From positions 108,181 through 172,180 of the forward strand of contig JAOZOU010000002.1 in the NCBI GenBank assembly GCA_029933125.1: a stretch of DNA of 64,000 nucleotides, in the 5' to 3' direction. The stretch is from a bacterium (lineage in GTDB: Bacteria; Arandabacterota; Arandabacteria; Arandabacterales; Arandabacteraceae). The notes beneath the pieces were generated by a model that saw nothing but the letters and a program-made list of their open reading frames with translations, ran no database searches and was not told where the DNA came from. Of the stretch, positions 1 through 64,000 are shown in pieces; the first letter of the stretch is position 1, and every line of letters starts with the position of its first letter. The position numbers and the translations under genes were made by a program.

Positions 1-660
1 GGGATGGTAGAGGAGAATAGACTGGTGACGCTTTGCTCAATGTGCTTCAACACCTTGAAGCGAGTGAACCTATTGGTTAAGGAGAACCCCGAGAACCTCG
101 AGAAGATCAATAACTTCATGTATTTGGAAGATGACTATGAGGGAAACGTTGAGGTCATACACTTTCTGGAATTGCTGAGAGAACTGGACCCCGGTGCAAT
201 ATCCCAAAGGGTCGAGAGGCCGCTTACCGGGCTGAGGGTAGCACCCTACTATGGGTGCCTGATGCTAAGGCCAAGGGAGGTCGGCATTGACGATCCCGAG
301 GAACCGACGATTCAAGGTGCTATATTGGCTGCTGTGGGAGCAGAGGTGATTTACAACAGTTACATGAAGGTATGCTGCGGTAGCTACCAGACAGTGAATG
401 ACAAGTCTGCAGTTGCCCGGTTGGTATATGATATCCTTAGCCATGCTCAGGCTGACGGGGCACAGGCAATAGTCACCTCGTGCCCTCTCTGTGCCTACAA
501 TCTTGACAGCCGGCAGAAAGAAGTCAGGGAGATCTATCCTGATTTCGAGCAGATTCCAGTTTTCTATTTTACCCAACTGATGGCCGTGGCCTTCGGCTTC
601 GGAGCAGACTTATGCGGATTCGATCCAAATCAGTTAGTCCCCGAGCATTTGCTCAAGTAG
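1..660 (+). CDS. HdrB-like CCG-domain subunit of a fumarate reductase/heterodisulfide reductase-type complex (5' partial)
   Basis: The frame is open to the window edge, so the true start lies upstream; the ATG at 4 is internal. The visible N-terminus carries only the tail of a first CCG domain (CSMC at about residue 11). A complete second CCG domain follows: a Cys in YYGCL, a CC pair 38 residues on (VCCGSY), and CPLC 34 residues after that. CCG domains bind the unusual non-cubane [4Fe-4S] clusters of HdrB, where thiol/disulfide chemistry occurs. The iron-sulfur and flavoprotein genes follow at 707 and 1464. In methanogen TfrB the CCG part is fused to the iron-sulfur part; here it is a separate gene. 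Electron donor (thiol or quinol) cannot be told from sequence. Confidence 0.88.
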   Translation, partial: GMVEENRLVTLCSMCFNTLKRVNLLVKENPENLEKINNFMYLEDDYEGNVEVIHFLELLRELDPGAISQRVERPLTGLRVAPYYGCLMLRPREVGIDDPEEPTIQGAILAAVGAEVIYNSYMKVCCGSYQTVNDKSAVARLVYDILSHAQADGAQAIVTSCPLCAYNLDSRQKEVREIYPDFEQIPVFYFTQLMAVAFGFGADLCGFDPNQLVPEHLLK

Positions 661-706
661 GTTTAGAGTTTGTCGGAATAGGGAGTAATAGAAGCAGGAG
701 ATTGCC

Positions 707-1462
707 ATGAAGACTGAAGAGAGCATCATGCAGCGAATTGCCGATGCTGCGAAGGCCGTCACCAGGGGTGTAGATGCTAAAGATATCGAGCACTGGGTGA
801 CCATCTACATAATGGGAAGGGCTTACAAGGTGCCTGCAGATCTAACCATATTGACTGCCATGGAGTATGCGGGCTACAGATTCGTGAGAGGTGTGGGTTG
901 TCGGCAGGGCTTCTGCGGTGCATGTTCGACAGTATACCGAAAAGAGGGTGAGTACAAGCTTCAAACAGGGATGGCCTGCCAGACAAGGGTTGAGGACGGA
1001 ATGTACCTGGTTCAGATACCTTTCGCGCCCGCAGAAAAAGCTGCCTATGACATAAGCAAGGAAAGCTATGATGCATCAGTTTTTCTCAAGTTCTACCCCG
1101 AGGTAGCGAGGTGTGTGTCTTGCAACACCTGTACCAAGTCATGCCCCCAGGATTTGGAAGTAATGGATTACGTCCAAGCCGCGATAAGAGGGGATTTCCA
1201 ATCCCTGGCGGAGGGCTCTTTCGACTGCATCCAGTGTGGTCTGTGCGCTATGAGATGCCCAGCTGACATCGTGCAGTACAACGTTGCTCAACTAGGCAGA
1301 AGGATGTATGGCAGATACGGGATGCCTGTACCCAAGCACCTTATTACACGTTTGCAAGAGATAGAAGCTGGCAAATTCAGGGGAAAAATGGATCAGCTTG
1401 TGGCTGTCCCAAGAGAGCAGCTGGAGAAGCTTTATGCGAGTCGAGTGAGGGAGGCAGACTAA
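707..1462 (+). CDS. Fumarate reductase/succinate dehydrogenase-type iron-sulfur subunit (2Fe-2S plus two 4Fe-4S)
   Basis: 251 aa. Electron-transfer subunit between the HdrB-like protein and the flavoprotein. The N-terminal plant-ferredoxin-like domain has CRQGFCGAC with a further Cys about 25 residues later (GMACQ). The C-terminal dicluster domain has CVSCNTCTKSCP and CIQCGLCAMRCP, both full 4Fe-4S motifs; classical FrdB carries one [3Fe-4S], so this resembles the TfrB/HdrC type. It starts at an ATG behind a GGAG-type ribosome site, 46 bp after the CCG gene, and its stop is one base from the flavoprotein ATG, so the three are surely co-transcribed. The protein has no CCG domain of its own, which is supplied by the preceding gene. 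Confidence 0.88.
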   Translation: MKTEESIMQRIADAAKAVTRGVDAKDIEHWVTIYIMGRAYKVPADLTILTAMEYAGYRFVRGVGCRQGFCGACSTVYRKEGEYKLQTGMACQTRVEDGMYLVQIPFAPAEKAAYDISKESYDASVFLKFYPEVARCVSCNTCTKSCPQDLEVMDYVQAAIRGDFQSLAEGSFDCIQCGLCAMRCPADIVQYNVAQLGRRMYGRYGMPVPKHLITRLQEIEAGKFRGKMDQLVAVPREQLEKLYASRVREAD

Positions 1463-1463
1463 C

Positions 1464-3134
1464 ATGGGGAAGAAGACCACTGGGATCAGATATGTCGGGG
1501 GTTACCCTGAATACATGCGGAAACTGATATCCATTGTTCACAAGACCAGGGCAAAAAGGAGAGACTACACGCCTCCTCCTATGACCAAGGAGGAGCAGGA
1601 GGAGGTGCTAAAGCTGCATCCAGATTATGCCCCTGGGGGTAAAAGGACCATATCTGTTGGTCCCAACAAGGGTGATATCGGTCCAACCGAAGTTGTAGAT
1701 CTAGTCGAAGCTTATCCTCTTGTGGAGGAGGGGGAGATTGATCTGTCAAAGGTGGACTATAGTCCTGACATTCTCATAATAGGTGGCGGCCTTGCCGGGA
1801 CATCGGCAGCCATTTGGGCAAATGACAGTGGTATTCCCAAAGAAAAGATCTTGCTTACGAACAAACTAAGGCACGGGGATGCCAATTCGATAATGGCCGA
1901 GGGCGGCACCCAAGCCGCGGACCGTAGCGTCGACTCTCCAGAAAGACATTTCATCGACACGATTGGAGGTGGGCACTTCGCAAACAAACCGGACGTAGTG
2001 AGAGCCCTAGTAGAAGATGCACCACTCATAATCCGCTGGCTGCTTGACCTCGGTGCAATGTTCGACCGCGAAGAAAATGGGGATTTCGTTGAGAAGTGGG
2101 GTGGTGGCACGTCCATAAAGAGATTGCACTCATGCAGGGATTACACGGGGCTTGAGGAGATGAGGGTGATAAGGGATGAGCTGAGAAGCCGAGGAATCCC
2201 ATGTATCGAACACTTCCCTGCCATTGAGCTTCTCACGGATGGCGAAAACAGAGTCACTGGAGCTGTGCTCTGGAACCTTGAAACAGGTGAATATAAGATA
2301 GTCAAGGCGAAAGCCACGATCCTGGCCACGGGTGGGTTTGGCAGACTACACATTCGAGGGTTCCCAACTACCAATCACTATGGTGCTACATGCGATGGTG
2401 TAGTAATAGCTTATCGTGCAGGCGCCAGGCTCAGAGACATCGATACAGTGCAATACCACCCAACAGGTGCTGCATATCCCATCCAGATTGTAGGTTATCT
2501 GCTCACTGAGAAGCTCAGAAGTTCGGGGGCTCAGCCTGTGAACAAGGATGGAGAAGCATTTGTATTCCCTTTAGAGCCGAGGGATGTGGAAGCAGCTGCG
2601 TTGATCAGAGAATGCTATGTTCGGAACAAGGGTATTACCACGCCGACCGGATTGAGAGGGGTATGGCTTGACACCCCTTTGATCGAAGAAAAGAATGGCG
2701 AGGGTTATATCGATAAGGCATTTCCGGGCATGAGGAGAATGTTTGCTAGGTTCGACATCGATATGCGGAAGGATCCCGTGCTTGTATTCCCGACCCTCCA
2801 TTACCAGAACGGTGGGATTGAAACAGATCCACATGGGAAAACCAATGTCGAGGGATTATGGGTAGCTGGTGAGGTGTCGGGCGGAGTACATGGCAAGAAT
2901 AGGCTTATGGGGAATTCAACGTTGGATTGCCTAGTTTTCGGAAGGAGAGCAGGTATCTCAGCAGCTGAGTACGTGAAGTCGGGTCGGGGGGGTGGGGCGC
3001 TGACCTTGAAGCATGTAACGGGCTATGTTAAGGATCTTGAGCGAGCAGGTATCAGACCTGAAAGAAGATCTCCCATACTTCTCCCCGACTATAGGGGTAG
3101 GGCTGCCCTTGCGAGGATGATAGATGTGTTCTAG
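1464..3134 (+). CDS. Fumarate reductase/succinate dehydrogenase flavoprotein subunit (TfrA/FrdA-like)
   Basis: 556 aa catalytic subunit interconverting fumarate and succinate. A leader of about 90 residues precedes the FAD-binding motif DILIIGGGLAGTSAA. Other family signatures are VQYHPTGA, an R-containing substrate loop (TEKLRSSGA), HYQNGGIETD and GKNRLMGNSTLDCLVFGRRAG near the C-terminus. In classical FrdA/SdhA a His before the AxxxAQGG-like motif binds FAD covalently; here the motif reads ANSIMAEGG with Asn in that place, so FAD is probably non-covalent, as reported for TfrA and as in L-aspartate oxidase. There is no Tat or Sec signal, so the protein is cytoplasmic. L-aspartate oxidase is the main alternative, but the linked Fe-S and CCG genes argue for fumarate reductase. 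Confidence 0.88.
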   Translation: MGKKTTGIRYVGGYPEYMRKLISIVHKTRAKRRDYTPPPMTKEEQEEVLKLHPDYAPGGKRTISVGPNKGDIGPTEVVDLVEAYPLVEEGEIDLSKVDYSPDILIIGGGLAGTSAAIWANDSGIPKEKILLTNKLRHGDANSIMAEGGTQAADRSVDSPERHFIDTIGGGHFANKPDVVRALVEDAPLIIRWLLDLGAMFDREENGDFVEKWGGGTSIKRLHSCRDYTGLEEMRVIRDELRSRGIPCIEHFPAIELLTDGENRVTGAVLWNLETGEYKIVKAKATILATGGFGRLHIRGFPTTNHYGATCDGVVIAYRAGARLRDIDTVQYHPTGAAYPIQIVGYLLTEKLRSSGAQPVNKDGEAFVFPLEPRDVEAAALIRECYVRNKGITTPTGLRGVWLDTPLIEEKNGEGYIDKAFPGMRRMFARFDIDMRKDPVLVFPTLHYQNGGIETDPHGKTNVEGLWVAGEVSGGVHGKNRLMGNSTLDCLVFGRRAGISAAEYVKSGRGGGALTLKHVTGYVKDLERAGIRPERRSPILLPDYRGRAALARMIDVF

Positions 3135-3782
3135 GCGTCTCCAGGGCTGTGCGTGATGGGCTCCGAGCGCCTATGACAGAATAGATGCCAGCAGCGAGCA
3201 GCGATACAGAAGGAGGCTGCACCGTGAAGTTCTCCCCCAAGAATTTCGGGATCTCCTTTCCGCGGCCAGGACCTATGGCCGTCGCTTATTCCTGCTGCAG
3301 GGTAAGATACGTTGTTTCTTGCCTAACTCGGCACACGATCTTGCTGGGAAGCGAATCGCTGCTCGCTGCATGTTATCCTGCTCTCGAGTCAGTCGTGGGA
3401 CTGCCATCGATTGACTGATGTCACCTCTATATATGGGTCATCGCTTGGTTTTCAGGTTCAAACTACAAGGATCACGAGACTACCCATGAGCTACCCCGGT
3501 TTCGAAACGCGCAAAGAAGCTGCATCTTATGGCTTTCACGTATTTAGAGAGTGCGGTTAGGACGGTAGCGTTCTCCCAGCTATCACAGCATTTGCAGCTG
3601 TCTCTTAGGCCAGACATTCTGAGACTTTTCGATCCACACTCGCTTGCTCCTCTCCGCAACTGCGTTAAGAGACAGGACATCGCTTTCTCCGCGTTCTATT
3701 CGTCGTGATGATACTTACTCCCCTGGTTCTTACCAAAGAAAACAACGTAGTCAAGCAATTTCTGAGGAAGATGATAGTGCAA
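3135..3782. other. Gap without a recognisable gene, left flank of an IS scar
   Basis: About 650 bp between the flavoprotein stop and the transposase remnant. One plus-strand frame stays open from about 3157 to 3417 (RRRLHREVLPQEF and TYGRRLFLLQGKI within it) but lacks a convincing start and I do not recognise it. A short minus frame at 3480-3680 is likewise unassigned. The stretch is probably decayed mobile or deleted sequence, judging by what follows. Confidence 0.4.
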
Positions 3783-4180
3783 CTAAAAGTGTGCGGAATT
3801 GATTTTTTCAAACGTTGCATGGGGTAGCTCCCGGTTCTTTCCATTGCGTCTCAACTGGTCGTGCTCATATACGGTTGCTATTGCGAACCTGTCTGCGTGG
3901 ATCGCACAGGCAGGAAGAATTCTCGATGCGCTCTTTCTATCAACGAAGGCACCGATTGGATCGACTCTTCTTTTTATCTCACGGAAGAATCTATCAAGAG
4001 GGTTATTGGTTCTGATCTTGCTCCACATCCGGCGTGGCATTTCCAGATATGTTAGAGTAAGGTCTATGTCTCTGAGGAAGTTCCTTACAGCCCTGGGATG
4101 AGCCTTGTGCCATTTCTGTCTGAAGTGGGCTATTCTCCTCAAGGCTTGAGCCTTTGAGTGTGCCCGCCAGATCATCCTAG
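3783..4180 (-). pseudogene. IS256/mutator-family transposase, C-terminal remnant
   Basis: Only the last roughly 130 residues of a mutator-type transposase are left. The diagnostic stretch is WSKIRTNNPLDRFFREIKRR followed by VDPIGAFVDRKSA, the region with the conserved NxxxRxxREIKRR block around the catalytic Glu. The N-terminal two thirds, including the first two acidic residues, are missing. The sequence upstream in the open frame (4181-4298) does not belong to the family. The end near 3781-3810 (GTGTGCGGAATTGATTTTTT) may be the outer end of the element, since the gene stops there. It abuts an oppositely oriented IS110 fragment at about 4160-4190. Confidence 0.75.
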
Positions 4181-4660
4181 CATCAGTTATGATGAGTTGG
4201 TAGCCAGACTCCGGGAGTTGAGACAGGGATATCCTGGGGCTGAGATACATGGAGGTGCAGAAGCCACACGTATATGCTGGTGCAATCTGTTCTTCCAACT
4301 GAAGCGAGCCCTACCGTGGGTGAAGATGACACTTGTGAACCCTCTTCAAACCAGGCCGTATAGAGACCTGCGGTTACGTCGAACAAAGACTGACCCACAG
4401 GATAGTCGGTTGGTAGCGGGGTATCTTGCCCCCTTTGAGCCTGCCGAGACGGGGTTGCCCGATGAGCATCTTGCTGCCCTGTGTGAGTTAGTCAGGTATA
4501 GACGGGTGGATTTGAAGGAGTATAGCCGGTACCGCAATCATCTTCACAAGTATCTTAAGCTGGCGTTTCCGGGGCTTTGCGGTAAGGTCAGGCGGATGAG
4601 CGGTTTGAGAATTCTTGCTGTCTTGAGCCGGTATCTCACTGCTGGGCATGTAGAGAAGAT
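4176..4660 (+). pseudogene. IS110-family transposase, internal remnant
   Basis: The fragment holds the middle of the DEDD transposase domain: a degenerate GGAEATRICWCNLF (normally G-x-EATG-x-YW-x-NL), then VNPLQTRPYRDLRLRRTKTD with PQDSRLVAGYLAP, the most conserved block of the family. The first ~40 residues with the initial catalytic Asp and the whole C-terminal transposase_20 domain are absent, so it cannot be active. It runs opposite to the IS256-like remnant that it touches. Exact ends are approximate. Confidence 0.75.
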
Positions 4661-4712
4661 GAGATATCTGCCTCGGCAATGGTTATTGCTATCAAGTACA
4701 ACAGGAAAGTGA

Positions 4713-5060
4713 CCCCCCAAGAGTCTTAAAAAACTCAAGATAGAGGTCTGGTGACCTTCCCCAACCTATGACTATCGCTGAGGCAAGGACTGCTTGCCTC
4801 AGGCAAGTCCATATCCGTCTTAACCTTCCTGATCCACCTACATCAACCAATTTTCCCCTTGACTTCCCATATAGGCTCTCCTTCAAATCCAAATCAATCT
4901 GCGAATTCCATCGTACACTATTCTTTTCTTATGCTGACTATCTGTGCCCCCACCCATTCCCCACTTTCTCGTCTGAAATCCTTGCACTTGAGGTGGGCGA
5001 TGTGGTACAATAACACTGGAGCGGGGAGCAGACCCGCTCCTTGCTGTATAGAGGGATAGG
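4713..5060. other. Gap with a hairpin and the promoter of the C25 peptidase
   Basis: No gene is visible in these 350 bp. A perfect 8-bp hairpin GAGGCAAG-GACTG-CTTGCCTC lies at 4780-4800 but has no T-run. The candidate promoter at 4982-5011 is described separately. Confidence 0.5.
4982..5011 (+). promoter_or_regulatory. Candidate extended -10 sigma70 promoter of the C25 peptidase gene
   Basis: TACAAT at 5006-5011 is preceded by TGG, giving the extended -10 form TGnTACAAT. A poor -35 (TTGCAC, 4982-4987) sits 18 bp upstream. The gene starts at 5061, leaving a leader of about 45 nt with a GAGGGATAGG ribosome site. Confidence 0.45.
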
Positions 5061-8000
5061 ATGAAAATAGAGCACTGTCTTGGCCTTGCGTTTATTGCGC
5101 TCCTGCTTGCAAGCGGACCACTTTGCGCTTCAACTATAGTGGAACAGGTGAGCTTTGCCTATCCAGTAGTCACCGACAATGGCCAGACAAGCCAGGTATC
5201 CATTGAAGGGCTTCCTCAGGTCGGAGCCGAAGGTGAGCCACTGTTGCCTGCTTATGGAATGCAGGTATTGCTTCCCGAGGGAGAGGATGCTGTAAGTGTG
5301 AGGGCACGAGCTTTCGGGGAGGATAGGATACAGCTCAGCCATCAGCTTGAGTGGGTACAGCCTCAGGTTCCTTTGAGCCGACAGGGTGAGTTCAAGCCAG
5401 TCAAGGCGAATCCAGACATCTATGGAACGAGCAAACCATTCCCGGAAAGGCGCGCGAGGTATGTGACAACTCAGACCTTCAGAGGTTACAATATCGCTTT
5501 CATTAGGGTTTATCCTCTCCAGTACAAGCCAGGTGCGAATGCCCTAATATATGCACACAGGGTTGAGGTAACGATTGAAACCCAGCCAAGCGATGCCATC
5601 CGTCGTCGTTCCTTGAAGACCCTGCGCAGTGGTAATGAGCATGATGCAGACCTAGTGAGGGAATCTGTACGGAATGGCGACGCAGTTTCAACCTATAAGG
5701 CTTCTGATAATCACTTCGCAATGTTATCAGAGCTTGTCAAGTCGGATGAGACCTATCCCTATGTGATAATCGCTCACTCCTCCTTCGTCGATGCTCTTGA
5801 GCCACTTCGTGCGCACAAAGAGCGTCTGGGTCTAAAGGCCAAGATTGTCCATACTGGGCAGATAAACTTCAATTACAGCGGTGCAGACATACAGGAGAGG
5901 ATAAGGAATTTCATTCGTGACGCATATCTCAACTGGCAAACAGAGTATGTGCTGCTTGCCGGTGACAAATCCTCAATTCCAGCTCGCGGCCTCTATGCCA
6001 AAACCGGCAGCGATGAGGATGATGATATAGCGTCGGATCTTTACTATGCTGCCCTTGATGGAACATGGAATGATGATGGTGATTCCCTCTGGGGCGAGCC
6101 TGGTGAGGCCGACCTCATCCCTGAAGTAAGTGTTGGACGAATTTCAGTTGATGATTCAGTTGAGGCTGCAAATTTCATCAATAAGCTCATAAAGTATGAG
6201 ACCCAGCCTGTTGTCACTCAGATCAAAACCGCAGAGATGGTAGGTGAGCTTCTTTGGGACGATCCTACATGGGGAGGAGATTACAAGGATGAGATAAAGG
6301 ACGGTTCATCTGCCTATGGCTATACAACAGTGGGATTCCCATCCGACTTCACGGTCAATACACTCTATGATCGCGATATCGATCCTGATCGCTGGGACAA
6401 GGAGGATCTCATCCCTATACTCAATGGCGGTTGTCACATTGTCAATCACCTTGGCCACTCTGATGTCACCTATGGGCTGCGCATGTACAACAGTGATGTG
6501 GAAACAAGATTCACCAATGATGGTATCTCAAATACATACTTCATAATCTATACGCAGGGTTGCTATTCGGGATCCTTTGACAATCGCAACGCTGGTGGTG
6601 GCTATGGTGATGATTGCCTCGGTGAGCATTTCACTTATGTTGAGAATGCTGCAGTCGCCTTCATAGGGAATACTCGCTATGGTTGGGGTGCCCATCAGAG
6701 CACGAGGGGTGCAAATCAGTATTATGATAGGCAATTCTTTGATGCAATCTTTGGTGAAAACATAACCGAGATCGGAAAGGCAAACGACGATTCGCGCATT
6801 GACAATATTCCTTTCATAGACGTGGGCCCAAACCGCTGGGTCTATTACGAGCTCGTCCTCCTGGGGGATCCTTCCATGGACATCTGGACTGATGTACCCG
6901 ACAGTCTCATCCTGACTTGTCCAGATGTCATCCACGTTGGGGACAATGAGGTTGAGTTTGCTGTAGCCCATGATTCCCAGCCTGTCGAAGGTGCAAGGGT
7001 GAGCATCTTCAGTGCTAATACATATAATAGTAACTATACGGATGCCAATGGTCTGGTCCATCTTGATCCAATTGCCTCTGAGCCTGGTACGTTGCTGGTC
7101 GCTGTCAAAGCACATAACTTCTATCCGCTCCTTGATACGATACCTGTGGTCAATCCTACAGATGCGCTTGTGGTGATAAATAGTGTCACCACGGATGATG
7201 ACCCACTGGGTAAGAGCCAGGGTAATTCTGATGGCATGTGTGATGCAGGCGAAGCAATTGAGATTACAATTAGCCTTGAGAATGCTGGTGTCGATACTGC
7301 TTTTGATGTATCCGCTACGATTTCCTCGATTGACACCTTCGTCACTGTGATTGACTCATTCCAGACATATGGTGATATCGAGCCCGATAGTCTTGTGGTA
7401 CCTGTATCACCCTATCTTGTCCAGATCATGCCCCAGGCACCAGACAGCCATAGCGTGGAGTTCAATCTTCAAGTGGCTCACACCGATACGGTGTTTACGA
7501 AGCATTTCTCCTTGCAGATTAGTGCTCCCGTCTTGAGGATCGCAAGCATTGGATATTCTGATAGCCTTTATGGGAACGGCGATGGATGCTTAGAGCCGGG
7601 TGAAAGCTTCAAGCTTCAACCTGTTCTCCTCAATCATGGCTCAGGAGTTGGAGAGGGAATATCTGTGCTCCTGAGCATCTCTGACAGTTATGTAACTATA
7701 AGTCAGGACAGTTCCTACATCGATAGCTTGGCATCGGGTGATTCAAGTTCGATTGAGGCACCTTTTATTGTGAGCATCCATCCAACCTGTCCAGAATTCC
7801 ATAGGCTGGACTTCGGCATTACTTACGCGTATTCGAGCGGCCGCACCGACAGCGATAGCATGAGCATATTCATAGGCGGATCGCTTGCTGATGATTTCGA
7901 GGCTGGCTCTATGGGATGGACACATGCAGACTTGGGTGATGGCTATCTCGATGAATGGCACATGGAGACCTACAGGAATCACACCGCTGCGGGTAGTACC

Positions 8001-8726
8001 TCCTGGAAATTCGGTGGTGAGGATTCGATCAGATATTCGGACTATACACATGGTGCACTTGTCACACCTGAGATATGTCTTGGTCCGAATGCTACTCTTA
8101 CTTTCTGGTACTGGATCCACGCTGAACTACAAAACGGGACGTATGCCTGGGACGGCGGAATTGTTGAGATCTCAACTGATGACGGACAGACCTGGACACA
8201 GATAGAGCCCGTCGGTGGCTATCCCTACATGATATATCCCAATGATGCCAGCCCATTTGAAGCAAACACTCCTTGCTTCGCCTGGACTGACGACTGGACT
8301 CAAGCACAGTTTGATCTCTCCGGGTATGAAGGTTCTGCGCGTATAAGATTCAGGTTTGGAGCAGATGGCTATGCAGGTGCTGAAGGATGGTATATAGATG
8401 ACATAGTGGTTTCTGATGACTACGCCTCTATTGAAATAGATGATCTCGAACCTCTTCCACTTGAGTTTGCCTTAAGACAGGTTCGCCCCAATCCCATAAC
8501 AGCAAGCTCGGTCATCACATTCGACGTTCCCCATCGGGCAGGTGTGAGGATAGAGCTCTTTGATGTTAACGGTCGTCATGTGAAAACTCTCGCCAATGAG
8601 GTCTTTACCCCAGGCAGATACTCTCGTTGTCTCCCTGGTCCAGGAAATTTAGCGTCAGGGATATATTTCCTGCGCATGGAAAGCGAATCCTATCAGGCGA
8701 CAGTTAAATTGGCTGTTGTTCGCTAA
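5061..8726 (+). CDS. Secreted gingipain-like C25 cysteine peptidase with C-terminal sorting domain
   Basis: 1221 aa. A Sec signal (about residues 1-24, ending LCAS) is followed by an N-terminal propeptide-like region. The C25 catalytic domain spans roughly residues 235-620, with the family signature DLYYAALDGTWNDDGD, catalytic His at about 466 (NHLGH) and Cys at about 501 (TQGCYSG). Ig-like repeats follow, then a jelly-roll/immune-inhibitor-A-like module near residues 950-1130 (ADDFEAGSMGW to GWYIDDIVVSDD). The last ~80 residues form a FlgD/type-A sorting domain (VRPNPITASSVITFDV, GIYFLRM, ending KLAVVR). Probably secreted through a type IX-like path and attached to or released from the cell surface. 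It is a single-gene unit behind its own promoter. A paralogue with the same His-Cys spacing lies at 27326. Confidence 0.88.
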   Translation: MKIEHCLGLAFIALLLASGPLCASTIVEQVSFAYPVVTDNGQTSQVSIEGLPQVGAEGEPLLPAYGMQVLLPEGEDAVSVRARAFGEDRIQLSHQLEWVQPQVPLSRQGEFKPVKANPDIYGTSKPFPERRARYVTTQTFRGYNIAFIRVYPLQYKPGANALIYAHRVEVTIETQPSDAIRRRSLKTLRSGNEHDADLVRESVRNGDAVSTYKASDNHFAMLSELVKSDETYPYVIIAHSSFVDALEPLRAHKERLGLKAKIVHTGQINFNYSGADIQERIRNFIRDAYLNWQTEYVLLAGDKSSIPARGLYAKTGSDEDDDIASDLYYAALDGTWNDDGDSLWGEPGEADLIPEVSVGRISVDDSVEAANFINKLIKYETQPVVTQIKTAEMVGELLWDDPTWGGDYKDEIKDGSSAYGYTTVGFPSDFTVNTLYDRDIDPDRWDKEDLIPILNGGCHIVNHLGHSDVTYGLRMYNSDVETRFTNDGISNTYFIIYTQGCYSGSFDNRNAGGGYGDDCLGEHFTYVENAAVAFIGNTRYGWGAHQSTRGANQYYDRQFFDAIFGENITEIGKANDDSRIDNIPFIDVGPNRWVYYELVLLGDPSMDIWTDVPDSLILTCPDVIHVGDNEVEFAVAHDSQPVEGARVSIFSANTYNSNYTDANGLVHLDPIASEPGTLLVAVKAHNFYPLLDTIPVVNPTDALVVINSVTTDDDPLGKSQGNSDGMCDAGEAIEITISLENAGVDTAFDVSATISSIDTFVTVIDSFQTYGDIEPDSLVVPVSPYLVQIMPQAPDSHSVEFNLQVAHTDTVFTKHFSLQISAPVLRIASIGYSDSLYGNGDGCLEPGESFKLQPVLLNHGSGVGEGISVLLSISDSYVTISQDSSYIDSLASGDSSSIEAPFIVSIHPTCPEFHRLDFGITYAYSSGRTDSDSMSIFIGGSLADDFEAGSMGWTHADLGDGYLDEWHMETYRNHTAAGSTSWKFGGEDSIRYSDYTHGALVTPEICLGPNATLTFWYWIHAELQNGTYAWDGGIVEISTDDGQTWTQIEPVGGYPYMIYPNDASPFEANTPCFAWTDDWTQAQFDLSGYEGSARIRFRFGADGYAGAEGWYIDDIVVSDDYASIEIDDLEPLPLEFALRQVRPNPITASSVITFDVPHRAGVRIELFDVNGRHVKTLANEVFTPGRYSRCLPGPGNLASGIYFLRMESESYQATVKLAVVR

Positions 8727-8820
8727 TCAATTCCGACTCCATGCCTTCAGTCTAATCCAATTGACATCGCATAGATAGCATCTATAATTCTTGAAACCTT
8801 TCTCAAACAAGGTGGTTCCA

Positions 8821-10053
8821 ATGAAGCCAACCTATGAGGTTGTCGGCAAGATAGAGAGATTCGATGAACGTGACACTGTTTTTGCAAGAGAAGCCCTCAT
8901 CGCGGGTTCTGAGGAGGAGAGACTCTACCACGAGCAAAACCCTCACTTAAGAGAGATAGATGAGCGCATAAGGAAATTTATCGATGAGAAGCTTGCAACG
9001 GATAGAGCAAGCTGGGGAAGGGCCTACTATCAAGTTGGTTTTCGAACGCTTGCCTATCTTGCTCTGCCCGATTGTGTTGATGGTGAGCCCGCACCTGACG
9101 CTATCAAGATCGATCCTAAGCGGGCTTCACTTCTGGTGAAAGGACTTGCCAGCCATCTCGGTGCTGATGTTGTTGGTATAACAAGACTCAAACAGGAATG
9201 GGTATACTCTCACAGGGGCACACGACCTTTCTTTGCTGATCAACCTCCGAATCCTCCCCTTTTTGAAGGCATGCCTGATCATTACACCGGCAGACTCTGG
9301 GGCGATCCAATCCATCTTGAACATCAGTACGCCATTGCTCTTGCATTCACGCAGGATCTAAGATTTATGAAGGCGGGTCCTGGCGTGGCTTCAGATCTTG
9401 AAGTTGGGAAAGTGTACGCTCGCAGCGCGCTTGTTGCGTGCCAGCTAGCCAGCTTTATCCGTGCTCTAGGCTTTGCTGCGCGGGCTCACCACGTGCGCAA
9501 TTATTATGTCCTCGTTGTTCCTATCGCAGTTGATGCTGGACTTGGTGAGCTTTCTCGGGCTGGCTATCTACTGAACAAGACCTATGGACTCAATCTCAGA
9601 CTTTCCTGTGTAACAACAGATCTTCCCCTGAAAGTTGATGAGCCGATTGACATTGGTGTTCAAGAATTCTGCTCGAAGTGCCTTAAGTGTGCGCGCAACT
9701 GTCCGGCAGGAGCCATCCCGACAGGAGATAAGACTATCGTAAGAGGCATCCGCAAGTGGAGAGTCGATGCGGAGAGGTGTTTGCTGTATTGGGGCAGGGT
9801 CGGTGCAGCCTGTCAGATCTGTCAGGTGGTCTGCCCGTGGAGCAAACCACCAACTTACTTCCACAGGGCTGTTGCAAACATAGCTTCAAAGTTTGGCGGT
9901 CTTACCAAGTTCTTAGTCAAAGCGGATGACCTCTTTTATGGGACAAAGTACAAACAAGTGTCTGAGCCCCTCTGGATGCACCCCGACGGTGAGGGAGGAA
10001 AGTCACAATCTGACAGTTGTTTTTCTGGTAGCCTTCGAGCCTCACGGCACTAA
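8821..10053 (+). CDS. Reductive dehalogenase-like corrinoid/iron-sulfur protein (RdhA homologue, cytoplasmic)
   Basis: 410 aa from the ATG at 8821, which has AAGGTGG just upstream; an in-frame TTG at 8791 is less likely. The C-terminal third has two ferredoxin-type motifs, CSKCLKCARNCP and CQICQVVCPW with an upstream Cys. Before them lies the B12-binding nitroreductase-like fold of RdhA/QueG proteins, with HHVRNYYVLVVPIAV and AGLGELSRAGYLLN. Unlike respiratory RdhA it has no twin-arginine signal, and no rdhB membrane anchor is adjacent. It could be a catabolic NpRdhA-type dehalogenase or an unrelated corrinoid reductase. The substrate is unknown. The tail after about residue 390 looks unconserved. 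Confidence 0.78.
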   Translation: MKPTYEVVGKIERFDERDTVFAREALIAGSEEERLYHEQNPHLREIDERIRKFIDEKLATDRASWGRAYYQVGFRTLAYLALPDCVDGEPAPDAIKIDPKRASLLVKGLASHLGADVVGITRLKQEWVYSHRGTRPFFADQPPNPPLFEGMPDHYTGRLWGDPIHLEHQYAIALAFTQDLRFMKAGPGVASDLEVGKVYARSALVACQLASFIRALGFAARAHHVRNYYVLVVPIAVDAGLGELSRAGYLLNKTYGLNLRLSCVTTDLPLKVDEPIDIGVQEFCSKCLKCARNCPAGAIPTGDKTIVRGIRKWRVDAERCLLYWGRVGAACQICQVVCPWSKPPTYFHRAVANIASKFGGLTKFLVKADDLFYGTKYKQVSEPLWMHPDGEGGKSQSDSCFSGSLRASRH

Positions 10054-10314
10054 TCTCTCTTTGAAGATTTGCGCAACTCAAACAAAAAATTCTTGACAAG
10101 GATTTGCACAGATGATAAACGGCTTGCAGATAGTGCCATTTGTTTGGAAAAAATTGGAGATAGCTTTGGTTTTGTTACAAACAGCAAGAAAGGAGAGCCG
10201 TAACGGCGCAGACTTCAAGCAGATAAGTGCCGTTAACCATTGTCGAGAAGGAGCCCATGCCGGATGAAGTCCGGTCAGGACAATCAGAGAACCGGATTGC
10301 GAAGGAGGGAAATC
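10054..10314 (+). promoter_or_regulatory. Leader with hairpins upstream of the TonB-receptor operon
   Basis: A TTGACA (10093-10098) could be a -35, with a weak GATAAA 15 bp downstream. The transcribed part would contain GCCGTAACGGC, and a nested structure in which ATTGTC (about 10237) can pair with GACAAT (about 10278) around an inner CCGGA-TGAAG-TCCGG hairpin. No cobalamin-box signature is present, so I do not name a riboswitch class. The leader is long for such a compact genome. Confidence 0.35.
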
Positions 10315-13314
10315 ATGAAGAAAGGTCTCCCTATTTTTTTGGTGATCATTTTCGCCTGTGCCCAGATTGGTTTTGCTGCAGTCACTGGTAAGATTGCAGG
10401 CACGGTGAAGGATAAGGAAACAGGAGATCCCCTGTTCCCTGCGAATATCATCATCGAGGGAACACACTTGGGGGCAGCCAGCCGCCCATCAGGTGAATAC
10501 TTCATAATCAATGTCCCGCCTGGAAAGTATACTGTCAGGGCAAAGATGATGGGCTACCGTGACATGGTTGTTGAGAATGTACTCGTACGTGCTGACTTCA
10601 CCACAACTGTAAACTTTGAGCTCGAGAAGACAACTGTTGCTGTGCTCGAGCCAATAACAGTCAAGGCTGAGCGCCCCATTATTCAACCTGATGTTACTGC
10701 AACGACAAGATTCATATCGGGTGAAGAGCTCGAGAACTTACCAACACGCGGGTATCAGGAGGCAGCATATCTTCAAACTGGTGTTGTTTCCTTTCAGATG
10801 AACCCTGATTTCGACATCACTCAGGTTGAGAGTCAGAATCAGCCTCTATTGAATATAAGAGGTGGACGTTACAACGAAGTCGCCTACTATGTTGATGGTT
10901 TCTCTCAGCAGGATCCTCTGACCGGTCTATCTTCAACGGCTATCAACCAAAGTGCAATTCAGGAAGTAACCGTCTTGACAGGTGGCTTCAATGCAGAATA
11001 CGGACGAATCATGTCAGGTGCAGTAAATGTTATTACCAAGGAGGGTGGTTCGGTTTATGAGGGCGCTCTCGAAGCCGTGACCGATAATCTAGCTGGTGAT
11101 TGGATTGGTGCTCACAATTACGACTACAATATCTATGACTTCTCGCTTGGTGGACCTGGTCTGATAGTTCCCATTGGAAGTGATAAGTTCAACTTCTATA
11201 TCTCGGGTGAGCGGCGATGGGGCAAGGATCGTGCACCAAGACCATTTTCTGATGGACCACTGCCGAACAATTCACTTTCAGGATGGAGCTGGCAGGGTAA
11301 GTTGACCTATAAGCCCACGAGCGAACTCAAGATAAAACTTGGTACACTTGGATCGTTTGACGATTGGCGTGAATTCCGAAATACCTACCGTTTCAATATC
11401 GATCACGCACCCCGTTACCAGGATCTCAATTATTCCGTCACCTGGAGTATGACCCATACCCTGAGTCCATCAACCTTCTATACACTTGCGGCCAGCTATT
11501 TCCTTACGGATCGCAAGCGAGGTGACGGAGTCCACTTTGACGATCTACCTGCTTACTCACGGCCTAAGGGTAATCCGCGTTATGATCAGTTCCTCAACCT
11601 CTTCATGAACGCCGATGACCCGACCAGTCCAATCGTTCGCGACAGGCAGGGAACTGTCATTGGTGGTGACGAAGCTCATGTCTGGGATGACTATCTCCAC
11701 AGAACCTCAAGCTACTGGGGCTTGAAGTTTGACTATACCAGCCAAGTGAATCCCGAGAATCAGGTCAAGTTTGGCTTTGATTTCCAGCGTCATACCCTGA
11801 GGAAATACAATCATGTTCTCCCTGTTCAGGTTCGACTTGTTGATAGCACCTTGGTTGACAATTTTGATGGAGAGGGGCATGACGCACTTTATTATCATAC
11901 AGATCTTAACAGCTGGGTTCAGGATGCCGACTACTTCGGCTATTACTGGACAGTTGTTGATAGCCAGCTTGTAACCCCGGCACACTGGCGTTACATATTC
12001 AGCGAGTCCAATCCCGACAGTATTGTAGACAGCCTGTATTGCTTCGACTACTACAAGTATTTCTATGATGAGAAGGAGATCGACAGCGGGCGTCAGGGTG
12101 CCAAACATCCCATAACAGCTTCTGCTTACATTCAGGACAAGTTTGAATATGAAGGCGTGGTCATAAATGCTGGCTTGCGCTATGACTATCTCAATGTTGA
12201 TACCGAGGCACTCAAGAATGAAGAGCTGCCACTTGGCGATGACGGCACTACACTTGATGATGAAGATCTCGTCGAGAACAAGAAGTACCACGTTATCAGT
12301 CCAAGGCTGGGAATAGGTTTCCCAGTAAGCGAGCGTACGCTCTTCCACGCCAACTATGGGAAGTTCTTCCAGCAACCCAATCTTGAAGATCTTTATGTTA
12401 GCTATGACTATTTGGAGTACATGATCAGATGGGGTCCTTACTACGCGCCTTTTGGCAACCCGAATCTTAGACCCGAGAAGACAACAGCCTACGAGGTTGG
12501 CATTGCCCACCAAATTGCACCCAAGGCTAAGATTGATATAGTTGCCTATTACAAGGATGTGAGGGATCTGGTTGAGGTAAGAAATGTTCCCTCTCAGCCA
12601 AATGCATTCGCCACTTACCGCAATGTTGACTATGGCACAATCAAGGGAGTGGACTTTGGATTCTCGCTTGCAAGAACAAATCATGTAGCAGCCAATCTTG
12701 CTTATAGTCTCTCCTGGGCAATGGGAACCGGCTCGGTTTCAAACAGTCAGTACAACATTGCATGGACTGGGAGCGAAGTTCCCAAGATGACAACTCCACT
12801 AGCATTCGATCAGCGCCACAAGATCAGCCTCAACCTCGATTTCAGATGGGATAAGGGTGAGGGTCCGACATGGGGTGAGATGAAGCCTTTACAGAATGCT
12901 GGTCTTAATGTCCTGGTAAACATCGGTAGTGGCAAACCGTATACACCAACCTTCACCTGGAATGAGGTTACATTGGCTGCTGTTTCAGTTACGCCGAGTG
13001 GGCCAATCAATTCCAAGTATGGTCCATGGACCTATCAGGTTGATCTAAAGGCCAACAAGGGCTTTGAGTTTAAGCACGGCAAAGTTGACTTCTACATCTG
13101 GGTGATCAACCTCTTCGATCGCAAGAATGCCACCTATGTTTATCAGTCAACAGGATCACCCGAGTCAACAGGCTGGCTTGCGACTCCCGAGGGGGAGAAG
13201 TGGCTTGCTGACAACGGTCCCGAAGCTCGCAGACTTTACAACTTGGCTCAGAGGAATCCCAATAACTTCAGCGTGCCTCGAATGGTACGCTTTGGGATAA
13301 GGACAAGCTTCTAA
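10315..13314 (+). CDS. TonB-dependent outer-membrane receptor with N-terminal carboxypeptidase-regulatory-like domain
   Basis: 999 aa from the ATG at 10315 behind GAAGGAGGG. An upstream in-frame start at 10240 has no ribosome site, and the signal peptide begins with MKKGLPIFLVIIFACAQ. An Ig-like CarboxypepD_reg domain (about residues 25-105: GKIAGTVKDKETGDPLFPAN) is typical of Bacteroidota-type receptors. The plug follows (ISGEELENLPTRGYQEAAYL, LNIRGGRYNEVAYYVDG, EVTVLTGGFNAEYGRIMSGAVNVITKEGG), then a roughly 750-residue barrel ending in an aromatic residue (RFGIRTSF). It is the first gene of an operon with a tagged surface protein and a PorV-like barrel, each about 20-30 bp apart. Substrate is unknown and no SusD gene is present. 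Confidence 0.88.
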   Translation: MKKGLPIFLVIIFACAQIGFAAVTGKIAGTVKDKETGDPLFPANIIIEGTHLGAASRPSGEYFIINVPPGKYTVRAKMMGYRDMVVENVLVRADFTTTVNFELEKTTVAVLEPITVKAERPIIQPDVTATTRFISGEELENLPTRGYQEAAYLQTGVVSFQMNPDFDITQVESQNQPLLNIRGGRYNEVAYYVDGFSQQDPLTGLSSTAINQSAIQEVTVLTGGFNAEYGRIMSGAVNVITKEGGSVYEGALEAVTDNLAGDWIGAHNYDYNIYDFSLGGPGLIVPIGSDKFNFYISGERRWGKDRAPRPFSDGPLPNNSLSGWSWQGKLTYKPTSELKIKLGTLGSFDDWREFRNTYRFNIDHAPRYQDLNYSVTWSMTHTLSPSTFYTLAASYFLTDRKRGDGVHFDDLPAYSRPKGNPRYDQFLNLFMNADDPTSPIVRDRQGTVIGGDEAHVWDDYLHRTSSYWGLKFDYTSQVNPENQVKFGFDFQRHTLRKYNHVLPVQVRLVDSTLVDNFDGEGHDALYYHTDLNSWVQDADYFGYYWTVVDSQLVTPAHWRYIFSESNPDSIVDSLYCFDYYKYFYDEKEIDSGRQGAKHPITASAYIQDKFEYEGVVINAGLRYDYLNVDTEALKNEELPLGDDGTTLDDEDLVENKKYHVISPRLGIGFPVSERTLFHANYGKFFQQPNLEDLYVSYDYLEYMIRWGPYYAPFGNPNLRPEKTTAYEVGIAHQIAPKAKIDIVAYYKDVRDLVEVRNVPSQPNAFATYRNVDYGTIKGVDFGFSLARTNHVAANLAYSLSWAMGTGSVSNSQYNIAWTGSEVPKMTTPLAFDQRHKISLNLDFRWDKGEGPTWGEMKPLQNAGLNVLVNIGSGKPYTPTFTWNEVTLAAVSVTPSGPINSKYGPWTYQVDLKANKGFEFKHGKVDFYIWVINLFDRKNATYVYQSTGSPESTGWLATPEGEKWLADNGPEARRLYNLAQRNPNNFSVPRMVRFGIRTSF

Positions 13315-13334
13315 AACCAAGGGGAGGAGAGATC

Positions 13335-16310
13335 ATGAAGAAGCTAAGCTGGTCTGTGTCGGTAGCACTGGTACTGCTGCTTGCGGCATCGGTGTTTGCT
13401 GAGAAACCAAAAGATACTGGCTGGTTTGATAACAGCGACCCCCGCTATCGTCCGATGATCATTGACAATACTTCCTTCTTCGATGCCAACAACATCAAGA
13501 TGATTGTGACCAACCACGGGTCCTTTGCCTATGATCTTACCCAACAGGATGCTGGTCTATGGTATCCCAAAGGGACTGACAAGACCTGTGTCTATGCTTC
13601 GGGGCTCTGGATAGGATGTAAGATCAATGGGGAGATCCATGTTACGGCCGGATCGTTTACCCAGGAGTATACACCTGGTCCAATCCTTGATGAGTGCCAG
13701 TGGGCTGGCGTAGGCGACCCTGTGCATAAGGTCTACAAGATCACCAAGGGGGATACCACATCCTACGACTACGTTAACTGGCCATCGCAGTTTGGTGCTC
13801 CTGTCGATGAGCATGACAAGCCCTTGCTGATTGGTGACCAGACCCTCTGGTGTGTTTACAACGACGCAGATCCGAGCGTTCACCAGTCTGATGAGGGACG
13901 TACTGGACCTATGGGTATTGAGATCCAGCAAACTGTGTTCGGTTTTGACTGGCCTGGTGCCCTCGGCAACGTTGTCTTCGTCAAGTTTAAGGTGATAAAT
14001 AAGTGCGACAACACAATGGACAGCACTTACTTCTCGGTCTGGTGCGATCCTGATGTGGGTGGCGCAAGTGATGACTATGTGGGTTGCGATATAACCCAGA
14101 GCATTGGCTTTGCCTACAATGCTACTAACAATGACAATCTGTATGGCTCGACACCACCCTGTGTTGGATATGACTTCTTCAAGGGTCCTGTCGGCGACGA
14201 TGGCAAAGAATTGGGGATGGTCTCATTCAATAAGTACATAAATGGGACAGATCCGAGAACCTTCCAGGAATCCTGGAATTACATGCGTGGTCTGGATCTG
14301 CACGGTGATGTTCTTATCGATCCCACAACGGGTGAGCCAACGAAGTACTTTGTGCCAGGTGATCCCGTTGAGAATACAGGATGGCTTGATAGCGACCCAG
14401 CTGACAGAAGATTCATGCTTAACACTGGTCCTTTCACAATGGAACCGGGTGATACTCAGGAAGTGGTTGTTGGAATAATTGTTGCTCAGGGTGCCGATAG
14501 GATTGGTGCCGTAAGAGTCATGAAATTCTATGATCAGACTGCTCAGATTGCATTCGATCTCGACTTCCAGCTGCCTGAGCCTCCAGCTCGTCCCATGGTC
14601 GATGTGGCTGAGCTTGATCGAAAGATCATACTTAGCTGGGGGACAGATTCGGAGATTGCAACTGCACCTGGCTACACCTTTGAAGGATATAACGTTTACC
14701 AGAGTGCATCGATTTCAGCCGCTGGCCCTTGGAAGCGGATAGCGACTTTTGACATCATCAATGGAATTCAGACGATTGAAGATCTTACTCTTAATGTGGA
14801 CTTTGGGTTGCCTATTGTCCAGCCTGTCCAGTTTGGAAAGGACACAGGGCTTAAGCGTTATCTTGAGATAACTGAGGATAAGGTGAGAGGTGTACCCCTT
14901 GACAACGGTACCCCCTACTACTATCGTGTAAGTGCCTATTCCTACAATCCCGATCCTGAACCTGGACTCCCCAAGACGCTCGAAAGCTTCTCTGACATAA
15001 TAACGGCAATTCCTCAGGAACCTGCTGCTGATGCCGTTATCACCGAGGAATTTCCAGAGACTGAGATAATCCAGGGTCAGATCGATCAGAATCTACCTCC
15101 CACCACTGACTATGTGACCGTTGACATAACCAATCCCTATTCCCTTACTGGGCATACCTATCGAATAGAATTTGCTCCAGCTGATCCACCCGATACGATA
15201 ATTGCTGACGGTGACACAACGATTGCCTATTACAAGTGGAATCTGAAAGACAAGAATACCGGTCTTTACCTCCTTGATGACTGGTCAGTAAACAAGAGTG
15301 GCGATGATGACTATCAGGTCGTAGACGGCTTCCTCGCCAAGGTAATTGGTTCCCACAAGGCTGAGCTTAGTCAGGTGCTCTTCCTTGATCCCAACGGTAA
15401 CAAGTCGAGAATCCTTACCGGAGTTGATTGGGGTGGAGGCTACGCAATAAATGGCTCAGGGGGACCTGGTGCTGACTATGGTATCAACTTCTTCGGAAGC
15501 GAGCTTGATCCAGTTGCAAATGCAGATCAATTCACAACTGTTGAGGTGCGTTTCAGCAGGACTGAAACCCAAAAGGCATATCGCTATGAGCGACCCGGAT
15601 ATGCCTATACCGGTTTCTTTGAGGTTCCCTTCACCGTCTGGGACGTTGTAACAGGCAAGCAGCTTAATGCTTGCTTTGTTGAGTGGGTTGAAAGCGCTGT
15701 CAATGACAGTACATGGGATCCGGATGATACCGATGTCGGTGGAAGGGAATACCTCTTCATCATGCGCAGCGAGTACGATCCCAACGGCGGCATCTATGAT
15801 GATGAGAATTGGGGTCCTGCAGCTGATGTACTTTACGCCCTCTGGCCAAGGTTGCGCACGGGTTATAAATTCTCCGATATTGAGGACGGCTCGGTGCTCA
15901 AGTTTGTGTGGGCTCAGCCAGCAACTGATAACGACTACTTCGAATTTACACCTCAGGCTGTATCATATAGCAATGAGAAGGCGAAGGGAATCCTTAGCCA
16001 GATTCGTGTTGTTCCTAACCCCTACTTTGCCAAGTCAACATATGAGCTTGACCAGTTCCATCATGTCATCAAGTTCAGCAACCTGCCGAGAAAGTGCACT
16101 ATTCGCATATTCAATCTTGCAGGTGATCTGGTTAAGACGATAGAGAAGACCGATCCAACGACCTCAATTGCTGAGTGGAATCTCATGAATGAGAAGGACA
16201 TTCCCATTGCCAGTGGCTTTTACATCTATCATGTTGACGCACCTGGCATAGGTTCAACATTTGGTAAGATGGCAATATTCCTTGAGAAGGAGCGACTCAA
16301 CACGTTCTAA
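13335..16310 (+). CDS. Large secreted surface protein of unknown function with C-terminal sorting-like domain
   Basis: 991 aa with a clear Sec signal (MKKLSWSVSVALVLLLAAS to VFA). The N-terminal half is rich in aromatic, Asp and Gly residues (SGLWIGCKINGEIHVTAGS, GPMGIEIQQTVFGFDW). A fibronectin-III-like segment lies near residue 430-570 (ILSWGTDSEIATAPGYTFEGYNVYQS). The C-terminus has VVPNPYFAKSTYELDQ and IRIFNLAGDLVKTI, the FlgD-like fold of the sorting domains, though the last strand (KMAIFLEKERLNTF) departs from the VVR ending of the other tagged proteins. It lies 20 bp after the receptor and 30 bp before the PorV-like gene, behind GGGGAGGAGAG. Large proteins of this architecture recur in FCB-type candidate phyla; no function is known to me. 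Confidence 0.75.
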   Translation: MKKLSWSVSVALVLLLAASVFAEKPKDTGWFDNSDPRYRPMIIDNTSFFDANNIKMIVTNHGSFAYDLTQQDAGLWYPKGTDKTCVYASGLWIGCKINGEIHVTAGSFTQEYTPGPILDECQWAGVGDPVHKVYKITKGDTTSYDYVNWPSQFGAPVDEHDKPLLIGDQTLWCVYNDADPSVHQSDEGRTGPMGIEIQQTVFGFDWPGALGNVVFVKFKVINKCDNTMDSTYFSVWCDPDVGGASDDYVGCDITQSIGFAYNATNNDNLYGSTPPCVGYDFFKGPVGDDGKELGMVSFNKYINGTDPRTFQESWNYMRGLDLHGDVLIDPTTGEPTKYFVPGDPVENTGWLDSDPADRRFMLNTGPFTMEPGDTQEVVVGIIVAQGADRIGAVRVMKFYDQTAQIAFDLDFQLPEPPARPMVDVAELDRKIILSWGTDSEIATAPGYTFEGYNVYQSASISAAGPWKRIATFDIINGIQTIEDLTLNVDFGLPIVQPVQFGKDTGLKRYLEITEDKVRGVPLDNGTPYYYRVSAYSYNPDPEPGLPKTLESFSDIITAIPQEPAADAVITEEFPETEIIQGQIDQNLPPTTDYVTVDITNPYSLTGHTYRIEFAPADPPDTIIADGDTTIAYYKWNLKDKNTGLYLLDDWSVNKSGDDDYQVVDGFLAKVIGSHKAELSQVLFLDPNGNKSRILTGVDWGGGYAINGSGGPGADYGINFFGSELDPVANADQFTTVEVRFSRTETQKAYRYERPGYAYTGFFEVPFTVWDVVTGKQLNACFVEWVESAVNDSTWDPDDTDVGGREYLFIMRSEYDPNGGIYDDENWGPAADVLYALWPRLRTGYKFSDIEDGSVLKFVWAQPATDNDYFEFTPQAVSYSNEKAKGILSQIRVVPNPYFAKSTYELDQFHHVIKFSNLPRKCTIRIFNLAGDLVKTIEKTDPTTSIAEWNLMNEKDIPIASGFYIYHVDAPGIGSTFGKMAIFLEKERLNTF

Positions 16311-16340
16311 ATTGGCCTCTTGGCAAAAAGGAGGTAGGTC

Positions 16341-17351
16341 ATGGAACGCAAGGCTATGCTCATCGGGATCTTGATATTGCTCATGGCAAGCTCAGCTTTT
16401 GCTGTCACCAACAGGATAGGCACAGCTGGTGCTCAGGAGCTTCGTATACCTGTTGGTGCTCGGGGTACAGCAATGGCTGGTGCGGTCGTTGCTGACGTGA
16501 GTGGTACGGAGGCTCTCTTCTGGAATCCAGCTGGCGCAGCATGGGCACAGGGCACTGAGGCGACCGTGTCTTACAGAGGCTACATTGCTGACATGAATGT
16601 GAGCTACTTTAGCGTGCTTTCAAGGTTCAATGTGGGCACCATTGGTGTGAGCGCCAAGATCTTGAGCCTGGGTGATATCTATGTTACGACTGAGCAGGAT
16701 TGGGATGGAACGGGCGAGGTTTTTTCGGTGAACATTCCCGTCTTAGGCTTAACATATGGCAGAAGATTAACCGATAAGGTGACCTTCGGTGCAACAGGCA
16801 TGTACATCTCTGAGCAGGTTATGCAGACTGAGGCAAAGGGTGTAGCATTCGACTTTGGCTTTCAATATGTACCGGGGTGGAAGACACTCAAGTTTGGAAT
16901 GGTGATGAAGAATTATGGACCAAGGATGCAATTCGGGGGTCCGGATTTTGAAAAGCCACTGCATGATCCCGATGATGATCCCCAAGCAGCTGTCAGGCAA
17001 TGGCGATTGACTTCTGCTGATTACGAGCTTCCATCATCCTTCCAGGTAGGTGTCACCTATGATGTTGACCTTGGACCGAATGGGATGCTGACCCTCGGTG
17101 GTGTTTTCCAGAGCAATGACTTTTCTGAAGATGAGTATCGCCTTGGAGCCGAATTCAACATGAACAATCACATTTTTGTAAGGGCTGGCTATGTGTATTG
17201 CAATCAAACGGATTATCTCTATGGTGCCACCCTGGGGGTTGGTGCAAGATTCACGCTTGGAAGAGTAAAGGCATATTTGGACTACTCCCACACTTTTGTT
17301 GATAGCTACTTCGACGATATTCCAGAAGTTTCCCTTAGATTTACAATGTGA
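16341..17351 (+). CDS. PorV/PorQ-family outer-membrane barrel protein
   Basis: 336 aa with a signal peptide ending SSAFA. The start of the mature protein matches the PorV/PorQ pattern: GTAGAQELRIPVGARGTAMAGA followed by SGTEALFWNPAGAAW. The remaining beta-rich repeats end in EVSLRFTM, as in outer-membrane barrels. In type IX secretion, PorV is the shuttle protein that carries CTD-tagged substrates from the translocon. The gene follows the tagged 991-aa protein within one operon, behind a strong AAGGAGGT site, and a terminator comes 50 bp after it. Whether this paralogue serves secretion generally or only its operon partner is not decidable here. Confidence 0.82.
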   Translation: MERKAMLIGILILLMASSAFAVTNRIGTAGAQELRIPVGARGTAMAGAVVADVSGTEALFWNPAGAAWAQGTEATVSYRGYIADMNVSYFSVLSRFNVGTIGVSAKILSLGDIYVTTEQDWDGTGEVFSVNIPVLGLTYGRRLTDKVTFGATGMYISEQVMQTEAKGVAFDFGFQYVPGWKTLKFGMVMKNYGPRMQFGGPDFEKPLHDPDDDPQAAVRQWRLTSADYELPSSFQVGVTYDVDLGPNGMLTLGGVFQSNDFSEDEYRLGAEFNMNNHIFVRAGYVYCNQTDYLYGATLGVGARFTLGRVKAYLDYSHTFVDSYFDDIPEVSLRFTM

Positions 17352-17403
17352 GACCTGGGGCGCTTGGTTCAGGGCGTTGGCTTCTGCCTGGAGCGGAGAC
17401 GAA

Positions 17404-17438
17404 ACGGTGGGGCGCAAGCCCCACCGTCCCCTTTTTTT
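17404..17438 (+). terminator. Rho-independent terminator of the TonB/PorV operon
   Basis: A perfect 10-bp stem ACGGTGGGGC / GCCCCACCGT around a GCAA tetraloop is followed by CCCC and seven T residues. Confidence 0.93.
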
Positions 17439-17444
17439 GACTGG

Positions 17445-17725
17445 TTAGGCTCGAAGCGGTAGGATCTCCTTACCAAGATTACTTAGTTCTTTGAAAGCGC
17501 GGTATTCGCCGGGGAGCGGGATTCTGGGAAAGTCTATCTTGAGAAATTCCTGGTAACGCTCCCGTCCTTCCCGCCCTCGGGTGTTTTCTCTCCGATCCTG
17601 GAGGAGCCATGAAGATTAAGAACGTAAATCTCATCAAAGGTCTCGAGGAGTTTCCTTCTCATTCCCCGATGGATCACCCCGGAGAGATAGGAATTGTTGG
17701 TTACGAAGCCGAGGATCCCTCTGCC
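17445..17725 (-). pseudogene. Remnant of a type ISP/type I-like restriction-modification methylase
   Basis: Two fragments in different frames match the end of large restriction-methylase polypeptides. The first (about 17725-17560) reads GILGFVTNNSYLSGVIHRGM, then RRKLLETFDEIYVLNLHGSS and GEKTPEGGKDGS, the region after the (D/N)PPY motif with the characteristic NNSYLxG-x-x-RGMR block. The second (about 17557-17445) reads RYQEFLKIDFPRIPLP and KELSNLGKEILPL, the C-terminal block that normally lies a few hundred residues later. An internal deletion plus frameshift joins them, and everything before NNSYL is gone. It is fused to the truncated gene at 17726-17986. Confidence 0.72.
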
Positions 17726-17986
17726 TGCCCGATCTGCGCACGATCGCCTTGGCAGCGAATACCAGAGCTAATGCTGTGTAAGCTCCGAGGAGCACGAAAG
17801 TCAATATCAATGTGTTCTCACACTTGCCCACAAGGAAACCCGTATCTCGAGTTCTTTTCTCGACTATCCTGCTGAGTGGCTCCCCATTACATCGGAAACA
17901 GTCTTGGTCACTACCAAACCACTCGTCAAGAGCAGCAATGTGTATCCGGAGACTACGACTATGAAATCGGCAATTTCAAATTCCAT
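17726..17986 (-). pseudogene. Small membrane protein partner of SatD, frameshifted and truncated
   Basis: The ATG overlaps the satD stop (TGATG), a coupling arrangement. The first frame encodes MEFEIADFIVVVSGYTLLL and on through TKTVSDVMG, then hits TAG after 39 codons. Adding one G to the GGGG run at about 17885 restores the frame and yields EPLSRIVEKRTRDTGFLVGK, then a hydrophobic segment LTFVLLGAYTALALVFAAK. The repaired protein would have two membrane helices around a charged loop. Its C-terminus is replaced by the restriction-methylase remnant. So the gene carries both a single-base deletion and a deletion junction; the homopolymer shift could be a sequencing error, the junction is not. 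Confidence 0.6.
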
Positions 17987-18648
17987 CAGGCACCTCCACA
18001 CAAACCCCTAACGTAGGATTCAATTACCGCATTGAGCTTATCTTCTATCTGTCTTATTTCTTTCCAGTAGGACTTCGTGATATTCTTCGAGACCGCCTGT
18101 TGGGATATTCCCAACACTTCGGCTACCCTATACTGGTTCCTGGTCTTCTCATATTCCCTGATTACCTTGCGCTCAGTTTGAGACCAATGGCTCTTGAGAA
18201 GAAGTATCAAATTCACCTGGCCTTCAATCATGGCATCCAGGAGGTCATTTCCAAAAGATAGCCGGAATAGGAGCCTGGACTTCCTGAGCTCTTCCATCAT
18301 GAGGGAGGCTCTGTGGAAGGCTCGACCGTCCATCTTCGAAACATCACCTGTTTCCACGCCACCATCGATGCAGTCGTAGACCAGGACCGTTCGCATCCTG
18401 TGTGGATAAAGCTCCTTCAGAAGCCTGTCTGTGATTTCGTAGAACCTCGATGCGCACCTGAGAACTGCACCAATTTCATCGATCCCTTTGAGAATCTTAA
18501 AGTCTGCGTGTATTTCGTTGCGATGAGTTCTATTGAGCAAGCCACAGATTTCTTCGAGATGCCTCTGGAAGGCGACCTCGTTGCTGATCTTTCTGGAAGA
18601 GACGATATCTCCGAGAAAGACGAAGAATTTATCTATTGTGCTCTCCAT
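17986..18648 (-). CDS. SatD-family protein with C-terminal helix-turn-helix
   Basis: 220 aa. The N-terminal half has the SatD hallmark LGDIVSSRK at residues 13-21, a HADFKILKGIDEIGAVLR segment, and RTVLVYDCIDGGVE, in the layout of this nucleotidyl-cyclase-like family. The C-terminal part from about residue 150 is a DNA-binding segment (KTRNQYRVAEVLGISQQAVSKNI). The role of SatD is not established; the fused HTH suggests it regulates transcription, most simply its own promoter, where two palindromes lie 16-61 bp upstream of the ATG. It is coupled by TGATG to the broken membrane-protein gene downstream. A Pfam search for SatD would settle the family. Confidence 0.7.
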   Translation of the reverse strand: MESTIDKFFVFLGDIVSSRKISNEVAFQRHLEEICGLLNRTHRNEIHADFKILKGIDEIGAVLRCASRFYEITDRLLKELYPHRMRTVLVYDCIDGGVETGDVSKMDGRAFHRASLMMEELRKSRLLFRLSFGNDLLDAMIEGQVNLILLLKSHWSQTERKVIREYEKTRNQYRVAEVLGISQQAVSKNITKSYWKEIRQIEDKLNAVIESYVRGLCGGA

Positions 18649-18663
18649 GACTCACCTGCCGGG

Positions 18664-18709
18664 ACAACCCTATATGGTTGTTTTTTAATTAACAACCCCA
18701 TACGGTTGT
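18664..18709 (-). promoter_or_regulatory. Tandem palindromic operators upstream of the satD gene
   Basis: Two 18-bp copies of ACAACC-N6-GGTTGT lie at 18664-18681 and 18692-18709, centres 28 bp apart. Read on the minus strand they are ACAACCGTATGGGGTTGT and ACAACCATATAGGGTTGT, so the central TAT is also kept. They are 16 bp from the satD start. The likely ligand is the HTH of the SatD-like protein itself. Confidence 0.75.
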
Positions 18710-19021
18710 CAAACCAATTTTCATCTGGGCTGAATTGGGGGGCCTCGACCCAAAGAGAAGACGCCGGAAACAGTCCTACAGCAGTCTCAAGTGGTAACTC
18801 TCAGCTCACTTGGTACCAAGTTCGCAGTTTGCCCCCACCATTCACAAGGGTTGACCTGGTGTGGTCAGTGTGGTAGCATATTAATCCTGGTATCCTCTGT
18901 GCGGTTTTCCCCTGGCAGTCTTGTCACGCTTGTCATCAGACAGGGTGAGTATCAGCATCCTTGATTGGAATTAGACCTATGATCCGGGACTTGATTGATT
19001 CAAGTCACAGGTGGTGAAGCA
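18710..19021. other. Divergent intergenic region between satD and the MATE gene
   Basis: About 310 bp. I see no gene, no terminator and no convincing promoter for the plus-strand MATE gene. Open frames crossing it are antisense shadows of satD. Confidence 0.5.
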
Positions 19022-20380
19022 ATGACAGCGCAGAAGGGTGGAGCTTTCGCAAAGCGGGATCTGACAGAGGGGAGCATTATCGGCAACATCCTCTATATGG
19101 GCGTTCCCTCTATGATTGGTTTTGCTGCCATGGTCATCTATGAGCTGACCGACATGTTCTGGGTCGCAAGACTTGGAACAGCCCAGGTCGCCGCAGTGAC
19201 CCTTTTCGCATCCTTTGCATGGGTGATAAGTTCAATCAACTCCCTTGTAGGCTCCGGATCTGTTCCAGTGATATCGAGGAGGTTTGGGGAGAAGGATCTT
19301 GCTGGAACTGAGAGTGCAATTGAGCAGACGCTTGCCATGAAATTCATGATAGGTCTCCCGATGGGGATTGCTGGCTTTTTCCTGGCGCGTCCCATTCTCA
19401 GTTTCATGACCCATGAGGCTGACGTTATAGACCTTGGAACGGAATATGGAAGGATCTTCTTTCTTGGTCTGCCTTTCATGTTCACTTCCTATACCATTTA
19501 TACTGCCCTTAGGGGCATCGGCGATGCACCGAGGGCGATGCATATCATGCTCGTCTCAACAGGTCTTAACATGGTTCTTGATCCCATTTTCATTATCTGG
19601 CTTGATCTGGGAATAGCTGGTGCAGCAATTGCCACGGTGATCTCAGCTGTGACTGCTGTCGGCATTGGCATCTGGATACTCACTTCTGGCAAAGAGCAGG
19701 TGAGGATAGGTCGTAGGGGCTTCCGTTTCGACTGGAGCGTGATGCGCAAGATACTAGAAGTTGGGTTTCCACCTTTTGTTGAAAGTATTGCGAGGAGTAT
19801 TGCCTTCTGGTTACTGGCCGTCTTCGTTGCAACCTACGGGAAGGTAATCGTTGCCTCGTATGGGATTTGTACACGTATAGTCGAGTTTGGCATAGTCTTC
19901 GCTATAGGGCTTGAGATGGGTTCCTCTGCGATTGTTGGACAGAACCTGGGGGCGGGCAAGCCTGAGAGGGCAGAACTCACAGCAAAGAAGTCAGCTTTGT
20001 TGGCGCTGGGTGTAGCACTTGTTCTATCAGCCATCGAGCTTGCTTTTGGAAAGCAAATAATGCATATCTTCGGAAAGTCACCTGAGGTAAAGATGAAGGG
20101 TGCTGAGGTTCTATTCTACTTTGCCCTCAGTCAGCCTTTCGTGGCGGCTGCCATAGGCCTTTCATCGGCTTTCTATGGTTCCGGAAATACCTGGCCTCCA
20201 ACCATCACGGGTTTACTTACATCCTGGCTTTTTCAGATTCCTCTGACAGCCATATTCGTTTACATTCTCAATTATACCCCTCGAGCAATATGGATTGTAA
20301 TGATCCTCGGCAATATCTTCTACTTGAGTATTCTGCTGGTTTGGTTCAAGCGAGGCCGCTGGAAATTGCGAAAGATCTGA
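19022..20380 (+). CDS. MATE-family multidrug/metabolite exporter
   Basis: 452 aa from the ATG at 19022, preceded by CAGGTGGTGAAG; the in-frame TTG at 18995 has no ribosome site. Twelve hydrophobic segments arranged as two MatE halves are visible. Family-typical stretches are YMGVPSMIGFAAMVIYELTD in TM1, then SGSVPVISRRFGEKD and MVLDPIFIIWLDLGIAGAAI in the first half, and SSAIVGQNLGAGKPERAE opening the second half. These transporters use Na+ or H+ gradients to extrude cationic or diverse compounds. The sugar kinase gene starts 9 bp after the stop, so the two are probably co-transcribed, but this does not identify a substrate. Confidence 0.92.
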   Translation: MTAQKGGAFAKRDLTEGSIIGNILYMGVPSMIGFAAMVIYELTDMFWVARLGTAQVAAVTLFASFAWVISSINSLVGSGSVPVISRRFGEKDLAGTESAIEQTLAMKFMIGLPMGIAGFFLARPILSFMTHEADVIDLGTEYGRIFFLGLPFMFTSYTIYTALRGIGDAPRAMHIMLVSTGLNMVLDPIFIIWLDLGIAGAAIATVISAVTAVGIGIWILTSGKEQVRIGRRGFRFDWSVMRKILEVGFPPFVESIARSIAFWLLAVFVATYGKVIVASYGICTRIVEFGIVFAIGLEMGSSAIVGQNLGAGKPERAELTAKKSALLALGVALVLSAIELAFGKQIMHIFGKSPEVKMKGAEVLFYFALSQPFVAAAIGLSSAFYGSGNTWPPTITGLLTSWLFQIPLTAIFVYILNYTPRAIWIVMILGNIFYLSILLVWFKRGRWKLRKI

Positions 20381-20389
20381 GGGAGAGGT

Positions 20390-21310
20390 ATGAAAGACCA
20401 AGTGAGATTTGATGTTGTTGGTATGGGGCTTAATGCAGTGGATCACATATGCATAATTCCCAGATTTCCTCGCTACGAGGAGAAGCTCCGCATGCGAGAT
20501 TTCAAGCGTGCTGGTGGGGGTCAGGTCGCGAGTGCTCTTGTGGCATGTAGCCGGTGGGGTCTTAAGGTGAAGTATATCGGCAAGATGGGTGGTGATGAGA
20601 TGGGAGCCTTCTCCTATGAGGGACTCAGGATGGAAGGTGTCAACCTCGATCATGCTCAACGCGTTGGGGGAGCCATGAACCAATTTGCTTTCATTCTGGT
20701 TGATGTAACCACAGGTGAGCGTACCATCATATGGAAAAGAGATGAGAAACTTGCGATGAAGCCTGAGGAGGTTCCCCTCGATGCAATTACCATGGGAAGA
20801 TATCTCTTGCTCGACGGACACGATGCTCTCGCAGCAGCAACTGCAGCCTCGGAAGCAAGAAAACACGGCGTAACTGTTGTCCTAGATGCGGAGACGGTTA
20901 AGGAGGGAACAAGGGAACTTGTGGCGTCATCTGATTATGTCATCTGTTCGCGTGATTTTCCCGAGGCTTTTACGGGAGAGAGAAATCTTGAGAAAGCCAT
21001 GGAGCTCATCCACAGAGGCGGTCCTATTTGTGTTGGTGTGACACTGGGTCGGGATGGTGCGGTTTGCCTTTGGGAAGGGAAATTCATTAGGGTGAAGGGT
21101 TTTCGTGTCAAGTGCATTGATTCGACTGGGGCCGGTGATATCTTTCATGGCGCTTTCATCTATGGACTCAACAAGGGTTGGGAAATGGAGAAGATTCTTG
21201 ATTTCGCAAACGGTGCTGCGGCTCTAAATTGCACATGTATTGGGGCAAGGGGCGGGATAAAGCCAGTTGATGAGATTCTTCACTTCATTGCTACAGGCGA
21301 AAGATGGTAG
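20390..21310 (+). CDS. PfkB/ribokinase-family sugar or nucleoside kinase
   Basis: 306 aa. The N-terminal GG-type signature FKRAGGGQVASALVAC and the C-terminal ATP/anion-hole motif DSTGAGDIFHGAF (catalytic Asp in GAGD) define the family. The GMGLNAVDHI start and an acidic R-Y-E-E-K substrate-lid region resemble ribokinase-like fructose or sugar kinases. Substrate specificity cannot be read from the sequence. GAGGGAGAGG precedes the ATG, 9 bp after the MATE gene. Confidence 0.9.
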   Translation: MKDQVRFDVVGMGLNAVDHICIIPRFPRYEEKLRMRDFKRAGGGQVASALVACSRWGLKVKYIGKMGGDEMGAFSYEGLRMEGVNLDHAQRVGGAMNQFAFILVDVTTGERTIIWKRDEKLAMKPEEVPLDAITMGRYLLLDGHDALAAATAASEARKHGVTVVLDAETVKEGTRELVASSDYVICSRDFPEAFTGERNLEKAMELIHRGGPICVGVTLGRDGAVCLWEGKFIRVKGFRVKCIDSTGAGDIFHGAFIYGLNKGWEMEKILDFANGAAALNCTCIGARGGIKPVDEILHFIATGERW

Positions 21311-21338
21311 CTCACGTCCTTCAAGATTTCGAGCGCGG

Positions 21339-21896
21339 TTATGGCTTGCCGTAGATGGCTTTTATCAATCCCCATGTCTCACTCTGAGCAGTTGTTGGAC
21401 AGGAGAATTCTTCACGGGTGATTTTGCCAATAAGCACTCGGTCTGCGTCACCTGGGTACCATCTTATCAGAATGTGATTGGACGATGAGCGAAGTGTGAA
21501 TTTTCCAGTGCACGTTCCTGGAAGCAGGGGGCTGTTCGAAGTCATGAAAACGACTTTGCCACCAGCATCAAATCCTTCAGAGATAGCAGTCCAGTTGCTT
21601 GGGCATCCAACAGGCTCAAGTGACGAGGGTCCAACATGCTCGATCTGTATTGAGTAAATCGGGCACCAGGCTTCCTCGAAAACTTCAATTTCAAAACTGA
21701 AAATCGTTCCTCCTGATCCCACACGGCATACCAGGTTGGAAATGCGAGCAGCAGCTGATGGAAAATCCTCAATTGATGTGCTGTCAAGATATGTAGCCTT
21801 GCCAGACTGACCTTGAGCATTTGACACGCCAGCCTGAAGACTTAGTATAATGAGGCTGGCGCATATGAAAGCAATCGCTGTCGTCGGTCTTTGCAT
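21339..21896 (-). CDS. Hypothetical secreted protein
   Basis: 185 aa from the ATG at 21896, which has GGAGTG about nine bases upstream; a GTG at 21908 is possible. A signal peptide (MQRPTTAIAFICASLIILSL to SNA) is followed by a beta-rich domain with five cysteines, with patterns like FSFEIEVFEEAWCPIYSIQI and GPSSLEPVGCPSNW. No sorting tail is present. It resembles small secreted Ig-like proteins of FCB-type genomes, but I do not recognise the family. It is convergent with the PfkB gene and stands alone. Confidence 0.55.
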   Translation of the reverse strand: MQRPTTAIAFICASLIILSLQAGVSNAQGQSGKATYLDSTSIEDFPSAAARISNLVCRVGSGGTIFSFEIEVFEEAWCPIYSIQIEHVGPSSLEPVGCPSNWTAISEGFDAGGKVVFMTSNSPLLPGTCTGKFTLRSSSNHILIRWYPGDADRVLIGKITREEFSCPTTAQSETWGLIKAIYGKP

Positions 21897-22064
21897 TGAT
21901 AGCGTCACTCCGGGTTTACGATTGCGGCAACCCTGGGAAGCCCGCCAGGTCCTCCCTGACGCTTATCGGCAGGAATCAGGGTTGGATTTACCTTTGCCAG
22001 ACAATAAAATTATACCCAGAGACTGATCAAACGTCTACGGGTTGACTGCGGAATAGAGGGACAT

Positions 22065-22907
22065 ATGGATCGGGAAGGGAAAATAGAAGCAAAGAGATTT
22101 GATCTGGATTTGTCAATGAAGTGCGGGCAGATCTTTGGATGGCATGAGGAGGGTGGTACTTACTACAGCATAATTGATTCCAAAGCGGTGGCTCTGAGAC
22201 AGTGGCGCGGACAGATCTTTTATGAAGCTGCGGGCAGCATTTCTCCCGGGCGAATAAGAAGGTATCTTGGGCTTGATGAGGACCTTGGTGCAATCCTTTC
22301 CGCCATAAGGGTTGATTCCTTCATGCGAAAGGTGACGAAGAGGGTCAGAAATCTGAGATTGTTCAAACAAGACCCATGGTCTTGCCTGTGTGCCTACATT
22401 ATTTCGGCTAATAATAGGGTTGACCGCATTGACGCAATATACAAGCGGATAGCTTGTCAGCTCGGGGAATCTCTTCGCATCGGTTCTAAGGCAATATATA
22501 GCTTTCCTTCACCCCAGCGGCTCTTAAGTTGCAGTGAATCAAGTGTTCGGGCGTGTGGTGCGGGCTTTCGTGCACCCTATATCCTTGAAGCTGCCAGGAT
22601 GGTATGCGAGGGAAGGGTAGATCTTGCTCACCTCGGCACCCTGCCATATGTGGAAGCAAGGGAATTGCTCAAGACAATTCCTGGCGTTGGGGATAAGGTG
22701 GCAGATTGCGTTCTTCTATTTGCCTATTCGAAATATGAAGCTTTCCCTGTGGATGTCTGGATAAAGCGGGCGGTAGAGAGAGTCTATTTCAATTCGAGGA
22801 GCATAACCAAGAAAGGTATTAGAGAGTTTGGTCAGGCTTACTTCGGGAGATACGCGGGTTATGCTCAAGAATACATCTACACGTATGCACGGCTCTATGG
22901 GCTGTAG
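22065..22907 (+). CDS. OGG1-type 8-oxoguanine DNA glycosylase/AP lyase
   Basis: 280 aa. The N-terminal OGG_N-like domain (about residues 8-95: FDLDLSMKCGQIFGW) precedes the helix-hairpin-helix GPD core LKTIPGVGDKVADCVLLFA with the Schiff-base Lys of GDKVADC near residue 211, followed by the catalytic Asp of FPVDVW near residue 230. This removes 8-oxoguanine opposite C and cleaves the strand. It has the eukaryote/bacterial OGG1 layout with an N-terminal domain, so it is not AlkA or MutY (no C-terminal Fe-S cysteines). Single gene; a weak TTTACC-N18-TATACC lies at 21987. Confidence 0.9.
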   Translation: MDREGKIEAKRFDLDLSMKCGQIFGWHEEGGTYYSIIDSKAVALRQWRGQIFYEAAGSISPGRIRRYLGLDEDLGAILSAIRVDSFMRKVTKRVRNLRLFKQDPWSCLCAYIISANNRVDRIDAIYKRIACQLGESLRIGSKAIYSFPSPQRLLSCSESSVRACGAGFRAPYILEAARMVCEGRVDLAHLGTLPYVEARELLKTIPGVGDKVADCVLLFAYSKYEAFPVDVWIKRAVERVYFNSRSITKKGIREFGQAYFGRYAGYAQEYIYTYARLYGL

Positions 22908-22909
22908 AG

Positions 22910-22932
22910 GGGCAGGGGATGATCCCCTGCCC
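22910..22932. terminator. Bidirectional hairpin between convergent genes
   Basis: A perfect 10-bp stem GGGCAGGGGA / TCCCCTGCCC with a TGA loop lies between the glycosylase stop and the ferredoxin stop. T-runs on both sides are weak. Confidence 0.6.
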
Positions 22933-22939
22933 ACACTAT

Positions 22940-23125
22940 CTATTCGATTTTTATGGCTTCGACAGGGCATTCCTCGGCTGCCTGCTTGACGCAATCCTCA
23001 GCTCCAGCCGGAATCTCATCGACCTTAGCCTTAGCGACATCACCGTCCATCTCGAAGACGTCCGGACACGTCTGGGTACAGAGCTCACAACCTGTGCAGA
23101 GATCAGCATCAACACTCGCCTTCAT
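22940..23125 (-). CDS. Small ferredoxin
   Basis: 61 aa. The N-terminal motif CTGCELCTQTCP gives three cluster cysteines plus a fourth, and a C-terminal Cys-Pro (CPVEAIKIE) completes one [4Fe-4S] site, with an extra Cys at DCVKQ. Size and motif match single-cluster ferredoxins of the Thermotoga/Desulfovibrio type, which act as soluble low-potential carriers. Its ATG overlaps the stop of the DHH phosphoesterase gene (ATGA), so it is translated from the same mRNA. Confidence 0.92.
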   Translation of the reverse strand: MKASVDADLCTGCELCTQTCPDVFEMDGDVAKAKVDEIPAGAEDCVKQAAEECPVEAIKIE

Positions 23126-24300
23126 TTTTTCACCTCCTCCCTCTTGATTCTAGTTGCTGTATCATTGGTGGAAACCTTTGAGGTATCGCTGTCCTTCTTT
23201 TCCTCCTGCGGAAGCAATCTGCTCGGTTCCCCTACATCTTGTTTGCCCATTATTCTGAAAAACGTCTCTATTATTTTGCGTTCCATCTGATCGCGTTCTT
23301 CCTCGCTTTTTCCTGCGCAATCCACTTGGCCACCAGCTATCATGTCATGGCCACCAGCTGTGTTGCCCGGTCCGACAACTCGACGGGCGACAGTGCCTGC
23401 TCTTCCCTTTGTTCTTGAGGTCCTTAAGGATACAAGGATTGTGTCCTTGTACCTTCCTGTACAGAGCGACCAGCTAATGCGTTTGAGCCCAAGCAGCATT
23501 TCAGCAACTTCAGCGACAATATCCGCATATTCAACATTGCCCAGACTCGTTGCTATGGCATGTTTATAAGTCTGCGCATTGGCAATTGCTTTTGCCATAT
23601 AAGCAAAATGCATTTTGTCAAGTGGAGGGCGCCTGATGCGCGCTAAGATCTTCCAGTTGGTCTTAGGGAAAAGAGCAAGATAGGCTCGCTTGTCTGCCTC
23701 GGATGCCTCCCTTCCAAGATCCTGCGTTTCAGACGCAATGCCATAGAAAAGAGCTGTCGCAAGGTTGCTGGGAATGTCAAGCCCGCTTGCAAAAAGGTAT
23801 TCGGTGAGAATCGACGCACTTGCACCATAGTTGGGTCTCACATCGAGGAAGGCAGCCTTGGTGGACTTGCGGAGGGGGTGATGATCGATCACAATGAGTG
23901 TCCTGACATCATGAGGGAGTGAATTATTACCTGTCATCGGCTGGGTGTCAACTAGAGCAACCGACTTGTATCTGCGGATGGTAGCCTCGCTCACCTTTGT
24001 TGCATGAATTTTCAGGAGCCTCAGCATTGCCCTATTCTCAGCCCTCCCAATAATTCCGCCATAGCCAATCTTGGTCCTTATTCCAAGTCGCTTACTTATG
24101 ATGTAGTGAAGGCATGCTGCAGCGGATATGGCGTCAGGATCAGGGTTGTCATGGGTAAGGATAAGAAGCGAGCGGCACTGGCTTAAAGCCGAAAGTAGCT
24201 CTTCTAGCTTTGCCTGCGAAACAAAGGTCGAAGGGATAAGGGATGATGAAACTTCCGATGGCGTTTTCCTGTTCATACTGGTCTTATGCTGGCTCTTCAT
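23122..24300 (-). CDS. DHH-family phosphoesterase (NrnA/RecJ-like)
   Basis: 392 aa. The DHH domain opens with LLILTHDNPDPDAISAA (motif I), then VALVDTQPMTG, and TLIVIDHHPLRK (the DHH motif), with metal-binding Asp and His residues kept. A DHHA1-like C-terminal domain contains VGPGNTAGGHDMIAGGQ, the GGG-type substrate loop. Such enzymes degrade nano-RNA or pAp. The last ~50 residues are charged and low-complexity and look like a family-external tail. The ferredoxin gene downstream overlaps it by four bases. Confidence 0.85.
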   Translation of the reverse strand: MKSQHKTSMNRKTPSEVSSSLIPSTFVSQAKLEELLSALSQCRSLLILTHDNPDPDAISAAACLHYIISKRLGIRTKIGYGGIIGRAENRAMLRLLKIHATKVSEATIRRYKSVALVDTQPMTGNNSLPHDVRTLIVIDHHPLRKSTKAAFLDVRPNYGASASILTEYLFASGLDIPSNLATALFYGIASETQDLGREASEADKRAYLALFPKTNWKILARIRRPPLDKMHFAYMAKAIANAQTYKHAIATSLGNVEYADIVAEVAEMLLGLKRISWSLCTGRYKDTILVSLRTSRTKGRAGTVARRVVGPGNTAGGHDMIAGGQVDCAGKSEEERDQMERKIIETFFRIMGKQDVGEPSRLLPQEEKKDSDTSKVSTNDTATRIKREEVKK

Positions 24301-24351
24301 TGCCTTCTTCTTGTTTGCCCGCCTCTTTAGATCTGTTAGCCGTTCCTACCC

Positions 24352-24678
24352 TCAGGTACCGAGCTTTCTAAAGTCGATCTCCACCCATTCGCCCCTTTCC
24401 TCATCCCACTTATATAGCACCACCCTATGCGTCTTCTCGGTGTCGGAATACACATATTTCTCTGTCGTTTCACCGCCGATACGCTTCGAAAACTTGACCT
24501 GGCGCTCCAGGATCACAGCTCGTGTTGTGCGCTCCAGCTTCATGCGGCCGCTAGCGCCTGTAAAAATGGCTGTCTCGATAGTTGTGCGCCGCTCAGGGAT
24601 CTCCTGGGTGGTTCGTTCCTCGATACCGAATTTGCGGTCTATCTCCTCAAGCAGATAGTACCATTTCTCGTCGTTCAA
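24352..24678 (-). CDS. Conserved hypothetical small soluble protein
   Basis: About 108 aa. A GTG at 24687 is in frame but sits directly on the ribosome site; the TTG at 24678 has AAGGAGG eight bases upstream and is preferred. The protein is charged and beta-rich (WYYLLEEIDRKFGIEERTTQ, HRVVLYKWDEERGEWVEIDF), without signal, membrane segment or motif I can name. It is 51 bp upstream of the DHH gene in the same direction and probably co-transcribed with it. Confidence 0.55.
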   Translation of the reverse strand: MNDEKWYYLLEEIDRKFGIEERTTQEIPERRTTIETAIFTGASGRMKLERTTRAVILERQVKFSKRIGGETTEKYVYSDTEKTHRVVLYKWDEERGEWVEIDFRKLGT

Positions 24679-24885
24679 AGAACTCACCCTCCTTCTGCCG
24701 ACAAGCTACCAAACGCCTTATGGAATTTCAACAATTACTACCTCTACACTCAGCGCCACGCTTTCAGGGCATTGCATGATACTGCAAAGCGCCTATGTTG
24801 ACAAGCACAATTTAGGTTTTGCTTGACTCGAGAGCCGGCAATTGGCACATTAAAGGCGGATTCGATCAAAAGTGGGGTGATCTGG

Positions 24886-25278
24886 ATGTACAGCGAGAAG
24901 GTGATGGAACATTTCATGAATCCCCGCAATGTCGGTGAGATCGAGGATGCCGATGGTGTCGGGACGGTTGGAAATCCAGTTTGTGGAGACATGATGACCT
25001 TCTATATAAAAGTGAATGGGAATCGCATAGAGGATGTCAAATTCAAGACATTCGGGTGTGGTGCTGCGATTGCTGTCTCGAGCATGATAAGCGAGATGGC
25101 TAAGGGTAAGACAATCGAGGAGGCTCTCAAAATAACCAATCGTGATGTTGCTGAGGAACTTGACGGGCTTCCTGCCAATAAAATGCATTGCTCCAATCTT
25201 GGGGCTGACGCCCTGCATAAGGCGATTGAGAACTATCTCGAGAAGACTCGCAAGGATGATAAGAGGGGGGCTGAGTGA
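24886..25278 (+). CDS. IscU/NifU-like iron-sulfur cluster scaffold
   Basis: 130 aa from the ATG at 24886 (MYSEKVMEHFMNPRNVGEI, the usual start of the family); the upstream in-frame extension from 24823 is not conserved. The three cluster cysteines are present in GNPVCGD, FGCGAAIA and MHCSNLGA, and the Asp in CGD is the one that labilises the cluster. This holds nascent [2Fe-2S]/[4Fe-4S] clusters before transfer. No cysteine desulfurase is adjacent. A zinc-ribbon gene overlaps its stop and a TusA-like gene follows. Confidence 0.9.
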   Translation: MYSEKVMEHFMNPRNVGEIEDADGVGTVGNPVCGDMMTFYIKVNGNRIEDVKFKTFGCGAAIAVSSMISEMAKGKTIEEALKITNRDVAEELDGLPANKMHCSNLGADALHKAIENYLEKTRKDDKRGAE

Positions 25279-25457
25279 AAGCCGAAGGAAGCGAAGCCAG
25301 CAAAGGCAAGCGTTGCTGTGCCTGCCCATTTTGCGACGCTCCAGTTGAAGTCATCTATCCGTTTTGCCGCGAGTGTGGCAGGGAGTTAAACTACTGCAAG
25401 AAGTGTGGCAAACCTATACCACCGACAAAGGAGATCTGTGATGAGTGTTCAGCCTAA
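25275..25457 (+). CDS. Small double zinc-ribbon protein
   Basis: 60 aa. It starts at a GTG that overlaps the IscU-like stop (GTGA), so translation is coupled. Four CxxC knuckles form two zinc ribbons: CPFC...CREC and CKKC...CDEC. Small proteins of this kind are common in candidate phyla and have no set function; coupling to a scaffold gene hints at a metal or cluster-handling role, which is inference only. Confidence 0.65.
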   Translation: MKAEGSEASKGKRCCACPFCDAPVEVIYPFCRECGRELNYCKKCGKPIPPTKEICDECSA

Positions 25458-25509
25458 CTCTGGAGCCTTTCGAGGTCTTACAATTACTACGGCAACTCCT
25501 TAGGGTCGC

Positions 25510-25734
25510 ATGAATCGTGAGCCTGCCTTAACTCTGGATTTGAGAGGTCTTGCCTGCCCCTTTGTTGTCACCGAGCTCACAAAAGCTCTTAAGAAGACTG
25601 AGCGGGGATGCATTCTTGAGCTTCTTCTTGAAGCCGATCAGATTGATGACGTTACTGCCTTTTGCGAAGTGGTCGGATGCGAGCTTCTCGAAACTCAAAA
25701 GGGAGAGACCATTCGCATCCTGCTAAGGAGATAA
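25510..25734 (+). CDS. TusA/SirA-family sulfur carrier
   Basis: 74 aa with the family pattern LDLRGLACPFVVTELTKAL; the Cys of the ACP motif is the persulfide-carrying residue. Such proteins relay sulfur to tRNA thiolation, molybdenum cofactor or other sulfur pathways. It stands between the scaffold/zinc-ribbon pair and an amidohydrolase, 52 bp after the former, and ends four bases before the latter. The partner desulfurase is not in the window. Confidence 0.85.
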   Translation: MNREPALTLDLRGLACPFVVTELTKALKKTERGCILELLLEADQIDDVTAFCEVVGCELLETQKGETIRILLRR

Positions 25735-25738
25735 AGAG

Positions 25739-27280
25739 ATGGCTCAGCGAACTGTACTCGGTGGGGGAGCAGTCTACCTGGGATCGGGGAAATTCTATCA
25801 CAGGGGCTATGTTGTCATAGAAGGCGAGACTATCGTTGGGTTAGGCGAGGGGGACTTTGGGAAATCCGGAGGCTGCAGGGTAATTGATGTAAGCGGAGGG
25901 ACAATTCTTCCTGGGCTTGCCGATTCCCATATACACCTTGTTGCATATGCGCTCTCACGCTTGAGGCTCGATCTCACACAAGTGGCATCACTTGATTCCG
26001 CTCTTGCCATGATACGCGAGCGAGTAAAGGGCCTTAAGCCTGGAGAGTGGCTGCTCGGCAGGGGGTGGGATAAGCAAAGGTGGAAGCTTGAGCATTTTCC
26101 CACAAGATGGATGCTTGATCGTGTGGCACCAAGCAATCCTGTTGCTCTCGATAGCCATGATGGACATCTTGTTTGGATAAACTCTGCTGCCCTCAGGGAG
26201 CTTGGACTTGAGAAAGAGCTTCCTCAGGTTGAAGGTGGCAAGATTGAAATCGATTCTCAAGGTCGGCCGACAGGCATATTTATGGAAAAGGCGGTTAGCC
26301 TTGTGCGGAGCAAAATCAATTATGAAGATTTGGAGCGATGCGTCAATGCCATTCGCGATGCCTGTGATCATTTGGCCAGTCTAGGCTTAACCTGTGTTCA
26401 TACCATCGAGGGTAAGGAACTTTCGAGATTGCTTGACATAGCTTTGAGGGAAGGGAAGGTGGGGCTTCACCTTTTCAGAATGCAGGAAATAGGCTCAATT
26501 GGCGAGATGGATGAGATTTCACCTTCAACTCAAGGCATAAAGCTTTATGCAGATGGGGCTTTGGGCTCGCAGACAGCCTACATGTTTGAAGCTTACAAGG
26601 GCCAGCCTGAGAACTTTGGGATTAGAGCAAGTGAGAAGGAAGAGATTGAAGAGATGGCAATGGCTGCAGCTGGGAGAGGTCTTGGAGTTGCGGTCCATGC
26701 AATAGGCGATAGAGCAAATAGCGAGGTTCTCGATGCCTATGAGAAAGTCCGCGCAAAGTATCCTGGAGCTAATCTACGCATAGAGCATGCCCAGGTTTTG
26801 TGTCAGGCTGATGTCAAGAGATTTGCTACCTTGGGGATTGTTGCTTCTATGCAGCCAATCCATGCTGTAAGCGATATGGATGTGGCTTCACGCTATTGGG
26901 GCGAGAGGTGTAAGCATGCATACGCCTGGAGAGATTTGCTCGAGGCTGGGACAATCCTTGCCTTCGGCTCAGATGCGCCAATAGAGGACCCAGATCCCCT
27001 TAAGGGAATACATGCAGCTGTGACACGAGCCAGACCCGGAGAGAAGTTGTCCTGGTATCCTGAGCAATGCCTGAGCATTGGGGAGGCTATTGATTGCTAT
27101 ACGAAGGGTGCGTCAATAGCCGCAGGCTGTTATGATAGGCGAGGATCCATTGCCGTCGGCAAGCAGGCTGATCTTACAGTCTTAAGCAGTGATATCTTGG
27201 GAAACCCAGATTCTGATGTGATTTCGCAAACAAAGGTCCGCATGACAATAATTGGTGGGAGGGTTGCCTATGCTGCCTGA
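25739..27280 (+). CDS. YtcJ-like metal-dependent amidohydrolase
   Basis: 513 aa. The metal-binding HxH is in LADSHIHL at about residue 64; DSHDGHLVWINS, the Lys-containing GIKLYADGALGS, and HAIGDRA, RIEHAQ and FGSDAPIEDPDPL supply the other amidohydrolase-superfamily residues. The YtcJ/NfdA group hydrolyses N-substituted formamides or similar amides; the natural substrate is usually unknown. An AAGGAGATAAAGAG site precedes the ATG, four bases after the TusA-like stop. No signal peptide, so cytoplasmic. Confidence 0.88.
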   Translation: MAQRTVLGGGAVYLGSGKFYHRGYVVIEGETIVGLGEGDFGKSGGCRVIDVSGGTILPGLADSHIHLVAYALSRLRLDLTQVASLDSALAMIRERVKGLKPGEWLLGRGWDKQRWKLEHFPTRWMLDRVAPSNPVALDSHDGHLVWINSAALRELGLEKELPQVEGGKIEIDSQGRPTGIFMEKAVSLVRSKINYEDLERCVNAIRDACDHLASLGLTCVHTIEGKELSRLLDIALREGKVGLHLFRMQEIGSIGEMDEISPSTQGIKLYADGALGSQTAYMFEAYKGQPENFGIRASEKEEIEEMAMAAAGRGLGVAVHAIGDRANSEVLDAYEKVRAKYPGANLRIEHAQVLCQADVKRFATLGIVASMQPIHAVSDMDVASRYWGERCKHAYAWRDLLEAGTILAFGSDAPIEDPDPLKGIHAAVTRARPGEKLSWYPEQCLSIGEAIDCYTKGASIAAGCYDRRGSIAVGKQADLTVLSSDILGNPDSDVISQTKVRMTIIGGRVAYAA

Positions 27281-27325
27281 TTCTGCCAAGGCTTGCTTCT
27301 AAAGCCCCTCTCATGGAGAGACTTG

Positions 27326-29974
27326 ATGAAGCGTTTGAGGCTCGCAAGAAGTGGAGCAATCGGCATTGGGGCCCCTTTTCTCCTTCTTGGAGTTGTTCTC
27401 ACGTTGCTCTCACCTGCAGGAGATCTCCGTGCAGCAATTGAGAAGGTCGAAGTGACATTTTCAGCAGATGATCTTAGAATTCGGAAGTTCCATGGATATG
27501 ATGTGATCTATTTGAGCGGGACAAATTGGTTGAATGCACCTGGCATACCGTGTCTTCCTGTAAAACCTCTAAGGCTCGACCTGCCACCCGGTGCAGTTCT
27601 TAAGAAATTCAGAACCACTGTTTGGGAAAGTACCATTGTTGAGGGCGACTACTCAATCCTGCCATATCAGTTGCCTAGAGCGATATCTCGGGTCTGTCCA
27701 GATTCTCTCGATACTTTCAGCTATGACAGTTTCGGTATCTATCCTCGAGCTCCTGCTGAGATAGTAAGGTCAACAGCGCAAAGGAGGCGAACGCGATGCG
27801 ACATACTTGTCTATCCAGTACGCTATATTGCGGCGCAGGGTAGGGTCGTGCTCTATGGGAGGATTGTGCTTGATGTTTGCTATGATCTCACTTCATCTGA
27901 GGCCGGTGAGTCAGGCGATAAGATGAAGTGGTGCAATCTCGTACACCTTTTGAGTGAGAACGGCTACCACCTTGAAAGTCACAAGATGCATGATGCGCCC
28001 AAGCTCCCCATCGGTGGGCACGTCGACTATCTTATTGTAACAAGTGAGGAGCTTAGAGCAGCCTTCGAACCTCTTCGAAGATGGAAGATGCGCAAGGGTC
28101 TTTCATCCACTGTCATTGCAGTAGAGACCATTGCCTATACATATGATGGCAAGGATCTGGCTGAGAAGATTCGCAACTGTATCAGAGATTTTCACGATGT
28201 GCTTTCAACACAGTGGGTGCTTCTCGGTGGGGATGTGGATATTGTTCCAACGCGCATAGCAGACGTCCCCGTTTCAGATCGACCTTACCTTCCTTGTGAT
28301 CTCTATTATTCCGACCTCGATGGCACCTGGAACGATGATGGTGATCTGCGCTGGGGTGAGGTTCCTGATGATAGCATAGATATGTATAGCGATGTCTATG
28401 TGGGAAGAGCACCCGTTTCGACACCCGCTGAAGCTGAGATATTTGTCAACAAGGTCTTAACCTACGAGGGCTGCCACGGTGGCACTGAAATAGCTCAGGA
28501 CAGTTTACTCTTTGCCGGGGAAGTCCTCTGGGGCGACCCTGCCTTGCCCAATGATCCTGAATACACAGATGGGGGAAGGTGCAAGGACGTCCTTGATAGC
28601 CTTTGCCTTCCTGAGGACATTGAGCCCATCAAGCTCTATGAGACGAGAGGCAATCTCAACCGCTCCAGCATGATTTCACACCTCAACAGTGGTATGGATA
28701 TCATCAATCTTGTCTGTCATGGGCAGTATACTTCAATATCTGTTGGGTCAGATCTTTTGACCAACGTTGATCTTGAAAGCCTTACCAACACACCTTGTTT
28801 CGGAGTGCTCTACTCGACAGCCTGCTATTCCGGAGGCTTTGATCAGCCAGAGTGCATCGGAGAAGCCTGGGTGCTCAGCCCTGCTGGTGGAGGGTTTTTC
28901 ATAGGGAATTCGCGTTACGGATACAACTTGCCGGGTTTTCCTGGTGAAGGACCTTCCGACCTCCTCGATCAAGCCTTCTTCAAGGCTGTCTTCATAGACA
29001 ACACGGACGAGCTTGGTAAGGCTCACTCTCAGGCCAAGGATGAATACGTTTCCCAGGCAATAGGCGACCCTTACTTGAGATATGTGATCTATGAGCTAAA
29101 CCTGCTTGGTGATCCTGAGTCAGACATCTGGAAAGCCAAGCCAAAGATACTGAGCGTGTGGCATCCATCATGCCTAGCCCTCAGTAGCAATGTCTTTGAA
29201 GTTGAGGTAAGTGATGGAAGTGGTGGTGTCGAAGGGGCAACTGTCTGTCTCTGGAAGGCTGGCGAGATCTATGAAGTTGATTCCACAGATGCTACAGGCC
29301 AAACTATCTTCGTAGTTCAACCAGCATATCCTGGTACCCTGCTCGTAACCGTGACTGCACCTTCATTCCTTCCCTATCTTGGGCAGGCAGTCATATGTGA
29401 GACCCATTCATCTCCCAGAGATGTCGAAGCCTGTGAAGTGAAAGGTCCTGCTGTCATGGTATCGTGGGGTTATGAAGGGGAACCCGGTAGTATCTTTAGA
29501 ATCTACCGTAAGCCCCCAGGCAGGTGGTTCCCGATTGGAGAAGTCTCCCTGCCTGAGACTTCCTTCTGTGATTTTGACGTTGCCGAAGGAGGGACCTACC
29601 GCTACTGGGTCTCGGCTGTGGATCCAGCAGGCTGCGAAAGCGAGCGGATTGAGGCACCCCCAGTTAAAGTTATGGGCTCTGAGGCAGCATCTCAGCCTCT
29701 TCAACCCGGCCTGACAGTTGAACCCAATCCCTTCGTAGGTAATCTCAAGATTATCTGCACAGGTATGGCTGAGGCGAAGTTGCGTGTTTCGGTTTACGAT
29801 GTCACAGGTAGCAGGGTGGATGAAATTCTTTGCGAGAGCGATGGGAAGCAGCATCTCGTGGGCTTGTGGGATGGTAAGGGTAGCGATGGTAGAGATATGG
29901 CACCTGGTATCTATTTCGTTCGCACCATCTCACGCAGACGAATCTTTGTGAGCAAGGTTGTCCTCATGAGATGA
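27326..29974 (+). CDS. Second secreted gingipain-like C25 cysteine peptidase with sorting tail
   Basis: 882 aa from the ATG at 27326 behind GGAGAG. The signal peptide is long (MKRLRLARSG to LRA, about 33 residues). The C25 domain carries DLYYSDLDGTWNDDGD, catalytic His at about 465 (LVCHGQ) and Cys at about 500 (TACYSGG), the same 35-residue spacing as the 5061 paralogue. A short Ig-like part and a fibronectin-III-like segment (about 700-790) follow; the C-terminus is a FlgD-type sorting domain (VEPNPFVGNLKI, RVSVYDVTGSRV, GIYFVRT, ending KVVLMR). It follows the amidohydrolase by 45 bp and ends one base before the convergent gene's stop. Confidence 0.87.
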   Translation: MKRLRLARSGAIGIGAPFLLLGVVLTLLSPAGDLRAAIEKVEVTFSADDLRIRKFHGYDVIYLSGTNWLNAPGIPCLPVKPLRLDLPPGAVLKKFRTTVWESTIVEGDYSILPYQLPRAISRVCPDSLDTFSYDSFGIYPRAPAEIVRSTAQRRRTRCDILVYPVRYIAAQGRVVLYGRIVLDVCYDLTSSEAGESGDKMKWCNLVHLLSENGYHLESHKMHDAPKLPIGGHVDYLIVTSEELRAAFEPLRRWKMRKGLSSTVIAVETIAYTYDGKDLAEKIRNCIRDFHDVLSTQWVLLGGDVDIVPTRIADVPVSDRPYLPCDLYYSDLDGTWNDDGDLRWGEVPDDSIDMYSDVYVGRAPVSTPAEAEIFVNKVLTYEGCHGGTEIAQDSLLFAGEVLWGDPALPNDPEYTDGGRCKDVLDSLCLPEDIEPIKLYETRGNLNRSSMISHLNSGMDIINLVCHGQYTSISVGSDLLTNVDLESLTNTPCFGVLYSTACYSGGFDQPECIGEAWVLSPAGGGFFIGNSRYGYNLPGFPGEGPSDLLDQAFFKAVFIDNTDELGKAHSQAKDEYVSQAIGDPYLRYVIYELNLLGDPESDIWKAKPKILSVWHPSCLALSSNVFEVEVSDGSGGVEGATVCLWKAGEIYEVDSTDATGQTIFVVQPAYPGTLLVTVTAPSFLPYLGQAVICETHSSPRDVEACEVKGPAVMVSWGYEGEPGSIFRIYRKPPGRWFPIGEVSLPETSFCDFDVAEGGTYRYWVSAVDPAGCESERIEAPPVKVMGSEAASQPLQPGLTVEPNPFVGNLKIICTGMAEAKLRVSVYDVTGSRVDEILCESDGKQHLVGLWDGKGSDGRDMAPGIYFVRTISRRRIFVSKVVLMR

Positions 29975-29975
29975 T

Positions 29976-31841
29976 CTAGTGAAGTCTTACCACCTTGTAG
30001 GTTTGGTGAACTGTGTCACATGTGAATTCAATGAAGTAAACCCCTGCTGAGATGTCCCTACCATCACGAGTTTTCCCATTCCAGGATACTGAGTGAATGC
30101 CGGGCTCGAACCGCGTGCTGGCAATTCTTGCAAGCTCGCGCCCGGAAACAGAGTAAGCTGCAAGCTTCACATGTGACTGCCGAGCCACAAAGAAACGAAT
30201 GGCTGTTTCATTGGAGAAGGGATTGGGTGTGGCTGAGAGGAGTCTGGACCTAAGGTGCAAGCCTGATCCCCTCTCATATGCATCTATGTATTCATCCGTC
30301 CCCGCCACAACCCAGAGCGTCTTAGCCCTGGTCACATCGAAGGCGTAAGGCAACTCATCTTGTGTGATCCGAAGATCGAGATCTGGATCATAGATCGCAA
30401 TCTGCCAGGTTGCAGGTATAGGACTGATAACCTCTAAATCAAGAGAAACGGGTGTCTTCTGGGATGCTTCAACTGTCACCTCCCACCTGGCTCCTGAGGA
30501 GGTTCTCCTCTTGACACTGCGCACAAACGCATCCCCATCGTCATAGAGAACAACTCGCGAGTAAGAGCCTATCGGGGGTGGAGCATGAAGATCCAGCCAA
30601 TCTTTAGCGTCACTTGCATCATAGCAAAGTCCAGCCAGAGCCTGTGAAACAAGTGATCCGTTCTTCTTAAGATCGATCTTTAGCAATGGGGATATGTTTG
30701 GTGTGGCAAGCGACTTCATCTCAGGGATGCTCGCGACAGGAGGGATGAGAAGATCAACATCGGTTGTACTTGCGTTGTAGATCCAATAGCCCCTCCAGGG
30801 CTCGAGCACTGACTCAAAGCTATGATATGTACCATCATAGGATATAAGGTTATCTTCCACATAGATGGTATCGTGCCCAACGACATATTGTTCGCCAACA
30901 GGGTAGTTTTTGCCCTCATAGAGAATCTCGACTGATGGCCAGTCTGTGGGAAAAGCAAACGGAGTTGCGATTTGATTCCAGCCCTGCTTGAGATGAACTT
31001 GATATGGTCTTGCAATGTCGACGTTGGTGCCGCTGAAATCAAAAGCATGGGGCTCATCGCATATCAGCCAGAAGGCGCGACCCGGTGCAAAATCTTCGAT
31101 CTCAGGATACTCATCGTAGCATGCACTTGAGCAAGCTGCACTCTGGGCATTCCATCTACCGAGGCGCCAGCGGGCGGGATCATAGGAACCGAGATCGTCA
31201 AGGAGGACACTATCGGGCAATCCGTTTGTGGATCCAGGCAGGGAGATCATTCTATACCGACGTGCTGGTAAGGTGAAAGGACAAACAAGATCATTGTACC
31301 ATACTCTAACAGTGACAAGATGCGAAGGTGCATTTGCTGGAAGGGTTGATGTATTGCCAAGAACGTCTTGGGCTTCGATATAGTAGGCGAGACCCTTTTC
31401 GGTAACAAGTGATGGTGAGACTGTAGCTGCATAGGTAGAATCGGATATTGACTGCATGGCTTTTCTGCGGAATATAGTCCTTCCACCTTCTCTGAACCAG
31501 AGTATGACAGAATCAACACCGCTTGGCATATCACTAACCTTGGCTTGAATCTCAAGTGGCATTCTTGCAACTACAAGCCCTGGTGGTGTGTGAGCTATGA
31601 GAGGTGGCTGGTTGTCAGAGACAAGTGAGGCAAAGCCTTGATAAAGGCTATACTCACCGGACTGGCCAAAACCAATTGGAGAAGCCTGTCCTCCTATGGA
31701 TGTCAATCTATAGCTATCTGAAGAACCTTCCTGGCCAATGCTTGCGAGCACGCTGGCAGGTATGGAATAAGTGGCGCAAGTCTGGACGGCAAAGCCCAAA
31801 AGAAACGTAAGGAACAAAATGCTTATTGGCCAGCGTTTCAT
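29976..31841 (-). CDS. Secreted multidomain surface protein with C-terminal sorting domain
   Basis: 621 aa from the ATG at 31841 (CAGGGGGTGATTGG just before it); the longer in-frame start at 31910 overlaps the preceding gene and removes the signal context. The signal peptide is MKRWPISILFLTFLLGFAVQ. An IGGQASPIGFGQSGEYSLYQGF segment, common in tagged surface proteins, an Ig-like domain (PSGVDSVILWFREGG) and a substrate-like region with FTLPARRYRMISLP follow. The last ~80 residues are a FlgD/type-A tail (ATPNPFSNETAIRF, AGVYFIEF, ending YKVVRLH). Third gene of a minus-strand operon. Function unknown; probably surface-attached or released. Confidence 0.72.
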   Translation of the reverse strand: MKRWPISILFLTFLLGFAVQTCATYSIPASVLASIGQEGSSDSYRLTSIGGQASPIGFGQSGEYSLYQGFASLVSDNQPPLIAHTPPGLVVARMPLEIQAKVSDMPSGVDSVILWFREGGRTIFRRKAMQSISDSTYAATVSPSLVTEKGLAYYIEAQDVLGNTSTLPANAPSHLVTVRVWYNDLVCPFTLPARRYRMISLPGSTNGLPDSVLLDDLGSYDPARWRLGRWNAQSAACSSACYDEYPEIEDFAPGRAFWLICDEPHAFDFSGTNVDIARPYQVHLKQGWNQIATPFAFPTDWPSVEILYEGKNYPVGEQYVVGHDTIYVEDNLISYDGTYHSFESVLEPWRGYWIYNASTTDVDLLIPPVASIPEMKSLATPNISPLLKIDLKKNGSLVSQALAGLCYDASDAKDWLDLHAPPPIGSYSRVVLYDDGDAFVRSVKRRTSSGARWEVTVEASQKTPVSLDLEVISPIPATWQIAIYDPDLDLRITQDELPYAFDVTRAKTLWVVAGTDEYIDAYERGSGLHLRSRLLSATPNPFSNETAIRFFVARQSHVKLAAYSVSGRELARIASTRFEPGIHSVSWNGKTRDGRDISAGVYFIEFTCDTVHQTYKVVRLH

Positions 31842-31857
31842 CCAATCACCCCCTGCC

Positions 31858-33456
31858 TCATTCCTGATCGCTTCTAGCATAGCCACTGGATTGCCCGCTG
31901 AGTGAAGCACCCTCGAGCCCTGGCAGGTCGTACTGATAATAGGTGACAGTTAGTGAAGCATTCTTAAGCTCATTTCTGGCATCGGCATCTATTGCCAATA
32001 CAAGATCTGCAACTAAATATACAGTATGAGTGCCCTGGGTTACCTCGACCACAGTAGAGCCCCCAATTGGTCGTGATGGGACTATGACGGGTTCTCCCCC
32101 GAAGAGGGTATCCTGCATGCTACTCCTTACGAAATATGTCATAGCATCTGTGGTGTCAACCGCGATACCGTACTCCGCAACATATCTTCTTCCGACCCAG
32201 TGTGGAGGTCCTCCCTCGAGTATGACATCAAGCAGCTGGGTTGCGCTGAAATGAATCAGGAGAAAACCGTCTGCCGGCACATCGATATCAAGGTGTGCTA
32301 CTACCTCTATCTCATCGGTCGTCGATTCATAGACCTCTTCGAATACACTTGCAACTGCTGGAGGATAGTGATGTGCAAATGGCAGGGTCGAGGCATCACT
32401 CGCGTGTGAAATTTCAACGTCACCTGTTGTTCCACCGCCTGAGAGACCCGGCCCTGCAATGACCTCAGAAATATCACCGATCTCAATGTGGGAGTGAAGT
32501 GTGGTCATACCACCGCCCGTTAGCTCATTCTTCTGTGAGACCGTGAGAAGGCGTGGATCATTGTTAACAACTGCTACTCCCTGTATGCGCTCAGGTGCCA
32601 TAGTGCCTGACGTTATGAGTGAGGCATCAGTTGTTATGTCATCTGTGCCATCGGTAAATCCACTTGGCACGCCTGTAAGAACGTCCCAGTGAACAAGGTC
32701 TAAACCCTGGTTAGGAGGGGAGCCGTCACTCAGCCTGAGCGTGTCTTTGAGAACGTACTGGGGATGGTCATTGTCAAGTAAACCGATGAGGGAGCCGTGA
32801 TCGATTGATCCTGTTGGACCTGCATCATCAACTCCATCCGCAAAACCCGAGGGCACACCGCCAAGGTTGTCCCAGTGAACAAGGGTCGGACCCTCGTTGG
32901 GAGGAGTGCCATCAGATGTGTTGAGCTGCGATTGCTTGTAATACCTTGAGTCGTGCGAGTGGTGGGCACTCGCAAATTCTGAGGAGTCCATATCATCAAG
33001 GAGATCGGCATTGCCTGCTTCGATGGCATAACCCGAAGAGGCTGTATATGAAGCCGTATCCGCCTTGGTCGCATTGTACGCCTTTGATGCGTAGAAGCAA
33101 TAGCCAACACTTACGATCTCAGCCCTCGGGAGAATCTCAGGACTGTCCTCGATCGCGACGGAAAGCCATCTTCGCGAGCCATTGAAGACCGATTTGGGTA
33201 TGGGTTCAGTGCTTCCAAGGAGGACATTGAAGGAGCCATTTTCGAAAGTAACACTCTGAACCTCTTCCCAAAGATAGTTTCCTCCCTCAGCACTATTGTA
33301 TATCCGAAATCTTACGCTCTTGGTCCCGTTGACTGGCTTACCATTTTGAAGCAATGAGCCCTGATAGTTTATCATCTGAGGTATTGCATGGAGGTCGGTT
33401 GCAGCGGCTACAAGCATGACTATTGCGATCAAGGCAAGTGATTTGACATTTTTCAT
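31858..33456 (-). CDS. Secreted tail-fibre/collar-like protein with internal repeats
   Basis: 532 aa from the ATG at 33456, nine bases after AGGAGG. An in-frame ATG at 33474 overlaps the previous stop (ATGA) and is the alternative. The signal peptide ends DLHA. The segment IPQMINYQGSLLQNGKPVNG, then SVRFRIYNSAEGG, matches a widespread N-terminal domain of fibre-like proteins in FCB-type genomes. Two near-identical ~60-residue repeats follow (SDGTPPNEG...LVHWDNLGGVPSGFADG and SDGSPPNQG...LVHWDVLTGVPSGFTDG), and a beta-rich C-terminal domain. The repeat content suggests a trimeric fibre; no sorting tail or lipobox is present. Confidence 0.65.
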   Translation of the reverse strand: MKNVKSLALIAIVMLVAAATDLHAIPQMINYQGSLLQNGKPVNGTKSVRFRIYNSAEGGNYLWEEVQSVTFENGSFNVLLGSTEPIPKSVFNGSRRWLSVAIEDSPEILPRAEIVSVGYCFYASKAYNATKADTASYTASSGYAIEAGNADLLDDMDSSEFASAHHSHDSRYYKQSQLNTSDGTPPNEGPTLVHWDNLGGVPSGFADGVDDAGPTGSIDHGSLIGLLDNDHPQYVLKDTLRLSDGSPPNQGLDLVHWDVLTGVPSGFTDGTDDITTDASLITSGTMAPERIQGVAVVNNDPRLLTVSQKNELTGGGMTTLHSHIEIGDISEVIAGPGLSGGGTTGDVEISHASDASTLPFAHHYPPAVASVFEEVYESTTDEIEVVAHLDIDVPADGFLLIHFSATQLLDVILEGGPPHWVGRRYVAEYGIAVDTTDAMTYFVRSSMQDTLFGGEPVIVPSRPIGGSTVVEVTQGTHTVYLVADLVLAIDADARNELKNASLTVTYYQYDLPGLEGASLSGQSSGYARSDQE

Positions 33457-33470
33457 GGCGCTCAACCTCC

Positions 33471-33851
33471 TCATCTTAGCGGTGGTTCAGGGAAATAAGG
33501 CAGTCTGGCCTGACCTGAGGTGCCTTTAGCTCTTGTTGCGAAGATTATGATCAGGGCTGTCAAGCCAGCGGCTACACCCCAGAGAACAGGTCTCTTGTAG
33601 AATCTCTCCATTTGGTTTGTCTGAGTGGCTGTCGAATCTGTAGGATTGAAGCCTTCCCGAGGTGGATAGAGAGGCACAGTGATCACATCGCCTGTCTCAG
33701 AAGCTGTGAGGGAATCAGGTGTGGCTTCCTGGTTTGATTGGCCAGGCTCACTATCGCAATAGGAAGTCTCAAGCACAAGTGCGTTGATTAGAAGCATGAC
33801 AAGCATGGAGGCAACCACCCTCTTAAGTATACCTTGAAGCATCCTTATCAC
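33471..33851 (-). CDS. Hypothetical small exported/membrane protein
   Basis: 126 aa. An N-terminal hydrophobic signal or anchor (LKRVVASMLVMLLINALVLE) precedes a low-complexity polar stretch with SxTD/PPREG residues. A second hydrophobic segment (VLWGVAAGLTALIIIFATRAK) lies near the C-terminus. It is the first gene of the operon with the two tagged/fibre proteins; its stop overlaps the next gene's upstream ATG. Function unknown; it could anchor or assemble the downstream proteins, which is inference. Confidence 0.5.
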   Translation of the reverse strand: MIRMLQGILKRVVASMLVMLLINALVLETSYCDSEPGQSNQEATPDSLTASETGDVITVPLYPPREGFNPTDSTATQTNQMERFYKRPVLWGVAAGLTALIIIFATRAKGTSGQARLPYFPEPPLR

Positions 33852-33934
33852 CTCGCTCTTTGGGACATAGTTTCACATATGTGGGGCCTGTGTCAAAGCA
33901 AAAACTTGCAGCCTGATGCTATACGCGAGATTGA

Positions 33935-33970
33935 GAGAAAAAGAAACCGGGGGCAATTTCTGCCCCCGGT
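33935..33970 (-). terminator. Terminator of the VWA/cohesin/dockerin gene
   Basis: A perfect 10-bp stem ACCGGGGGCA / TGCCCCCGGT with a five-base loop (33946-33970), followed on the minus strand by TTCTTTTTCTC. It isolates the gene at 33994-36879 from the operon at 29976-33851. Confidence 0.85.
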
Positions 33971-33993
33971 AAATCCAGACTCGAGGCGAATTG

Positions 33994-36879
33994 TTATCTC
34001 AAAAGCACAATTCGCTCTGTTGACTGGAAGGCCCCACTTCTCATGTGGACGAAGTAGACACCCTTAGCAACAGCATTGCCATTTGAGTCTGTACCATCCC
34101 AAACCACCGCATGTCGCCCAGGCGAGACAGCTTCATCAACTATTGTGCTCACATGCTGGCCAGTGACACTGTATATGCTGATCGTCACCTTTGAGGTTGT
34201 GGGCACACTGAAGGTGATGCTGGTCGACTTGGCGAAGGGATTGGGTCTCACAGGACCAAGTGCAAGCTTGTAGATTTCAGCTCGATCCATCGGTTCCTGG
34301 ATGACCGCGGTAGGCGTGCCCTCGTTGAACATAACACTCTGAATGAGAACGCGTCCCGAGATTGCTGCCACAAACATCTTCTTCTTCTTGAACTTCAATC
34401 TCCCTATCTCACCATTGCCATTCAAAGCCATTGCACTAGCAATACCAATGACAACCTGGCCCCCAACATCATTGGCTATCGCCACACATCCGGATGCCAA
34501 TCCCGTTGCTACGAATTCATCAAACATGAGCGCTCGCGCTGGGTAGCTTATCGTCATCTTAACGCCGAAAATGTTGCTGGCCTGCTTGACGAGAACCGGT
34601 ATTTCAATTGTGTTGTCATAGTGAATAGGATTACCCAGTCTTATGTATGTTTCGCTCGCCGTTAGCGGAGCCGGGCGTGGACAATCAGGACACCCGGAAA
34701 CATCACCCTTGAAAACACCGATCCAGTCAACTGTGGCTGGGCACTCAGTCACACACTCGTCATCAGTTGGGAACCAAACCCACGGATCAGGGCATGGGAA
34801 TGCATCAATCAGGCCCACAGCGTACTGGAGGATGAGGGATGCATCCATTGCCGATATGAGATCCGAGCAGTTGACATCAGCTGCAACTCTTTGTGGGTAG
34901 ACAGTGTTGCCCCTGCTTGTGAATGTACAATCATCCAGATTATCGAGACAAACCGCATATCGCAACACAAGAGCAGCATCGTACGGTGTCACGCAGTCGG
35001 AGAAGTCAGGGCAATCACTTGGAGTCACACAGTAGAAGCAATCGTCAGGAATGGGCTCAAGACATGAGAATTCATAGCATCCATCCTCTGAAGTATACTG
35101 GGCTCCAAGCGTATTGCCATCGCAGTCGGTAAGCGTTACGTGGATGCCTGCAAGCGGCTGGATCAAGTAGTAGTTGCCACATTCATCAAGGCAACACTTC
35201 CAGTAGTTTATACAACCCGCGACATCACACCACTCGATGCAAACTGAACCGGGATCGAGGCATACATTGAGTGTCCTCTCATCATCATAAACGTTGAGGT
35301 AGGTGAAGTCGAGGTCACAACACATGCAGGGCTTTGCATTTGCACTTATGTGGAATACGAGGTAGAAGAGAATGCCTTCCCCTACGAGTGGAGTAGCTCC
35401 TGCTGCAGCGAAGGAGATGCAATTCTCATTGCAAGGATTGCATACACCGAGATCCCAACCAGAATTCGTGAACACCGGGCCGGATTCGCACCTGTCGAAC
35501 TGAATAAGCCCAGCAGGGACATCGCACCAGCATATCTCACCCTCAAAGGCAAGTATGTTCCAACCCGTCACATCCTCGACTGTGATAGGAACCCAAATCT
35601 CCTCATTTGGATTACCGATGACATCTCCAATGTCAAAGTGGAGACAGTCGCCAGGCACAGTTATGCACACATGCTGCGTTGCATAAAGCGCTCCATCACC
35701 ATATGCACAGACATCGAAGCAATAGGTGCCTGGAGCAGTACCATCTGGCACTTTGAAGGTGAGTGAGAATGGCAGAGATTGAGGTGTTTGAAGATCGATG
35801 TCAGTGTACATGGGTGGATTGACGTTTATGAGCCAGTTCTCAAATCCAGGGGTGCACACCTTAACGATCAGGGTGTCAATGTGCTCGAATTGCTCACGCA
35901 CAGCATTGTAAATGTAGTCAGCAATATCGACGCCACCAGGTATTGTACCGTCGGAATTGATAACGAAAGCCGAGCAACCAGTCGCCTGAGCAAAACAATT
36001 CCACAGATTGAAGTGGCTGCCACTATGCAATGGCAGCAGGCAGATATTGTTAGTGCTGAGCCCATCTATCACCTGCATGATGGGAAGATCATCAGGTGTT
36101 CCCGCAGTTGCATCTCTGCCCGGATCGATACCTGTGGTGATACCTGATATGCCCACACAAGCATAAACATTACAATCGTGAGGGATATTGTCACCCCACT
36201 GGATGATGAACTTCTTGCTGTCAGTACGCCATCCGATTCCAGGGTCAGCATAGGCCTCGTAGAGAGCTCGTGCATAGCTCTCAGGACCATCATTTCCGGC
36301 TCCGAGTGAAAGGCCATTTATGGCATTGGCTACGTCCGTAAGATTTGCTGTGATTGACTGGTCAAGGCTGTAGGCATAGTCGCCGGGACTGCCATAGGAG
36401 TTGCCATAGTTACAGTAAGTGTAATAGCCAGGGTAGTCCGTGTGGGAAATAACACCAAAATCGCTATCAGGAATAAGGGTTCTGAGCGCGTTCATGATGC
36501 GGAGTGAGTTAACCTTCATGCTATCAACTTCGTTCACCATGCTGCCCGTTAAGTCAAAGCACCAGAGTATATCCGCCTTCTTGGGTATGGGACGCTCGGG
36601 AAGATAAAGTGTCTTATCCTCCGTAAACTCCTGACCCGGGCTCAGCGTAATATCAAGCGAAGCGGGAATGAACCTGGAAGAGTCTGCTGGCTGCATCCCC
36701 GTGGTTGGGGCAGGTTCATAAGGAAAAACGGGTCTATAGCCCACATATTGAGGCGGATTTACTCCAAACTGATTCTCAGACTGCTGGCTTCCGCCAGGAT
36801 TCTGGGTCGCTCCCATAGTAATTAGCGCAACGACCGCTAACGCACCCACCATGAGAAAGGTAATTCCTTTTACTTTCAT
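33994..36879 (-). CDS. Secreted VWA protein with cohesin-like and dockerin-like domains and sorting tail
   Basis: 961 aa. A signal peptide (MKVKGITFLMVGALAVVALI) precedes a von Willebrand A domain (about 95-355) with MIDAS-type DLTGSM. A cohesin-like beta domain follows near 405-530 (GDVIGNPNEEIWVPITVEDV), then a Cys-rich part with two doubled dockerin-type repeats (PYDAALVLRYAVC and VNCSDLISAMDASLILQYAVG) carrying Asp-rich calcium loops. A second cohesin-like segment lies near 770-860 (NPIHYDNTIEIPVLVKQ). The C-terminus is a type-A sorting domain (GPVRPNPFAKSTSITF, GVYFVHM, ending RIVLLR). A cohesin and dockerin in one polypeptide would allow self-assembly or docking of other proteins. Single gene ended by its own terminator. 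Confidence 0.82.
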   Translation of the reverse strand: MKVKGITFLMVGALAVVALITMGATQNPGGSQQSENQFGVNPPQYVGYRPVFPYEPAPTTGMQPADSSRFIPASLDITLSPGQEFTEDKTLYLPERPIPKKADILWCFDLTGSMVNEVDSMKVNSLRIMNALRTLIPDSDFGVISHTDYPGYYTYCNYGNSYGSPGDYAYSLDQSITANLTDVANAINGLSLGAGNDGPESYARALYEAYADPGIGWRTDSKKFIIQWGDNIPHDCNVYACVGISGITTGIDPGRDATAGTPDDLPIMQVIDGLSTNNICLLPLHSGSHFNLWNCFAQATGCSAFVINSDGTIPGGVDIADYIYNAVREQFEHIDTLIVKVCTPGFENWLINVNPPMYTDIDLQTPQSLPFSLTFKVPDGTAPGTYCFDVCAYGDGALYATQHVCITVPGDCLHFDIGDVIGNPNEEIWVPITVEDVTGWNILAFEGEICWCDVPAGLIQFDRCESGPVFTNSGWDLGVCNPCNENCISFAAAGATPLVGEGILFYLVFHISANAKPCMCCDLDFTYLNVYDDERTLNVCLDPGSVCIEWCDVAGCINYWKCCLDECGNYYLIQPLAGIHVTLTDCDGNTLGAQYTSEDGCYEFSCLEPIPDDCFYCVTPSDCPDFSDCVTPYDAALVLRYAVCLDNLDDCTFTSRGNTVYPQRVAADVNCSDLISAMDASLILQYAVGLIDAFPCPDPWVWFPTDDECVTECPATVDWIGVFKGDVSGCPDCPRPAPLTASETYIRLGNPIHYDNTIEIPVLVKQASNIFGVKMTISYPARALMFDEFVATGLASGCVAIANDVGGQVVIGIASAMALNGNGEIGRLKFKKKKMFVAAISGRVLIQSVMFNEGTPTAVIQEPMDRAEIYKLALGPVRPNPFAKSTSITFSVPTTSKVTISIYSVTGQHVSTIVDEAVSPGRHAVVWDGTDSNGNAVAKGVYFVHMRSGAFQSTERIVLLR

Positions 36880-37245
36880 TTTGCCCCGCTCCTTTTTGTG
36901 GTTAGTCTCTCACAAAGTACCATGCTCCCTCTCGAAACAACTACCTACCAGAAAACTCAACACCTCCTCTCAATGGTAGTGGTCTTTGGCAATTCAAGTG
37001 AACGATGAAGAAGCCCCCAATCAGGTTCTCAGGTGAAGCCCGATACATCACTGCCTCCCGCCACTTCCTTGTGAGAAACGCTCCTCACACTTTCGCAGCT
37101 GAAGTGTGATCCGATCTAGCCCCTTTTCGGTGGAAGTTTATCACATTTGCCTTGAGGCTGTCAATGGAAATTTGGGCCAAATTCGTAGTACGATATGTTA
37201 TAACATGCATGATGATGCAACAATTGACCCAGGGGTTGGCACCGC
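36880..37245. other. Gap upstream of the VWA gene, with a palindrome
   Basis: About 365 bp. No gene is seen; the open frames here are shadows. A perfect 12-bp palindrome ATGTTATAACAT sits at 37195-37206, next to CATGCATGATGATGCA. The promoter of the minus-strand VWA gene should be here, but no clear -35/-10 pair stands out. Confidence 0.4.
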
Positions 37246-37614
37246 TCAATGCGGAAGAAGCCTTTGTGCCACAAAGAGGCCTATGCCAATGAACAATGGA
37301 ACAATGCCATTTATTCCCTTCTCGATGCCCTCGCGGACGCCTAAGGCTATCATAGCCCCAACACCAATCGAGATCATCAGCGAGCCAATTACTATTAGCC
37401 AAGCACGTGCAGAGCGAAAATCTGTAGGCTTCTTTTCCGGTCTGGACTCAAAAAGCTCTGGCGGTATTTCAAGACCCTTCTCAAGCCTGAGCATTCGTTC
37501 CTTATGCAGTTGCTCTTTCTCTCTTGAGCGAAGATATGCTGCAGCTATAACGGTTGCAAAGGCGCCAAGGATGGCAACTATAGGAATCGATAGAGCAATG
37601 ATATCAGGACTCAT
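37246..37614 (-). CDS. DUF6249-like small membrane protein
   Basis: 122 aa. Two membrane regions frame a charged middle: IIALSIPIVAILGAFATVIAAAYLR, then a REKEQLHKERMLRLEKG segment typical of this family, then ARAWLIVIGSLMISIGVGAMIALG and a short third hydrophobic end. Such proteins frequently sit next to ECF sigma factors, as here (divergent at 37839). The role is unknown; a stress-response membrane component is a reasonable guess. A GGAGGGGGTAGGA site precedes the ATG. Confidence 0.7.
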   Translation of the reverse strand: MSPDIIALSIPIVAILGAFATVIAAAYLRSREKEQLHKERMLRLEKGLEIPPELFESRPEKKPTDFRSARAWLIVIGSLMISIGVGAMIALGVREGIEKGINGIVPLFIGIGLFVAQRLLPH

Positions 37615-37721
37615 TCCTACCCCCTCCTTTTTTGTACCTCTTAATTACGACTGGTTTTGCGCTTCCTCATCTCTCCCTGACGCAGCTAGGCTTGGTTTTG
37701 TTTCAAATTCAAGAAGCACCC

Positions 37722-37749
37722 TGAAACATTCTGGTTGCGAGGGCGTCAC
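37722..37749 (+). promoter_or_regulatory. Candidate ECF-sigma autoregulated promoter
   Basis: TGAAAC at 37722-37727, 16-bp spacer, then CGTCAC at 37744-37749, in front of the ECF sigma gene. This fits the common ECF pattern GAAC-N16/17-CGTC. The leader would be about 85 nt. Confidence 0.45.
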
Positions 37750-37838
37750 TTAAGATGGATGATATAGGAAGTGGGTTAGGGGGTGACAGGAGGATCTCTG
37801 AGAACCCCAGGTGGGACGAACGCTTATAGGGCCGAAAT

Positions 37839-38447
37839 GTGAAAAGGCAGGACTCAGGTGCTCTCGACGAGGCTGATCTTATCAGGCGGCTTCAACGGCA
37901 GGAGGAGAGGGCATTTGAGGAAGTTATTGCCAAGTACAAAAGTGAAATTTACTGGATAGCTTTGAGGATGGTTGGTGCCGAAGATGCAGAGGATATCACT
38001 CAGGAAGTTTTTCTTAGAGCCTACCAGGCAATGCCGCTTTTCAGAGGCGAGGCAAGCTTGAGAACTTGGCTTAGCAAGATAGCCTATAATCTCTGCATTA
38101 GCTTCATAAGAAGGAAAGGCCGTAGAGGCGAACATGTTTCACTTGATGAGCTTAGCAATGAGCATATCTTTCACCTCCTCCCGAAGAAGGAGATCAATAT
38201 AGCTGAGGGACTTGTCAGCGGCGTTATAGAAAAGGCAATGGCGAGATTGCCTGCGAGATACCGGGCAATCCTTACTCTCTATTACACTGAAGGACTCAGG
38301 TATCATGAAATTGCTGAAGTTATGAGAATACCGATAGGAACGGTTAAGACCCATCTCCATCGGGCAAGGCTTATGCTAAGGGATGGAGTGCTCGAGGCGG
38401 TGGAGAAACTGGATCACTACGGGATTAACTGGGAGGAATCAAAGTGA
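37839..38447 (+). CDS. ECF (sigma-70 family, group 4) RNA polymerase sigma factor
   Basis: 202 aa from GTG at 37839. Region 2 shows the ECF signature AEDITQEVFLRAYQAM and RTWLSKIAYNLCISFIRRKGRR; region 4 has GLRYHEIAEVMRIPIGTVKTHLHRARLML, the helix-turn-helix that contacts -35. It directs transcription of a small regulon on release from its anti-sigma factor, whose gene overlaps its stop (GTGA). The divergent DUF6249 gene and a candidate promoter upstream suggest autoregulation. Confidence 0.94.
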   Translation: MKRQDSGALDEADLIRRLQRQEERAFEEVIAKYKSEIYWIALRMVGAEDAEDITQEVFLRAYQAMPLFRGEASLRTWLSKIAYNLCISFIRRKGRRGEHVSLDELSNEHIFHLLPKKEINIAEGLVSGVIEKAMARLPARYRAILTLYYTEGLRYHEIAEVMRIPIGTVKTHLHRARLMLRDGVLEAVEKLDHYGINWEESK

Positions 38448-38968
38448 AAGCGTGTCACCGCTCTATTTTCTTGATCGACTTATCGCTTGAAGGGACAATT
38501 TCAGAGGTAGATCAGAAATGGCTTGATGCGCACCTTGCCACGTGCCCGAGGTGTCAGGCTGAGATGGGATTTCAGAAAAGCCTACGACGGGCTTTGGTTC
38601 ATCATAACCTTCCTCAATTGAGGGAAAGTTTTACTTCAGAGGTGATTGGTTTCATCCGGGCAAGCAAAATGTTTCGCAGATCCCGCGCCCTTGCGAGTTT
38701 TTTCAAGATTGGTTCTTTGGTTGGAGCTTGCCTTGGAATTGTCTGGCTGGCTGCCGTCAGTGGCTTTGCTCGAGCGCTTGCCACTGCGATGGGATGCTTA
38801 AGCGAAGGTCTTATAAGATCAAGCATCGGTCTAGGCGAAATCACGAGTACTCTTCGAGGATTTACACACCCACTCGGAATCTCATATGTCCTCACCATGA
38901 ATTGTTTGGCGATAGCCTTAGTAGTTTGGGCGTTCAGTCGCATCTCACCTATTCTTAGGCGGCACTAA
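38444..38968 (+). CDS. Zinc-finger anti-sigma factor
   Basis: 174 aa starting at a GTG that overlaps the sigma-factor stop. The N-terminal zf-HC2 domain has CHRS at residue 4 and HLATCPRC near residue 30, the His/Cys zinc site that binds the ECF sigma factor. Two hydrophobic stretches (KIGSLVGACLGIVWLAAVSG and GISYVLTMNCLAIALVVWAF) anchor it in the inner membrane. The signal it senses is unknown. Confidence 0.88.
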   Translation: MKACHRSIFLIDLSLEGTISEVDQKWLDAHLATCPRCQAEMGFQKSLRRALVHHNLPQLRESFTSEVIGFIRASKMFRRSRALASFFKIGSLVGACLGIVWLAAVSGFARALATAMGCLSEGLIRSSIGLGEITSTLRGFTHPLGISYVLTMNCLAIALVVWAFSRISPILRRH

Positions 38969-39152
38969 TCCGAGCCTCACCGTTTAAGTCCAAAGCCACC
39001 TAAAAGTCCATGATTCCTTGGGAAGCCAGGCTTTGCTGTCACGCCATAAGAGCCATCTACGCAGGAGCACAATGCTACCTCGTTTGACATTCCTTAGAAT
39101 ATGTGATATGCTTACCCCAGAAGTCAACTCTTTGGGAAAGGAGAAGAGAGAC

Positions 39153-40883
39153 GTGTCCGCGCGCTTCATGCTTGTTGTTGCGTTCCTCGGCGTTGTTATC
39201 CTCACCGCTCAGGTCAGCTTTGGATTTAGTCCGGTTGAGGAGAATGCCCAATGGGAAATCCCTCGATATGGTGCCCCTTCCCAGAAGGTTTGGCAGAATT
39301 ATCACGTAAAAGTTATGAAGGGAGTGGCTATTAGCCCTCTTGAGCGTTTCGCCTCAGAATATGGCGGTGATTGGCACTATCAGATTAACGACTTAACAGG
39401 TACGTATCACCATGTTTATGGTAGCGGGATTGATATAGGTTCCCCGATAGTGACAGCCGAGGCAGCTGAGGGAGCTGCTCGGGAATTCATAGGCAATAAC
39501 CCGGACCTCTTCGGCATAGGCGATGAGGACTTGAAGGTGATGAGCAATGCTGCTGGACTTGGAAAACGCTCAGTCATCTTTCAGCAAACCTACAATGGCC
39601 TCAGGGTCTGGGGGGGACGGCTGCACCTTGTCTTTACTGAAGCTGGTAGACTCTTTGAATTTGGTTCGGACGTCTATCCTGATATCAACATCTCCACCGA
39701 GCCTTCCCTCTCTCAAGAGCAGGCTCTCGCAGTCGCTAAGGATGGTATTGGCTTTGTTGAAGGTCGCGATGAGGTGACTCACAGGGAGCTTCTCATCCTT
39801 CCAGTTGAGGAGAATGAGACGCTTACCTATAGACTTGCTTACCGTTTTGATCTCAGGACAGTGGAGCCTTTTGGCATATGGGCTACATATGTGGATGCGA
39901 ATTCAGGCGAGATTCTATGGCGGGAAAATCACGTGCGCTTTGCTAACTATACGGGGCACTCCCAGGGTGACGTTGAGTGGGATAGTTATTGCGATGGATA
40001 CACTCGAGATTATGCCCTCATCAACATGCGGATCGACATATCCGGAGTTGGTTCAACCAATACTGATGCCAATGGTAACTTTGCAATCTCTGGAGGTACA
40101 GGTTCAAAGACGATTTCAGCTGAGTTCCGCGGTCCATTTGTCAATGTTGATCGCTATACAGGTGGTGATGCAACTCACTCAGGCACTATTGAACCGGATG
40201 TGCCCTATACAATAGATTGGAATCTATCGGGTGCCACAGACGATGAGCTTGATGTCTTCTCCTATGTGAACAGGGAACATGATTGGCTCAAAGCAATCGA
40301 TCCATCCTTCACGGATCTCGACTATGAGATGACAGCTTCAATACAGAGGACGGACCTCTACCGTCCTGGAAATGCATGGTGGGATGGTTCAAGTATCAAT
40401 TTCTGCGAGGAAGGGTCGGGTTATGCAAACACCGGTCGCATGGGAGACGTTGTTTACCATGAGTACGGTCATGGTATAACAGATTTCCTTTATGGCGATA
40501 ACGATCCACCTGGAGATCTTCACGAGGGCAATTCCGACATTGTTGCCAACTACCTCACGCGTGAAAGCATCATAGGGCTCGGGTTGTATCTTAATGATTG
40601 CTCTTCTGGCATTCGCAATTCATATAATACGCTGCAATATCCATGCAGTGGGGAAGAGCACTACTGTGGTCAGCTCATTGCAGGTTTCCACTGGGATGCC
40701 TGGCAGGAGATTCTCAATTCCTACCCTCAAGCCTATGCTGATAGCGTTGCTTTCTATACGTGGCACTATGGCAGGAAGCTAGGTTTACCTCAGACCCAGC
40801 CCGATCAAGTCCACTGGACATTTGTTGCGGATGATGATGGGAATCTTTCAAATGGGCCCCCCACTACGATGCTTTCTGCATAG
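39153..40883 (+). CDS. M4/M36-type zinc metallopeptidase, N-terminal part (interrupted by frameshift)
   Basis: Start chosen at GTG 39153, nine bases after AAAGGAG; ATGs at 39018, 39072 and 39108 are in frame but lack a ribosome site and would bury the signal (FMLVVAFLGVVILTAQVSF). An FTP/PepSY-type propeptide follows (LFGIGDEDLKVMSNAAGLG, YNGLRVWGGRLHLVF). The catalytic domain has VVYHEYGHGITDF with zinc His at about 436 and 440 and a downstream Glu at about 458 in LHEGNSD. The frame stops 21 bp after a C6 run at 40857-40862, where one missing C shifts it. Reading on in the frame from 40862 gives HYDAFCIAAANHNF, so the full protein is about 1087 aa. Confidence 0.82.
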   Translation: MSARFMLVVAFLGVVILTAQVSFGFSPVEENAQWEIPRYGAPSQKVWQNYHVKVMKGVAISPLERFASEYGGDWHYQINDLTGTYHHVYGSGIDIGSPIVTAEAAEGAAREFIGNNPDLFGIGDEDLKVMSNAAGLGKRSVIFQQTYNGLRVWGGRLHLVFTEAGRLFEFGSDVYPDINISTEPSLSQEQALAVAKDGIGFVEGRDEVTHRELLILPVEENETLTYRLAYRFDLRTVEPFGIWATYVDANSGEILWRENHVRFANYTGHSQGDVEWDSYCDGYTRDYALINMRIDISGVGSTNTDANGNFAISGGTGSKTISAEFRGPFVNVDRYTGGDATHSGTIEPDVPYTIDWNLSGATDDELDVFSYVNREHDWLKAIDPSFTDLDYEMTASIQRTDLYRPGNAWWDGSSINFCEEGSGYANTGRMGDVVYHEYGHGITDFLYGDNDPPGDLHEGNSDIVANYLTRESIIGLGLYLNDCSSGIRNSYNTLQYPCSGEEHYCGQLIAGFHWDAWQEILNSYPQAYADSVAFYTWHYGRKLGLPQTQPDQVHWTFVADDDGNLSNGPPTTMLSA

Positions 40884-42412
40884 CTGCGGCGAACCACAAT
40901 TTCGCATGTCCCGAGATCACACCCGGTGTCTTTATTACTCACACGCCTCTTGAGAATACCTCTAATACTTCAACACCCTATGAAGTTGTTGCAACCATAA
41001 CTTCAACTGAAGGCACAATCGTTGAGGACTCGTGTCGCGTTGTCTATCGAGTAGATGGGGGAGCCTTTGCAAGCGCTGTGCTGACAGCAACAGGCAATCC
41101 GGATGAATATGTTGGCTATATTCCCGCCCAGTCGTTCTGTTCAGAGATTGACTATTACATTTATGCAGCTGATGACGCAGGCTTTAGCAGTACACATCCT
41201 TCGGGTGCTCCCGCGAATTTTCATACCTTCCATGTTGGCTATGAAGTCATTTTCGAGGATGACTTTGAGGTTGACAGGGGCTGGACTGCTGGTGTGGCTG
41301 GCGACGATGCCACAACCGGTACGTGGGAACGATGCGATCCGCAGGGAACAGAAGCCCAGCCTGAGGATGACCACACTACTGATCCTGGAGTAAATGCCTA
41401 CATAACCCAGTGCGCAGCGGGTGGGAGTCAGGGGACCTATGACGTTGATAATGGGCGCACAACCTTGAGGTCGCCAATTTTCGACCTCAGTACCTATGAC
41501 AGAGCGACTGTCAGCTATTATAGGTGGTATTCCAATGATACGGGGGCTGAGCCTGGACAGGACTACTGGATTGTTGAGGTTAATGATAACGCTGGCTCCG
41601 GCTGGGTGCGGCTGGAATACACAAATGTGAGTGACCGTTCATGGCAGAGGAAGGAATTTGACATTGGTGATTTTGTGAGTCTTACGAGTTCAGTCCAGTT
41701 TCAGTTTATTGCAAGTGATTCCGCTCCAGGATCACTTGTTGAAGCGGGTGTTGACGATTTCACGCTTCTCAGTTGTGTTGCAGGTGGCGACACTCTACCA
41801 CCGCATGTTACGGTACTTGAGCCGAATGGTGGAGAGGTGATAGTCGGTGGGAGTGGCGTGGCTACACAGATTCGATGGTCATCAAGCGACAATGTTGGAA
41901 TAGCAGTAACTCACCTGCTCCTTTCAACAGATGGGGGGTTGACTTTTCCTGACACTATTGCCTCGGGCAGTCTGGATTCGACCTACGACTGGTACGCTCC
42001 CGATATTGAAGCTCCAGCCTGTCGAATAAAGGTTGTATGTGTGGATAGCAGTGGCAATGAAGGTTCAGACCTATCAGATGGAGACTTTGAAATAAGCGGT
42101 ATCTCTGGTTTACCACCCCTCGCAGGCAGACCGAGGGAAGTTGTGCTTCTGCCAGGCAGGCCCAGCCCATTTGGCGCAGAGACTCAAATCGAATTTGGTC
42201 TACCTGAGGAAGCCAAGGTTACGCTAAAGATCTATCGAGCTGATGGGAGAATGATAACAAAGCTCATAGATGAGATTGTCCCACCTGGTTACCATGTTGT
42301 CACGTGGAGTGGCAGGGATTCGAGGGGGCAAGAGGTTTCGCCCGGTGTTTATTTCTGCAGGATGGAAACGAAGGCTAAGGTTGTTACCCAGAAGCTACTA
42401 ATTGTAAGATAG
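40862..42412 (+). pseudogene. C-terminal part of the metallopeptidase with sorting domain (out of frame)
   Basis: Continues the metallopeptidase at 39153 in another frame; the motif NGPPHYDAFCIAAANHNFAC spans the shift if one C is added. Domains: end of the peptidase, an Ig-like stretch, a jelly-roll/immune-inhibitor-like module (about 41255-41780, EDDFEVDRGWTAGVAG to GVDDFTLLSC), another Ig-like part, then a FlgD/type-A tail (LPGRPSPFGAETQIEF, GVYFCRM, ending KLLIVR). If the frameshift is real, the peptidase would lose its sorting tail and could not be exported by that route. A sequencing error or slippage is possible. Confidence 0.75.
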
Positions 42413-42455
42413 CGAAATTACTTACTGTGTCCTTTCCCTTTTAGGGAGGGCACGT

Positions 42456-44480
42456 CTATCCCGGGACCGATTGTCTCAGGTTCTGGGCTTTTTGGAGATG
42501 CAGAATTTCTACAGTGGCTCTCAGGATCTCTGCCACACTCCATGCCTGTGCTATGCAGCCATTGGGTCTGTGAGGAGGATCCCCGTCAAAGATCTCTGAG
42601 ATCGTTCCCAATCCTGCCCAGCGAAGATGCTCACGGAAAGGTTCAAGCTGGCTTCGAACGTAATCAAGTGTTTGAGGGGAGTAGCCATGAGCCTTAACGT
42701 AGGCAATGAGGTAGTGACCGAGAAGCCAAGGCCAAACTGTTCCCTGATGATAGGCATGGTCGCGAGCAACGAGATCTCCAAAATAGCGTCCTCTGTAGTT
42801 GGGATCCTGCGGGGCAAGGGTTCTGAGCCCATAGGGTGTGAGGAGATACTGTCCAACAACTTCGACGACCCGTTGCCACCTTTCCCTTCGGAGCACGGGA
42901 TGGGTAAGACTTATTGCAAAGATCTGATTAGGCCTCAGCGATGGATCTTTACCTTCAGGCGTAATGTTGTCATAAAGGTAGCCCCCATCCTCATTCCAGA
43001 ACAGGTTGTTGAATGCTTCACGGGTGCAAATTGCGAGGTCATCGTATTTGGCTTCTTCTGCCAATCCACCAAAGTCTGATGCAAACCTGGCCATGATCTT
43101 GAGCGCATTGTACCAGAGAGCATTGATCTCGACTGGTTTGCCGATGCGTGCAGTTATTACCCTATCTCCAACCTTCGCATCCATCCAGGTTAGTTGGACC
43201 CCCTCACATCCACCTCTGAGTAAGCCGTCCTCGTCCACGCCTATTCCAAAGAGGGTACCTTCAAGATGCTTATCAATGCATTGCCTGAGGCTAGGAAGGA
43301 TTTCAAAAATGAAGTCTCCATCACCTGTTGCCTCATAGTATTTCCAGGTGGCTTCGAAGAGCCAGAGCGTAGCATCTATGGTGTTGTAAAGGGTCTCCCC
43401 AGGTTCTTCCCCGAAGCGATTGGGAATGAGTCCATCTTTCATACTTGCGACAAAAGTCGCTATTATCTGACGAGCCTCTGCGAAGCGATGGGTGGCGAGA
43501 CAGACCCCGGGAAGGCTTATCATAGCGTCCCTTCCCCAGTCGGTGAACCAGGGATAGCCAGCTATTATACTCTTACCATTGGGCTTGCGATTGACTATGA
43601 AGGCATCAGCTGCAAGTGCAAGTCTTGAGACAAGGCGGTCCTCAGAGTCGGCAGCCTCAAGGCAGGCTCTTCGCCTCGCTCGTTCAATCTCAAGCCTTTC
43701 GTCAAAGTCACTTATAGGGTCGTGTCCTGCCGAGAAAGCCATTCTTGCACTCGAAGTAAACTCAAATGTGAAAACAAGCCTACCGGGCGAGAAAAGATCC
43801 TCAGTCGCCTCATATCCGCTTTCATCTTCTTTGCGATAGTAGAAGTTGTAATACCAGAGGGGCTGGTATTCGAATCTTCCCTTGGCGAAGGAGATTGTCA
43901 GTGGCACACCTGTTCCATCTTCGAAAGTAACCGAGGTCGGCTGAGCATCGAGAGTCACATTGAAGCCATCCAGGGCGCGAATAAGATCATGGTGGCTTCG
44001 CATCGCTATTAGGGGTCGGACCTCTAACAATATCTGACCTTCCCTTACCGTTTTGGGCACATGTTTAAGCCTATATATTACGCACGTTGTATTCTCACCA
44101 TGGCACATGAAAACCACTTTCTCAACTATGAGGCCATCTATGTCAAAAAGGAAGGTCGGGAAGGGATTGAGACTAAACTCCTTGAGATGACGGTAGCCCT
44201 CGGGATGGATCACATCGGCATACTGATGTGTTGAAATTGGATAGCGCTTCCCCTTCGCTATTATAACCTCTTCAAGGTCGGCAACAAGCAATCTGCGATC
44301 GGTGGGCGGGTTGTGTGATGCGATGAGGAGGCCATGATATCTCCGTGTTCTTACGCCACTAATAGTGCTTGACGCGTAGCCCCCCAGACCATTTGTCTCG
44401 AGATATTCTCTCTCAAGTGAGAGATCAAGATTTCTGATTTCTTCCTGGCCGAGCTTAATCAGCTCCACTTTCGGCTCCAA
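42456..44480 (-). CDS. Glycogen debranching enzyme (amylo-alpha-1,6-glucosidase)
   Basis: 674 aa. The N-terminal GDE_N domain starts with EYLETNGLGGYASSTISGVRT and has RRYHGLL. The C-terminal (alpha/alpha)6-like GDE domain has AGYPWFTDWGRDAMISLPG with the catalytic-region Asp, LYNTIDATLWLFEA, LTWMDAKVGDRVITARIGKPVEINALWYN and RDHAYHQGTVWPWLLGHY. It removes alpha-1,6 branches in glycogen breakdown. It overlaps the preceding heme-type gene by 26 bp and closes a minus-strand operon; a metabolic link to the four membrane genes is not obvious. The imperfect hairpin at about 42432-42460 may end the unit. Confidence 0.9.
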   Translation of the reverse strand: MEPKVELIKLGQEEIRNLDLSLEREYLETNGLGGYASSTISGVRTRRYHGLLIASHNPPTDRRLLVADLEEVIIAKGKRYPISTHQYADVIHPEGYRHLKEFSLNPFPTFLFDIDGLIVEKVVFMCHGENTTCVIYRLKHVPKTVREGQILLEVRPLIAMRSHHDLIRALDGFNVTLDAQPTSVTFEDGTGVPLTISFAKGRFEYQPLWYYNFYYRKEDESGYEATEDLFSPGRLVFTFEFTSSARMAFSAGHDPISDFDERLEIERARRRACLEAADSEDRLVSRLALAADAFIVNRKPNGKSIIAGYPWFTDWGRDAMISLPGVCLATHRFAEARQIIATFVASMKDGLIPNRFGEEPGETLYNTIDATLWLFEATWKYYEATGDGDFIFEILPSLRQCIDKHLEGTLFGIGVDEDGLLRGGCEGVQLTWMDAKVGDRVITARIGKPVEINALWYNALKIMARFASDFGGLAEEAKYDDLAICTREAFNNLFWNEDGGYLYDNITPEGKDPSLRPNQIFAISLTHPVLRRERWQRVVEVVGQYLLTPYGLRTLAPQDPNYRGRYFGDLVARDHAYHQGTVWPWLLGHYLIAYVKAHGYSPQTLDYVRSQLEPFREHLRWAGLGTISEIFDGDPPHRPNGCIAQAWSVAEILRATVEILHLQKAQNLRQSVPG

Positions 44481-45078
44481 TTGCTTTCAGGAATTCAAGG
44501 ATGCTTTGGGATTCGGGCTTGCTTATCCATGAAGGGTCCTTCTTCCGCATTTTTTCAACAGTCAACTCCCAGTCCTCGGGTGATTTACGAGCCGTAAGTG
44601 CTTTTTCAAGGCGATGGCATTTGGAACACTTGATAGCAAAAATGTCCCTGCCAGCGGTGAGGGTTTTAGCCGATTCTGGTGCAACCTGAGTCCTGAGACC
44701 GGGCTTGAGGATACCTGTAACGAAAACAGCATAGCCAAGAACGAGAAGCACACTTCCAATAGTAAAGAGGCGATTGCGGAGCTCCGGATATCTTTCAACA
44801 ATAACAATCTTGGCAAGAAACAGCGGGACCATGAGACTTCCCAGGAGAAAAAGGACGAAGGGGTAGCCCTCGAGCCTACCCTCGCCCCTTAGCTGCCCGA
44901 GACTCAGGCTCAAAACAATTGCCGCAAAGGAGAGTATGGTCAGAGAGCCGGCTACTCTATGAAAGATACGCAGCAACTTTGCGTGCGAGGTGTGAGGTGA
45001 GCCCAGAAGATGCAACATGGTAAAATATGCGGCAGAAATGGATCCAATAAAGCACACAAGCTCGGCAAGATATAACAT
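44455..45078 (-). CDS. Membrane protein with C-terminal CxxCH heme-binding motif
   Basis: 207 aa from ATG 45078 (GAGGTG upstream); a TTG at 45135 is in frame but weaker. Four to five hydrophobic helices (LAELVCFIGSISAAYFTMLH, GSLTILSFAAIVLSLSLG, YPFVLFLLGSLMVPLFLA, LFTIGSVLLVLGYAVFVTGI) are followed by a soluble tail with CSKCH and, later, MRKKDPSWISK. This is a small c-type-cytochrome domain with a possible Met axial ligand. It is the last of four membrane genes in the unit from 48460, and overlaps the debranching-enzyme gene by 26 bp. It may move electrons for the unknown complex. Confidence 0.65.
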   Translation of the reverse strand: MLYLAELVCFIGSISAAYFTMLHLLGSPHTSHAKLLRIFHRVAGSLTILSFAAIVLSLSLGQLRGEGRLEGYPFVLFLLGSLMVPLFLAKIVIVERYPELRNRLFTIGSVLLVLGYAVFVTGILKPGLRTQVAPESAKTLTAGRDIFAIKCSKCHRLEKALTARKSPEDWELTVEKMRKKDPSWISKPESQSILEFLKAIGAESGAD

Positions 45079-45159
45079 GGCTATTTGACACCTCAAATGT
45101 GCGTTGAGACTATCAATTTCGAACTTATGTGTCAATCCAATATCATGGCGCTAGAGCAT

Positions 45160-45786
45160 CTAATGAACGATGCCCAGCCAGTCAGTGAAGAGGAATTGGA
45201 ATCGACCAATCAGCAGGCTAACACGCCCCATGACGTTATAGCCGAAGGTCGCGCCGAATCCAATCATCAGGAAGGTTATACCTACCTTGGAAAGGGTCTT
45301 GAGGGGTCCCCTGTGTTCGGCTGAGAAATAGAAATAGATGAGGGTCGTGGAAACACCTATGAGTAGAATGAGTGCGGAAAGAGCTTCCCCCAGTGGCATC
45401 CCTCTTGGATTGAACATTGTATCCTGAGCTTGCTGAAGAATTCTTACCTGAATATAGGATGGTATGACATAGCCTGCCCAGGCAGCGATGTAGAAGGCGA
45501 CGGGATAGCGCGAGATCCATTCAGTTCTGCGAAAGAGCCTGGTGAACATCAGAAGCCCAAGAATGCCGCCAACGAGCAGAACATGGTGACCCTCCTGAAA
45601 AACTGGAACCCAGAGTTTCTTATAGGCTGCCGAGAAGAAGTATTGAACGAGGTAGTAGCCAGCAGATACCCCTACGAGCAGGTGCTCAGCAAACCTGTAG
45701 AAGGGATTATCCTTATAAAGAAACGAGAAGATCGCAAGCGTTAGTATGCCCGCTACCCATATGCCTAGGTCATGAGTCACAGCCAT
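45160..45786 (-). CDS. Unknown six-helix membrane protein (DUF6754 cluster)
   Basis: 208 aa with about six hydrophobic stretches, for example LGIWVAGILTLAIFSFLY, HHVLLVGGILGLLMFTRLF and LIGVSTTLIYFYFSA. Charged loops hold conserved-looking FYRFAEHLLVGVSAGYYLVQ. I do not recognise a named family. It is 81 bp ahead of the heme-type gene and 9 bp after the single-span protein, so it is part of the same unit. Confidence 0.55.
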   Translation of the reverse strand: MAVTHDLGIWVAGILTLAIFSFLYKDNPFYRFAEHLLVGVSAGYYLVQYFFSAAYKKLWVPVFQEGHHVLLVGGILGLLMFTRLFRRTEWISRYPVAFYIAAWAGYVIPSYIQVRILQQAQDTMFNPRGMPLGEALSALILLIGVSTTLIYFYFSAEHRGPLKTLSKVGITFLMIGFGATFGYNVMGRVSLLIGRFQFLFTDWLGIVH

Positions 45787-45795
45787 AGTGCTTCC

Positions 45796-46629
45796 TCACT
45801 TTTGCTCCCTGCGTTTAGCTCTGCGGAACAGAAAGTAACCAACATTCCCGACGAGGATAAAGGCAAGCATAAGTGCATGTGCAACAGACTGAGCATCCAT
45901 ACCTCGTATGCCCATCCCAGGTGCGTTGATCAGTTTTTCATATTCAGCTGCACCTTTAAGCCCTCCCAGAAATCCTGGAATCTGCCCAGCCTTGTAATAC
46001 GGGTATATCAGAATAGCCTGGATAGCCGTGTTTCCAGATATTACCCTGGCGCCATATCTTCCCCCCGCCCAGATTGCCCAGTATTCGGAAAGTGCACTTC
46101 CCGAGATTGACACCACAAGAGCAATGTCACGATAGGTTTCCACATTCTTCATGATGGGGATCTCGTAGACGCTCTTGCCGTACTGGTCAGTTGGATAGGT
46201 CGCCTTGAAGCTTTCACCCAGCCTCAGCATTGTTCCTGACCAGTCCGGATTGTAACCGAGGAAGACATAGTCAACTCCATAAGTTTTCCCATAGCGATTT
46301 GCGGCCTCGGTGAGCAAACGCTCTGCAATACCTGTTCCGCCTGCATAGGTTGTGATTGCGATGACCTTGATGCCTCTCGAGAATGCGTGTTTCAACACGG
46401 CCACAGCCATTGGGTTGAGTTCAGCCATCACATCGCCTTCGTAATCGAAGGACAGCAGTATGATATCGCCAGGCTTAAGGGCAGCCATTTCTCGGTAGAA
46501 ATTCATTGTTTCTTCGGAGATTTGAACTGGAAAGCCGAGTGGAACAATTATCGGTATCGCCACGGCGAGACCAACAGAGAGGAAGATGATCCGCCTGTCG
46601 ATTGACATCATACGATCATAAAAAGCCAT
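45796..46629 (-). CDS. Unknown bitopic membrane protein with an exposed domain (DUF6754 cluster)
   Basis: 277 aa. One N-terminal helix (IIFLSVGLAVAIPIIVPLG) and one C-terminal helix (AHALMLAFILVGNVGYFLFRRAK) enclose a roughly 210-residue soluble domain. It contains KPGDIILLSFDYEGDVMAEL, KVIAITTYAGGTGIAERLL and GVDYVFLGYNPDWSG, a Rossmann-like alternation without a catalytic motif I can name. ATG overlaps the preceding stop (TGATG), indicating coupled translation with the 46629-47270 protein. Confidence 0.6.
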   Translation of the reverse strand: MAFYDRMMSIDRRIIFLSVGLAVAIPIIVPLGFPVQISEETMNFYREMAALKPGDIILLSFDYEGDVMAELNPMAVAVLKHAFSRGIKVIAITTYAGGTGIAERLLTEAANRYGKTYGVDYVFLGYNPDWSGTMLRLGESFKATYPTDQYGKSVYEIPIMKNVETYRDIALVVSISGSALSEYWAIWAGGRYGARVISGNTAIQAILIYPYYKAGQIPGFLGGLKGAAEYEKLINAPGMGIRGMDAQSVAHALMLAFILVGNVGYFLFRRAKRREQK

Positions 46630-47270
46630 CAGTCCGTCTTCCCCAGATAAGTCTGTTCTATGCCCAGGATGATCTTTATCGCCGTGGCGGTCATCCCAAG
46701 TCCTACCCCTATCATAATTCCCCGCTTCGCTGCAGCGTTAGGCACATTGAGCACCCAATCGGAGATGGCAACAAGTGATATCTTCACTCCGAAAATCGAA
46801 CCTGACAGGTAACTTCCTATGGGTACACGTCCGAGCATGACCAGCGCACCTGCGATGAGCAGCAGGGTCGCATGGAATGTTCTCGCTCTGAATGCTCGAT
46901 ACGAGGCTGAAGCAACGAAGAAGGCAAGGAGCGAAAACATGGTTGATTGCATAGGAACCTGGACGTTGTTGAAAAGCCACGGATATGGACCCTCGGCAGT
47001 TTTCCATATGAGGGCAGCCAAGACTGTTATGGCGAGTCCGGCCAGGGTTACATAACTGTATTGCCAGTTCTCTCTTTTCCTGTTGATCTTTATGTAATGA
47101 TAGCGGATGAGGCTCCAGGTTCCGAGAATGAAAGTAAACCCCAGAACAACCTGCTTCCAATCGAGAATTGTGTTATAGGCTTCTTTGAAGAAGGCAGCCG
47201 GCGTGAAGAATTGTATAAGCATAAGCATGCCGATGGCAAAAGCTAGTATGATCGGTCCCTGACGCTTCAT
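46629..47270 (-). CDS. Unknown six-helix membrane protein (DUF6754 cluster)
   Basis: 213 aa, with hydrophobic segments such as PIILAFAIGMLMLIQFFTP, QVVLGFTFILGTWSLI and FSLLAFFVASASYRAF. Short charged loops (RYHYIKINRKRENWQY) separate them. No known family recognised. It follows the DUF6754 gene by eight bases and is coupled by TGATG to the next gene. Confidence 0.55.
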   Translation of the reverse strand: MKRQGPIILAFAIGMLMLIQFFTPAAFFKEAYNTILDWKQVVLGFTFILGTWSLIRYHYIKINRKRENWQYSYVTLAGLAITVLAALIWKTAEGPYPWLFNNVQVPMQSTMFSLLAFFVASASYRAFRARTFHATLLLIAGALVMLGRVPIGSYLSGSIFGVKISLVAISDWVLNVPNAAAKRGIMIGVGLGMTATAIKIILGIEQTYLGKTD

Positions 47271-47278
47271 TGCCCTTC

Positions 47279-48460
47279 CTATCCGAACGCTTTGCGAATC
47301 ATTTCAGCGATCTCCGGTCTCACGAGGTATAGCAGAACAACACCAATGGCCGCTCCAATAATGATTGCCTTAGCGTAATCTTGAGCCTTGAGAGCTCCAA
47401 GTAGCAGCGGCTGGCGAGAGAGATAGACACTTCCAGCGTAAAGCTCCTCACCAATCAGGGTATAATCACAGGCACTGATGAAGAAGGGAAGCTGGGCATC
47501 TGCATCAGTTCCTGCGATCTGGATTGCACCCGTTGCATTTCCTGTCTCAGCAAGCACAAGTGATTCTGCGTAGAAGCGACCCATGAAGAAGTTGGTTGCA
47601 GGCTTCTCGCGCATCATTAGACCCGCAACTGCTGCAGCAAATCCAAATTGGCTGAAGGTCACATAGAAGACATCCTGACTTCGAAACATGTGGGGCTTGC
47701 CAACCGCCGAGAAGGATTCACGCACGACCTGCTGGGCGACTGCCATAACAATTGGGTCGCGATTTGGCACGAGGAGCCTCGTGCCATATTCACCAGCCTT
47801 CTTGGCTACCTGCCCGAGTATGTCTATGGCTGCAACAGTTGCCACTTCATCCATTGCCTCAAGTCCTGGTACATAGAGAATTGGACGCCCCATCTCAGTT
47901 GCTCTCCCGACTGCTTCTTCTATTGCCTCGAGACCTGCTATGCGTCGGATGAAAAGGCTCGCTCCGCGCCTTGCTCTTTCAACGAAGGTGACAACAGCTG
48001 CTATGAAAAGAATCGTAGCAATAAGAATGTTAGTATGGCTCCTGTCAAGATATTGTCGCTCAGGTCTTAGAGGCTGACTTTGATTGGATAAAATGATCAT
48101 TTTTGGCGCATAAGTGGCAAGCCTGTATACGTAGGAAGTGTCCTTTGAAAGATGGGAATCAACGAAAAGTGTATCATTTGCACGATTCATGCCTGCACGC
48201 ACCCAGCCAGCATGTGTCATGACCTCGGCGAAAGAGGATGAATCCGTGAAAGTTGTGATCTCAACTGGTGAGACCCCATGATGAGCACGCCAAACCTCAT
48301 AGCGGATAATCGAATCAGGAGGAAGTGGAGGCTTCCACCTGACAGTAAGGCTGTTTCCCCAATCATTAGGGGTATCGTTCACCTCGATAAGTGCAGGTGT
48401 GACTGCACAAGGCAGATGGGTAGTCAGAGAAAGCAACATGAAAGCGGTTGTAAGCAACAT
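47279..48460 (-). CDS. DUF6754-like exported membrane protein with fibronectin-III-type domain
   Basis: 393 aa from the ATG at 48460, eight bases after GGGAGA; the in-frame extension to 48691 is untranslated leader. A signal peptide (MLLTTAFMLLSLTTHLPCA) leads into a fibronectin-III-like domain (SLTVRWKPPLPPDSIIRYEVWR). Then come a helix near residue 150 (TNILIATILFIAAVVTFV), a cytosolic alpha/beta domain (RPILYVPGLEAMDEVATVAA, GAIQIAGTDADAQLPFFISA) and a C-terminal helix. The alpha/beta part fits the DUF6754 domain as I know it. It opens a minus-strand set of four membrane genes; the function is unknown. Confidence 0.6.
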   Translation of the reverse strand: MLLTTAFMLLSLTTHLPCAVTPALIEVNDTPNDWGNSLTVRWKPPLPPDSIIRYEVWRAHHGVSPVEITTFTDSSSFAEVMTHAGWVRAGMNRANDTLFVDSHLSKDTSYVYRLATYAPKMIILSNQSQPLRPERQYLDRSHTNILIATILFIAAVVTFVERARRGASLFIRRIAGLEAIEEAVGRATEMGRPILYVPGLEAMDEVATVAAIDILGQVAKKAGEYGTRLLVPNRDPIVMAVAQQVVRESFSAVGKPHMFRSQDVFYVTFSQFGFAAAVAGLMMREKPATNFFMGRFYAESLVLAETGNATGAIQIAGTDADAQLPFFISACDYTLIGEELYAGSVYLSRQPLLLGALKAQDYAKAIIIGAAIGVVLLYLVRPEIAEMIRKAFG

Positions 48461-48780
48461 TCGAGAAATCTCCCGACGCATATTGTGAAGGTTAGCACAG
48501 GGGATGGGTTGAGTAAACAGGTATTGTTTATGGGCGCTGGTGAGATTGTTCTTGGCAAAAGAGTTAGGGATGAAAGCTGGTATCTGGCGAGAGGGTATAA
48601 CGTCGTCCGGGATAGCCCCAGCTCTCATCCCCTGCATTTCCGGGTGTCGATACCGCGATCGACCCCTCCACGCTAAGCTCTCTATCGGCACTTTCGTGCA
48701 ATGGTTTTAGAATGTTTTGGAATGTGCAGTCTGGTTGACGCCTCTTAAGCACGGTGGTAGGATTAGCCAAGGCAGGGGAG
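48461..48780. other. Divergent intergenic region between the DUF6754 operon and the 48781 gene
   Basis: About 320 bp with no gene. A plus-strand promoter candidate is listed separately. A weak minus-strand TTTACT-N17-TAACCT can be found near 48485-48515. Confidence 0.45.
48735..48763 (+). promoter_or_regulatory. Candidate sigma70 promoter of the 48781 gene
   Basis: TTGACG at 48735-48740, 17-bp spacer, TAGGAT at 48758-48763. The start site would fall near 48770, about ten bases before the ATG at 48781 and just including its AAGGCAGGGG ribosome site. This also argues against the upstream in-frame GTG at 48754. Confidence 0.5.
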
Positions 48781-50274
48781 ATGGATTTGAAGACGCAAGT
48801 GAAGGTTACTGACAGCGAGAGGGTTGATTTCGACGGTCCCTTCATCTTTTGCGACTATTGGGCAAGTGTGCTCAATCTCAAGGAGATAGTTAATCTCGAA
48901 GCCCTGACGAGCGCAGGACTCTCCCTTGAGGTTTTCAGGAAAATCCTCAACCGACCTTCTGCTGCTCTGCCAAGACTTGGCTACTACATTGTCGCATCGG
49001 TATTCAAACCCTTCACTATGATTTTCTTTGGTTTCCTGCGGCTCTTCGGGTATCGCCGGCGGGAGACACCAGAGCCTTATCAGCGTGATGAGATGCGCCG
49101 CCTTCTTTACAAACACACTCTAAGGGTGGAATCCAAGCCAGGTGGGCTTGCTGAAATTTTCTCCAATGGCAGTCAGGTTGCCAAGGAGACTGTGAATCCT
49201 CTGCGGCTGCGGGCCTCATGCAGCATGTTTTTTGCAAGATACAAAGTCTTTCTGGCTTCGCTTGTTGCTCTCGGTTACGGAGCTCTCATAGGTCCAATCT
49301 CAAGCCTTTTCGCTAAAGGGCATTCTCTTGTACCTTATCTCGGTGTTCTATCCTATCCCATTGTGCTTCTCATATTGTGGCTTATGTTTGATGACTTACT
49401 AACTGCAATCGTTGCGCCTCTACCTCTGATTGCAATAAGAATGATAATAAGAGCTGGACAGGGGTTTCAGGGCTTTGTGATCGCCATAGTCGGGACAGCC
49501 TTGATTCTCTATCTTGTTGAGTGGTTCTTCATCCCACGCTCTTTACCGCCAGCCCTTTATCTCTATGTCAATGATCGCGAAAGCAGGTTCTTTCCCTATA
49601 GGCCTGGTCATGAACCTTACTGGCTTGAAGGTAAGTACTACTGGGTTTGGCGCTTTGTGACTCTTGCGCCAGCTGAGCTCATTAAGTTCTGGGAAAAGGA
49701 TTGGGAGCGACTTGAAATATGGATACGAGCTGATGGGGAAAACCGTGGCTCTATTGAATGGATAGTCACTGATTGGCACTACAGGGAGCTGTGGTTTCGA
49801 TATGAGCGTCTTGTCGGCAGACTAACCCGTGAAATGTACTCAAATCTACTGAGGAAGGAGATAGGCTCTGATACCAACCTCAGCTGGATCATCGATGTGG
49901 ATATGGATCTCGTTTTCCACTCGCCCGTTGTAAGGGGGATTCATCTTGTAAGGGGAAAGAGCCTGTCGCTTGGAAAGAGATGTCTTTCTATTCTGGGTGC
50001 GATTTTCCGCAGGAGACTTCTTGAGGATCCTGAACAGCATAAGCACCGTCTTGAGCTACTTGAAATCCAGGGCAGCGAATTTCTAGATGATGTTCCTGAG
50101 CACTTTAGAACCATGGCTACGCGGAAGCTCTTGAGCATGCCATGGTCATACTGGCGCTTCCCCAGGGGAGTTAGATCCAGACGTACCTTCTTCGTCTATG
50201 GGGGTGCCAATTCTTTGGGCGATGGACCTGAGCTTGCATCAGATCCACGATTCCAAATAAAAGAGCCCAGGTAG
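48781..50274 (+). CDS. Unknown multi-span membrane protein
   Basis: 497 aa. The N-terminal ~120 residues are soluble and charged. Four or five hydrophobic helices lie between about 75 and 260 (KPFTMIFFGFLRLFG, VFLASLVALGYGALIGPISS, YPIVLLILWLMF, FVIAIVGTALILYLVEWFFI). The C-terminal half is a cytosolic, Trp- and Arg-rich domain (GKYYWVWRFVTLAPAELIKF, GSIEWIVTDWHYRELWFRYE). No known family recognised. The stop codon lies in the loop of the hairpin that terminates the convergent gene. Single gene. Confidence 0.55.
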   Translation: MDLKTQVKVTDSERVDFDGPFIFCDYWASVLNLKEIVNLEALTSAGLSLEVFRKILNRPSAALPRLGYYIVASVFKPFTMIFFGFLRLFGYRRRETPEPYQRDEMRRLLYKHTLRVESKPGGLAEIFSNGSQVAKETVNPLRLRASCSMFFARYKVFLASLVALGYGALIGPISSLFAKGHSLVPYLGVLSYPIVLLILWLMFDDLLTAIVAPLPLIAIRMIIRAGQGFQGFVIAIVGTALILYLVEWFFIPRSLPPALYLYVNDRESRFFPYRPGHEPYWLEGKYYWVWRFVTLAPAELIKFWEKDWERLEIWIRADGENRGSIEWIVTDWHYRELWFRYERLVGRLTREMYSNLLRKEIGSDTNLSWIIDVDMDLVFHSPVVRGIHLVRGKSLSLGKRCLSILGAIFRRRLLEDPEQHKHRLELLEIQGSEFLDDVPEHFRTMATRKLLSMPWSYWRFPRGVRSRRTFFVYGGANSLGDGPELASDPRFQIKEPR

Positions 50275-50289
50275 TAAACCTGGGCTCTT
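50254..50289 (-). terminator. Terminator of the lipoprotein gene; its loop contains the stop of the opposite gene
   Basis: An 11-bp perfect stem AAGAGCCCAGG / CCTGGGCTCTT around TAGTAAA (50261-50289). On the minus strand it is followed by TTATTTGG after the stem's own T residues. The loop TAG is the stop of the plus-strand gene at 48781-50274. Confidence 0.8.
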
Positions 50290-50303
50290 GATACCTTTGC
50301 TGG

Positions 50304-50894
50304 CTAGAGCTGCCCATCGATAAGCGATTCGCCCTCTTCGGTAACAACCACTATGGGCTTTATTTTCTCAATCAGAGCATTGAGCTGCTTAGCGGCATTG
50401 GAAAGATGCGTAAGAGTAGTGTCCTTGGTCTGATCAGATATCTTCTCAATTGATGTCAATTGGTTCTTCACAACTTCGAAGCCAGCCTTTGTTTTATCCG
50501 TCGACTTAAGCGCAGCCTTATTGATATTATCGATAGCCTTCCTAATATCCTCTGAGGCTTCAGTGTACATTCCGTACTGTACCTCGCGATATGCTCTTGA
50601 GATGTGAGCTCGAGCATTAAGAATAGGTAGATAGTAGAACTGGAGAATGTCCACGAAATCGGTGACGCCCTTGAACTGTTCAAGAGCCTTCTCGCGATAT
50701 TTTTTGCTAGTTATGCGCTTGTTGATGGACTCGTTTAGATCCATCAAGGCTTCCCTTACCGCGGGAATTGACCGCTCTATTTCTGTAAATGTTGCCTTCT
50801 CGACCTCTGGATCCCAGGGCCTCTGCTTTTCACCACAGGATACCAGTACGAAAGCGACAGCCATCACGGAAATGACTACCAATAGATGTCTCAT
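50304..50894 (-). CDS. Hypothetical lipoprotein
   Basis: 196 aa from the ATG at 50894 behind AGGGGGT; the ATG at 50939 is less likely. The lipobox is VLVSC, with the lipidated Cys at about residue 20. The mature part is mostly alpha-helical and Lys/Ile/Thr-rich, with patterns like REALMDLNESINKRITSKKY and AYREVQYGMYTEASEDIRKA that suggest helical repeats. No family recognised. No nearby operon partners. Confidence 0.65.
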   Translation of the reverse strand: MRHLLVVISVMAVAFVLVSCGEKQRPWDPEVEKATFTEIERSIPAVREALMDLNESINKRITSKKYREKALEQFKGVTDFVDILQFYYLPILNARAHISRAYREVQYGMYTEASEDIRKAIDNINKAALKSTDKTKAGFEVVKNQLTSIEKISDQTKDTTLTHLSNAAKQLNALIEKIKPIVVVTEEGESLIDGQL

Positions 50895-51089
50895 CTCATA
50901 CCCCCTTATTGGTTTAGTGTCCATAGACTTAGCCCGCAAACTTCCCGCTTCACCTCCTTCTTGGCAATTTCCAATGCACTACCGTTAGCTTCGTGATACC
51001 CTAACAAAAGACCTGCGAAGGGTCAAGTGAAAATCTTGAGTTGTTGACAAAGGCTAGAACATGGATTTAGCTTGAGCGTGGGTAGCAAA

Positions 51090-52196
51090 ATGGAGCATCT
51101 TCGCACCGAGCGTACAGGTCATGCAGATCTTCCCCTCCATGGGGGTAAGGCACCACGCTGGCTTTTTGACAGGATGGCTAAGCTCACCCGTCATATCCTA
51201 GAGGTTATGCTTGCTGAGCTCAGTCAGGAAGAGATTCTTGCCAGATTTGCTGATCCTCACTGGTTCCAGGCACTTGGGTGTGTACTTGGTTTCGATTGGC
51301 ACTCAAGCGGGCTTACAACAACTGTCTGTGGGGCTCTCAAGGAAGCATCTTCAATTTTAGGGCACGAGACTGGCTTGCATGTTGCCGGCGGCAAAGGGAG
51401 GGTATCGCGCAAGACACCCGATGAGATAAAGGCAGTTTGTGATGGCATCGGTCTTGATGCCGGGGGCCTCGTCTATGCCAGTGGTATCTCAGCCAAGGTG
51501 GATAGCTCTTGCGTGCAGGATGGATTCACTATCTATCATCATACATTCATCTTCACATCAAAGGGCAAATGGTGTGTCATTCAGCAGGGTATGAATCCCT
51601 CCCTTGGGATGGCAAGACGCTACCACTGGCTTGGCGAGCGTGTTGAGAGTTTTGTGAATGAACCTCATAGTGCTATTTGCTGTGATGTGACATGCCCGAC
51701 ACTAAACTTGGTTGCATCTCAGAGCCGCGAGGTAAGGCAGATCTCACAAAACCTTTGCCTTGAGTCGCCAGAGAAAGCATACGGGCTCATGCTCAAGATT
51801 GCCTCAACTGAGCCCAACCTCATAATGCCGAAGAGGCATGAGGTCAGGCTTGGTGATATCAATCCTGCTCGGCTTAAGCCTATTCTCCTTAAGATCTATG
51901 ATCATCAGCCTCAATCCTATGAAGATCTTCTCGGTATTAAAGGGGTAGGAGCCAAAACCCTTCGAGCGCTTGCTCTTGTTTCGGAGCTTGTTTATGGTAA
52001 GGCACCTAGTTATAAAGATCCTGCAAGATTTGCCTTTGCGCATGGCGGCAAGGATGGTCATCCCTATCCAGTTGACAGACGAACCTATGACAGGACGATA
52101 GAAATCGTCAAGCGGGCTATAGCTTCTGCCAAAATAGGTGAGCGGGCAAAACTCGGTGCTCTGCGGCGGCTTGCAAGCACCTTCGGGATCGACTAA
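51090..52196 (+). CDS. DUF763 family protein
   Basis: 368 aa from the ATG at 51090. The family block is plain: RTGHADLPLHGGKAPRWLFD, RFADPHWFQALGCVLGFDWH and SSGLTTTVCGALKEA. The C-terminal part contains LLGIKGVGAKTLRALALVSE, a helix-hairpin-helix-type segment, and a GGKDGHPYPVDRRTYDRTI stretch. DUF763 proteins occur in archaea and some bacteria and their function is not established; the HhH suggests nucleic-acid binding. It ends four bases into the convergent EF-Tu-domain-like gene. Confidence 0.85.
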   Translation: MEHLRTERTGHADLPLHGGKAPRWLFDRMAKLTRHILEVMLAELSQEEILARFADPHWFQALGCVLGFDWHSSGLTTTVCGALKEASSILGHETGLHVAGGKGRVSRKTPDEIKAVCDGIGLDAGGLVYASGISAKVDSSCVQDGFTIYHHTFIFTSKGKWCVIQQGMNPSLGMARRYHWLGERVESFVNEPHSAICCDVTCPTLNLVASQSREVRQISQNLCLESPEKAYGLMLKIASTEPNLIMPKRHEVRLGDINPARLKPILLKIYDHQPQSYEDLLGIKGVGAKTLRALALVSELVYGKAPSYKDPARFAFAHGGKDGHPYPVDRRTYDRTIEIVKRAIASAKIGERAKLGALRRLASTFGID

Positions 52197-52453
52197 TCCT
52201 CTGTTACCTTATAGCAGATATCACCAGGTCGAACCCTATCATCTACCTTTATGCCAACATCATCGCCGACCTTGGCTTCTTCAACGGGTTGATTGTTTAT
52301 CTGCATTGACTCAACCTTCTGGGTGAAATCCGTTGTATGCCCTTTGATATGGATTGTGTCACCAAGTTTCAGACTACCATCTGTTATGATCACAGCAGCA
52401 ACTGAAGGTTTGGCAAAGAATTTCACCACTTCTCCGACTTTGATTTCAGCCAT
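52193..52453 (-). CDS. EF-Tu domain II-like small protein
   Basis: 86 aa. The whole protein matches the beta-barrel domain II of translation GTPases: VGEVVKFFAKPSVAAVIITD, GSLKLGDTIHIKGHTTDFTQ and VGDDVGIKVDDRVRPGD. It lacks the GTPase and third domains. Such free-standing domains are widespread in candidate phyla and archaea, and their role is unknown. Its stop overlaps that of DUF763 by four bases, and a long leader with inverted repeats lies upstream. Confidence 0.78.
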   Translation of the reverse strand: MAEIKVGEVVKFFAKPSVAAVIITDGSLKLGDTIHIKGHTTDFTQKVESMQINNQPVEEAKVGDDVGIKVDDRVRPGDICYKVTED

Positions 52454-52778
52454 TGCATTTCCTCCTTTTTTGGATTAAGGATAGAAGATACGAATGGTGC
52501 AGTCAATCCGAAAAGAGTTTTTGAGGAAACTTTTGCCAGCGATAAGAGTCTAAACATACGGAAGGGGCGAAGGTCAGAAGTCAAGACTCGAGGATCCTTC
52601 CCCTGTGGTCCTGTGGATGGGTGGGGTCGTAGCAGAACAGGAGCGTCCCAGCGAGCTTCCGTGCCGAGCTCGCAACCAACACCAGACCCCACCCACTCTT
52701 TCTTGCTTTCTTCTCCTCAAGAATGCCTTTTCCATTATTTGCTTGAACCTCCTTTGAGAATGCCTTAAGAGTTTTTGC
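52454..52778. ncRNA. Gap with a structured element, possible leader or small RNA
   Basis: No gene is visible. An 11-bp perfect stem TGGGTGGGGTC (52618-52628) / GACCCCACCCA (52685-52695) encloses an inner 7-bp hairpin GCGAGCT / AGCTCGC (52651-52673). GAAGG/CCTTC pairing can extend the structure to the left. It lies upstream of the minus-strand EF-Tu-like gene and could be its leader. It does not match SRP RNA (no GGAAGGAAGC core), 6S RNA or a class of riboswitch known to me. Confidence 0.3.
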
Positions 52779-53882
52779 ATGTGGTCCTTGAGACTCTTGA
52801 GAATAGTCTTGCTCACTCTAGTTCTCTATTCATTCCCGACCGGGGGGATTCCTCAAAATCACAGCCAGATTAGGGCTGTCTGGGTGACACGCTGGGCTTT
52901 CAAATCTCAAAGTGACATTGAAAGGATGTTTGAGCAGCTCAGCAAGGCAGGGGTGAATCTGGTATTCTTCCAAGTGCGTGGCTCATGCGATGTACTTTAT
53001 AGCTCGGCCTACGAACCGTGGTCAGCAGTTCTAACTGGCGAACTTGGCAAAGATCCTGGCTGGGACCCGCTTGCCAAAGCAATCGAGCAAGGGCATCGGT
53101 TTGGTATGGAAGTCCATGCTTGGACAAATGTCTTTCCCGCCTGGCACGTCTCGAGAGCTGGAAGCCCGCCATCGAGGTCTTTGCCACTCCATGTCATGCT
53201 TGTTCAGCCAGCCTGGCTCGCACGCAACAGATCGGGCAAGGTGATGTCTCTTAAGAAGGATGAGAATAGGCATAACTATGTTTTCTTGAGCCCAACTCAC
53301 CCAGGTGTTCAGGAACACATCCTGAGCGTAGTCGAGGATCTGGTAAGCAAGTATGAAATTGATGGTCTCCATCTTGATTATGTGCGGTTTCCTGATTCTA
53401 CCTATTCCTATGACTACGCAAGTCGTCTCGCCTACAGTGAAGCGCTCAAAGATACGCAAATCTCTTTCGCTGATTGGCGACGTGAGAGTCTCACGAAGCT
53501 AGTCGGAGCCATAGCCTACACTGCAAAACTGACAAGACCGGGGATAGAAGTCTCAGCTGCAGTCTGGCAGATCCTTGCTAAGGGAAAGAACTACTATTTT
53601 CAGGATCCAACCGAGTGGGTGAAGCGAGGCTATCTGGATTTTGTTGTTCCAATGATCTACACGACAGACCTTGAGGCTTTTCAGCAAAGACTCAGCGACT
53701 ATACTGATGCCGTAGGATCCCGGAAAGTAATTGCTGGCATCGGCGCTTACCTCGAGGGATTCAATGATAGTATCTTTGTGCGCCAGCTTAAGATTGCTGA
53801 CGAGAAGGACATCCTGGGAGTTTCCATCTTTAACAGCGATTACGCCCTTCGCTACAAGCAAGAGCTGAAAAGAAATCGATGA
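52779..53882 (+). CDS. Family-10-like glycoside hydrolase (YngK/GHL10, DUF187)
   Basis: 367 aa. A signal-like start (LRLLRIVLLTLVLYSF) precedes a TIM-barrel GHL10 domain: IRAVWVTRWAFKSQSDIERM, GVNLVFFQVRGSCDVLYSSA, RFGMEVHAWTNVFPAW and EIDGLHLDYVRFPDSTYSYD, the conserved HLDYVRFP block. It resembles enzymes acting on peptidoglycan or glycan polymers; target is unknown. Its last codon overlaps the start of the kinase gene (ATGA), so the two are translated together. Confidence 0.85.
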   Translation: MWSLRLLRIVLLTLVLYSFPTGGIPQNHSQIRAVWVTRWAFKSQSDIERMFEQLSKAGVNLVFFQVRGSCDVLYSSAYEPWSAVLTGELGKDPGWDPLAKAIEQGHRFGMEVHAWTNVFPAWHVSRAGSPPSRSLPLHVMLVQPAWLARNRSGKVMSLKKDENRHNYVFLSPTHPGVQEHILSVVEDLVSKYEIDGLHLDYVRFPDSTYSYDYASRLAYSEALKDTQISFADWRRESLTKLVGAIAYTAKLTRPGIEVSAAVWQILAKGKNYYFQDPTEWVKRGYLDFVVPMIYTTDLEAFQQRLSDYTDAVGSRKVIAGIGAYLEGFNDSIFVRQLKIADEKDILGVSIFNSDYALRYKQELKRNR

Positions 53883-54784
53883 TGAGGACGGGAGGCAGGA
53901 TTTCAAGACAGGCATTGCTTGCGGTCGATGGTGGTGCATCTTGTTCGCGTGCAATGCTGGTAAGAGGTGATACAAGGCTTTTCGCTTTTCTCCTTCGCGG
54001 CCTCAACCCTTCCGCCATCGGGATGGATGAATTTGAAGTAAGATTTGCACAACTTGTAGAACCCCTTCTTAAGAGGACCCAATCTAAGAACCTTGTCGCC
54101 GGCGTTGCCCTGGCTGGTGCTTCAGATCGGAGGATCAGCAGAGAATGTAAGAAAGCAGTTGGAGGGATGTTGAGGTCCTACGTCCCAAGGGTTTCACTTG
54201 CGGTGATGACTGATATCGACGTCCTCGAGCATATTTTCTTAAGAGATGGTGGTATTGCAGTCATTGCAGGAAGCGGCAGTGTTTGCATTGGAGTAAATGG
54301 GGGTAAGAGAGCGAAAGCCGGAGGATGGGGAGGTTTTCTCGATCGGGGATGTGGCCTTTGGATTGGCCTTAAGATGCTGCGGGAAGCTTTACGATTGATA
54401 GATAGGGGAGATGTGTCAAGTCCCATAGTTGAGCTTGTAATGAAGGAGACAGGCTTTAGGCCTGATGATTCTGGTTATGATATGCCCAAGGAGAAGATTG
54501 CGAGCATAGCAAGGCTTGCCTTTTCGGCCTACCATCTCGGTGATAGTTTTGCGCGTAAGCTTGTGAAGCAGACCTCGGAGGAGATTGTTGATCTCATTTG
54601 GGCTGTCTGGAGGAAGCTTAACCTTAGAGGCAGCCACAATGTCTACGCAAGCGGTGGAATGTTTCGCGAGGATCGTCTTCGAAGGCTTGTTCGCCTTCGT
54701 CTTTTGAAAGTGTTGCCAGAGGCTAACCTTAACTTTGTAAACCAGCCACTTGTCCAGCTTATCCCTCTTGTTCTCGATAAGTAA
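53879..54784 (+). CDS. BadF/BadG-family N-acetylglucosamine-type kinase
   Basis: 301 aa. The N-terminal phosphate-1 motif LAVDGGASCSRAMLV and the phosphate-2 motif GSGSVCIGV, then GGWGGFLDRGCGLWIGLKML, match the BadF/BadG/BcrA/BcrD ATPase fold used by GlcNAc kinases. A C-terminal adenosine-type motif is in YASGGMFREDRL. Coupled by ATGA to the glycoside-hydrolase-like gene, so it may phosphorylate an amino sugar released from the cell wall or glycans. That substrate is inferred only. Confidence 0.82.
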   Translation: MMRTGGRISRQALLAVDGGASCSRAMLVRGDTRLFAFLLRGLNPSAIGMDEFEVRFAQLVEPLLKRTQSKNLVAGVALAGASDRRISRECKKAVGGMLRSYVPRVSLAVMTDIDVLEHIFLRDGGIAVIAGSGSVCIGVNGGKRAKAGGWGGFLDRGCGLWIGLKMLREALRLIDRGDVSSPIVELVMKETGFRPDDSGYDMPKEKIASIARLAFSAYHLGDSFARKLVKQTSEEIVDLIWAVWRKLNLRGSHNVYASGGMFREDRLRRLVRLRLLKVLPEANLNFVNQPLVQLIPLVLDK

Positions 54785-54801
54785 TCATACCTTGAGGATA
54801 T

Positions 54802-55758
54802 TCAAACCAGCAGCCTACCGTCCTTTATGATCTCCTTGTCGTCGATTATTAGCGTTGGCTTTTTTATGATGAGGTCAAGATGGCTCGGGACCGAGATCTT
54901 ACCGCCCATGCTGATATTGTCGCCAAGGGCGATATGCACTGTTCCCATGACCTTCTCATCTTCAAGCACACTCCCGCACAGAATAGCCTTATCATTCGTA
55001 CCAATGCCAAGCTCAGCTATGTTCCTTGCATCCTTGCTGAAGCGATCAACGAGCTCATTGAGCTTGTTAGCCTCCTCGCCGCCTGTTATTTCAGTTGCAA
55101 AGCCGTCAACAACTTCAATTGTTATGGGTTGCTTTATAATGCCAACACCAGCGCATGAGCCATCGGCAACGAATCTTCCGTTTGGCGTTCCCTCAACTGG
55201 TGCAAGATATGCTTCACCTGCAGGAAGATTCGTTGAAGATCCAGGCTCAGTGATAATGCCTGTGTCTTCCTTACATGGTCTGCCTTCAAGTGACATCGTA
55301 ATGTCTGTTCCAAGCTCAGTCATCACCCTTGCTTCTTTTGCTCCCCTTATGGCGGCAGCCACCTGCTTGGTTCTTTCCTCTATTTCTCGATAGTTAGCAC
55401 GCAATGTTCGTCTCATGGTGTCAGCTGTGATATTGGGTAGGGTTGCCCCACGTGCGCCATTCTCGCAAGCTTGGCGCCGGGCATCGGTATGGGTGAGCGA
55501 CTTGCTCGTCGGTATCATGAAGACATCACAGGCCTTGAGCAAAGCGGCAACAGCCTTGGGGGGTTCCTCACCATTGCTGGTCCTCGGGATTATTTCACAG
55601 AGGATCGCTTCAACTTCAAGTTCACACGCAGCATCCCAGAAAGCTTTGCCAATTTCCCTCAAGGGCTCATCTACGACTATAACAACGTTCTCGCCTTTCC
55701 TCACATCCGCACAGTCGCGAAGTGCAGTGCGAGCCGCTTCGATTAGCTCAGACATCAT
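54802..55758 (-). CDS. M29-type aminopeptidase
   Basis: 318 aa. The five metal ligands of the family can be placed: Glu in AGEAYLAPVEG, Glu in NIAELGIGTN, His in GTVHIALG, and His-Asp in SHLDLII. It releases N-terminal residues from peptides in the cytosol. It lies six bases after the OPT transporter stop, in the same direction; ATG at 55758 is preceded by GGAGG. It is shorter than the ~400-aa classic AmpT/AmpS proteins, lacking some N-terminal sequence. Confidence 0.85.
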   Translation of the reverse strand: MMSELIEAARTALRDCADVRKGENVVIVVDEPLREIGKAFWDAACELEVEAILCEIIPRTSNGEEPPKAVAALLKACDVFMIPTSKSLTHTDARRQACENGARGATLPNITADTMRRTLRANYREIEERTKQVAAAIRGAKEARVMTELGTDITMSLEGRPCKEDTGIITEPGSSTNLPAGEAYLAPVEGTPNGRFVADGSCAGVGIIKQPITIEVVDGFATEITGGEEANKLNELVDRFSKDARNIAELGIGTNDKAILCGSVLEDEKVMGTVHIALGDNISMGGKISVPSHLDLIIKKPTLIIDDKEIIKDGRLLV

Positions 55759-55764
55759 AACCTC

Positions 55765-57651
55765 CTATTTCTTCGGCTTAAGGGCTACATAGATAAGACC
55801 AATTGCGGCAAGCGAAAAAAGAATTAAAGCAAGAGCACCGCTATTGATTTTGGTAAGAGGCAGCTTCATTCCCCCAACGATGAGGAATGCAATTATGATT
55901 CCCATTATGGCTTCACCTGCTATGAGACCAGATCCGAAAAGGATACCCCTGTGAACGGTTGCCTCCTCATCTCCTCCTGGTCGGGCAATCAGCCTTGTAA
56001 TGTGATTGAGTATGCCCCCTATAAGGATTGGCACGGAAAGGCCAAGCGGGAGATAGATTCCGACAGCAACCGGCATCACATGGGCTCGAAATCTTGCATT
56101 GCGTGATCTTAGGACCTCATCGATGACGACAAGAGCGATACCGATTGCTACACCAATCTCCACCATTGTCCATGGCATAGGATGCTCAGTAAACATCGCT
56201 CGTGCAATGCTTGCAAAAAGGGTAGCCTGAGGTGCAGGGAGCTCCTGTGATCCGATACCATAGGCTTTCTGCAGTACAGTAAGCACTGGGGCAATCACGA
56301 AAGCAGGAATCACAACACCGAGTATCTGCCCAAACTGCTGACGCTTGGGTGTCGCACCAACAAGATAGCCTGTCTTAAGGTCCTGAGATATATCACCGGC
56401 GGTTGCAGCTGCACAGCACACAACACCTGCAACTCCAAGAACAGCCAGAATGCCTGACTGCCCACGCATTCCTGCTAGCAGAAGAAGAGCTGATGCAAAA
56501 AGAATGGTACAGATGGTCATACCCGAGATAGGATTGTTTGAACTTCCAACGAGCCCAACTATGTAGCTTGAGACCGCTACAAAAAAGAAGCCGGCAAGCA
56601 CCATTGAAATTGTTGAGACCACGCTTATGCCTGTGCTTGGTGTAAGCTGGGAGTAGACGAGGAAGACCGCTATGATATTGATTATCGTCAGGGCAAGCAC
56701 TGCCTTCTGCTTAAGATCCTCATCAGTTCTCAAGATTGGTCCCTGCTCGGTCCGTTCTCTCCCAAGAAGAGCGTCACGCAAACCCTTAGCAATGCCTTTT
56801 CTTATCCTTATTATTGACCAGAGCCCACCAACTATCATCGCTCCAACGCCCATGTAGCGGATTTGGGTGCTCCAAACGGTGTATACCTGGTCGACAAGCG
56901 ATGTTCCTTCAGGCAATCCGTGAACAGCACCATAGATTGGAATACCGATGAGCCATCCTATGGCACCACCTATGAAAACAAGTATGCCTATGTTCATCCC
57001 AACGATATAACCAATACCTAGGAGCAGAACTGACATATCACTACCAAAATAGAGGGCTGTTTTGCCTCTTGCCCAGGCACTCTCAACTGTACCCTTGATG
57101 AGGCCGAGAGCTGAAACAAGGAACTTGAACAATATGCCAATTCCTATTGCTGAGAAAATGTAACTTGCCCCGCTCCCTTTGCTCTCGCCAATCTCAAGCA
57201 CCTCAGCACATGCAAGTCCCTCAGGATAAACAAGCTCCTTCTCCTCTACGATGAGAGTGCGCCTCAGAGGGATCATGAAAAGCACCCCAAGCAAGCCACC
57301 TGTGATTGCGATTATAGTTACTGTCCAGAAGTGGAAAACCTGCCAGACCCCCACTATTACAAGAGCCGGAATTGTGAATATTATCCCTGCAGCAAGTGAT
57401 TCCCCGGCTGATGCAATTGTTTGAACGATGTTGTTCTCAAGGATCGTTCCCCTCCGGAGCATTCCCCTTAGGACACCCATTGAGATAACCGCTGCCGGGA
57501 TTGAAGCGGAAACTGTCATACCTGCATAAAGCCCGGCATAGGTGTTGGCTGCTGTCATTATGATACCCAGGATCACACCAAGGAGAATCGATGCTAGCGT
57601 AAGCTCTGGGACCACCTTCTCAGGTGGCACAAACGGTGAAGTCTTAGCCAT
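55765..57651 (-). CDS. OPT-family oligopeptide transporter
   Basis: 628 aa with about 14-16 hydrophobic segments. The family start is obvious: GVILGIIMTAANTYAGLYAG, then MTVSASIPAAVISMGVL. Later segments include TLIVEEKELVYPEGLACAEV, SYIVGLVGSSNNPISGMTIC and ATAGDISQDLKTGYLVGATP, all typical of prokaryotic OPT proteins that import peptides (or siderophore-like molecules). It lies between an aminopeptidase and an aminotransferase, which favours peptide import. Confidence 0.93.
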   Translation of the reverse strand: MAKTSPFVPPEKVVPELTLASILLGVILGIIMTAANTYAGLYAGMTVSASIPAAVISMGVLRGMLRRGTILENNIVQTIASAGESLAAGIIFTIPALVIVGVWQVFHFWTVTIIAITGGLLGVLFMIPLRRTLIVEEKELVYPEGLACAEVLEIGESKGSGASYIFSAIGIGILFKFLVSALGLIKGTVESAWARGKTALYFGSDMSVLLLGIGYIVGMNIGILVFIGGAIGWLIGIPIYGAVHGLPEGTSLVDQVYTVWSTQIRYMGVGAMIVGGLWSIIRIRKGIAKGLRDALLGRERTEQGPILRTDEDLKQKAVLALTIINIIAVFLVYSQLTPSTGISVVSTISMVLAGFFFVAVSSYIVGLVGSSNNPISGMTICTILFASALLLLAGMRGQSGILAVLGVAGVVCCAAATAGDISQDLKTGYLVGATPKRQQFGQILGVVIPAFVIAPVLTVLQKAYGIGSQELPAPQATLFASIARAMFTEHPMPWTMVEIGVAIGIALVVIDEVLRSRNARFRAHVMPVAVGIYLPLGLSVPILIGGILNHITRLIARPGGDEEATVHRGILFGSGLIAGEAIMGIIIAFLIVGGMKLPLTKINSGALALILFSLAAIGLIYVALKPKK

Positions 57652-57721
57652 AGCTTCCTCCTCGAATTGTTACAAGGTACTCAAGGCTTATGTCACCACT
57701 TGCTCAAAGAAGTTACATCAA

Positions 57722-58954
57722 TCAGGAAGTGAGCTTGCGAGTAAGCACCCTTCCCAGTCGCTTTATGCCTTCGCGAATAAGGTCCGGCCGGGCATTGGAG
57801 AAGTTGAGTCGCATTGTGTTGCGTCCGGTCTCATCAGGGAAGAAGACCGATCCTGGCACAAATGCCACCTTCTCCTTTGTCGCCTCATCAAGAAGATCCC
57901 AGGCATCCACCTCTTGAGGCATTTCAACCCACATGAAAAGTCCACCTTCAGGCTTTGTCCATTTAACTTCCTTGGGAAAGTGTTCTTCCATTGAGTCGGT
58001 CATTATGTGGCGCCTCTCACCATAGACTTTGCGAATCTCCTTGGCGTGGGCCTTGAGGATGCCTCGCTTAACTATGTCATGGGTGATCATTTGAATGAAA
58101 GTGCTCGTATGGAGATCGGTAGCTTGCTTTGCTTGAACAAGCTTCTTGATGATTTTCTGAGGTGCGACAACCCACCCAAGCCTGATCCCTGGGGCAAGGA
58201 TTTTTGAGAAGGTGCTCAGGTAGAGAACATTTTCTTTGTGCAGCGTGATTATCGGCGTTATGTCCTCGCCTTCAAAACGCAACTCACCATATGGATCATC
58301 CTCAATTATGGGAATACCATACGTTGCTGCAGTCTTTACGAGATTGACTCTTCTCTGGAAGGTAAGGGTTACTCCCTTGGGGTTGTGGAAATTGGGCAGG
58401 ACATAGATGAACTTTGGCTTCTCCTTCTTGAGTACGTCCTCAAGTGCTTCCACCTGCATGCCTTCATTATCAACAGGAATACCAATTATGCGGGGCTCAT
58501 AAACCTTAAATGCCTGAAGAGCTCCGAGGTAGGTGGGCTTGCCTGTTATGATGGTATCTCCCTTACCGATGAAGATCCTGCCGATAAGATCGAGAGCCTG
58601 CTGAGAGCCATTGGTTAGCAGGATGTTTTGAGGTTCGCATGGCACATGGTATTTCTGCATTCGCTCAGCAAGGGCTTCCTTAAGTGGCATGAAACCCTCG
58701 GTAGGGCTGTACTGGAGTGCCTGCTGACCCGCTGTCCTTAGAACATGAACGCATGCTTCCTCGAATTCTCTCACGGGAAAGAGCTCAGGAGCAGGAAGCC
58801 CACCCGCAAATGAGATAACATCGGGCATCTGGGTGAACTTAAGGATTTCCCTGATAATCGAGGATGACATTGCTGAGCATCTTTCACAGAAAATGTCTTC
58901 CCAGTGAGTCGTAACATCAGTTGTGACAGGTTCAAACTTTCCATTAGACTCCAC
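57722..58954 (-). CDS. PLP-dependent aminotransferase (class I/II, LysN/MocR-like fold)
   Basis: 410 aa from the GTG at 58954, seven bases after GAGGAGG; the TTG at 58999 is too far. Fold-type-I signatures are ISFAGGLPAPELFPV, LQYSPTEGFMPLKEALAERM, YVLPNFHNPKGVTL and YLSTFSKILAPGIRLGW, where the SFSK-like Lys is the Schiff-base residue. Close relatives act on 2-aminoadipate or on branched or aromatic amino acids. It precedes the OPT transporter by 70 bp and may start the peptide-use cluster. Confidence 0.9.
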   Translation of the reverse strand: MESNGKFEPVTTDVTTHWEDIFCERCSAMSSSIIREILKFTQMPDVISFAGGLPAPELFPVREFEEACVHVLRTAGQQALQYSPTEGFMPLKEALAERMQKYHVPCEPQNILLTNGSQQALDLIGRIFIGKGDTIITGKPTYLGALQAFKVYEPRIIGIPVDNEGMQVEALEDVLKKEKPKFIYVLPNFHNPKGVTLTFQRRVNLVKTAATYGIPIIEDDPYGELRFEGEDITPIITLHKENVLYLSTFSKILAPGIRLGWVVAPQKIIKKLVQAKQATDLHTSTFIQMITHDIVKRGILKAHAKEIRKVYGERRHIMTDSMEEHFPKEVKWTKPEGGLFMWVEMPQEVDAWDLLDEATKEKVAFVPGSVFFPDETGRNTMRLNFSNARPDLIREGIKRLGRVLTRKLTS

Positions 58955-59267
58955 TTTCCGACCTCCTCGTAAGTTGGTTACTAAGAGTTGGTGACCCAAT
59001 AGAGCATAGCCAAAATAGGCGCAAGGTCAAGCGGAAACCCTGCAGGGCTCAGGCTATTGAGGATAGCTACAAGACAGTGATCCTATAGGCCAGTCGGAGT
59101 GAGCCGTTGATTAGCTCTGTGAAAGGCTCACTGTGTCACCCTCTGGACGATAGCGGTGCTGTTTCTCGAGAGGACGTGTTGGCTTGCGGATCATGCAAAG
59201 GTGTTTCGAGATAGGTCGCTCGTCCGGGCAGCTAAGCAAAAGGCGATCAAGATAAGACAAACGAAGC
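58955..59267. other. Intergenic region between the aminotransferase and the MarR promoter
   Basis: About 310 bp with no gene. An 8-bp inverted repeat AGTGAGCC (59098-59105) / GGCTCACT (59125-59132) lies in the middle. A minus-strand promoter candidate is listed separately. Confidence 0.45.
59003..59030 (-). promoter_or_regulatory. Candidate sigma70 promoter of the aminotransferase/OPT/aminopeptidase unit
   Basis: On the minus strand, TTGACC (59030-59025), 16-bp spacer and TATGCT (59008-59003). It would give a leader of about 40 nt before the GTG at 58954. Confidence 0.45.
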
Positions 59268-59296
59268 TTGACAAATGGAAATTCCATTTCTATAAT
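59268..59296 (+). promoter_or_regulatory. Consensus sigma70 promoter with a MarR-type operator in the spacer
   Basis: TTGACA (59268-59273), 17-bp spacer, TATAAT (59291-59296): both hexamers match the consensus. The 17-bp perfect palindrome AAATGGAAATTCCATTT (59273-59289) fills the spacer. The MarR gene starts 50 bp downstream, so autorepression by promoter occlusion is the simple reading. Confidence 0.9.
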
Positions 59297-59346
59297 ATCT
59301 AAAGTCGTACTTCTTTCGGTCGATCCAAAATTGAGGAGGCTTGGCT

Positions 59347-59814
59347 ATGGTGCAGGTGGCAGTAAATGACTACGTAGTCAGGATTGAGAATTGCATTCCG
59401 AAGATGATCAAAGCTCTCCGGTGGACAGTGCCACGCCGCCTAATGGGAGTCAATCTGAGCTTCTTTCAAGGGCTGGTTCTTTTAGCGCTCAAGGAAGGCA
59501 GGCGTGGCCTAAAGATGACTCAGATTGGAGATGAGACAGGTATCAAGCCGACCACATTGACTCAAGTGGTGGACAGTCTTGAGAAGAACAGATTCGTTGA
59601 GCGGCGGAGGACCCCGAAGGACCGGCGTGTCTGTCTAGTACATCTGACGCGTAAGGGAAAGCGGCTGTTGAAGCAGATCGAGCAGCACCGCAAGAAATTG
59701 ATAACCCAAGTCATTGAATCTCTTGATCCCGACGAAACTGAGAACCTCGTATGTGCGTTTGAGAGAGTGACGTCGATACTGTTGGAAAAGGTTCAGAAGT
59801 CGAGTCGTCCTTGA
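59347..59814 (+). CDS. MarR-family transcriptional regulator
   Basis: 155 aa from the ATG at 59347, seven bases after GAGGAGG. The winged helix is KMTQIGDETGIKPTTLTQVV, then DSLEKNRFVERRRTPKDRRV with the conserved D-R of the wing, and VHLTRKGKRLL. It is the first gene of the export operon and probably represses it from the palindrome in its promoter, releasing on ligand binding. The ligand is unknown; pump substrates are common inducers. Confidence 0.93.
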   Translation: MVQVAVNDYVVRIENCIPKMIKALRWTVPRRLMGVNLSFFQGLVLLALKEGRRGLKMTQIGDETGIKPTTLTQVVDSLEKNRFVERRRTPKDRRVCLVHLTRKGKRLLKQIEQHRKKLITQVIESLDPDETENLVCAFERVTSILLEKVQKSSRP

Positions 59815-59856
59815 GAACTGCCCAGCAGCCAAATGTAGCGGAGGGGGATCTTTACA

Positions 59857-61239
59857 ATGGGAAGAAGATCTTCTGTGATTGTTCTGGTTCTTACGTTATT
59901 GACTTCTGCGGTGATGGGAGCGTCTGTTGGATGGTCTGAGGTGCCTACCGTATCGGATACACTGAAAGTGCTCTCGCTTGAGGACTGCATCGCCATCGCC
60001 TTGGAGAGGAATCAGTCTGTCCAAATAGCGAAAGCCAGGATCGACGAGGCAAGCGAGAAAAGACGGGAGGCATTCGGGAGTTACTTGCCTTCAGCCAGTG
60101 CTATCTTCTCATATACAAGGCTTTCAGAGGTGCCAACGCTTGATATGACCACGATGCTGTTGGAACCTGAGGGTGGTGTGGGGTCACTGGTAAGGTTCTA
60201 TGGGTTCGATACCTTTCACTACAAGATGGGGGAAGAGAACAATTACAAACTCAGCATTTCGGTTTCTCAACCTATTTTCACATGGGGACGAATCCGTTCC
60301 CAGAACCGCATTGCGCTTCTTGAATGGGAGCTTGCTCAGGAACAGTACAGACAAGCAAGACTTGATATAACCTTCGCTGTTAAGCAAGCCTTCTATTCGG
60401 TTCTCCTCACGCGTGAATTCCGCTATATTGCAGAAGAAGCTGTCCGGGCGATAGAGCGTCACTATGAAGTCGCTCAGGCTCTTTATGAGGAAGGCAAGGT
60501 CTCAGCACTGGATGTCTCACGCGTGAAGGTTCAGCTTGTCAACGCGAGAACACAGGAGATAAAGGCCGCCAATGCGGTAAAGCTTGCGCTCAAGGCTCTG
60601 TATAACCTCATAGATGCACCAGAGGGTGCCGACTGGCAGATCAGGGGCGAGCTTTCCTTTGAACCTATAATAATGACCGTAGAGGTCGCGTTTCAAGAGG
60701 CTCTGGAGAACAGGCCCGAACTCAGAGAACTTGCGCTGAGGAGAGGCATTGTGGATGAACTGTTGCGATTGGCAAGGGCTGAGACAAAGCCAACTCTTGC
60801 ATTCGCGGCCAGCTATGATTACAGCAGACCTTTCTACTTCAGCGATGACTGGAAGGGGAGCTGGAACGCTGGTCTCTATTTAAGTTTCCCTTTCTTCAAG
60901 GGCTTCTCTGACAAGGCAAGGGTCAGCCAAGCGCAATCGCAACTAAAGCAGATTGAACTGGCTGATGAGCAATTGCGGATGGGTATGAGACTGGAGATAG
61001 AAAAGATATTACTGAGCCTGGAGGAGGCTGCCGAAAGAGTGGCCGCACAGCAAGAGAACGTTGAGGTGGCAAGGCAGAATCTTGAGATCATCCAGAAAAG
61101 ATATCAGGAGGGGCTTGCATCTGATCTTGACGTTACGGATACCCGCCTTGGACTGACTCAGGCAGAGACAGAGTATGCTCAGGCTCTTTTCGATTATGTT
61201 ATCGCTTTGGCGGAACTCGAAAGAGCGATAGGCAGGTGA
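59857..61239 (+). CDS. TolC-family outer-membrane channel
   Basis: 460 aa. A signal peptide (MGRRSSVIVLVLTLLTSAVM) is followed by the two OEP repeats: LSLEDCIAIALERNQSVQIA at the start of the first and VAFQEALENRPELRELALR opening the second. Long alpha-helical stretches such as LGLTQAETEYAQALFDYVIA form the periplasmic tunnel. It lies 42 bp after marR and about 150 bp before the adaptor gene, providing the outer-membrane exit of the pump. ATG is preceded by GGAGGGGGATC. Confidence 0.92.
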   Translation: MGRRSSVIVLVLTLLTSAVMGASVGWSEVPTVSDTLKVLSLEDCIAIALERNQSVQIAKARIDEASEKRREAFGSYLPSASAIFSYTRLSEVPTLDMTTMLLEPEGGVGSLVRFYGFDTFHYKMGEENNYKLSISVSQPIFTWGRIRSQNRIALLEWELAQEQYRQARLDITFAVKQAFYSVLLTREFRYIAEEAVRAIERHYEVAQALYEEGKVSALDVSRVKVQLVNARTQEIKAANAVKLALKALYNLIDAPEGADWQIRGELSFEPIIMTVEVAFQEALENRPELRELALRRGIVDELLRLARAETKPTLAFAASYDYSRPFYFSDDWKGSWNAGLYLSFPFFKGFSDKARVSQAQSQLKQIELADEQLRMGMRLEIEKILLSLEEAAERVAAQQENVEVARQNLEIIQKRYQEGLASDLDVTDTRLGLTQAETEYAQALFDYVIALAELERAIGR

Positions 61240-61388
61240 GGGTATGGGTCAAAGGGGTCGACTGAATTTGTGAACTGACCACTCGCTTTTGAAAGGGCAT
61301 GTTTTCTTGGAGGTTTTCACTTATGCACAGCACAATCAGCCTCAGTAAGGGTTGTAGGTTGTCTCAAGCCTTTAGGAGGGAGAACACG

Positions 61389-62282
61389 ATGAGGTTGGGT
61401 CTGGTCACGCTGCTTTGTCTCACATGTCTTTCCATGAGCTGCTCAAACGAACAGCAGCCCGCTCAGGCGGCTGAACCAGCAGGTGCGATCGAGGTTGAGG
61501 TTTACAAAGTGGATGAAGGGACCGTAAGAGAATGCCTCAACTGTGACGGTGACATAGAAGCTGCCAGGGAAGTCCTCGTCTATGCATCTGTTCCCGGGAA
61601 GCTGCATACCAAGATTCGCCAAATAGGCGAAGACGTTAAGAAGGACGAGATTGTTGTATTGCTTGATCGTGATGAGCCAGCACTGAAGTTCTCATATGCT
61701 GAAGTCAAGGCGCCAATTCGCGGAACGATAACGCGGTACTTTGTCGAGATCGGTGATGAAGTGCTTCCTCCACAGCCCATGCCACAGAAGCCCATCATGT
61801 CAATTGCTGATCTCGACACGGTCAAGGTGAGAGCTCTGCTGAATGAGAGAGAGATCGTCTTGATCAGGAGAGGAATGAAGGCGACGATCGAGGTCGATGC
61901 TTTTCCTGATACGGTTTTCTTGGGTAGGGTGACTCGCATATACCCCGCTGTAGACGCCATGACACGAAAAGGAGAAATCGAAATAGAGATTCCGAATCCC
62001 GGCAGGGTGCTGAGACCCGGTATGTTCGCTACCTGCGGCCTCATTCTCCGGGAGAAAGACAATGTGCCGGTTATTCCTGCCAAGGCTGTCGTGCATAGAG
62101 AGGGCAAAGCTGTCGCCTTCAAGGTTGTGAGCGGTAGGCTTGTTGAGCAACCGGTTAGATTGGGTATTAGGGACAGGGATGTCTTCGAAGTCATCGATGG
62201 CTTGAGGCTTGGGGATCCTATAGTTTGCAATCATATCGCCGGACTTATTGATGGGGCACGTGTAGTAGTGTCAGGGAAGTAG
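61389..62282 (+). CDS. RND efflux periplasmic adaptor lipoprotein (no alpha-hairpin)
   Basis: 297 aa from the ATG at 61389 behind TTAGGAGGG; ATGs upstream add a segment with no signal logic. The lipobox LSMSC gives a lipid-anchored protein. The lipoyl-like domain begins VLVYASVPGKLHTKIRQIGE and resumes SYAEVKAPIRGTITRYFVE after only about ten residues, so the usual coiled-coil hairpin is missing. Then come the beta-barrel (DTVKVRALLNEREIVLI) and membrane-proximal domains (PVRLGIRDRDVFEVIDGL). Hairpin-less adaptors are known, for example Borrelia BesA. It must contact TolC differently. Confidence 0.88.
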   Translation: MRLGLVTLLCLTCLSMSCSNEQQPAQAAEPAGAIEVEVYKVDEGTVRECLNCDGDIEAAREVLVYASVPGKLHTKIRQIGEDVKKDEIVVLLDRDEPALKFSYAEVKAPIRGTITRYFVEIGDEVLPPQPMPQKPIMSIADLDTVKVRALLNEREIVLIRRGMKATIEVDAFPDTVFLGRVTRIYPAVDAMTRKGEIEIEIPNPGRVLRPGMFATCGLILREKDNVPVIPAKAVVHREGKAVAFKVVSGRLVEQPVRLGIRDRDVFEVIDGLRLGDPIVCNHIAGLIDGARVVVSGK

Positions 62283-62294
62283 AGGGAGGGAAAA

Positions 62295-64000
62295 ATGCGA
62301 TTACCTGAGTTTTCTGTCAAACGTCCGGTCACGGTGACGATGCTCATCCTGATTGTAGTAGTGCTTGGGATAATCTCGCTCATGCGTCTGGGGATCGAGC
62401 TCATGCCAGACATTAGCTATCCGGTGGTCTCCACTATCCTTTCTTATGAAGGAGCTTCTCCGGAGGACATTGAGAACCTTATCACTAAACCAGTTGAGGG
62501 TGCGATTGCGAGTGTCAAGGGTATCAAGAAAATCACATCAACTTCGATAGAAGGAACGGCAGCAATAATGGCCGAATTCAATTGGGGTACGAATCTGGAC
62601 TTTGCAGCCCAGGATATCCGTGAGCGCATAGAGATGATTCGTGACTTCCTGCCTCAGGACATGAAGAGACCGCTGATCATGAAGTTTGACATATCAATGA
62701 TGCCCGTCCTTGCCTATGGGATAACGAGTGAGAGAAGCCCGCGGGATCTGAGGACCTTTGTTGAGGATAACATAAAGGACAGGCTTGAACAGATTGATGG
62801 AGTTGCTTCGTGCACTGTTATGGGGGGAGAGGAAAGAGAGATACAGGTCCGAGTCTCGAGGCAAAAGCTTGCAAGCTTCGGACTCAGCCTGCAGCAGGTT
62901 GTAGGTGCACTCAGGTTTGAGAATGTCAACATCTCCGGCGGTCATGTCAAAGAAGGCTATACGGAGTACTTGGTAAGGACTCTCGGAGAGTTTGGGAGCC
63001 TGGATGAGATAAGCTCGATTGTTGTTGGCAACAGGATGGGCACGCCAGTCTACCTCAGAGATGTTGCAGAAGTCTATGACACTCACAAGGAAAAAAGAGC
63101 CGGATCCTATACCAATGGTAAGTCAAGTGTTCTGATAATGGTGAGCAAGAGCTCGGGCGAAAACACAGTGACTGTTGCTGACCGAGTTAAGAGGGCTATT
63201 GCAGAGATGGCTCCGAACTTGCCTCCTGACATAGAATTCCACGAAGCGCTCGATCAATCGAGATTGACACGCCAGGTGGTAGGCTCCACAGTCAAAGATG
63301 CTCTGTTTGGGGCAATTCTGGCTGTTATCATACTTCTGGTCTTCCTGAGAAGTCTTAGACCCACACTGGTTATTGCGCTGAGCATCCCTCTTTCGATTGT
63401 TGCAACCTTTATCCCGATATACTTTCTTGGATACACACTCAACATTATGACCCTGGTTGGTCTTGCCTTAGGAGCCGGGCTTCTCATATCGAATGCCATC
63501 ATAGCCATTGAGAACATCTTTCGATACATGGAAGACGGGCATGATCGTATCACCTCAAGCATTGAGGGCGTAAGCGAGGTGAGCATGGCTATCACCGCCT
63601 CAACTCTGACAACAATGATTGTTTTCCTGCCACTGATCTACATCCCTGGCATCACAGGTAAGGTGTCGCGCGGGTTAGCTCTTACGGTTGCGTCTGCGCT
63701 CTTTATGTCATTGCTGGTGACGTTAACGCTTGTACCCATGCTGGCATCACGCATTTTTAGGCGTGTTCGGCAGGGAACGAAAGAGCATGTACTCTATGCC
63801 ACTGAGCGGCACTTCCAGAAGGCTGTAGTGATCTATGAGAAAGTTCTCAACTGGTGTCTCAGGAACAAGAAGAAGGTGCTTGCCATCGTGTTTGGTCTCT
63901 TCGCCTTGAGTGCCGCAGCTATCTTCATTATGGATAGAGAATTCATCCCCGAAAGCGACATGGACATCGTCATCCTCAAAGTCAGTCTACCAGTCGGCAC
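62295..64000 (+). CDS. RND-family (HAE1-like) inner-membrane efflux transporter (3' partial)
   Basis: The first 568 codons are visible, starting MRLPEFSVKRPVTVTMLILI behind AGGGAGGG. TM1 is followed by the porter domain (SYEGASPEDIENLITKPVEG, GVASCTVMGGEEREIQVRV), then TM2-TM6 (DALFGAILAVIILLVFLRSL, STLTTMIVFLPLIYIPGITG). In TM4, where HAE1 pumps have a VDD or VDN proton-relay motif (AcrB D407/D408), the sequence reads LLISNAIIAIENIFR, with Ser-Asn at residues 399-400. The rest, with the TM10 Lys, is beyond the window. Together with the TolC and adaptor genes it forms a tripartite pump or an RND-derived transporter. Confidence 0.93.
   Translation, partial: MRLPEFSVKRPVTVTMLILIVVVLGIISLMRLGIELMPDISYPVVSTILSYEGASPEDIENLITKPVEGAIASVKGIKKITSTSIEGTAAIMAEFNWGTNLDFAAQDIRERIEMIRDFLPQDMKRPLIMKFDISMMPVLAYGITSERSPRDLRTFVEDNIKDRLEQIDGVASCTVMGGEEREIQVRVSRQKLASFGLSLQQVVGALRFENVNISGGHVKEGYTEYLVRTLGEFGSLDEISSIVVGNRMGTPVYLRDVAEVYDTHKEKRAGSYTNGKSSVLIMVSKSSGENTVTVADRVKRAIAEMAPNLPPDIEFHEALDQSRLTRQVVGSTVKDALFGAILAVIILLVFLRSLRPTLVIALSIPLSIVATFIPIYFLGYTLNIMTLVGLALGAGLLISNAIIAIENIFRYMEDGHDRITSSIEGVSEVSMAITASTLTTMIVFLPLIYIPGITGKVSRGLALTVASALFMSLLVTLTLVPMLASRIFRRVRQGTKEHVLYATERHFQKAVVIYEKVLNWCLRNKKKVLAIVFGLFALSAAAIFIMDREFIPESDMDIVILKVSLPVG

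Follow-up and report, generated by a model that had tools for sequence, protein, structure and literature searches.

The window, a 64,000-nucleotide stretch of bacterial DNA, carries a four-gene cassette (A-B-C-D, Table 1) whose products, together with three soluble proteins encoded outside the window on G000:C152 (k6, c5 and c4), probably constitute a seven-component system with a hub-and-spoke architecture, judging from sequence comparisons across genomes. Cassettes of this kind, of which a genome has between one and seven, occur in dozens of little-studied bacterial lineages, nearly always with a single set of the three soluble proteins, and on this basis the system looks like a new cell-envelope machine. 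The complex seems to be undescribed so far and to be without a known relative as a system, in line with the initial annotation, which could assign no function to the unit.

The genes of the locus lie head to tail in the order A-B-C-D-E-F. A check of the minus-strand open reading frames bears out this order and the spacing first reported for it: A and B are 8 bp apart, B and C overlap by 1 bp within a TGATG, C and D are 9 bp apart, and E and F overlap by 26 bp. The gap between D and E is 81 bp to the ATG of E, or 24 bp to its TTG start. Pfam matches confirm both the DUF6754 assignment of A (PF20539, 3.7e-111) and that of F as a glycogen debranching enzyme (GDE_C and GDE_N). Promoter and terminator scans returned weak, uninformative sites only.

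Table 1 Genes of the locus, in window coordinates
Gene	Position	Strand	Product
A	47279..48481, alternative ATG 48460	-	DUF6754 membrane protein
B	46629..47270	-	integral membrane protein
C	45796..46629	-	TM - periplasmic domain - TM
D	45160..45786	-	integral membrane protein
E	44455..45135; ATG at 45078, TTG further upstream	-	CxxCH membrane protein
F	42456..44480	-	glycogen debranching enzyme; neighbour only

The conserved unit is A-B-C-D, that is, the four genes given in the title of the initial annotation and not the five of its text. Its order is kept in 118 complete cassettes from many phyla, often in tandem, in arrays of two to three. Since the same order recurs in more than 100 loci at median identities of 39-53%, the arrangement is not a product of chance, and the earlier reading of fixed order and coupling as the sign of one unit holds well beyond this genome. 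Pairwise distance correlations among A, B, C and D of 0.68-0.82, against permuted maxima of ≤0.13, indicate that the four proteins co-evolve as a unit. An iterated HMM detected B in 36 loci. This genome has six copies of A, five of them with B-C-D; a solo copy of A was seen at L037, L063 and L073. Among 242 near-complete genomes A is present in 66, which span 51 families, with 1-7 copies per genome and at least two in 30 of the 66; lineages of broad interest that have the system include Nitrospira, Scalindua, Poribacteria, WOR-3 and Zixibacteria. A system of this distribution, with up to seven paralogues, represents a sizeable gap in bacterial physiology.

E encodes a membrane protein with a cytochrome c-like C-terminus carrying CSKCH. 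Matches to the Pfam cytochrome c models fall below cut-off, and the CxxCH motif noted at the outset is kept, as C(A/S)KCH, in four orthologues. Clear orthologues occur only in genomes of this family (G001, G003, G004 and G005), and in two of these (G003 and G004) both E and F adjoin a window-type cassette. Neither the other paralogous copies in this genome nor any examined cassette outside the family has an E gene; E is a lineage-specific accessory of this one copy and not part of the core. The original proposal, that A to E form a five-gene, possibly redox-linked complex, would suit the position of E directly 3' of D and its presence, CxxCH included, beside the cassettes of G003 and G004. However, E is a lineage-specific neighbour of a single cassette copy and was recognised beside none of the other cassettes, paralogous or distant, and the core carries no redox motifs. 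The redox idea is thus unsupported, and E as a member of such a complex is scarcely credible.

A is a clear full-length member of the DUF6754 family, scoring 370.8 bits against a gathering cut-off of 27, and Pfam lists the family as a domain of unknown function. Hydropathy gives three TM segments (signal or N-terminal, central at residues ~147-171, and C-terminal), between which lie an FN3 domain (~27-144) and the DUF6754 domain (~181-354). The latter is an alpha/beta domain predicted to be cytosolic, and is the least variable part of the cassette proteins; the number of FN3 domains in homologues ranges from none to several. The AF2 model of A (mean pLDDT 92.5) matched FN3 structures and, over residues 181-354, the Sir2 structure 1ma3 (Z 11.2, 140 residues, 3.6 Å), in searches that used the whole of A, were dominated by FN3 and barely covered the DUF6754 domain alone. 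The Sir2 match may reflect merely a common Rossmann-like arrangement. A profile search of A against PDB sequences found FN3 only. The open-access literature searched contains no mention of DUF6754, PF20539 or PF13941.

Both B and D were initially described as six-helix proteins. Hydropathy agrees for B; in D only four clear TM segments were scored, so that six helices, though likely, are not confirmed. Alignment revealed conserved Arg125, Arg128, Arg183 and Glu205 in B, and invariant Glu34, Gln119, Tyr151 and Arg188 in D. C has one N-terminal and one C-terminal TM helix flanking a large Rossmann-like domain, which the positive-inside rule places in the periplasm, and it is the most variable of the cassette proteins. 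The closest folds to its AF2 model (mean pLDDT 96.3) are the CODH/ACS epsilon subunit (3cf4_G, Z 10.0, 145 residues, 3.1 Å) and TrkA (Z 9.2), and the former match, too, may be no more than a widespread Rossmann-like resemblance. Pfam gave no match above cut-off for B, C or D, NCBIfam none for A-D, and PADLOC-DB (anti-phage defence) none for A-E, c4, c5 or k6. Profiles of B, C, D and c4 found nothing convincing among PDB sequences, profile-profile comparison related neither A to C nor B to D, no transporter homology was found for B or D, and C was absent from viral contigs.

Conserved cysteines are absent from B and D and reach at most 42% conservation in C, and A has a single invariant one, which makes a heme or Fe-S redox core unlikely, and the idea was set aside on this scarcity. 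The same residues bear on whether the system could be an RNF- or Na+-NQR-like redox or ion pump, with c4 as the RnfC/NqrA-like subunit, B and D as small integral subunits and C as a bitopic periplasmic one. Such a layout of small integral and membrane-anchored periplasmic subunits is indeed shared, the Sir2 and CODH/ACS epsilon likenesses of DUF6754 and C are both to NAD/FAD-binding-type folds, and c4 matches RnfC_N (4.9e-8; 33.4 bits against a cut-off of 25.6) and NQRA_N (1.5e-5; 25.5 bits against 25). These c4 matches, however, are confined to the barrel-sandwich domain: NADH/FMN-binding, SLBB and 4Fe-4S domains are lacking, and the full-length families score 22.6 against 246 bits (rnfC) and 16 against 321 (nqrA). 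Since, in addition, B and D match neither a solved chain nor each other, and the core has no heme motif, we regard a pump of this type as quite unlikely.

The soluble proteins track the cassettes closely. k6 (~120 aa), c5 (~600 aa) and c4 (~376 aa) are all predicted to be soluble; c5 is a MutL/GlmL-like ASKHA protein, and c4 combines a barrel-sandwich hybrid with a KOW/SH3-like domain, the KOW match being weak. Genome-collection sequence searches found c4 in 63 of 66 genomes with A and long c5 in 62, against none of the 176 near-complete genomes without A; 3 and 4 genomes with A, respectively, had no detectable c4 or c5. In a set of 60 genomes, A, C and c4 shared the identical 20, and k6 was present in 19 of these and in none of the other 40. 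Full-length c4 is single-copy per genome while A ranges from one to seven. Linkage alone does not explain this co-occurrence, since c4 lies on a contig without an A match in 34 of the 63 genomes. Contiguous or near-contiguous k6-c5-c4-A-B-C-D occurs in Nitrospira, Scalindua, Zixibacteria, CSSED10-310, Zipacnadia and the present lineage, and at L055 and L056, the loci that have diverged furthest, k6 is still found upstream of A. The phylogenetic profile supplies an inventory of components and a rationale for their copy numbers, which opens the question to direct testing. A further membrane protein with a weak bacterial PH domain, k15, adjoins the hub in several genomes, and c5 is found in gcv-lplA neighbourhoods in several lineages.

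Two ASKHA motifs in c5 (DCGSTTTKA and DIGGATTD) suggest that it binds or hydrolyses ATP. It shares these and the MutL domain (PF13941, 6e-129) with the GlmL/MutL accessory proteins (PF13941, TIGR01319), which are shorter (~460-480 aa). Two short GlmL-type proteins compared with it are 29-32% identical, against 48-70% within c5, and c5 stays below the NCBIfam cut-offs for GlmL (230 against 475 bits), glmL_fam (171 against 204 bits) and Or-4. Of the 66 genomes with a cassette, only G120 encodes full-length glutamate mutase GlmE, and it does so next to a distinct short GlmL. Three further strong hits are likewise paired with short GlmL, and their genomes (G085, G109 and G212) have no cassette. 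Glutamate mutase therefore tracks short GlmL and not c5, and a role for c5 as its accessory was rejected. That c5 might act, in the manner of GlmL, as a reactivating chaperone for an AdoCbl or radical enzyme, the membrane genes being unrelated hitchhikers, would suit the strong PF13941 match and the gcv-lplA neighbourhoods, but long c5 is restricted to cassette genomes and GlmE to G120 among them, so this reading is very improbable. A large branch of PF13941 is thereby set apart from the role with glutamate mutase that the family name implies.

As the best overall explanation, held with about even confidence, we propose paralogous inner-membrane complexes that share one soluble hub. The window copy would be one of several such four-subunit complexes, all served by a single cytosolic ATPase module. 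In this scheme c5 would hydrolyse ATP and dock, through c4 and k6, on the conserved DUF6754 domain that every A subunit exposes to the cytosol; B and D would make up the path across the membrane; and the paralogues would differ in substrate or partner through their variable periplasmic parts (the C domain and the FN3 repeats of A). The purpose might be ATP-coupled transport with exchangeable membrane modules, which we put forward tentatively. Genes flanking the cassettes vary by lineage (gcv, aroKB, purF, transketolase, HpaB and M28 peptidase) and so give no clue to a substrate. Counting against the scheme are also the solo copy of A, the few genomes with A in which c4 or c5 was not detected, and the missing transporter homology of B and D.

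An envelope-organising system, in which c5 acts like actin or FtsA to position or assemble A-B-C-D as scaffolds and not transporters, would also accommodate the ASKHA-type motifs, the repeated FN3 domains of A, the multi-copy tandem cassettes and the location of k15 beside the hub. We consider it rather unlikely, as the strongly conserved polar and charged residues of B and D better suit a functional path and c5 is closest to GlmL, not to FtsA or MreB.

Exchangeable modules around a shared hub invite comparison with ECF transporters, in which one ATP-binding module serves several membrane modules, as the hub would here. The likeness is in logic alone: no sequence relation was found, and ECF systems use ABC ATPases whereas the candidate here is an ASKHA protein. 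It is conceivable that a GlmL-derived ASKHA module (k6-c5-c4) drives interchangeable DUF6754-B-C-D transport complexes as a new class of ATP-energised machine, unrelated to ABC, ECF, TRAP, RNF or secretion systems. The copy-number pattern, a single hub with one to seven cassettes, would fit a shared-module arrangement of the ECF type.

In the window, the DUF6754 gene A and the genes B, C and D run head to tail into E, a CxxCH-containing neighbour, and F, with intergenic distances of 8 (A/B), -1 (B/C), 9 (C/D), 81 (D/E) and -26 bp (E/F) and a TGATG at the B/C junction. The order and minus-strand spacing given in the initial annotation are correct. Its gene number is inconsistent, four in the title and five in the text, and E is not a member of the unit. 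Against Pfam and NCBIfam models, B, C and D returned nothing above cut-off, and hydropathy scoring of D is clear for only four of the six helices claimed for it.

Reading frames of the cassette and its neighbours (window positions)
Gene	Position	Strand	Match
A	48481-47279	minus	DUF6754 (PF20539, 3.7e-111); weak FN3 match
B	47270-46629	minus	
C	46629-45796	minus	
D	45786-45160	minus	
E	ends 44455	minus	cytochrome c matches, sub-threshold
F	44480-42456	minus	glycogen-debranching enzyme

The A-B-C-D order recurs in relatives and in distant genomes, with junctions that are often very short or overlapping, and cassettes also occur in tandem arrays of two or three. Gene calls were mechanical, and many loci are metagenome assemblies; the closest named locus (L086) is labelled Eisenbacteria. 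Across 118 complete cassettes, pairwise distances among A, B, C and D correlate at r = 0.68-0.82, to which host-species relatedness adds, against ≤0.13 when permuted. The recurring order and correlated distances bear out the proposal that fixed order and coupling mark one unit, syntenic outside this genome.

E had been counted as part of the complex, but among 60 relatives clear orthologues are limited to four genomes, all of the window's family (Arandabacteraceae). Because these orthologues retain CxxCH, E may be an accessory of the window-type cassette alone. The suggested redox link was not upheld, since conserved Cys residues, save one in A, are missing from the core and E lies outside it.

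The window's genome encodes six copies of A, five adjoined by B, C and D and one solo (L037). Within the family, the A tree separates paralogue groups, each with its own kept neighbours (gcv-lplA, transketolase, HpaB, M28 peptidase, solo and window type). As the M28, gcv and window types cluster with copies from other phyla, in a tree whose deepest nodes are weakly supported, the paralogy looks old. Solo genes lie at L037:8125-9246, L073:5394-6527 and L063:1876-3066; in three genomes of the family the solo gene adjoins an FAD/Fe-S oxidoreductase gene pair. Housekeeping genes upstream of cassettes (aroK-aroB, transketolase/serA-like, purF) vary by lineage, at L116, L120, L122, L125, L135, L138 and L147 (Poribacteria), L118 and L143 (Fermentibacteria group), and L104 and L111.

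Three partner genes stand ahead of the cassette in several phyla, giving k6-c5-c4-A-B-C-D; in the neighbourhoods read, k15, a small PH-like membrane protein, often lies upstream of k6. In the window's genome k6-c5-c4 lie at G000:C152, in the cassette adjoining glycine cleavage genes (L040). The short conserved protein k6 has no family match; c5 is MutL/GlmL-related (PF13941, 6e-129) with ASKHA phosphate motifs; c4 carries a barrel-sandwich domain of RnfC/NqrA type and a weak KOW. An RNF/NQR-like redox pump is nonetheless an improbable purpose, as the c4 match covers the barrel-sandwich domain only and the A-B-C-D core has hardly any conserved Cys.

A, C and c4 occur in the identical 20 of 60 relatives; k6 is found in 19 of these and in none of the other 40, and MutL above cut-off in 19 plus two others. 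In a larger sample of 242 genomes, each at least 90% complete, 66 genomes from 51 families carry A; c4 is present in 63 of the 66 and in 0 of the 176 without A, and long MutL in 62 of the 66 and none outside. MutL also exceeds the Pfam cut-off in seven A-less genomes; six of these matches are short GlmL-type proteins and the seventh is marginal. Fisher p-values are extreme, for genomes that are non-independent (66 in 51 families). In 34 of the 63 genomes, the contig that carries c4 has no A hit. Copies of A number 1-7 per genome, against one full-length c4.

A role for c5 as a glutamate-mutase accessory was ruled out, since full-length glutamate mutase (GlmE) accompanies short GlmL (G085, G109, G212, G120; in G120 it adjoins a separate short GlmL) and is otherwise absent from cassette genomes. 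A second class, of c5-c4 fusion proteins seen only in cassette-bearing genomes, joins the MutL domain and barrel-sandwich in one ORF, mostly ~880-1030 aa (L168:940-3580 in G002:C17, L118:16792-19050, G003:C86, G088:C29 and C51, G117:C8, G148:C160, G229:C32, G241:C4).

AlphaFold2 models are confident (pLDDT 92.5 for A, 96.3 for C). A is predicted to comprise an outside FN3, a TM, a cytosolic α/β DUF6754 domain and a C-terminal TM, and C a periplasmic Rossmann-like domain between two TMs (positive-inside rule). The models resemble common folds: Sir2 for DUF6754 (Z 11.2), and the CODH/ACS epsilon subunit (Z 10.0) and TrkA (9.2) for C. DUF6754 is dense in invariant or near-invariant polar residues (R179, R193, E196, R291, E306, E312, Q321, Q330, C338, D339, E346, D368, K371; 400-aa numbering). 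The periplasmic parts are variable, C being the most variable subunit, and FN3 repeats of A range from none (L053, L055, L056, L068) to several (L042). At L042:7907-10735, with several FN3-like repeats, and L052:7630-10434, ~650 residues precede DUF6754.

We suggest that c5, c4 and k6 form one cytosolic, ATP-using module that would engage the invariant DUF6754 domain of every A, with B and D building the membrane path; specificity would be set on the periplasmic side, which C and the FN3 portion of A face. This arrangement would make sense of the asymmetry in copy number, of conservation in the cytosol against variation in the periplasm, and of A-D behaving as a unit. Our tentative best guess at the purpose is ATP-coupled transport; envelope organisation seems somewhat less probable.

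A is a member of the DUF6754 family and c5 a distant relative of GlmL, below curated GlmL cut-offs. For A-B-C-D with k6, c5 and c4 as a system, no counterpart was found in Pfam, NCBIfam, PADLOC or the open-access journal papers searched.

Divergently from A, window 48754-50274 (+) encodes a protein of 506 aa for which Pfam gave nothing above cut-off; G002, G003 and G004 also keep it next to their window-type cassette. At 39018-42412 (+), two successive reading frames resemble, by eye, one exported metalloprotease split in sequence, with a putative sorting-type domain at its C-terminus.
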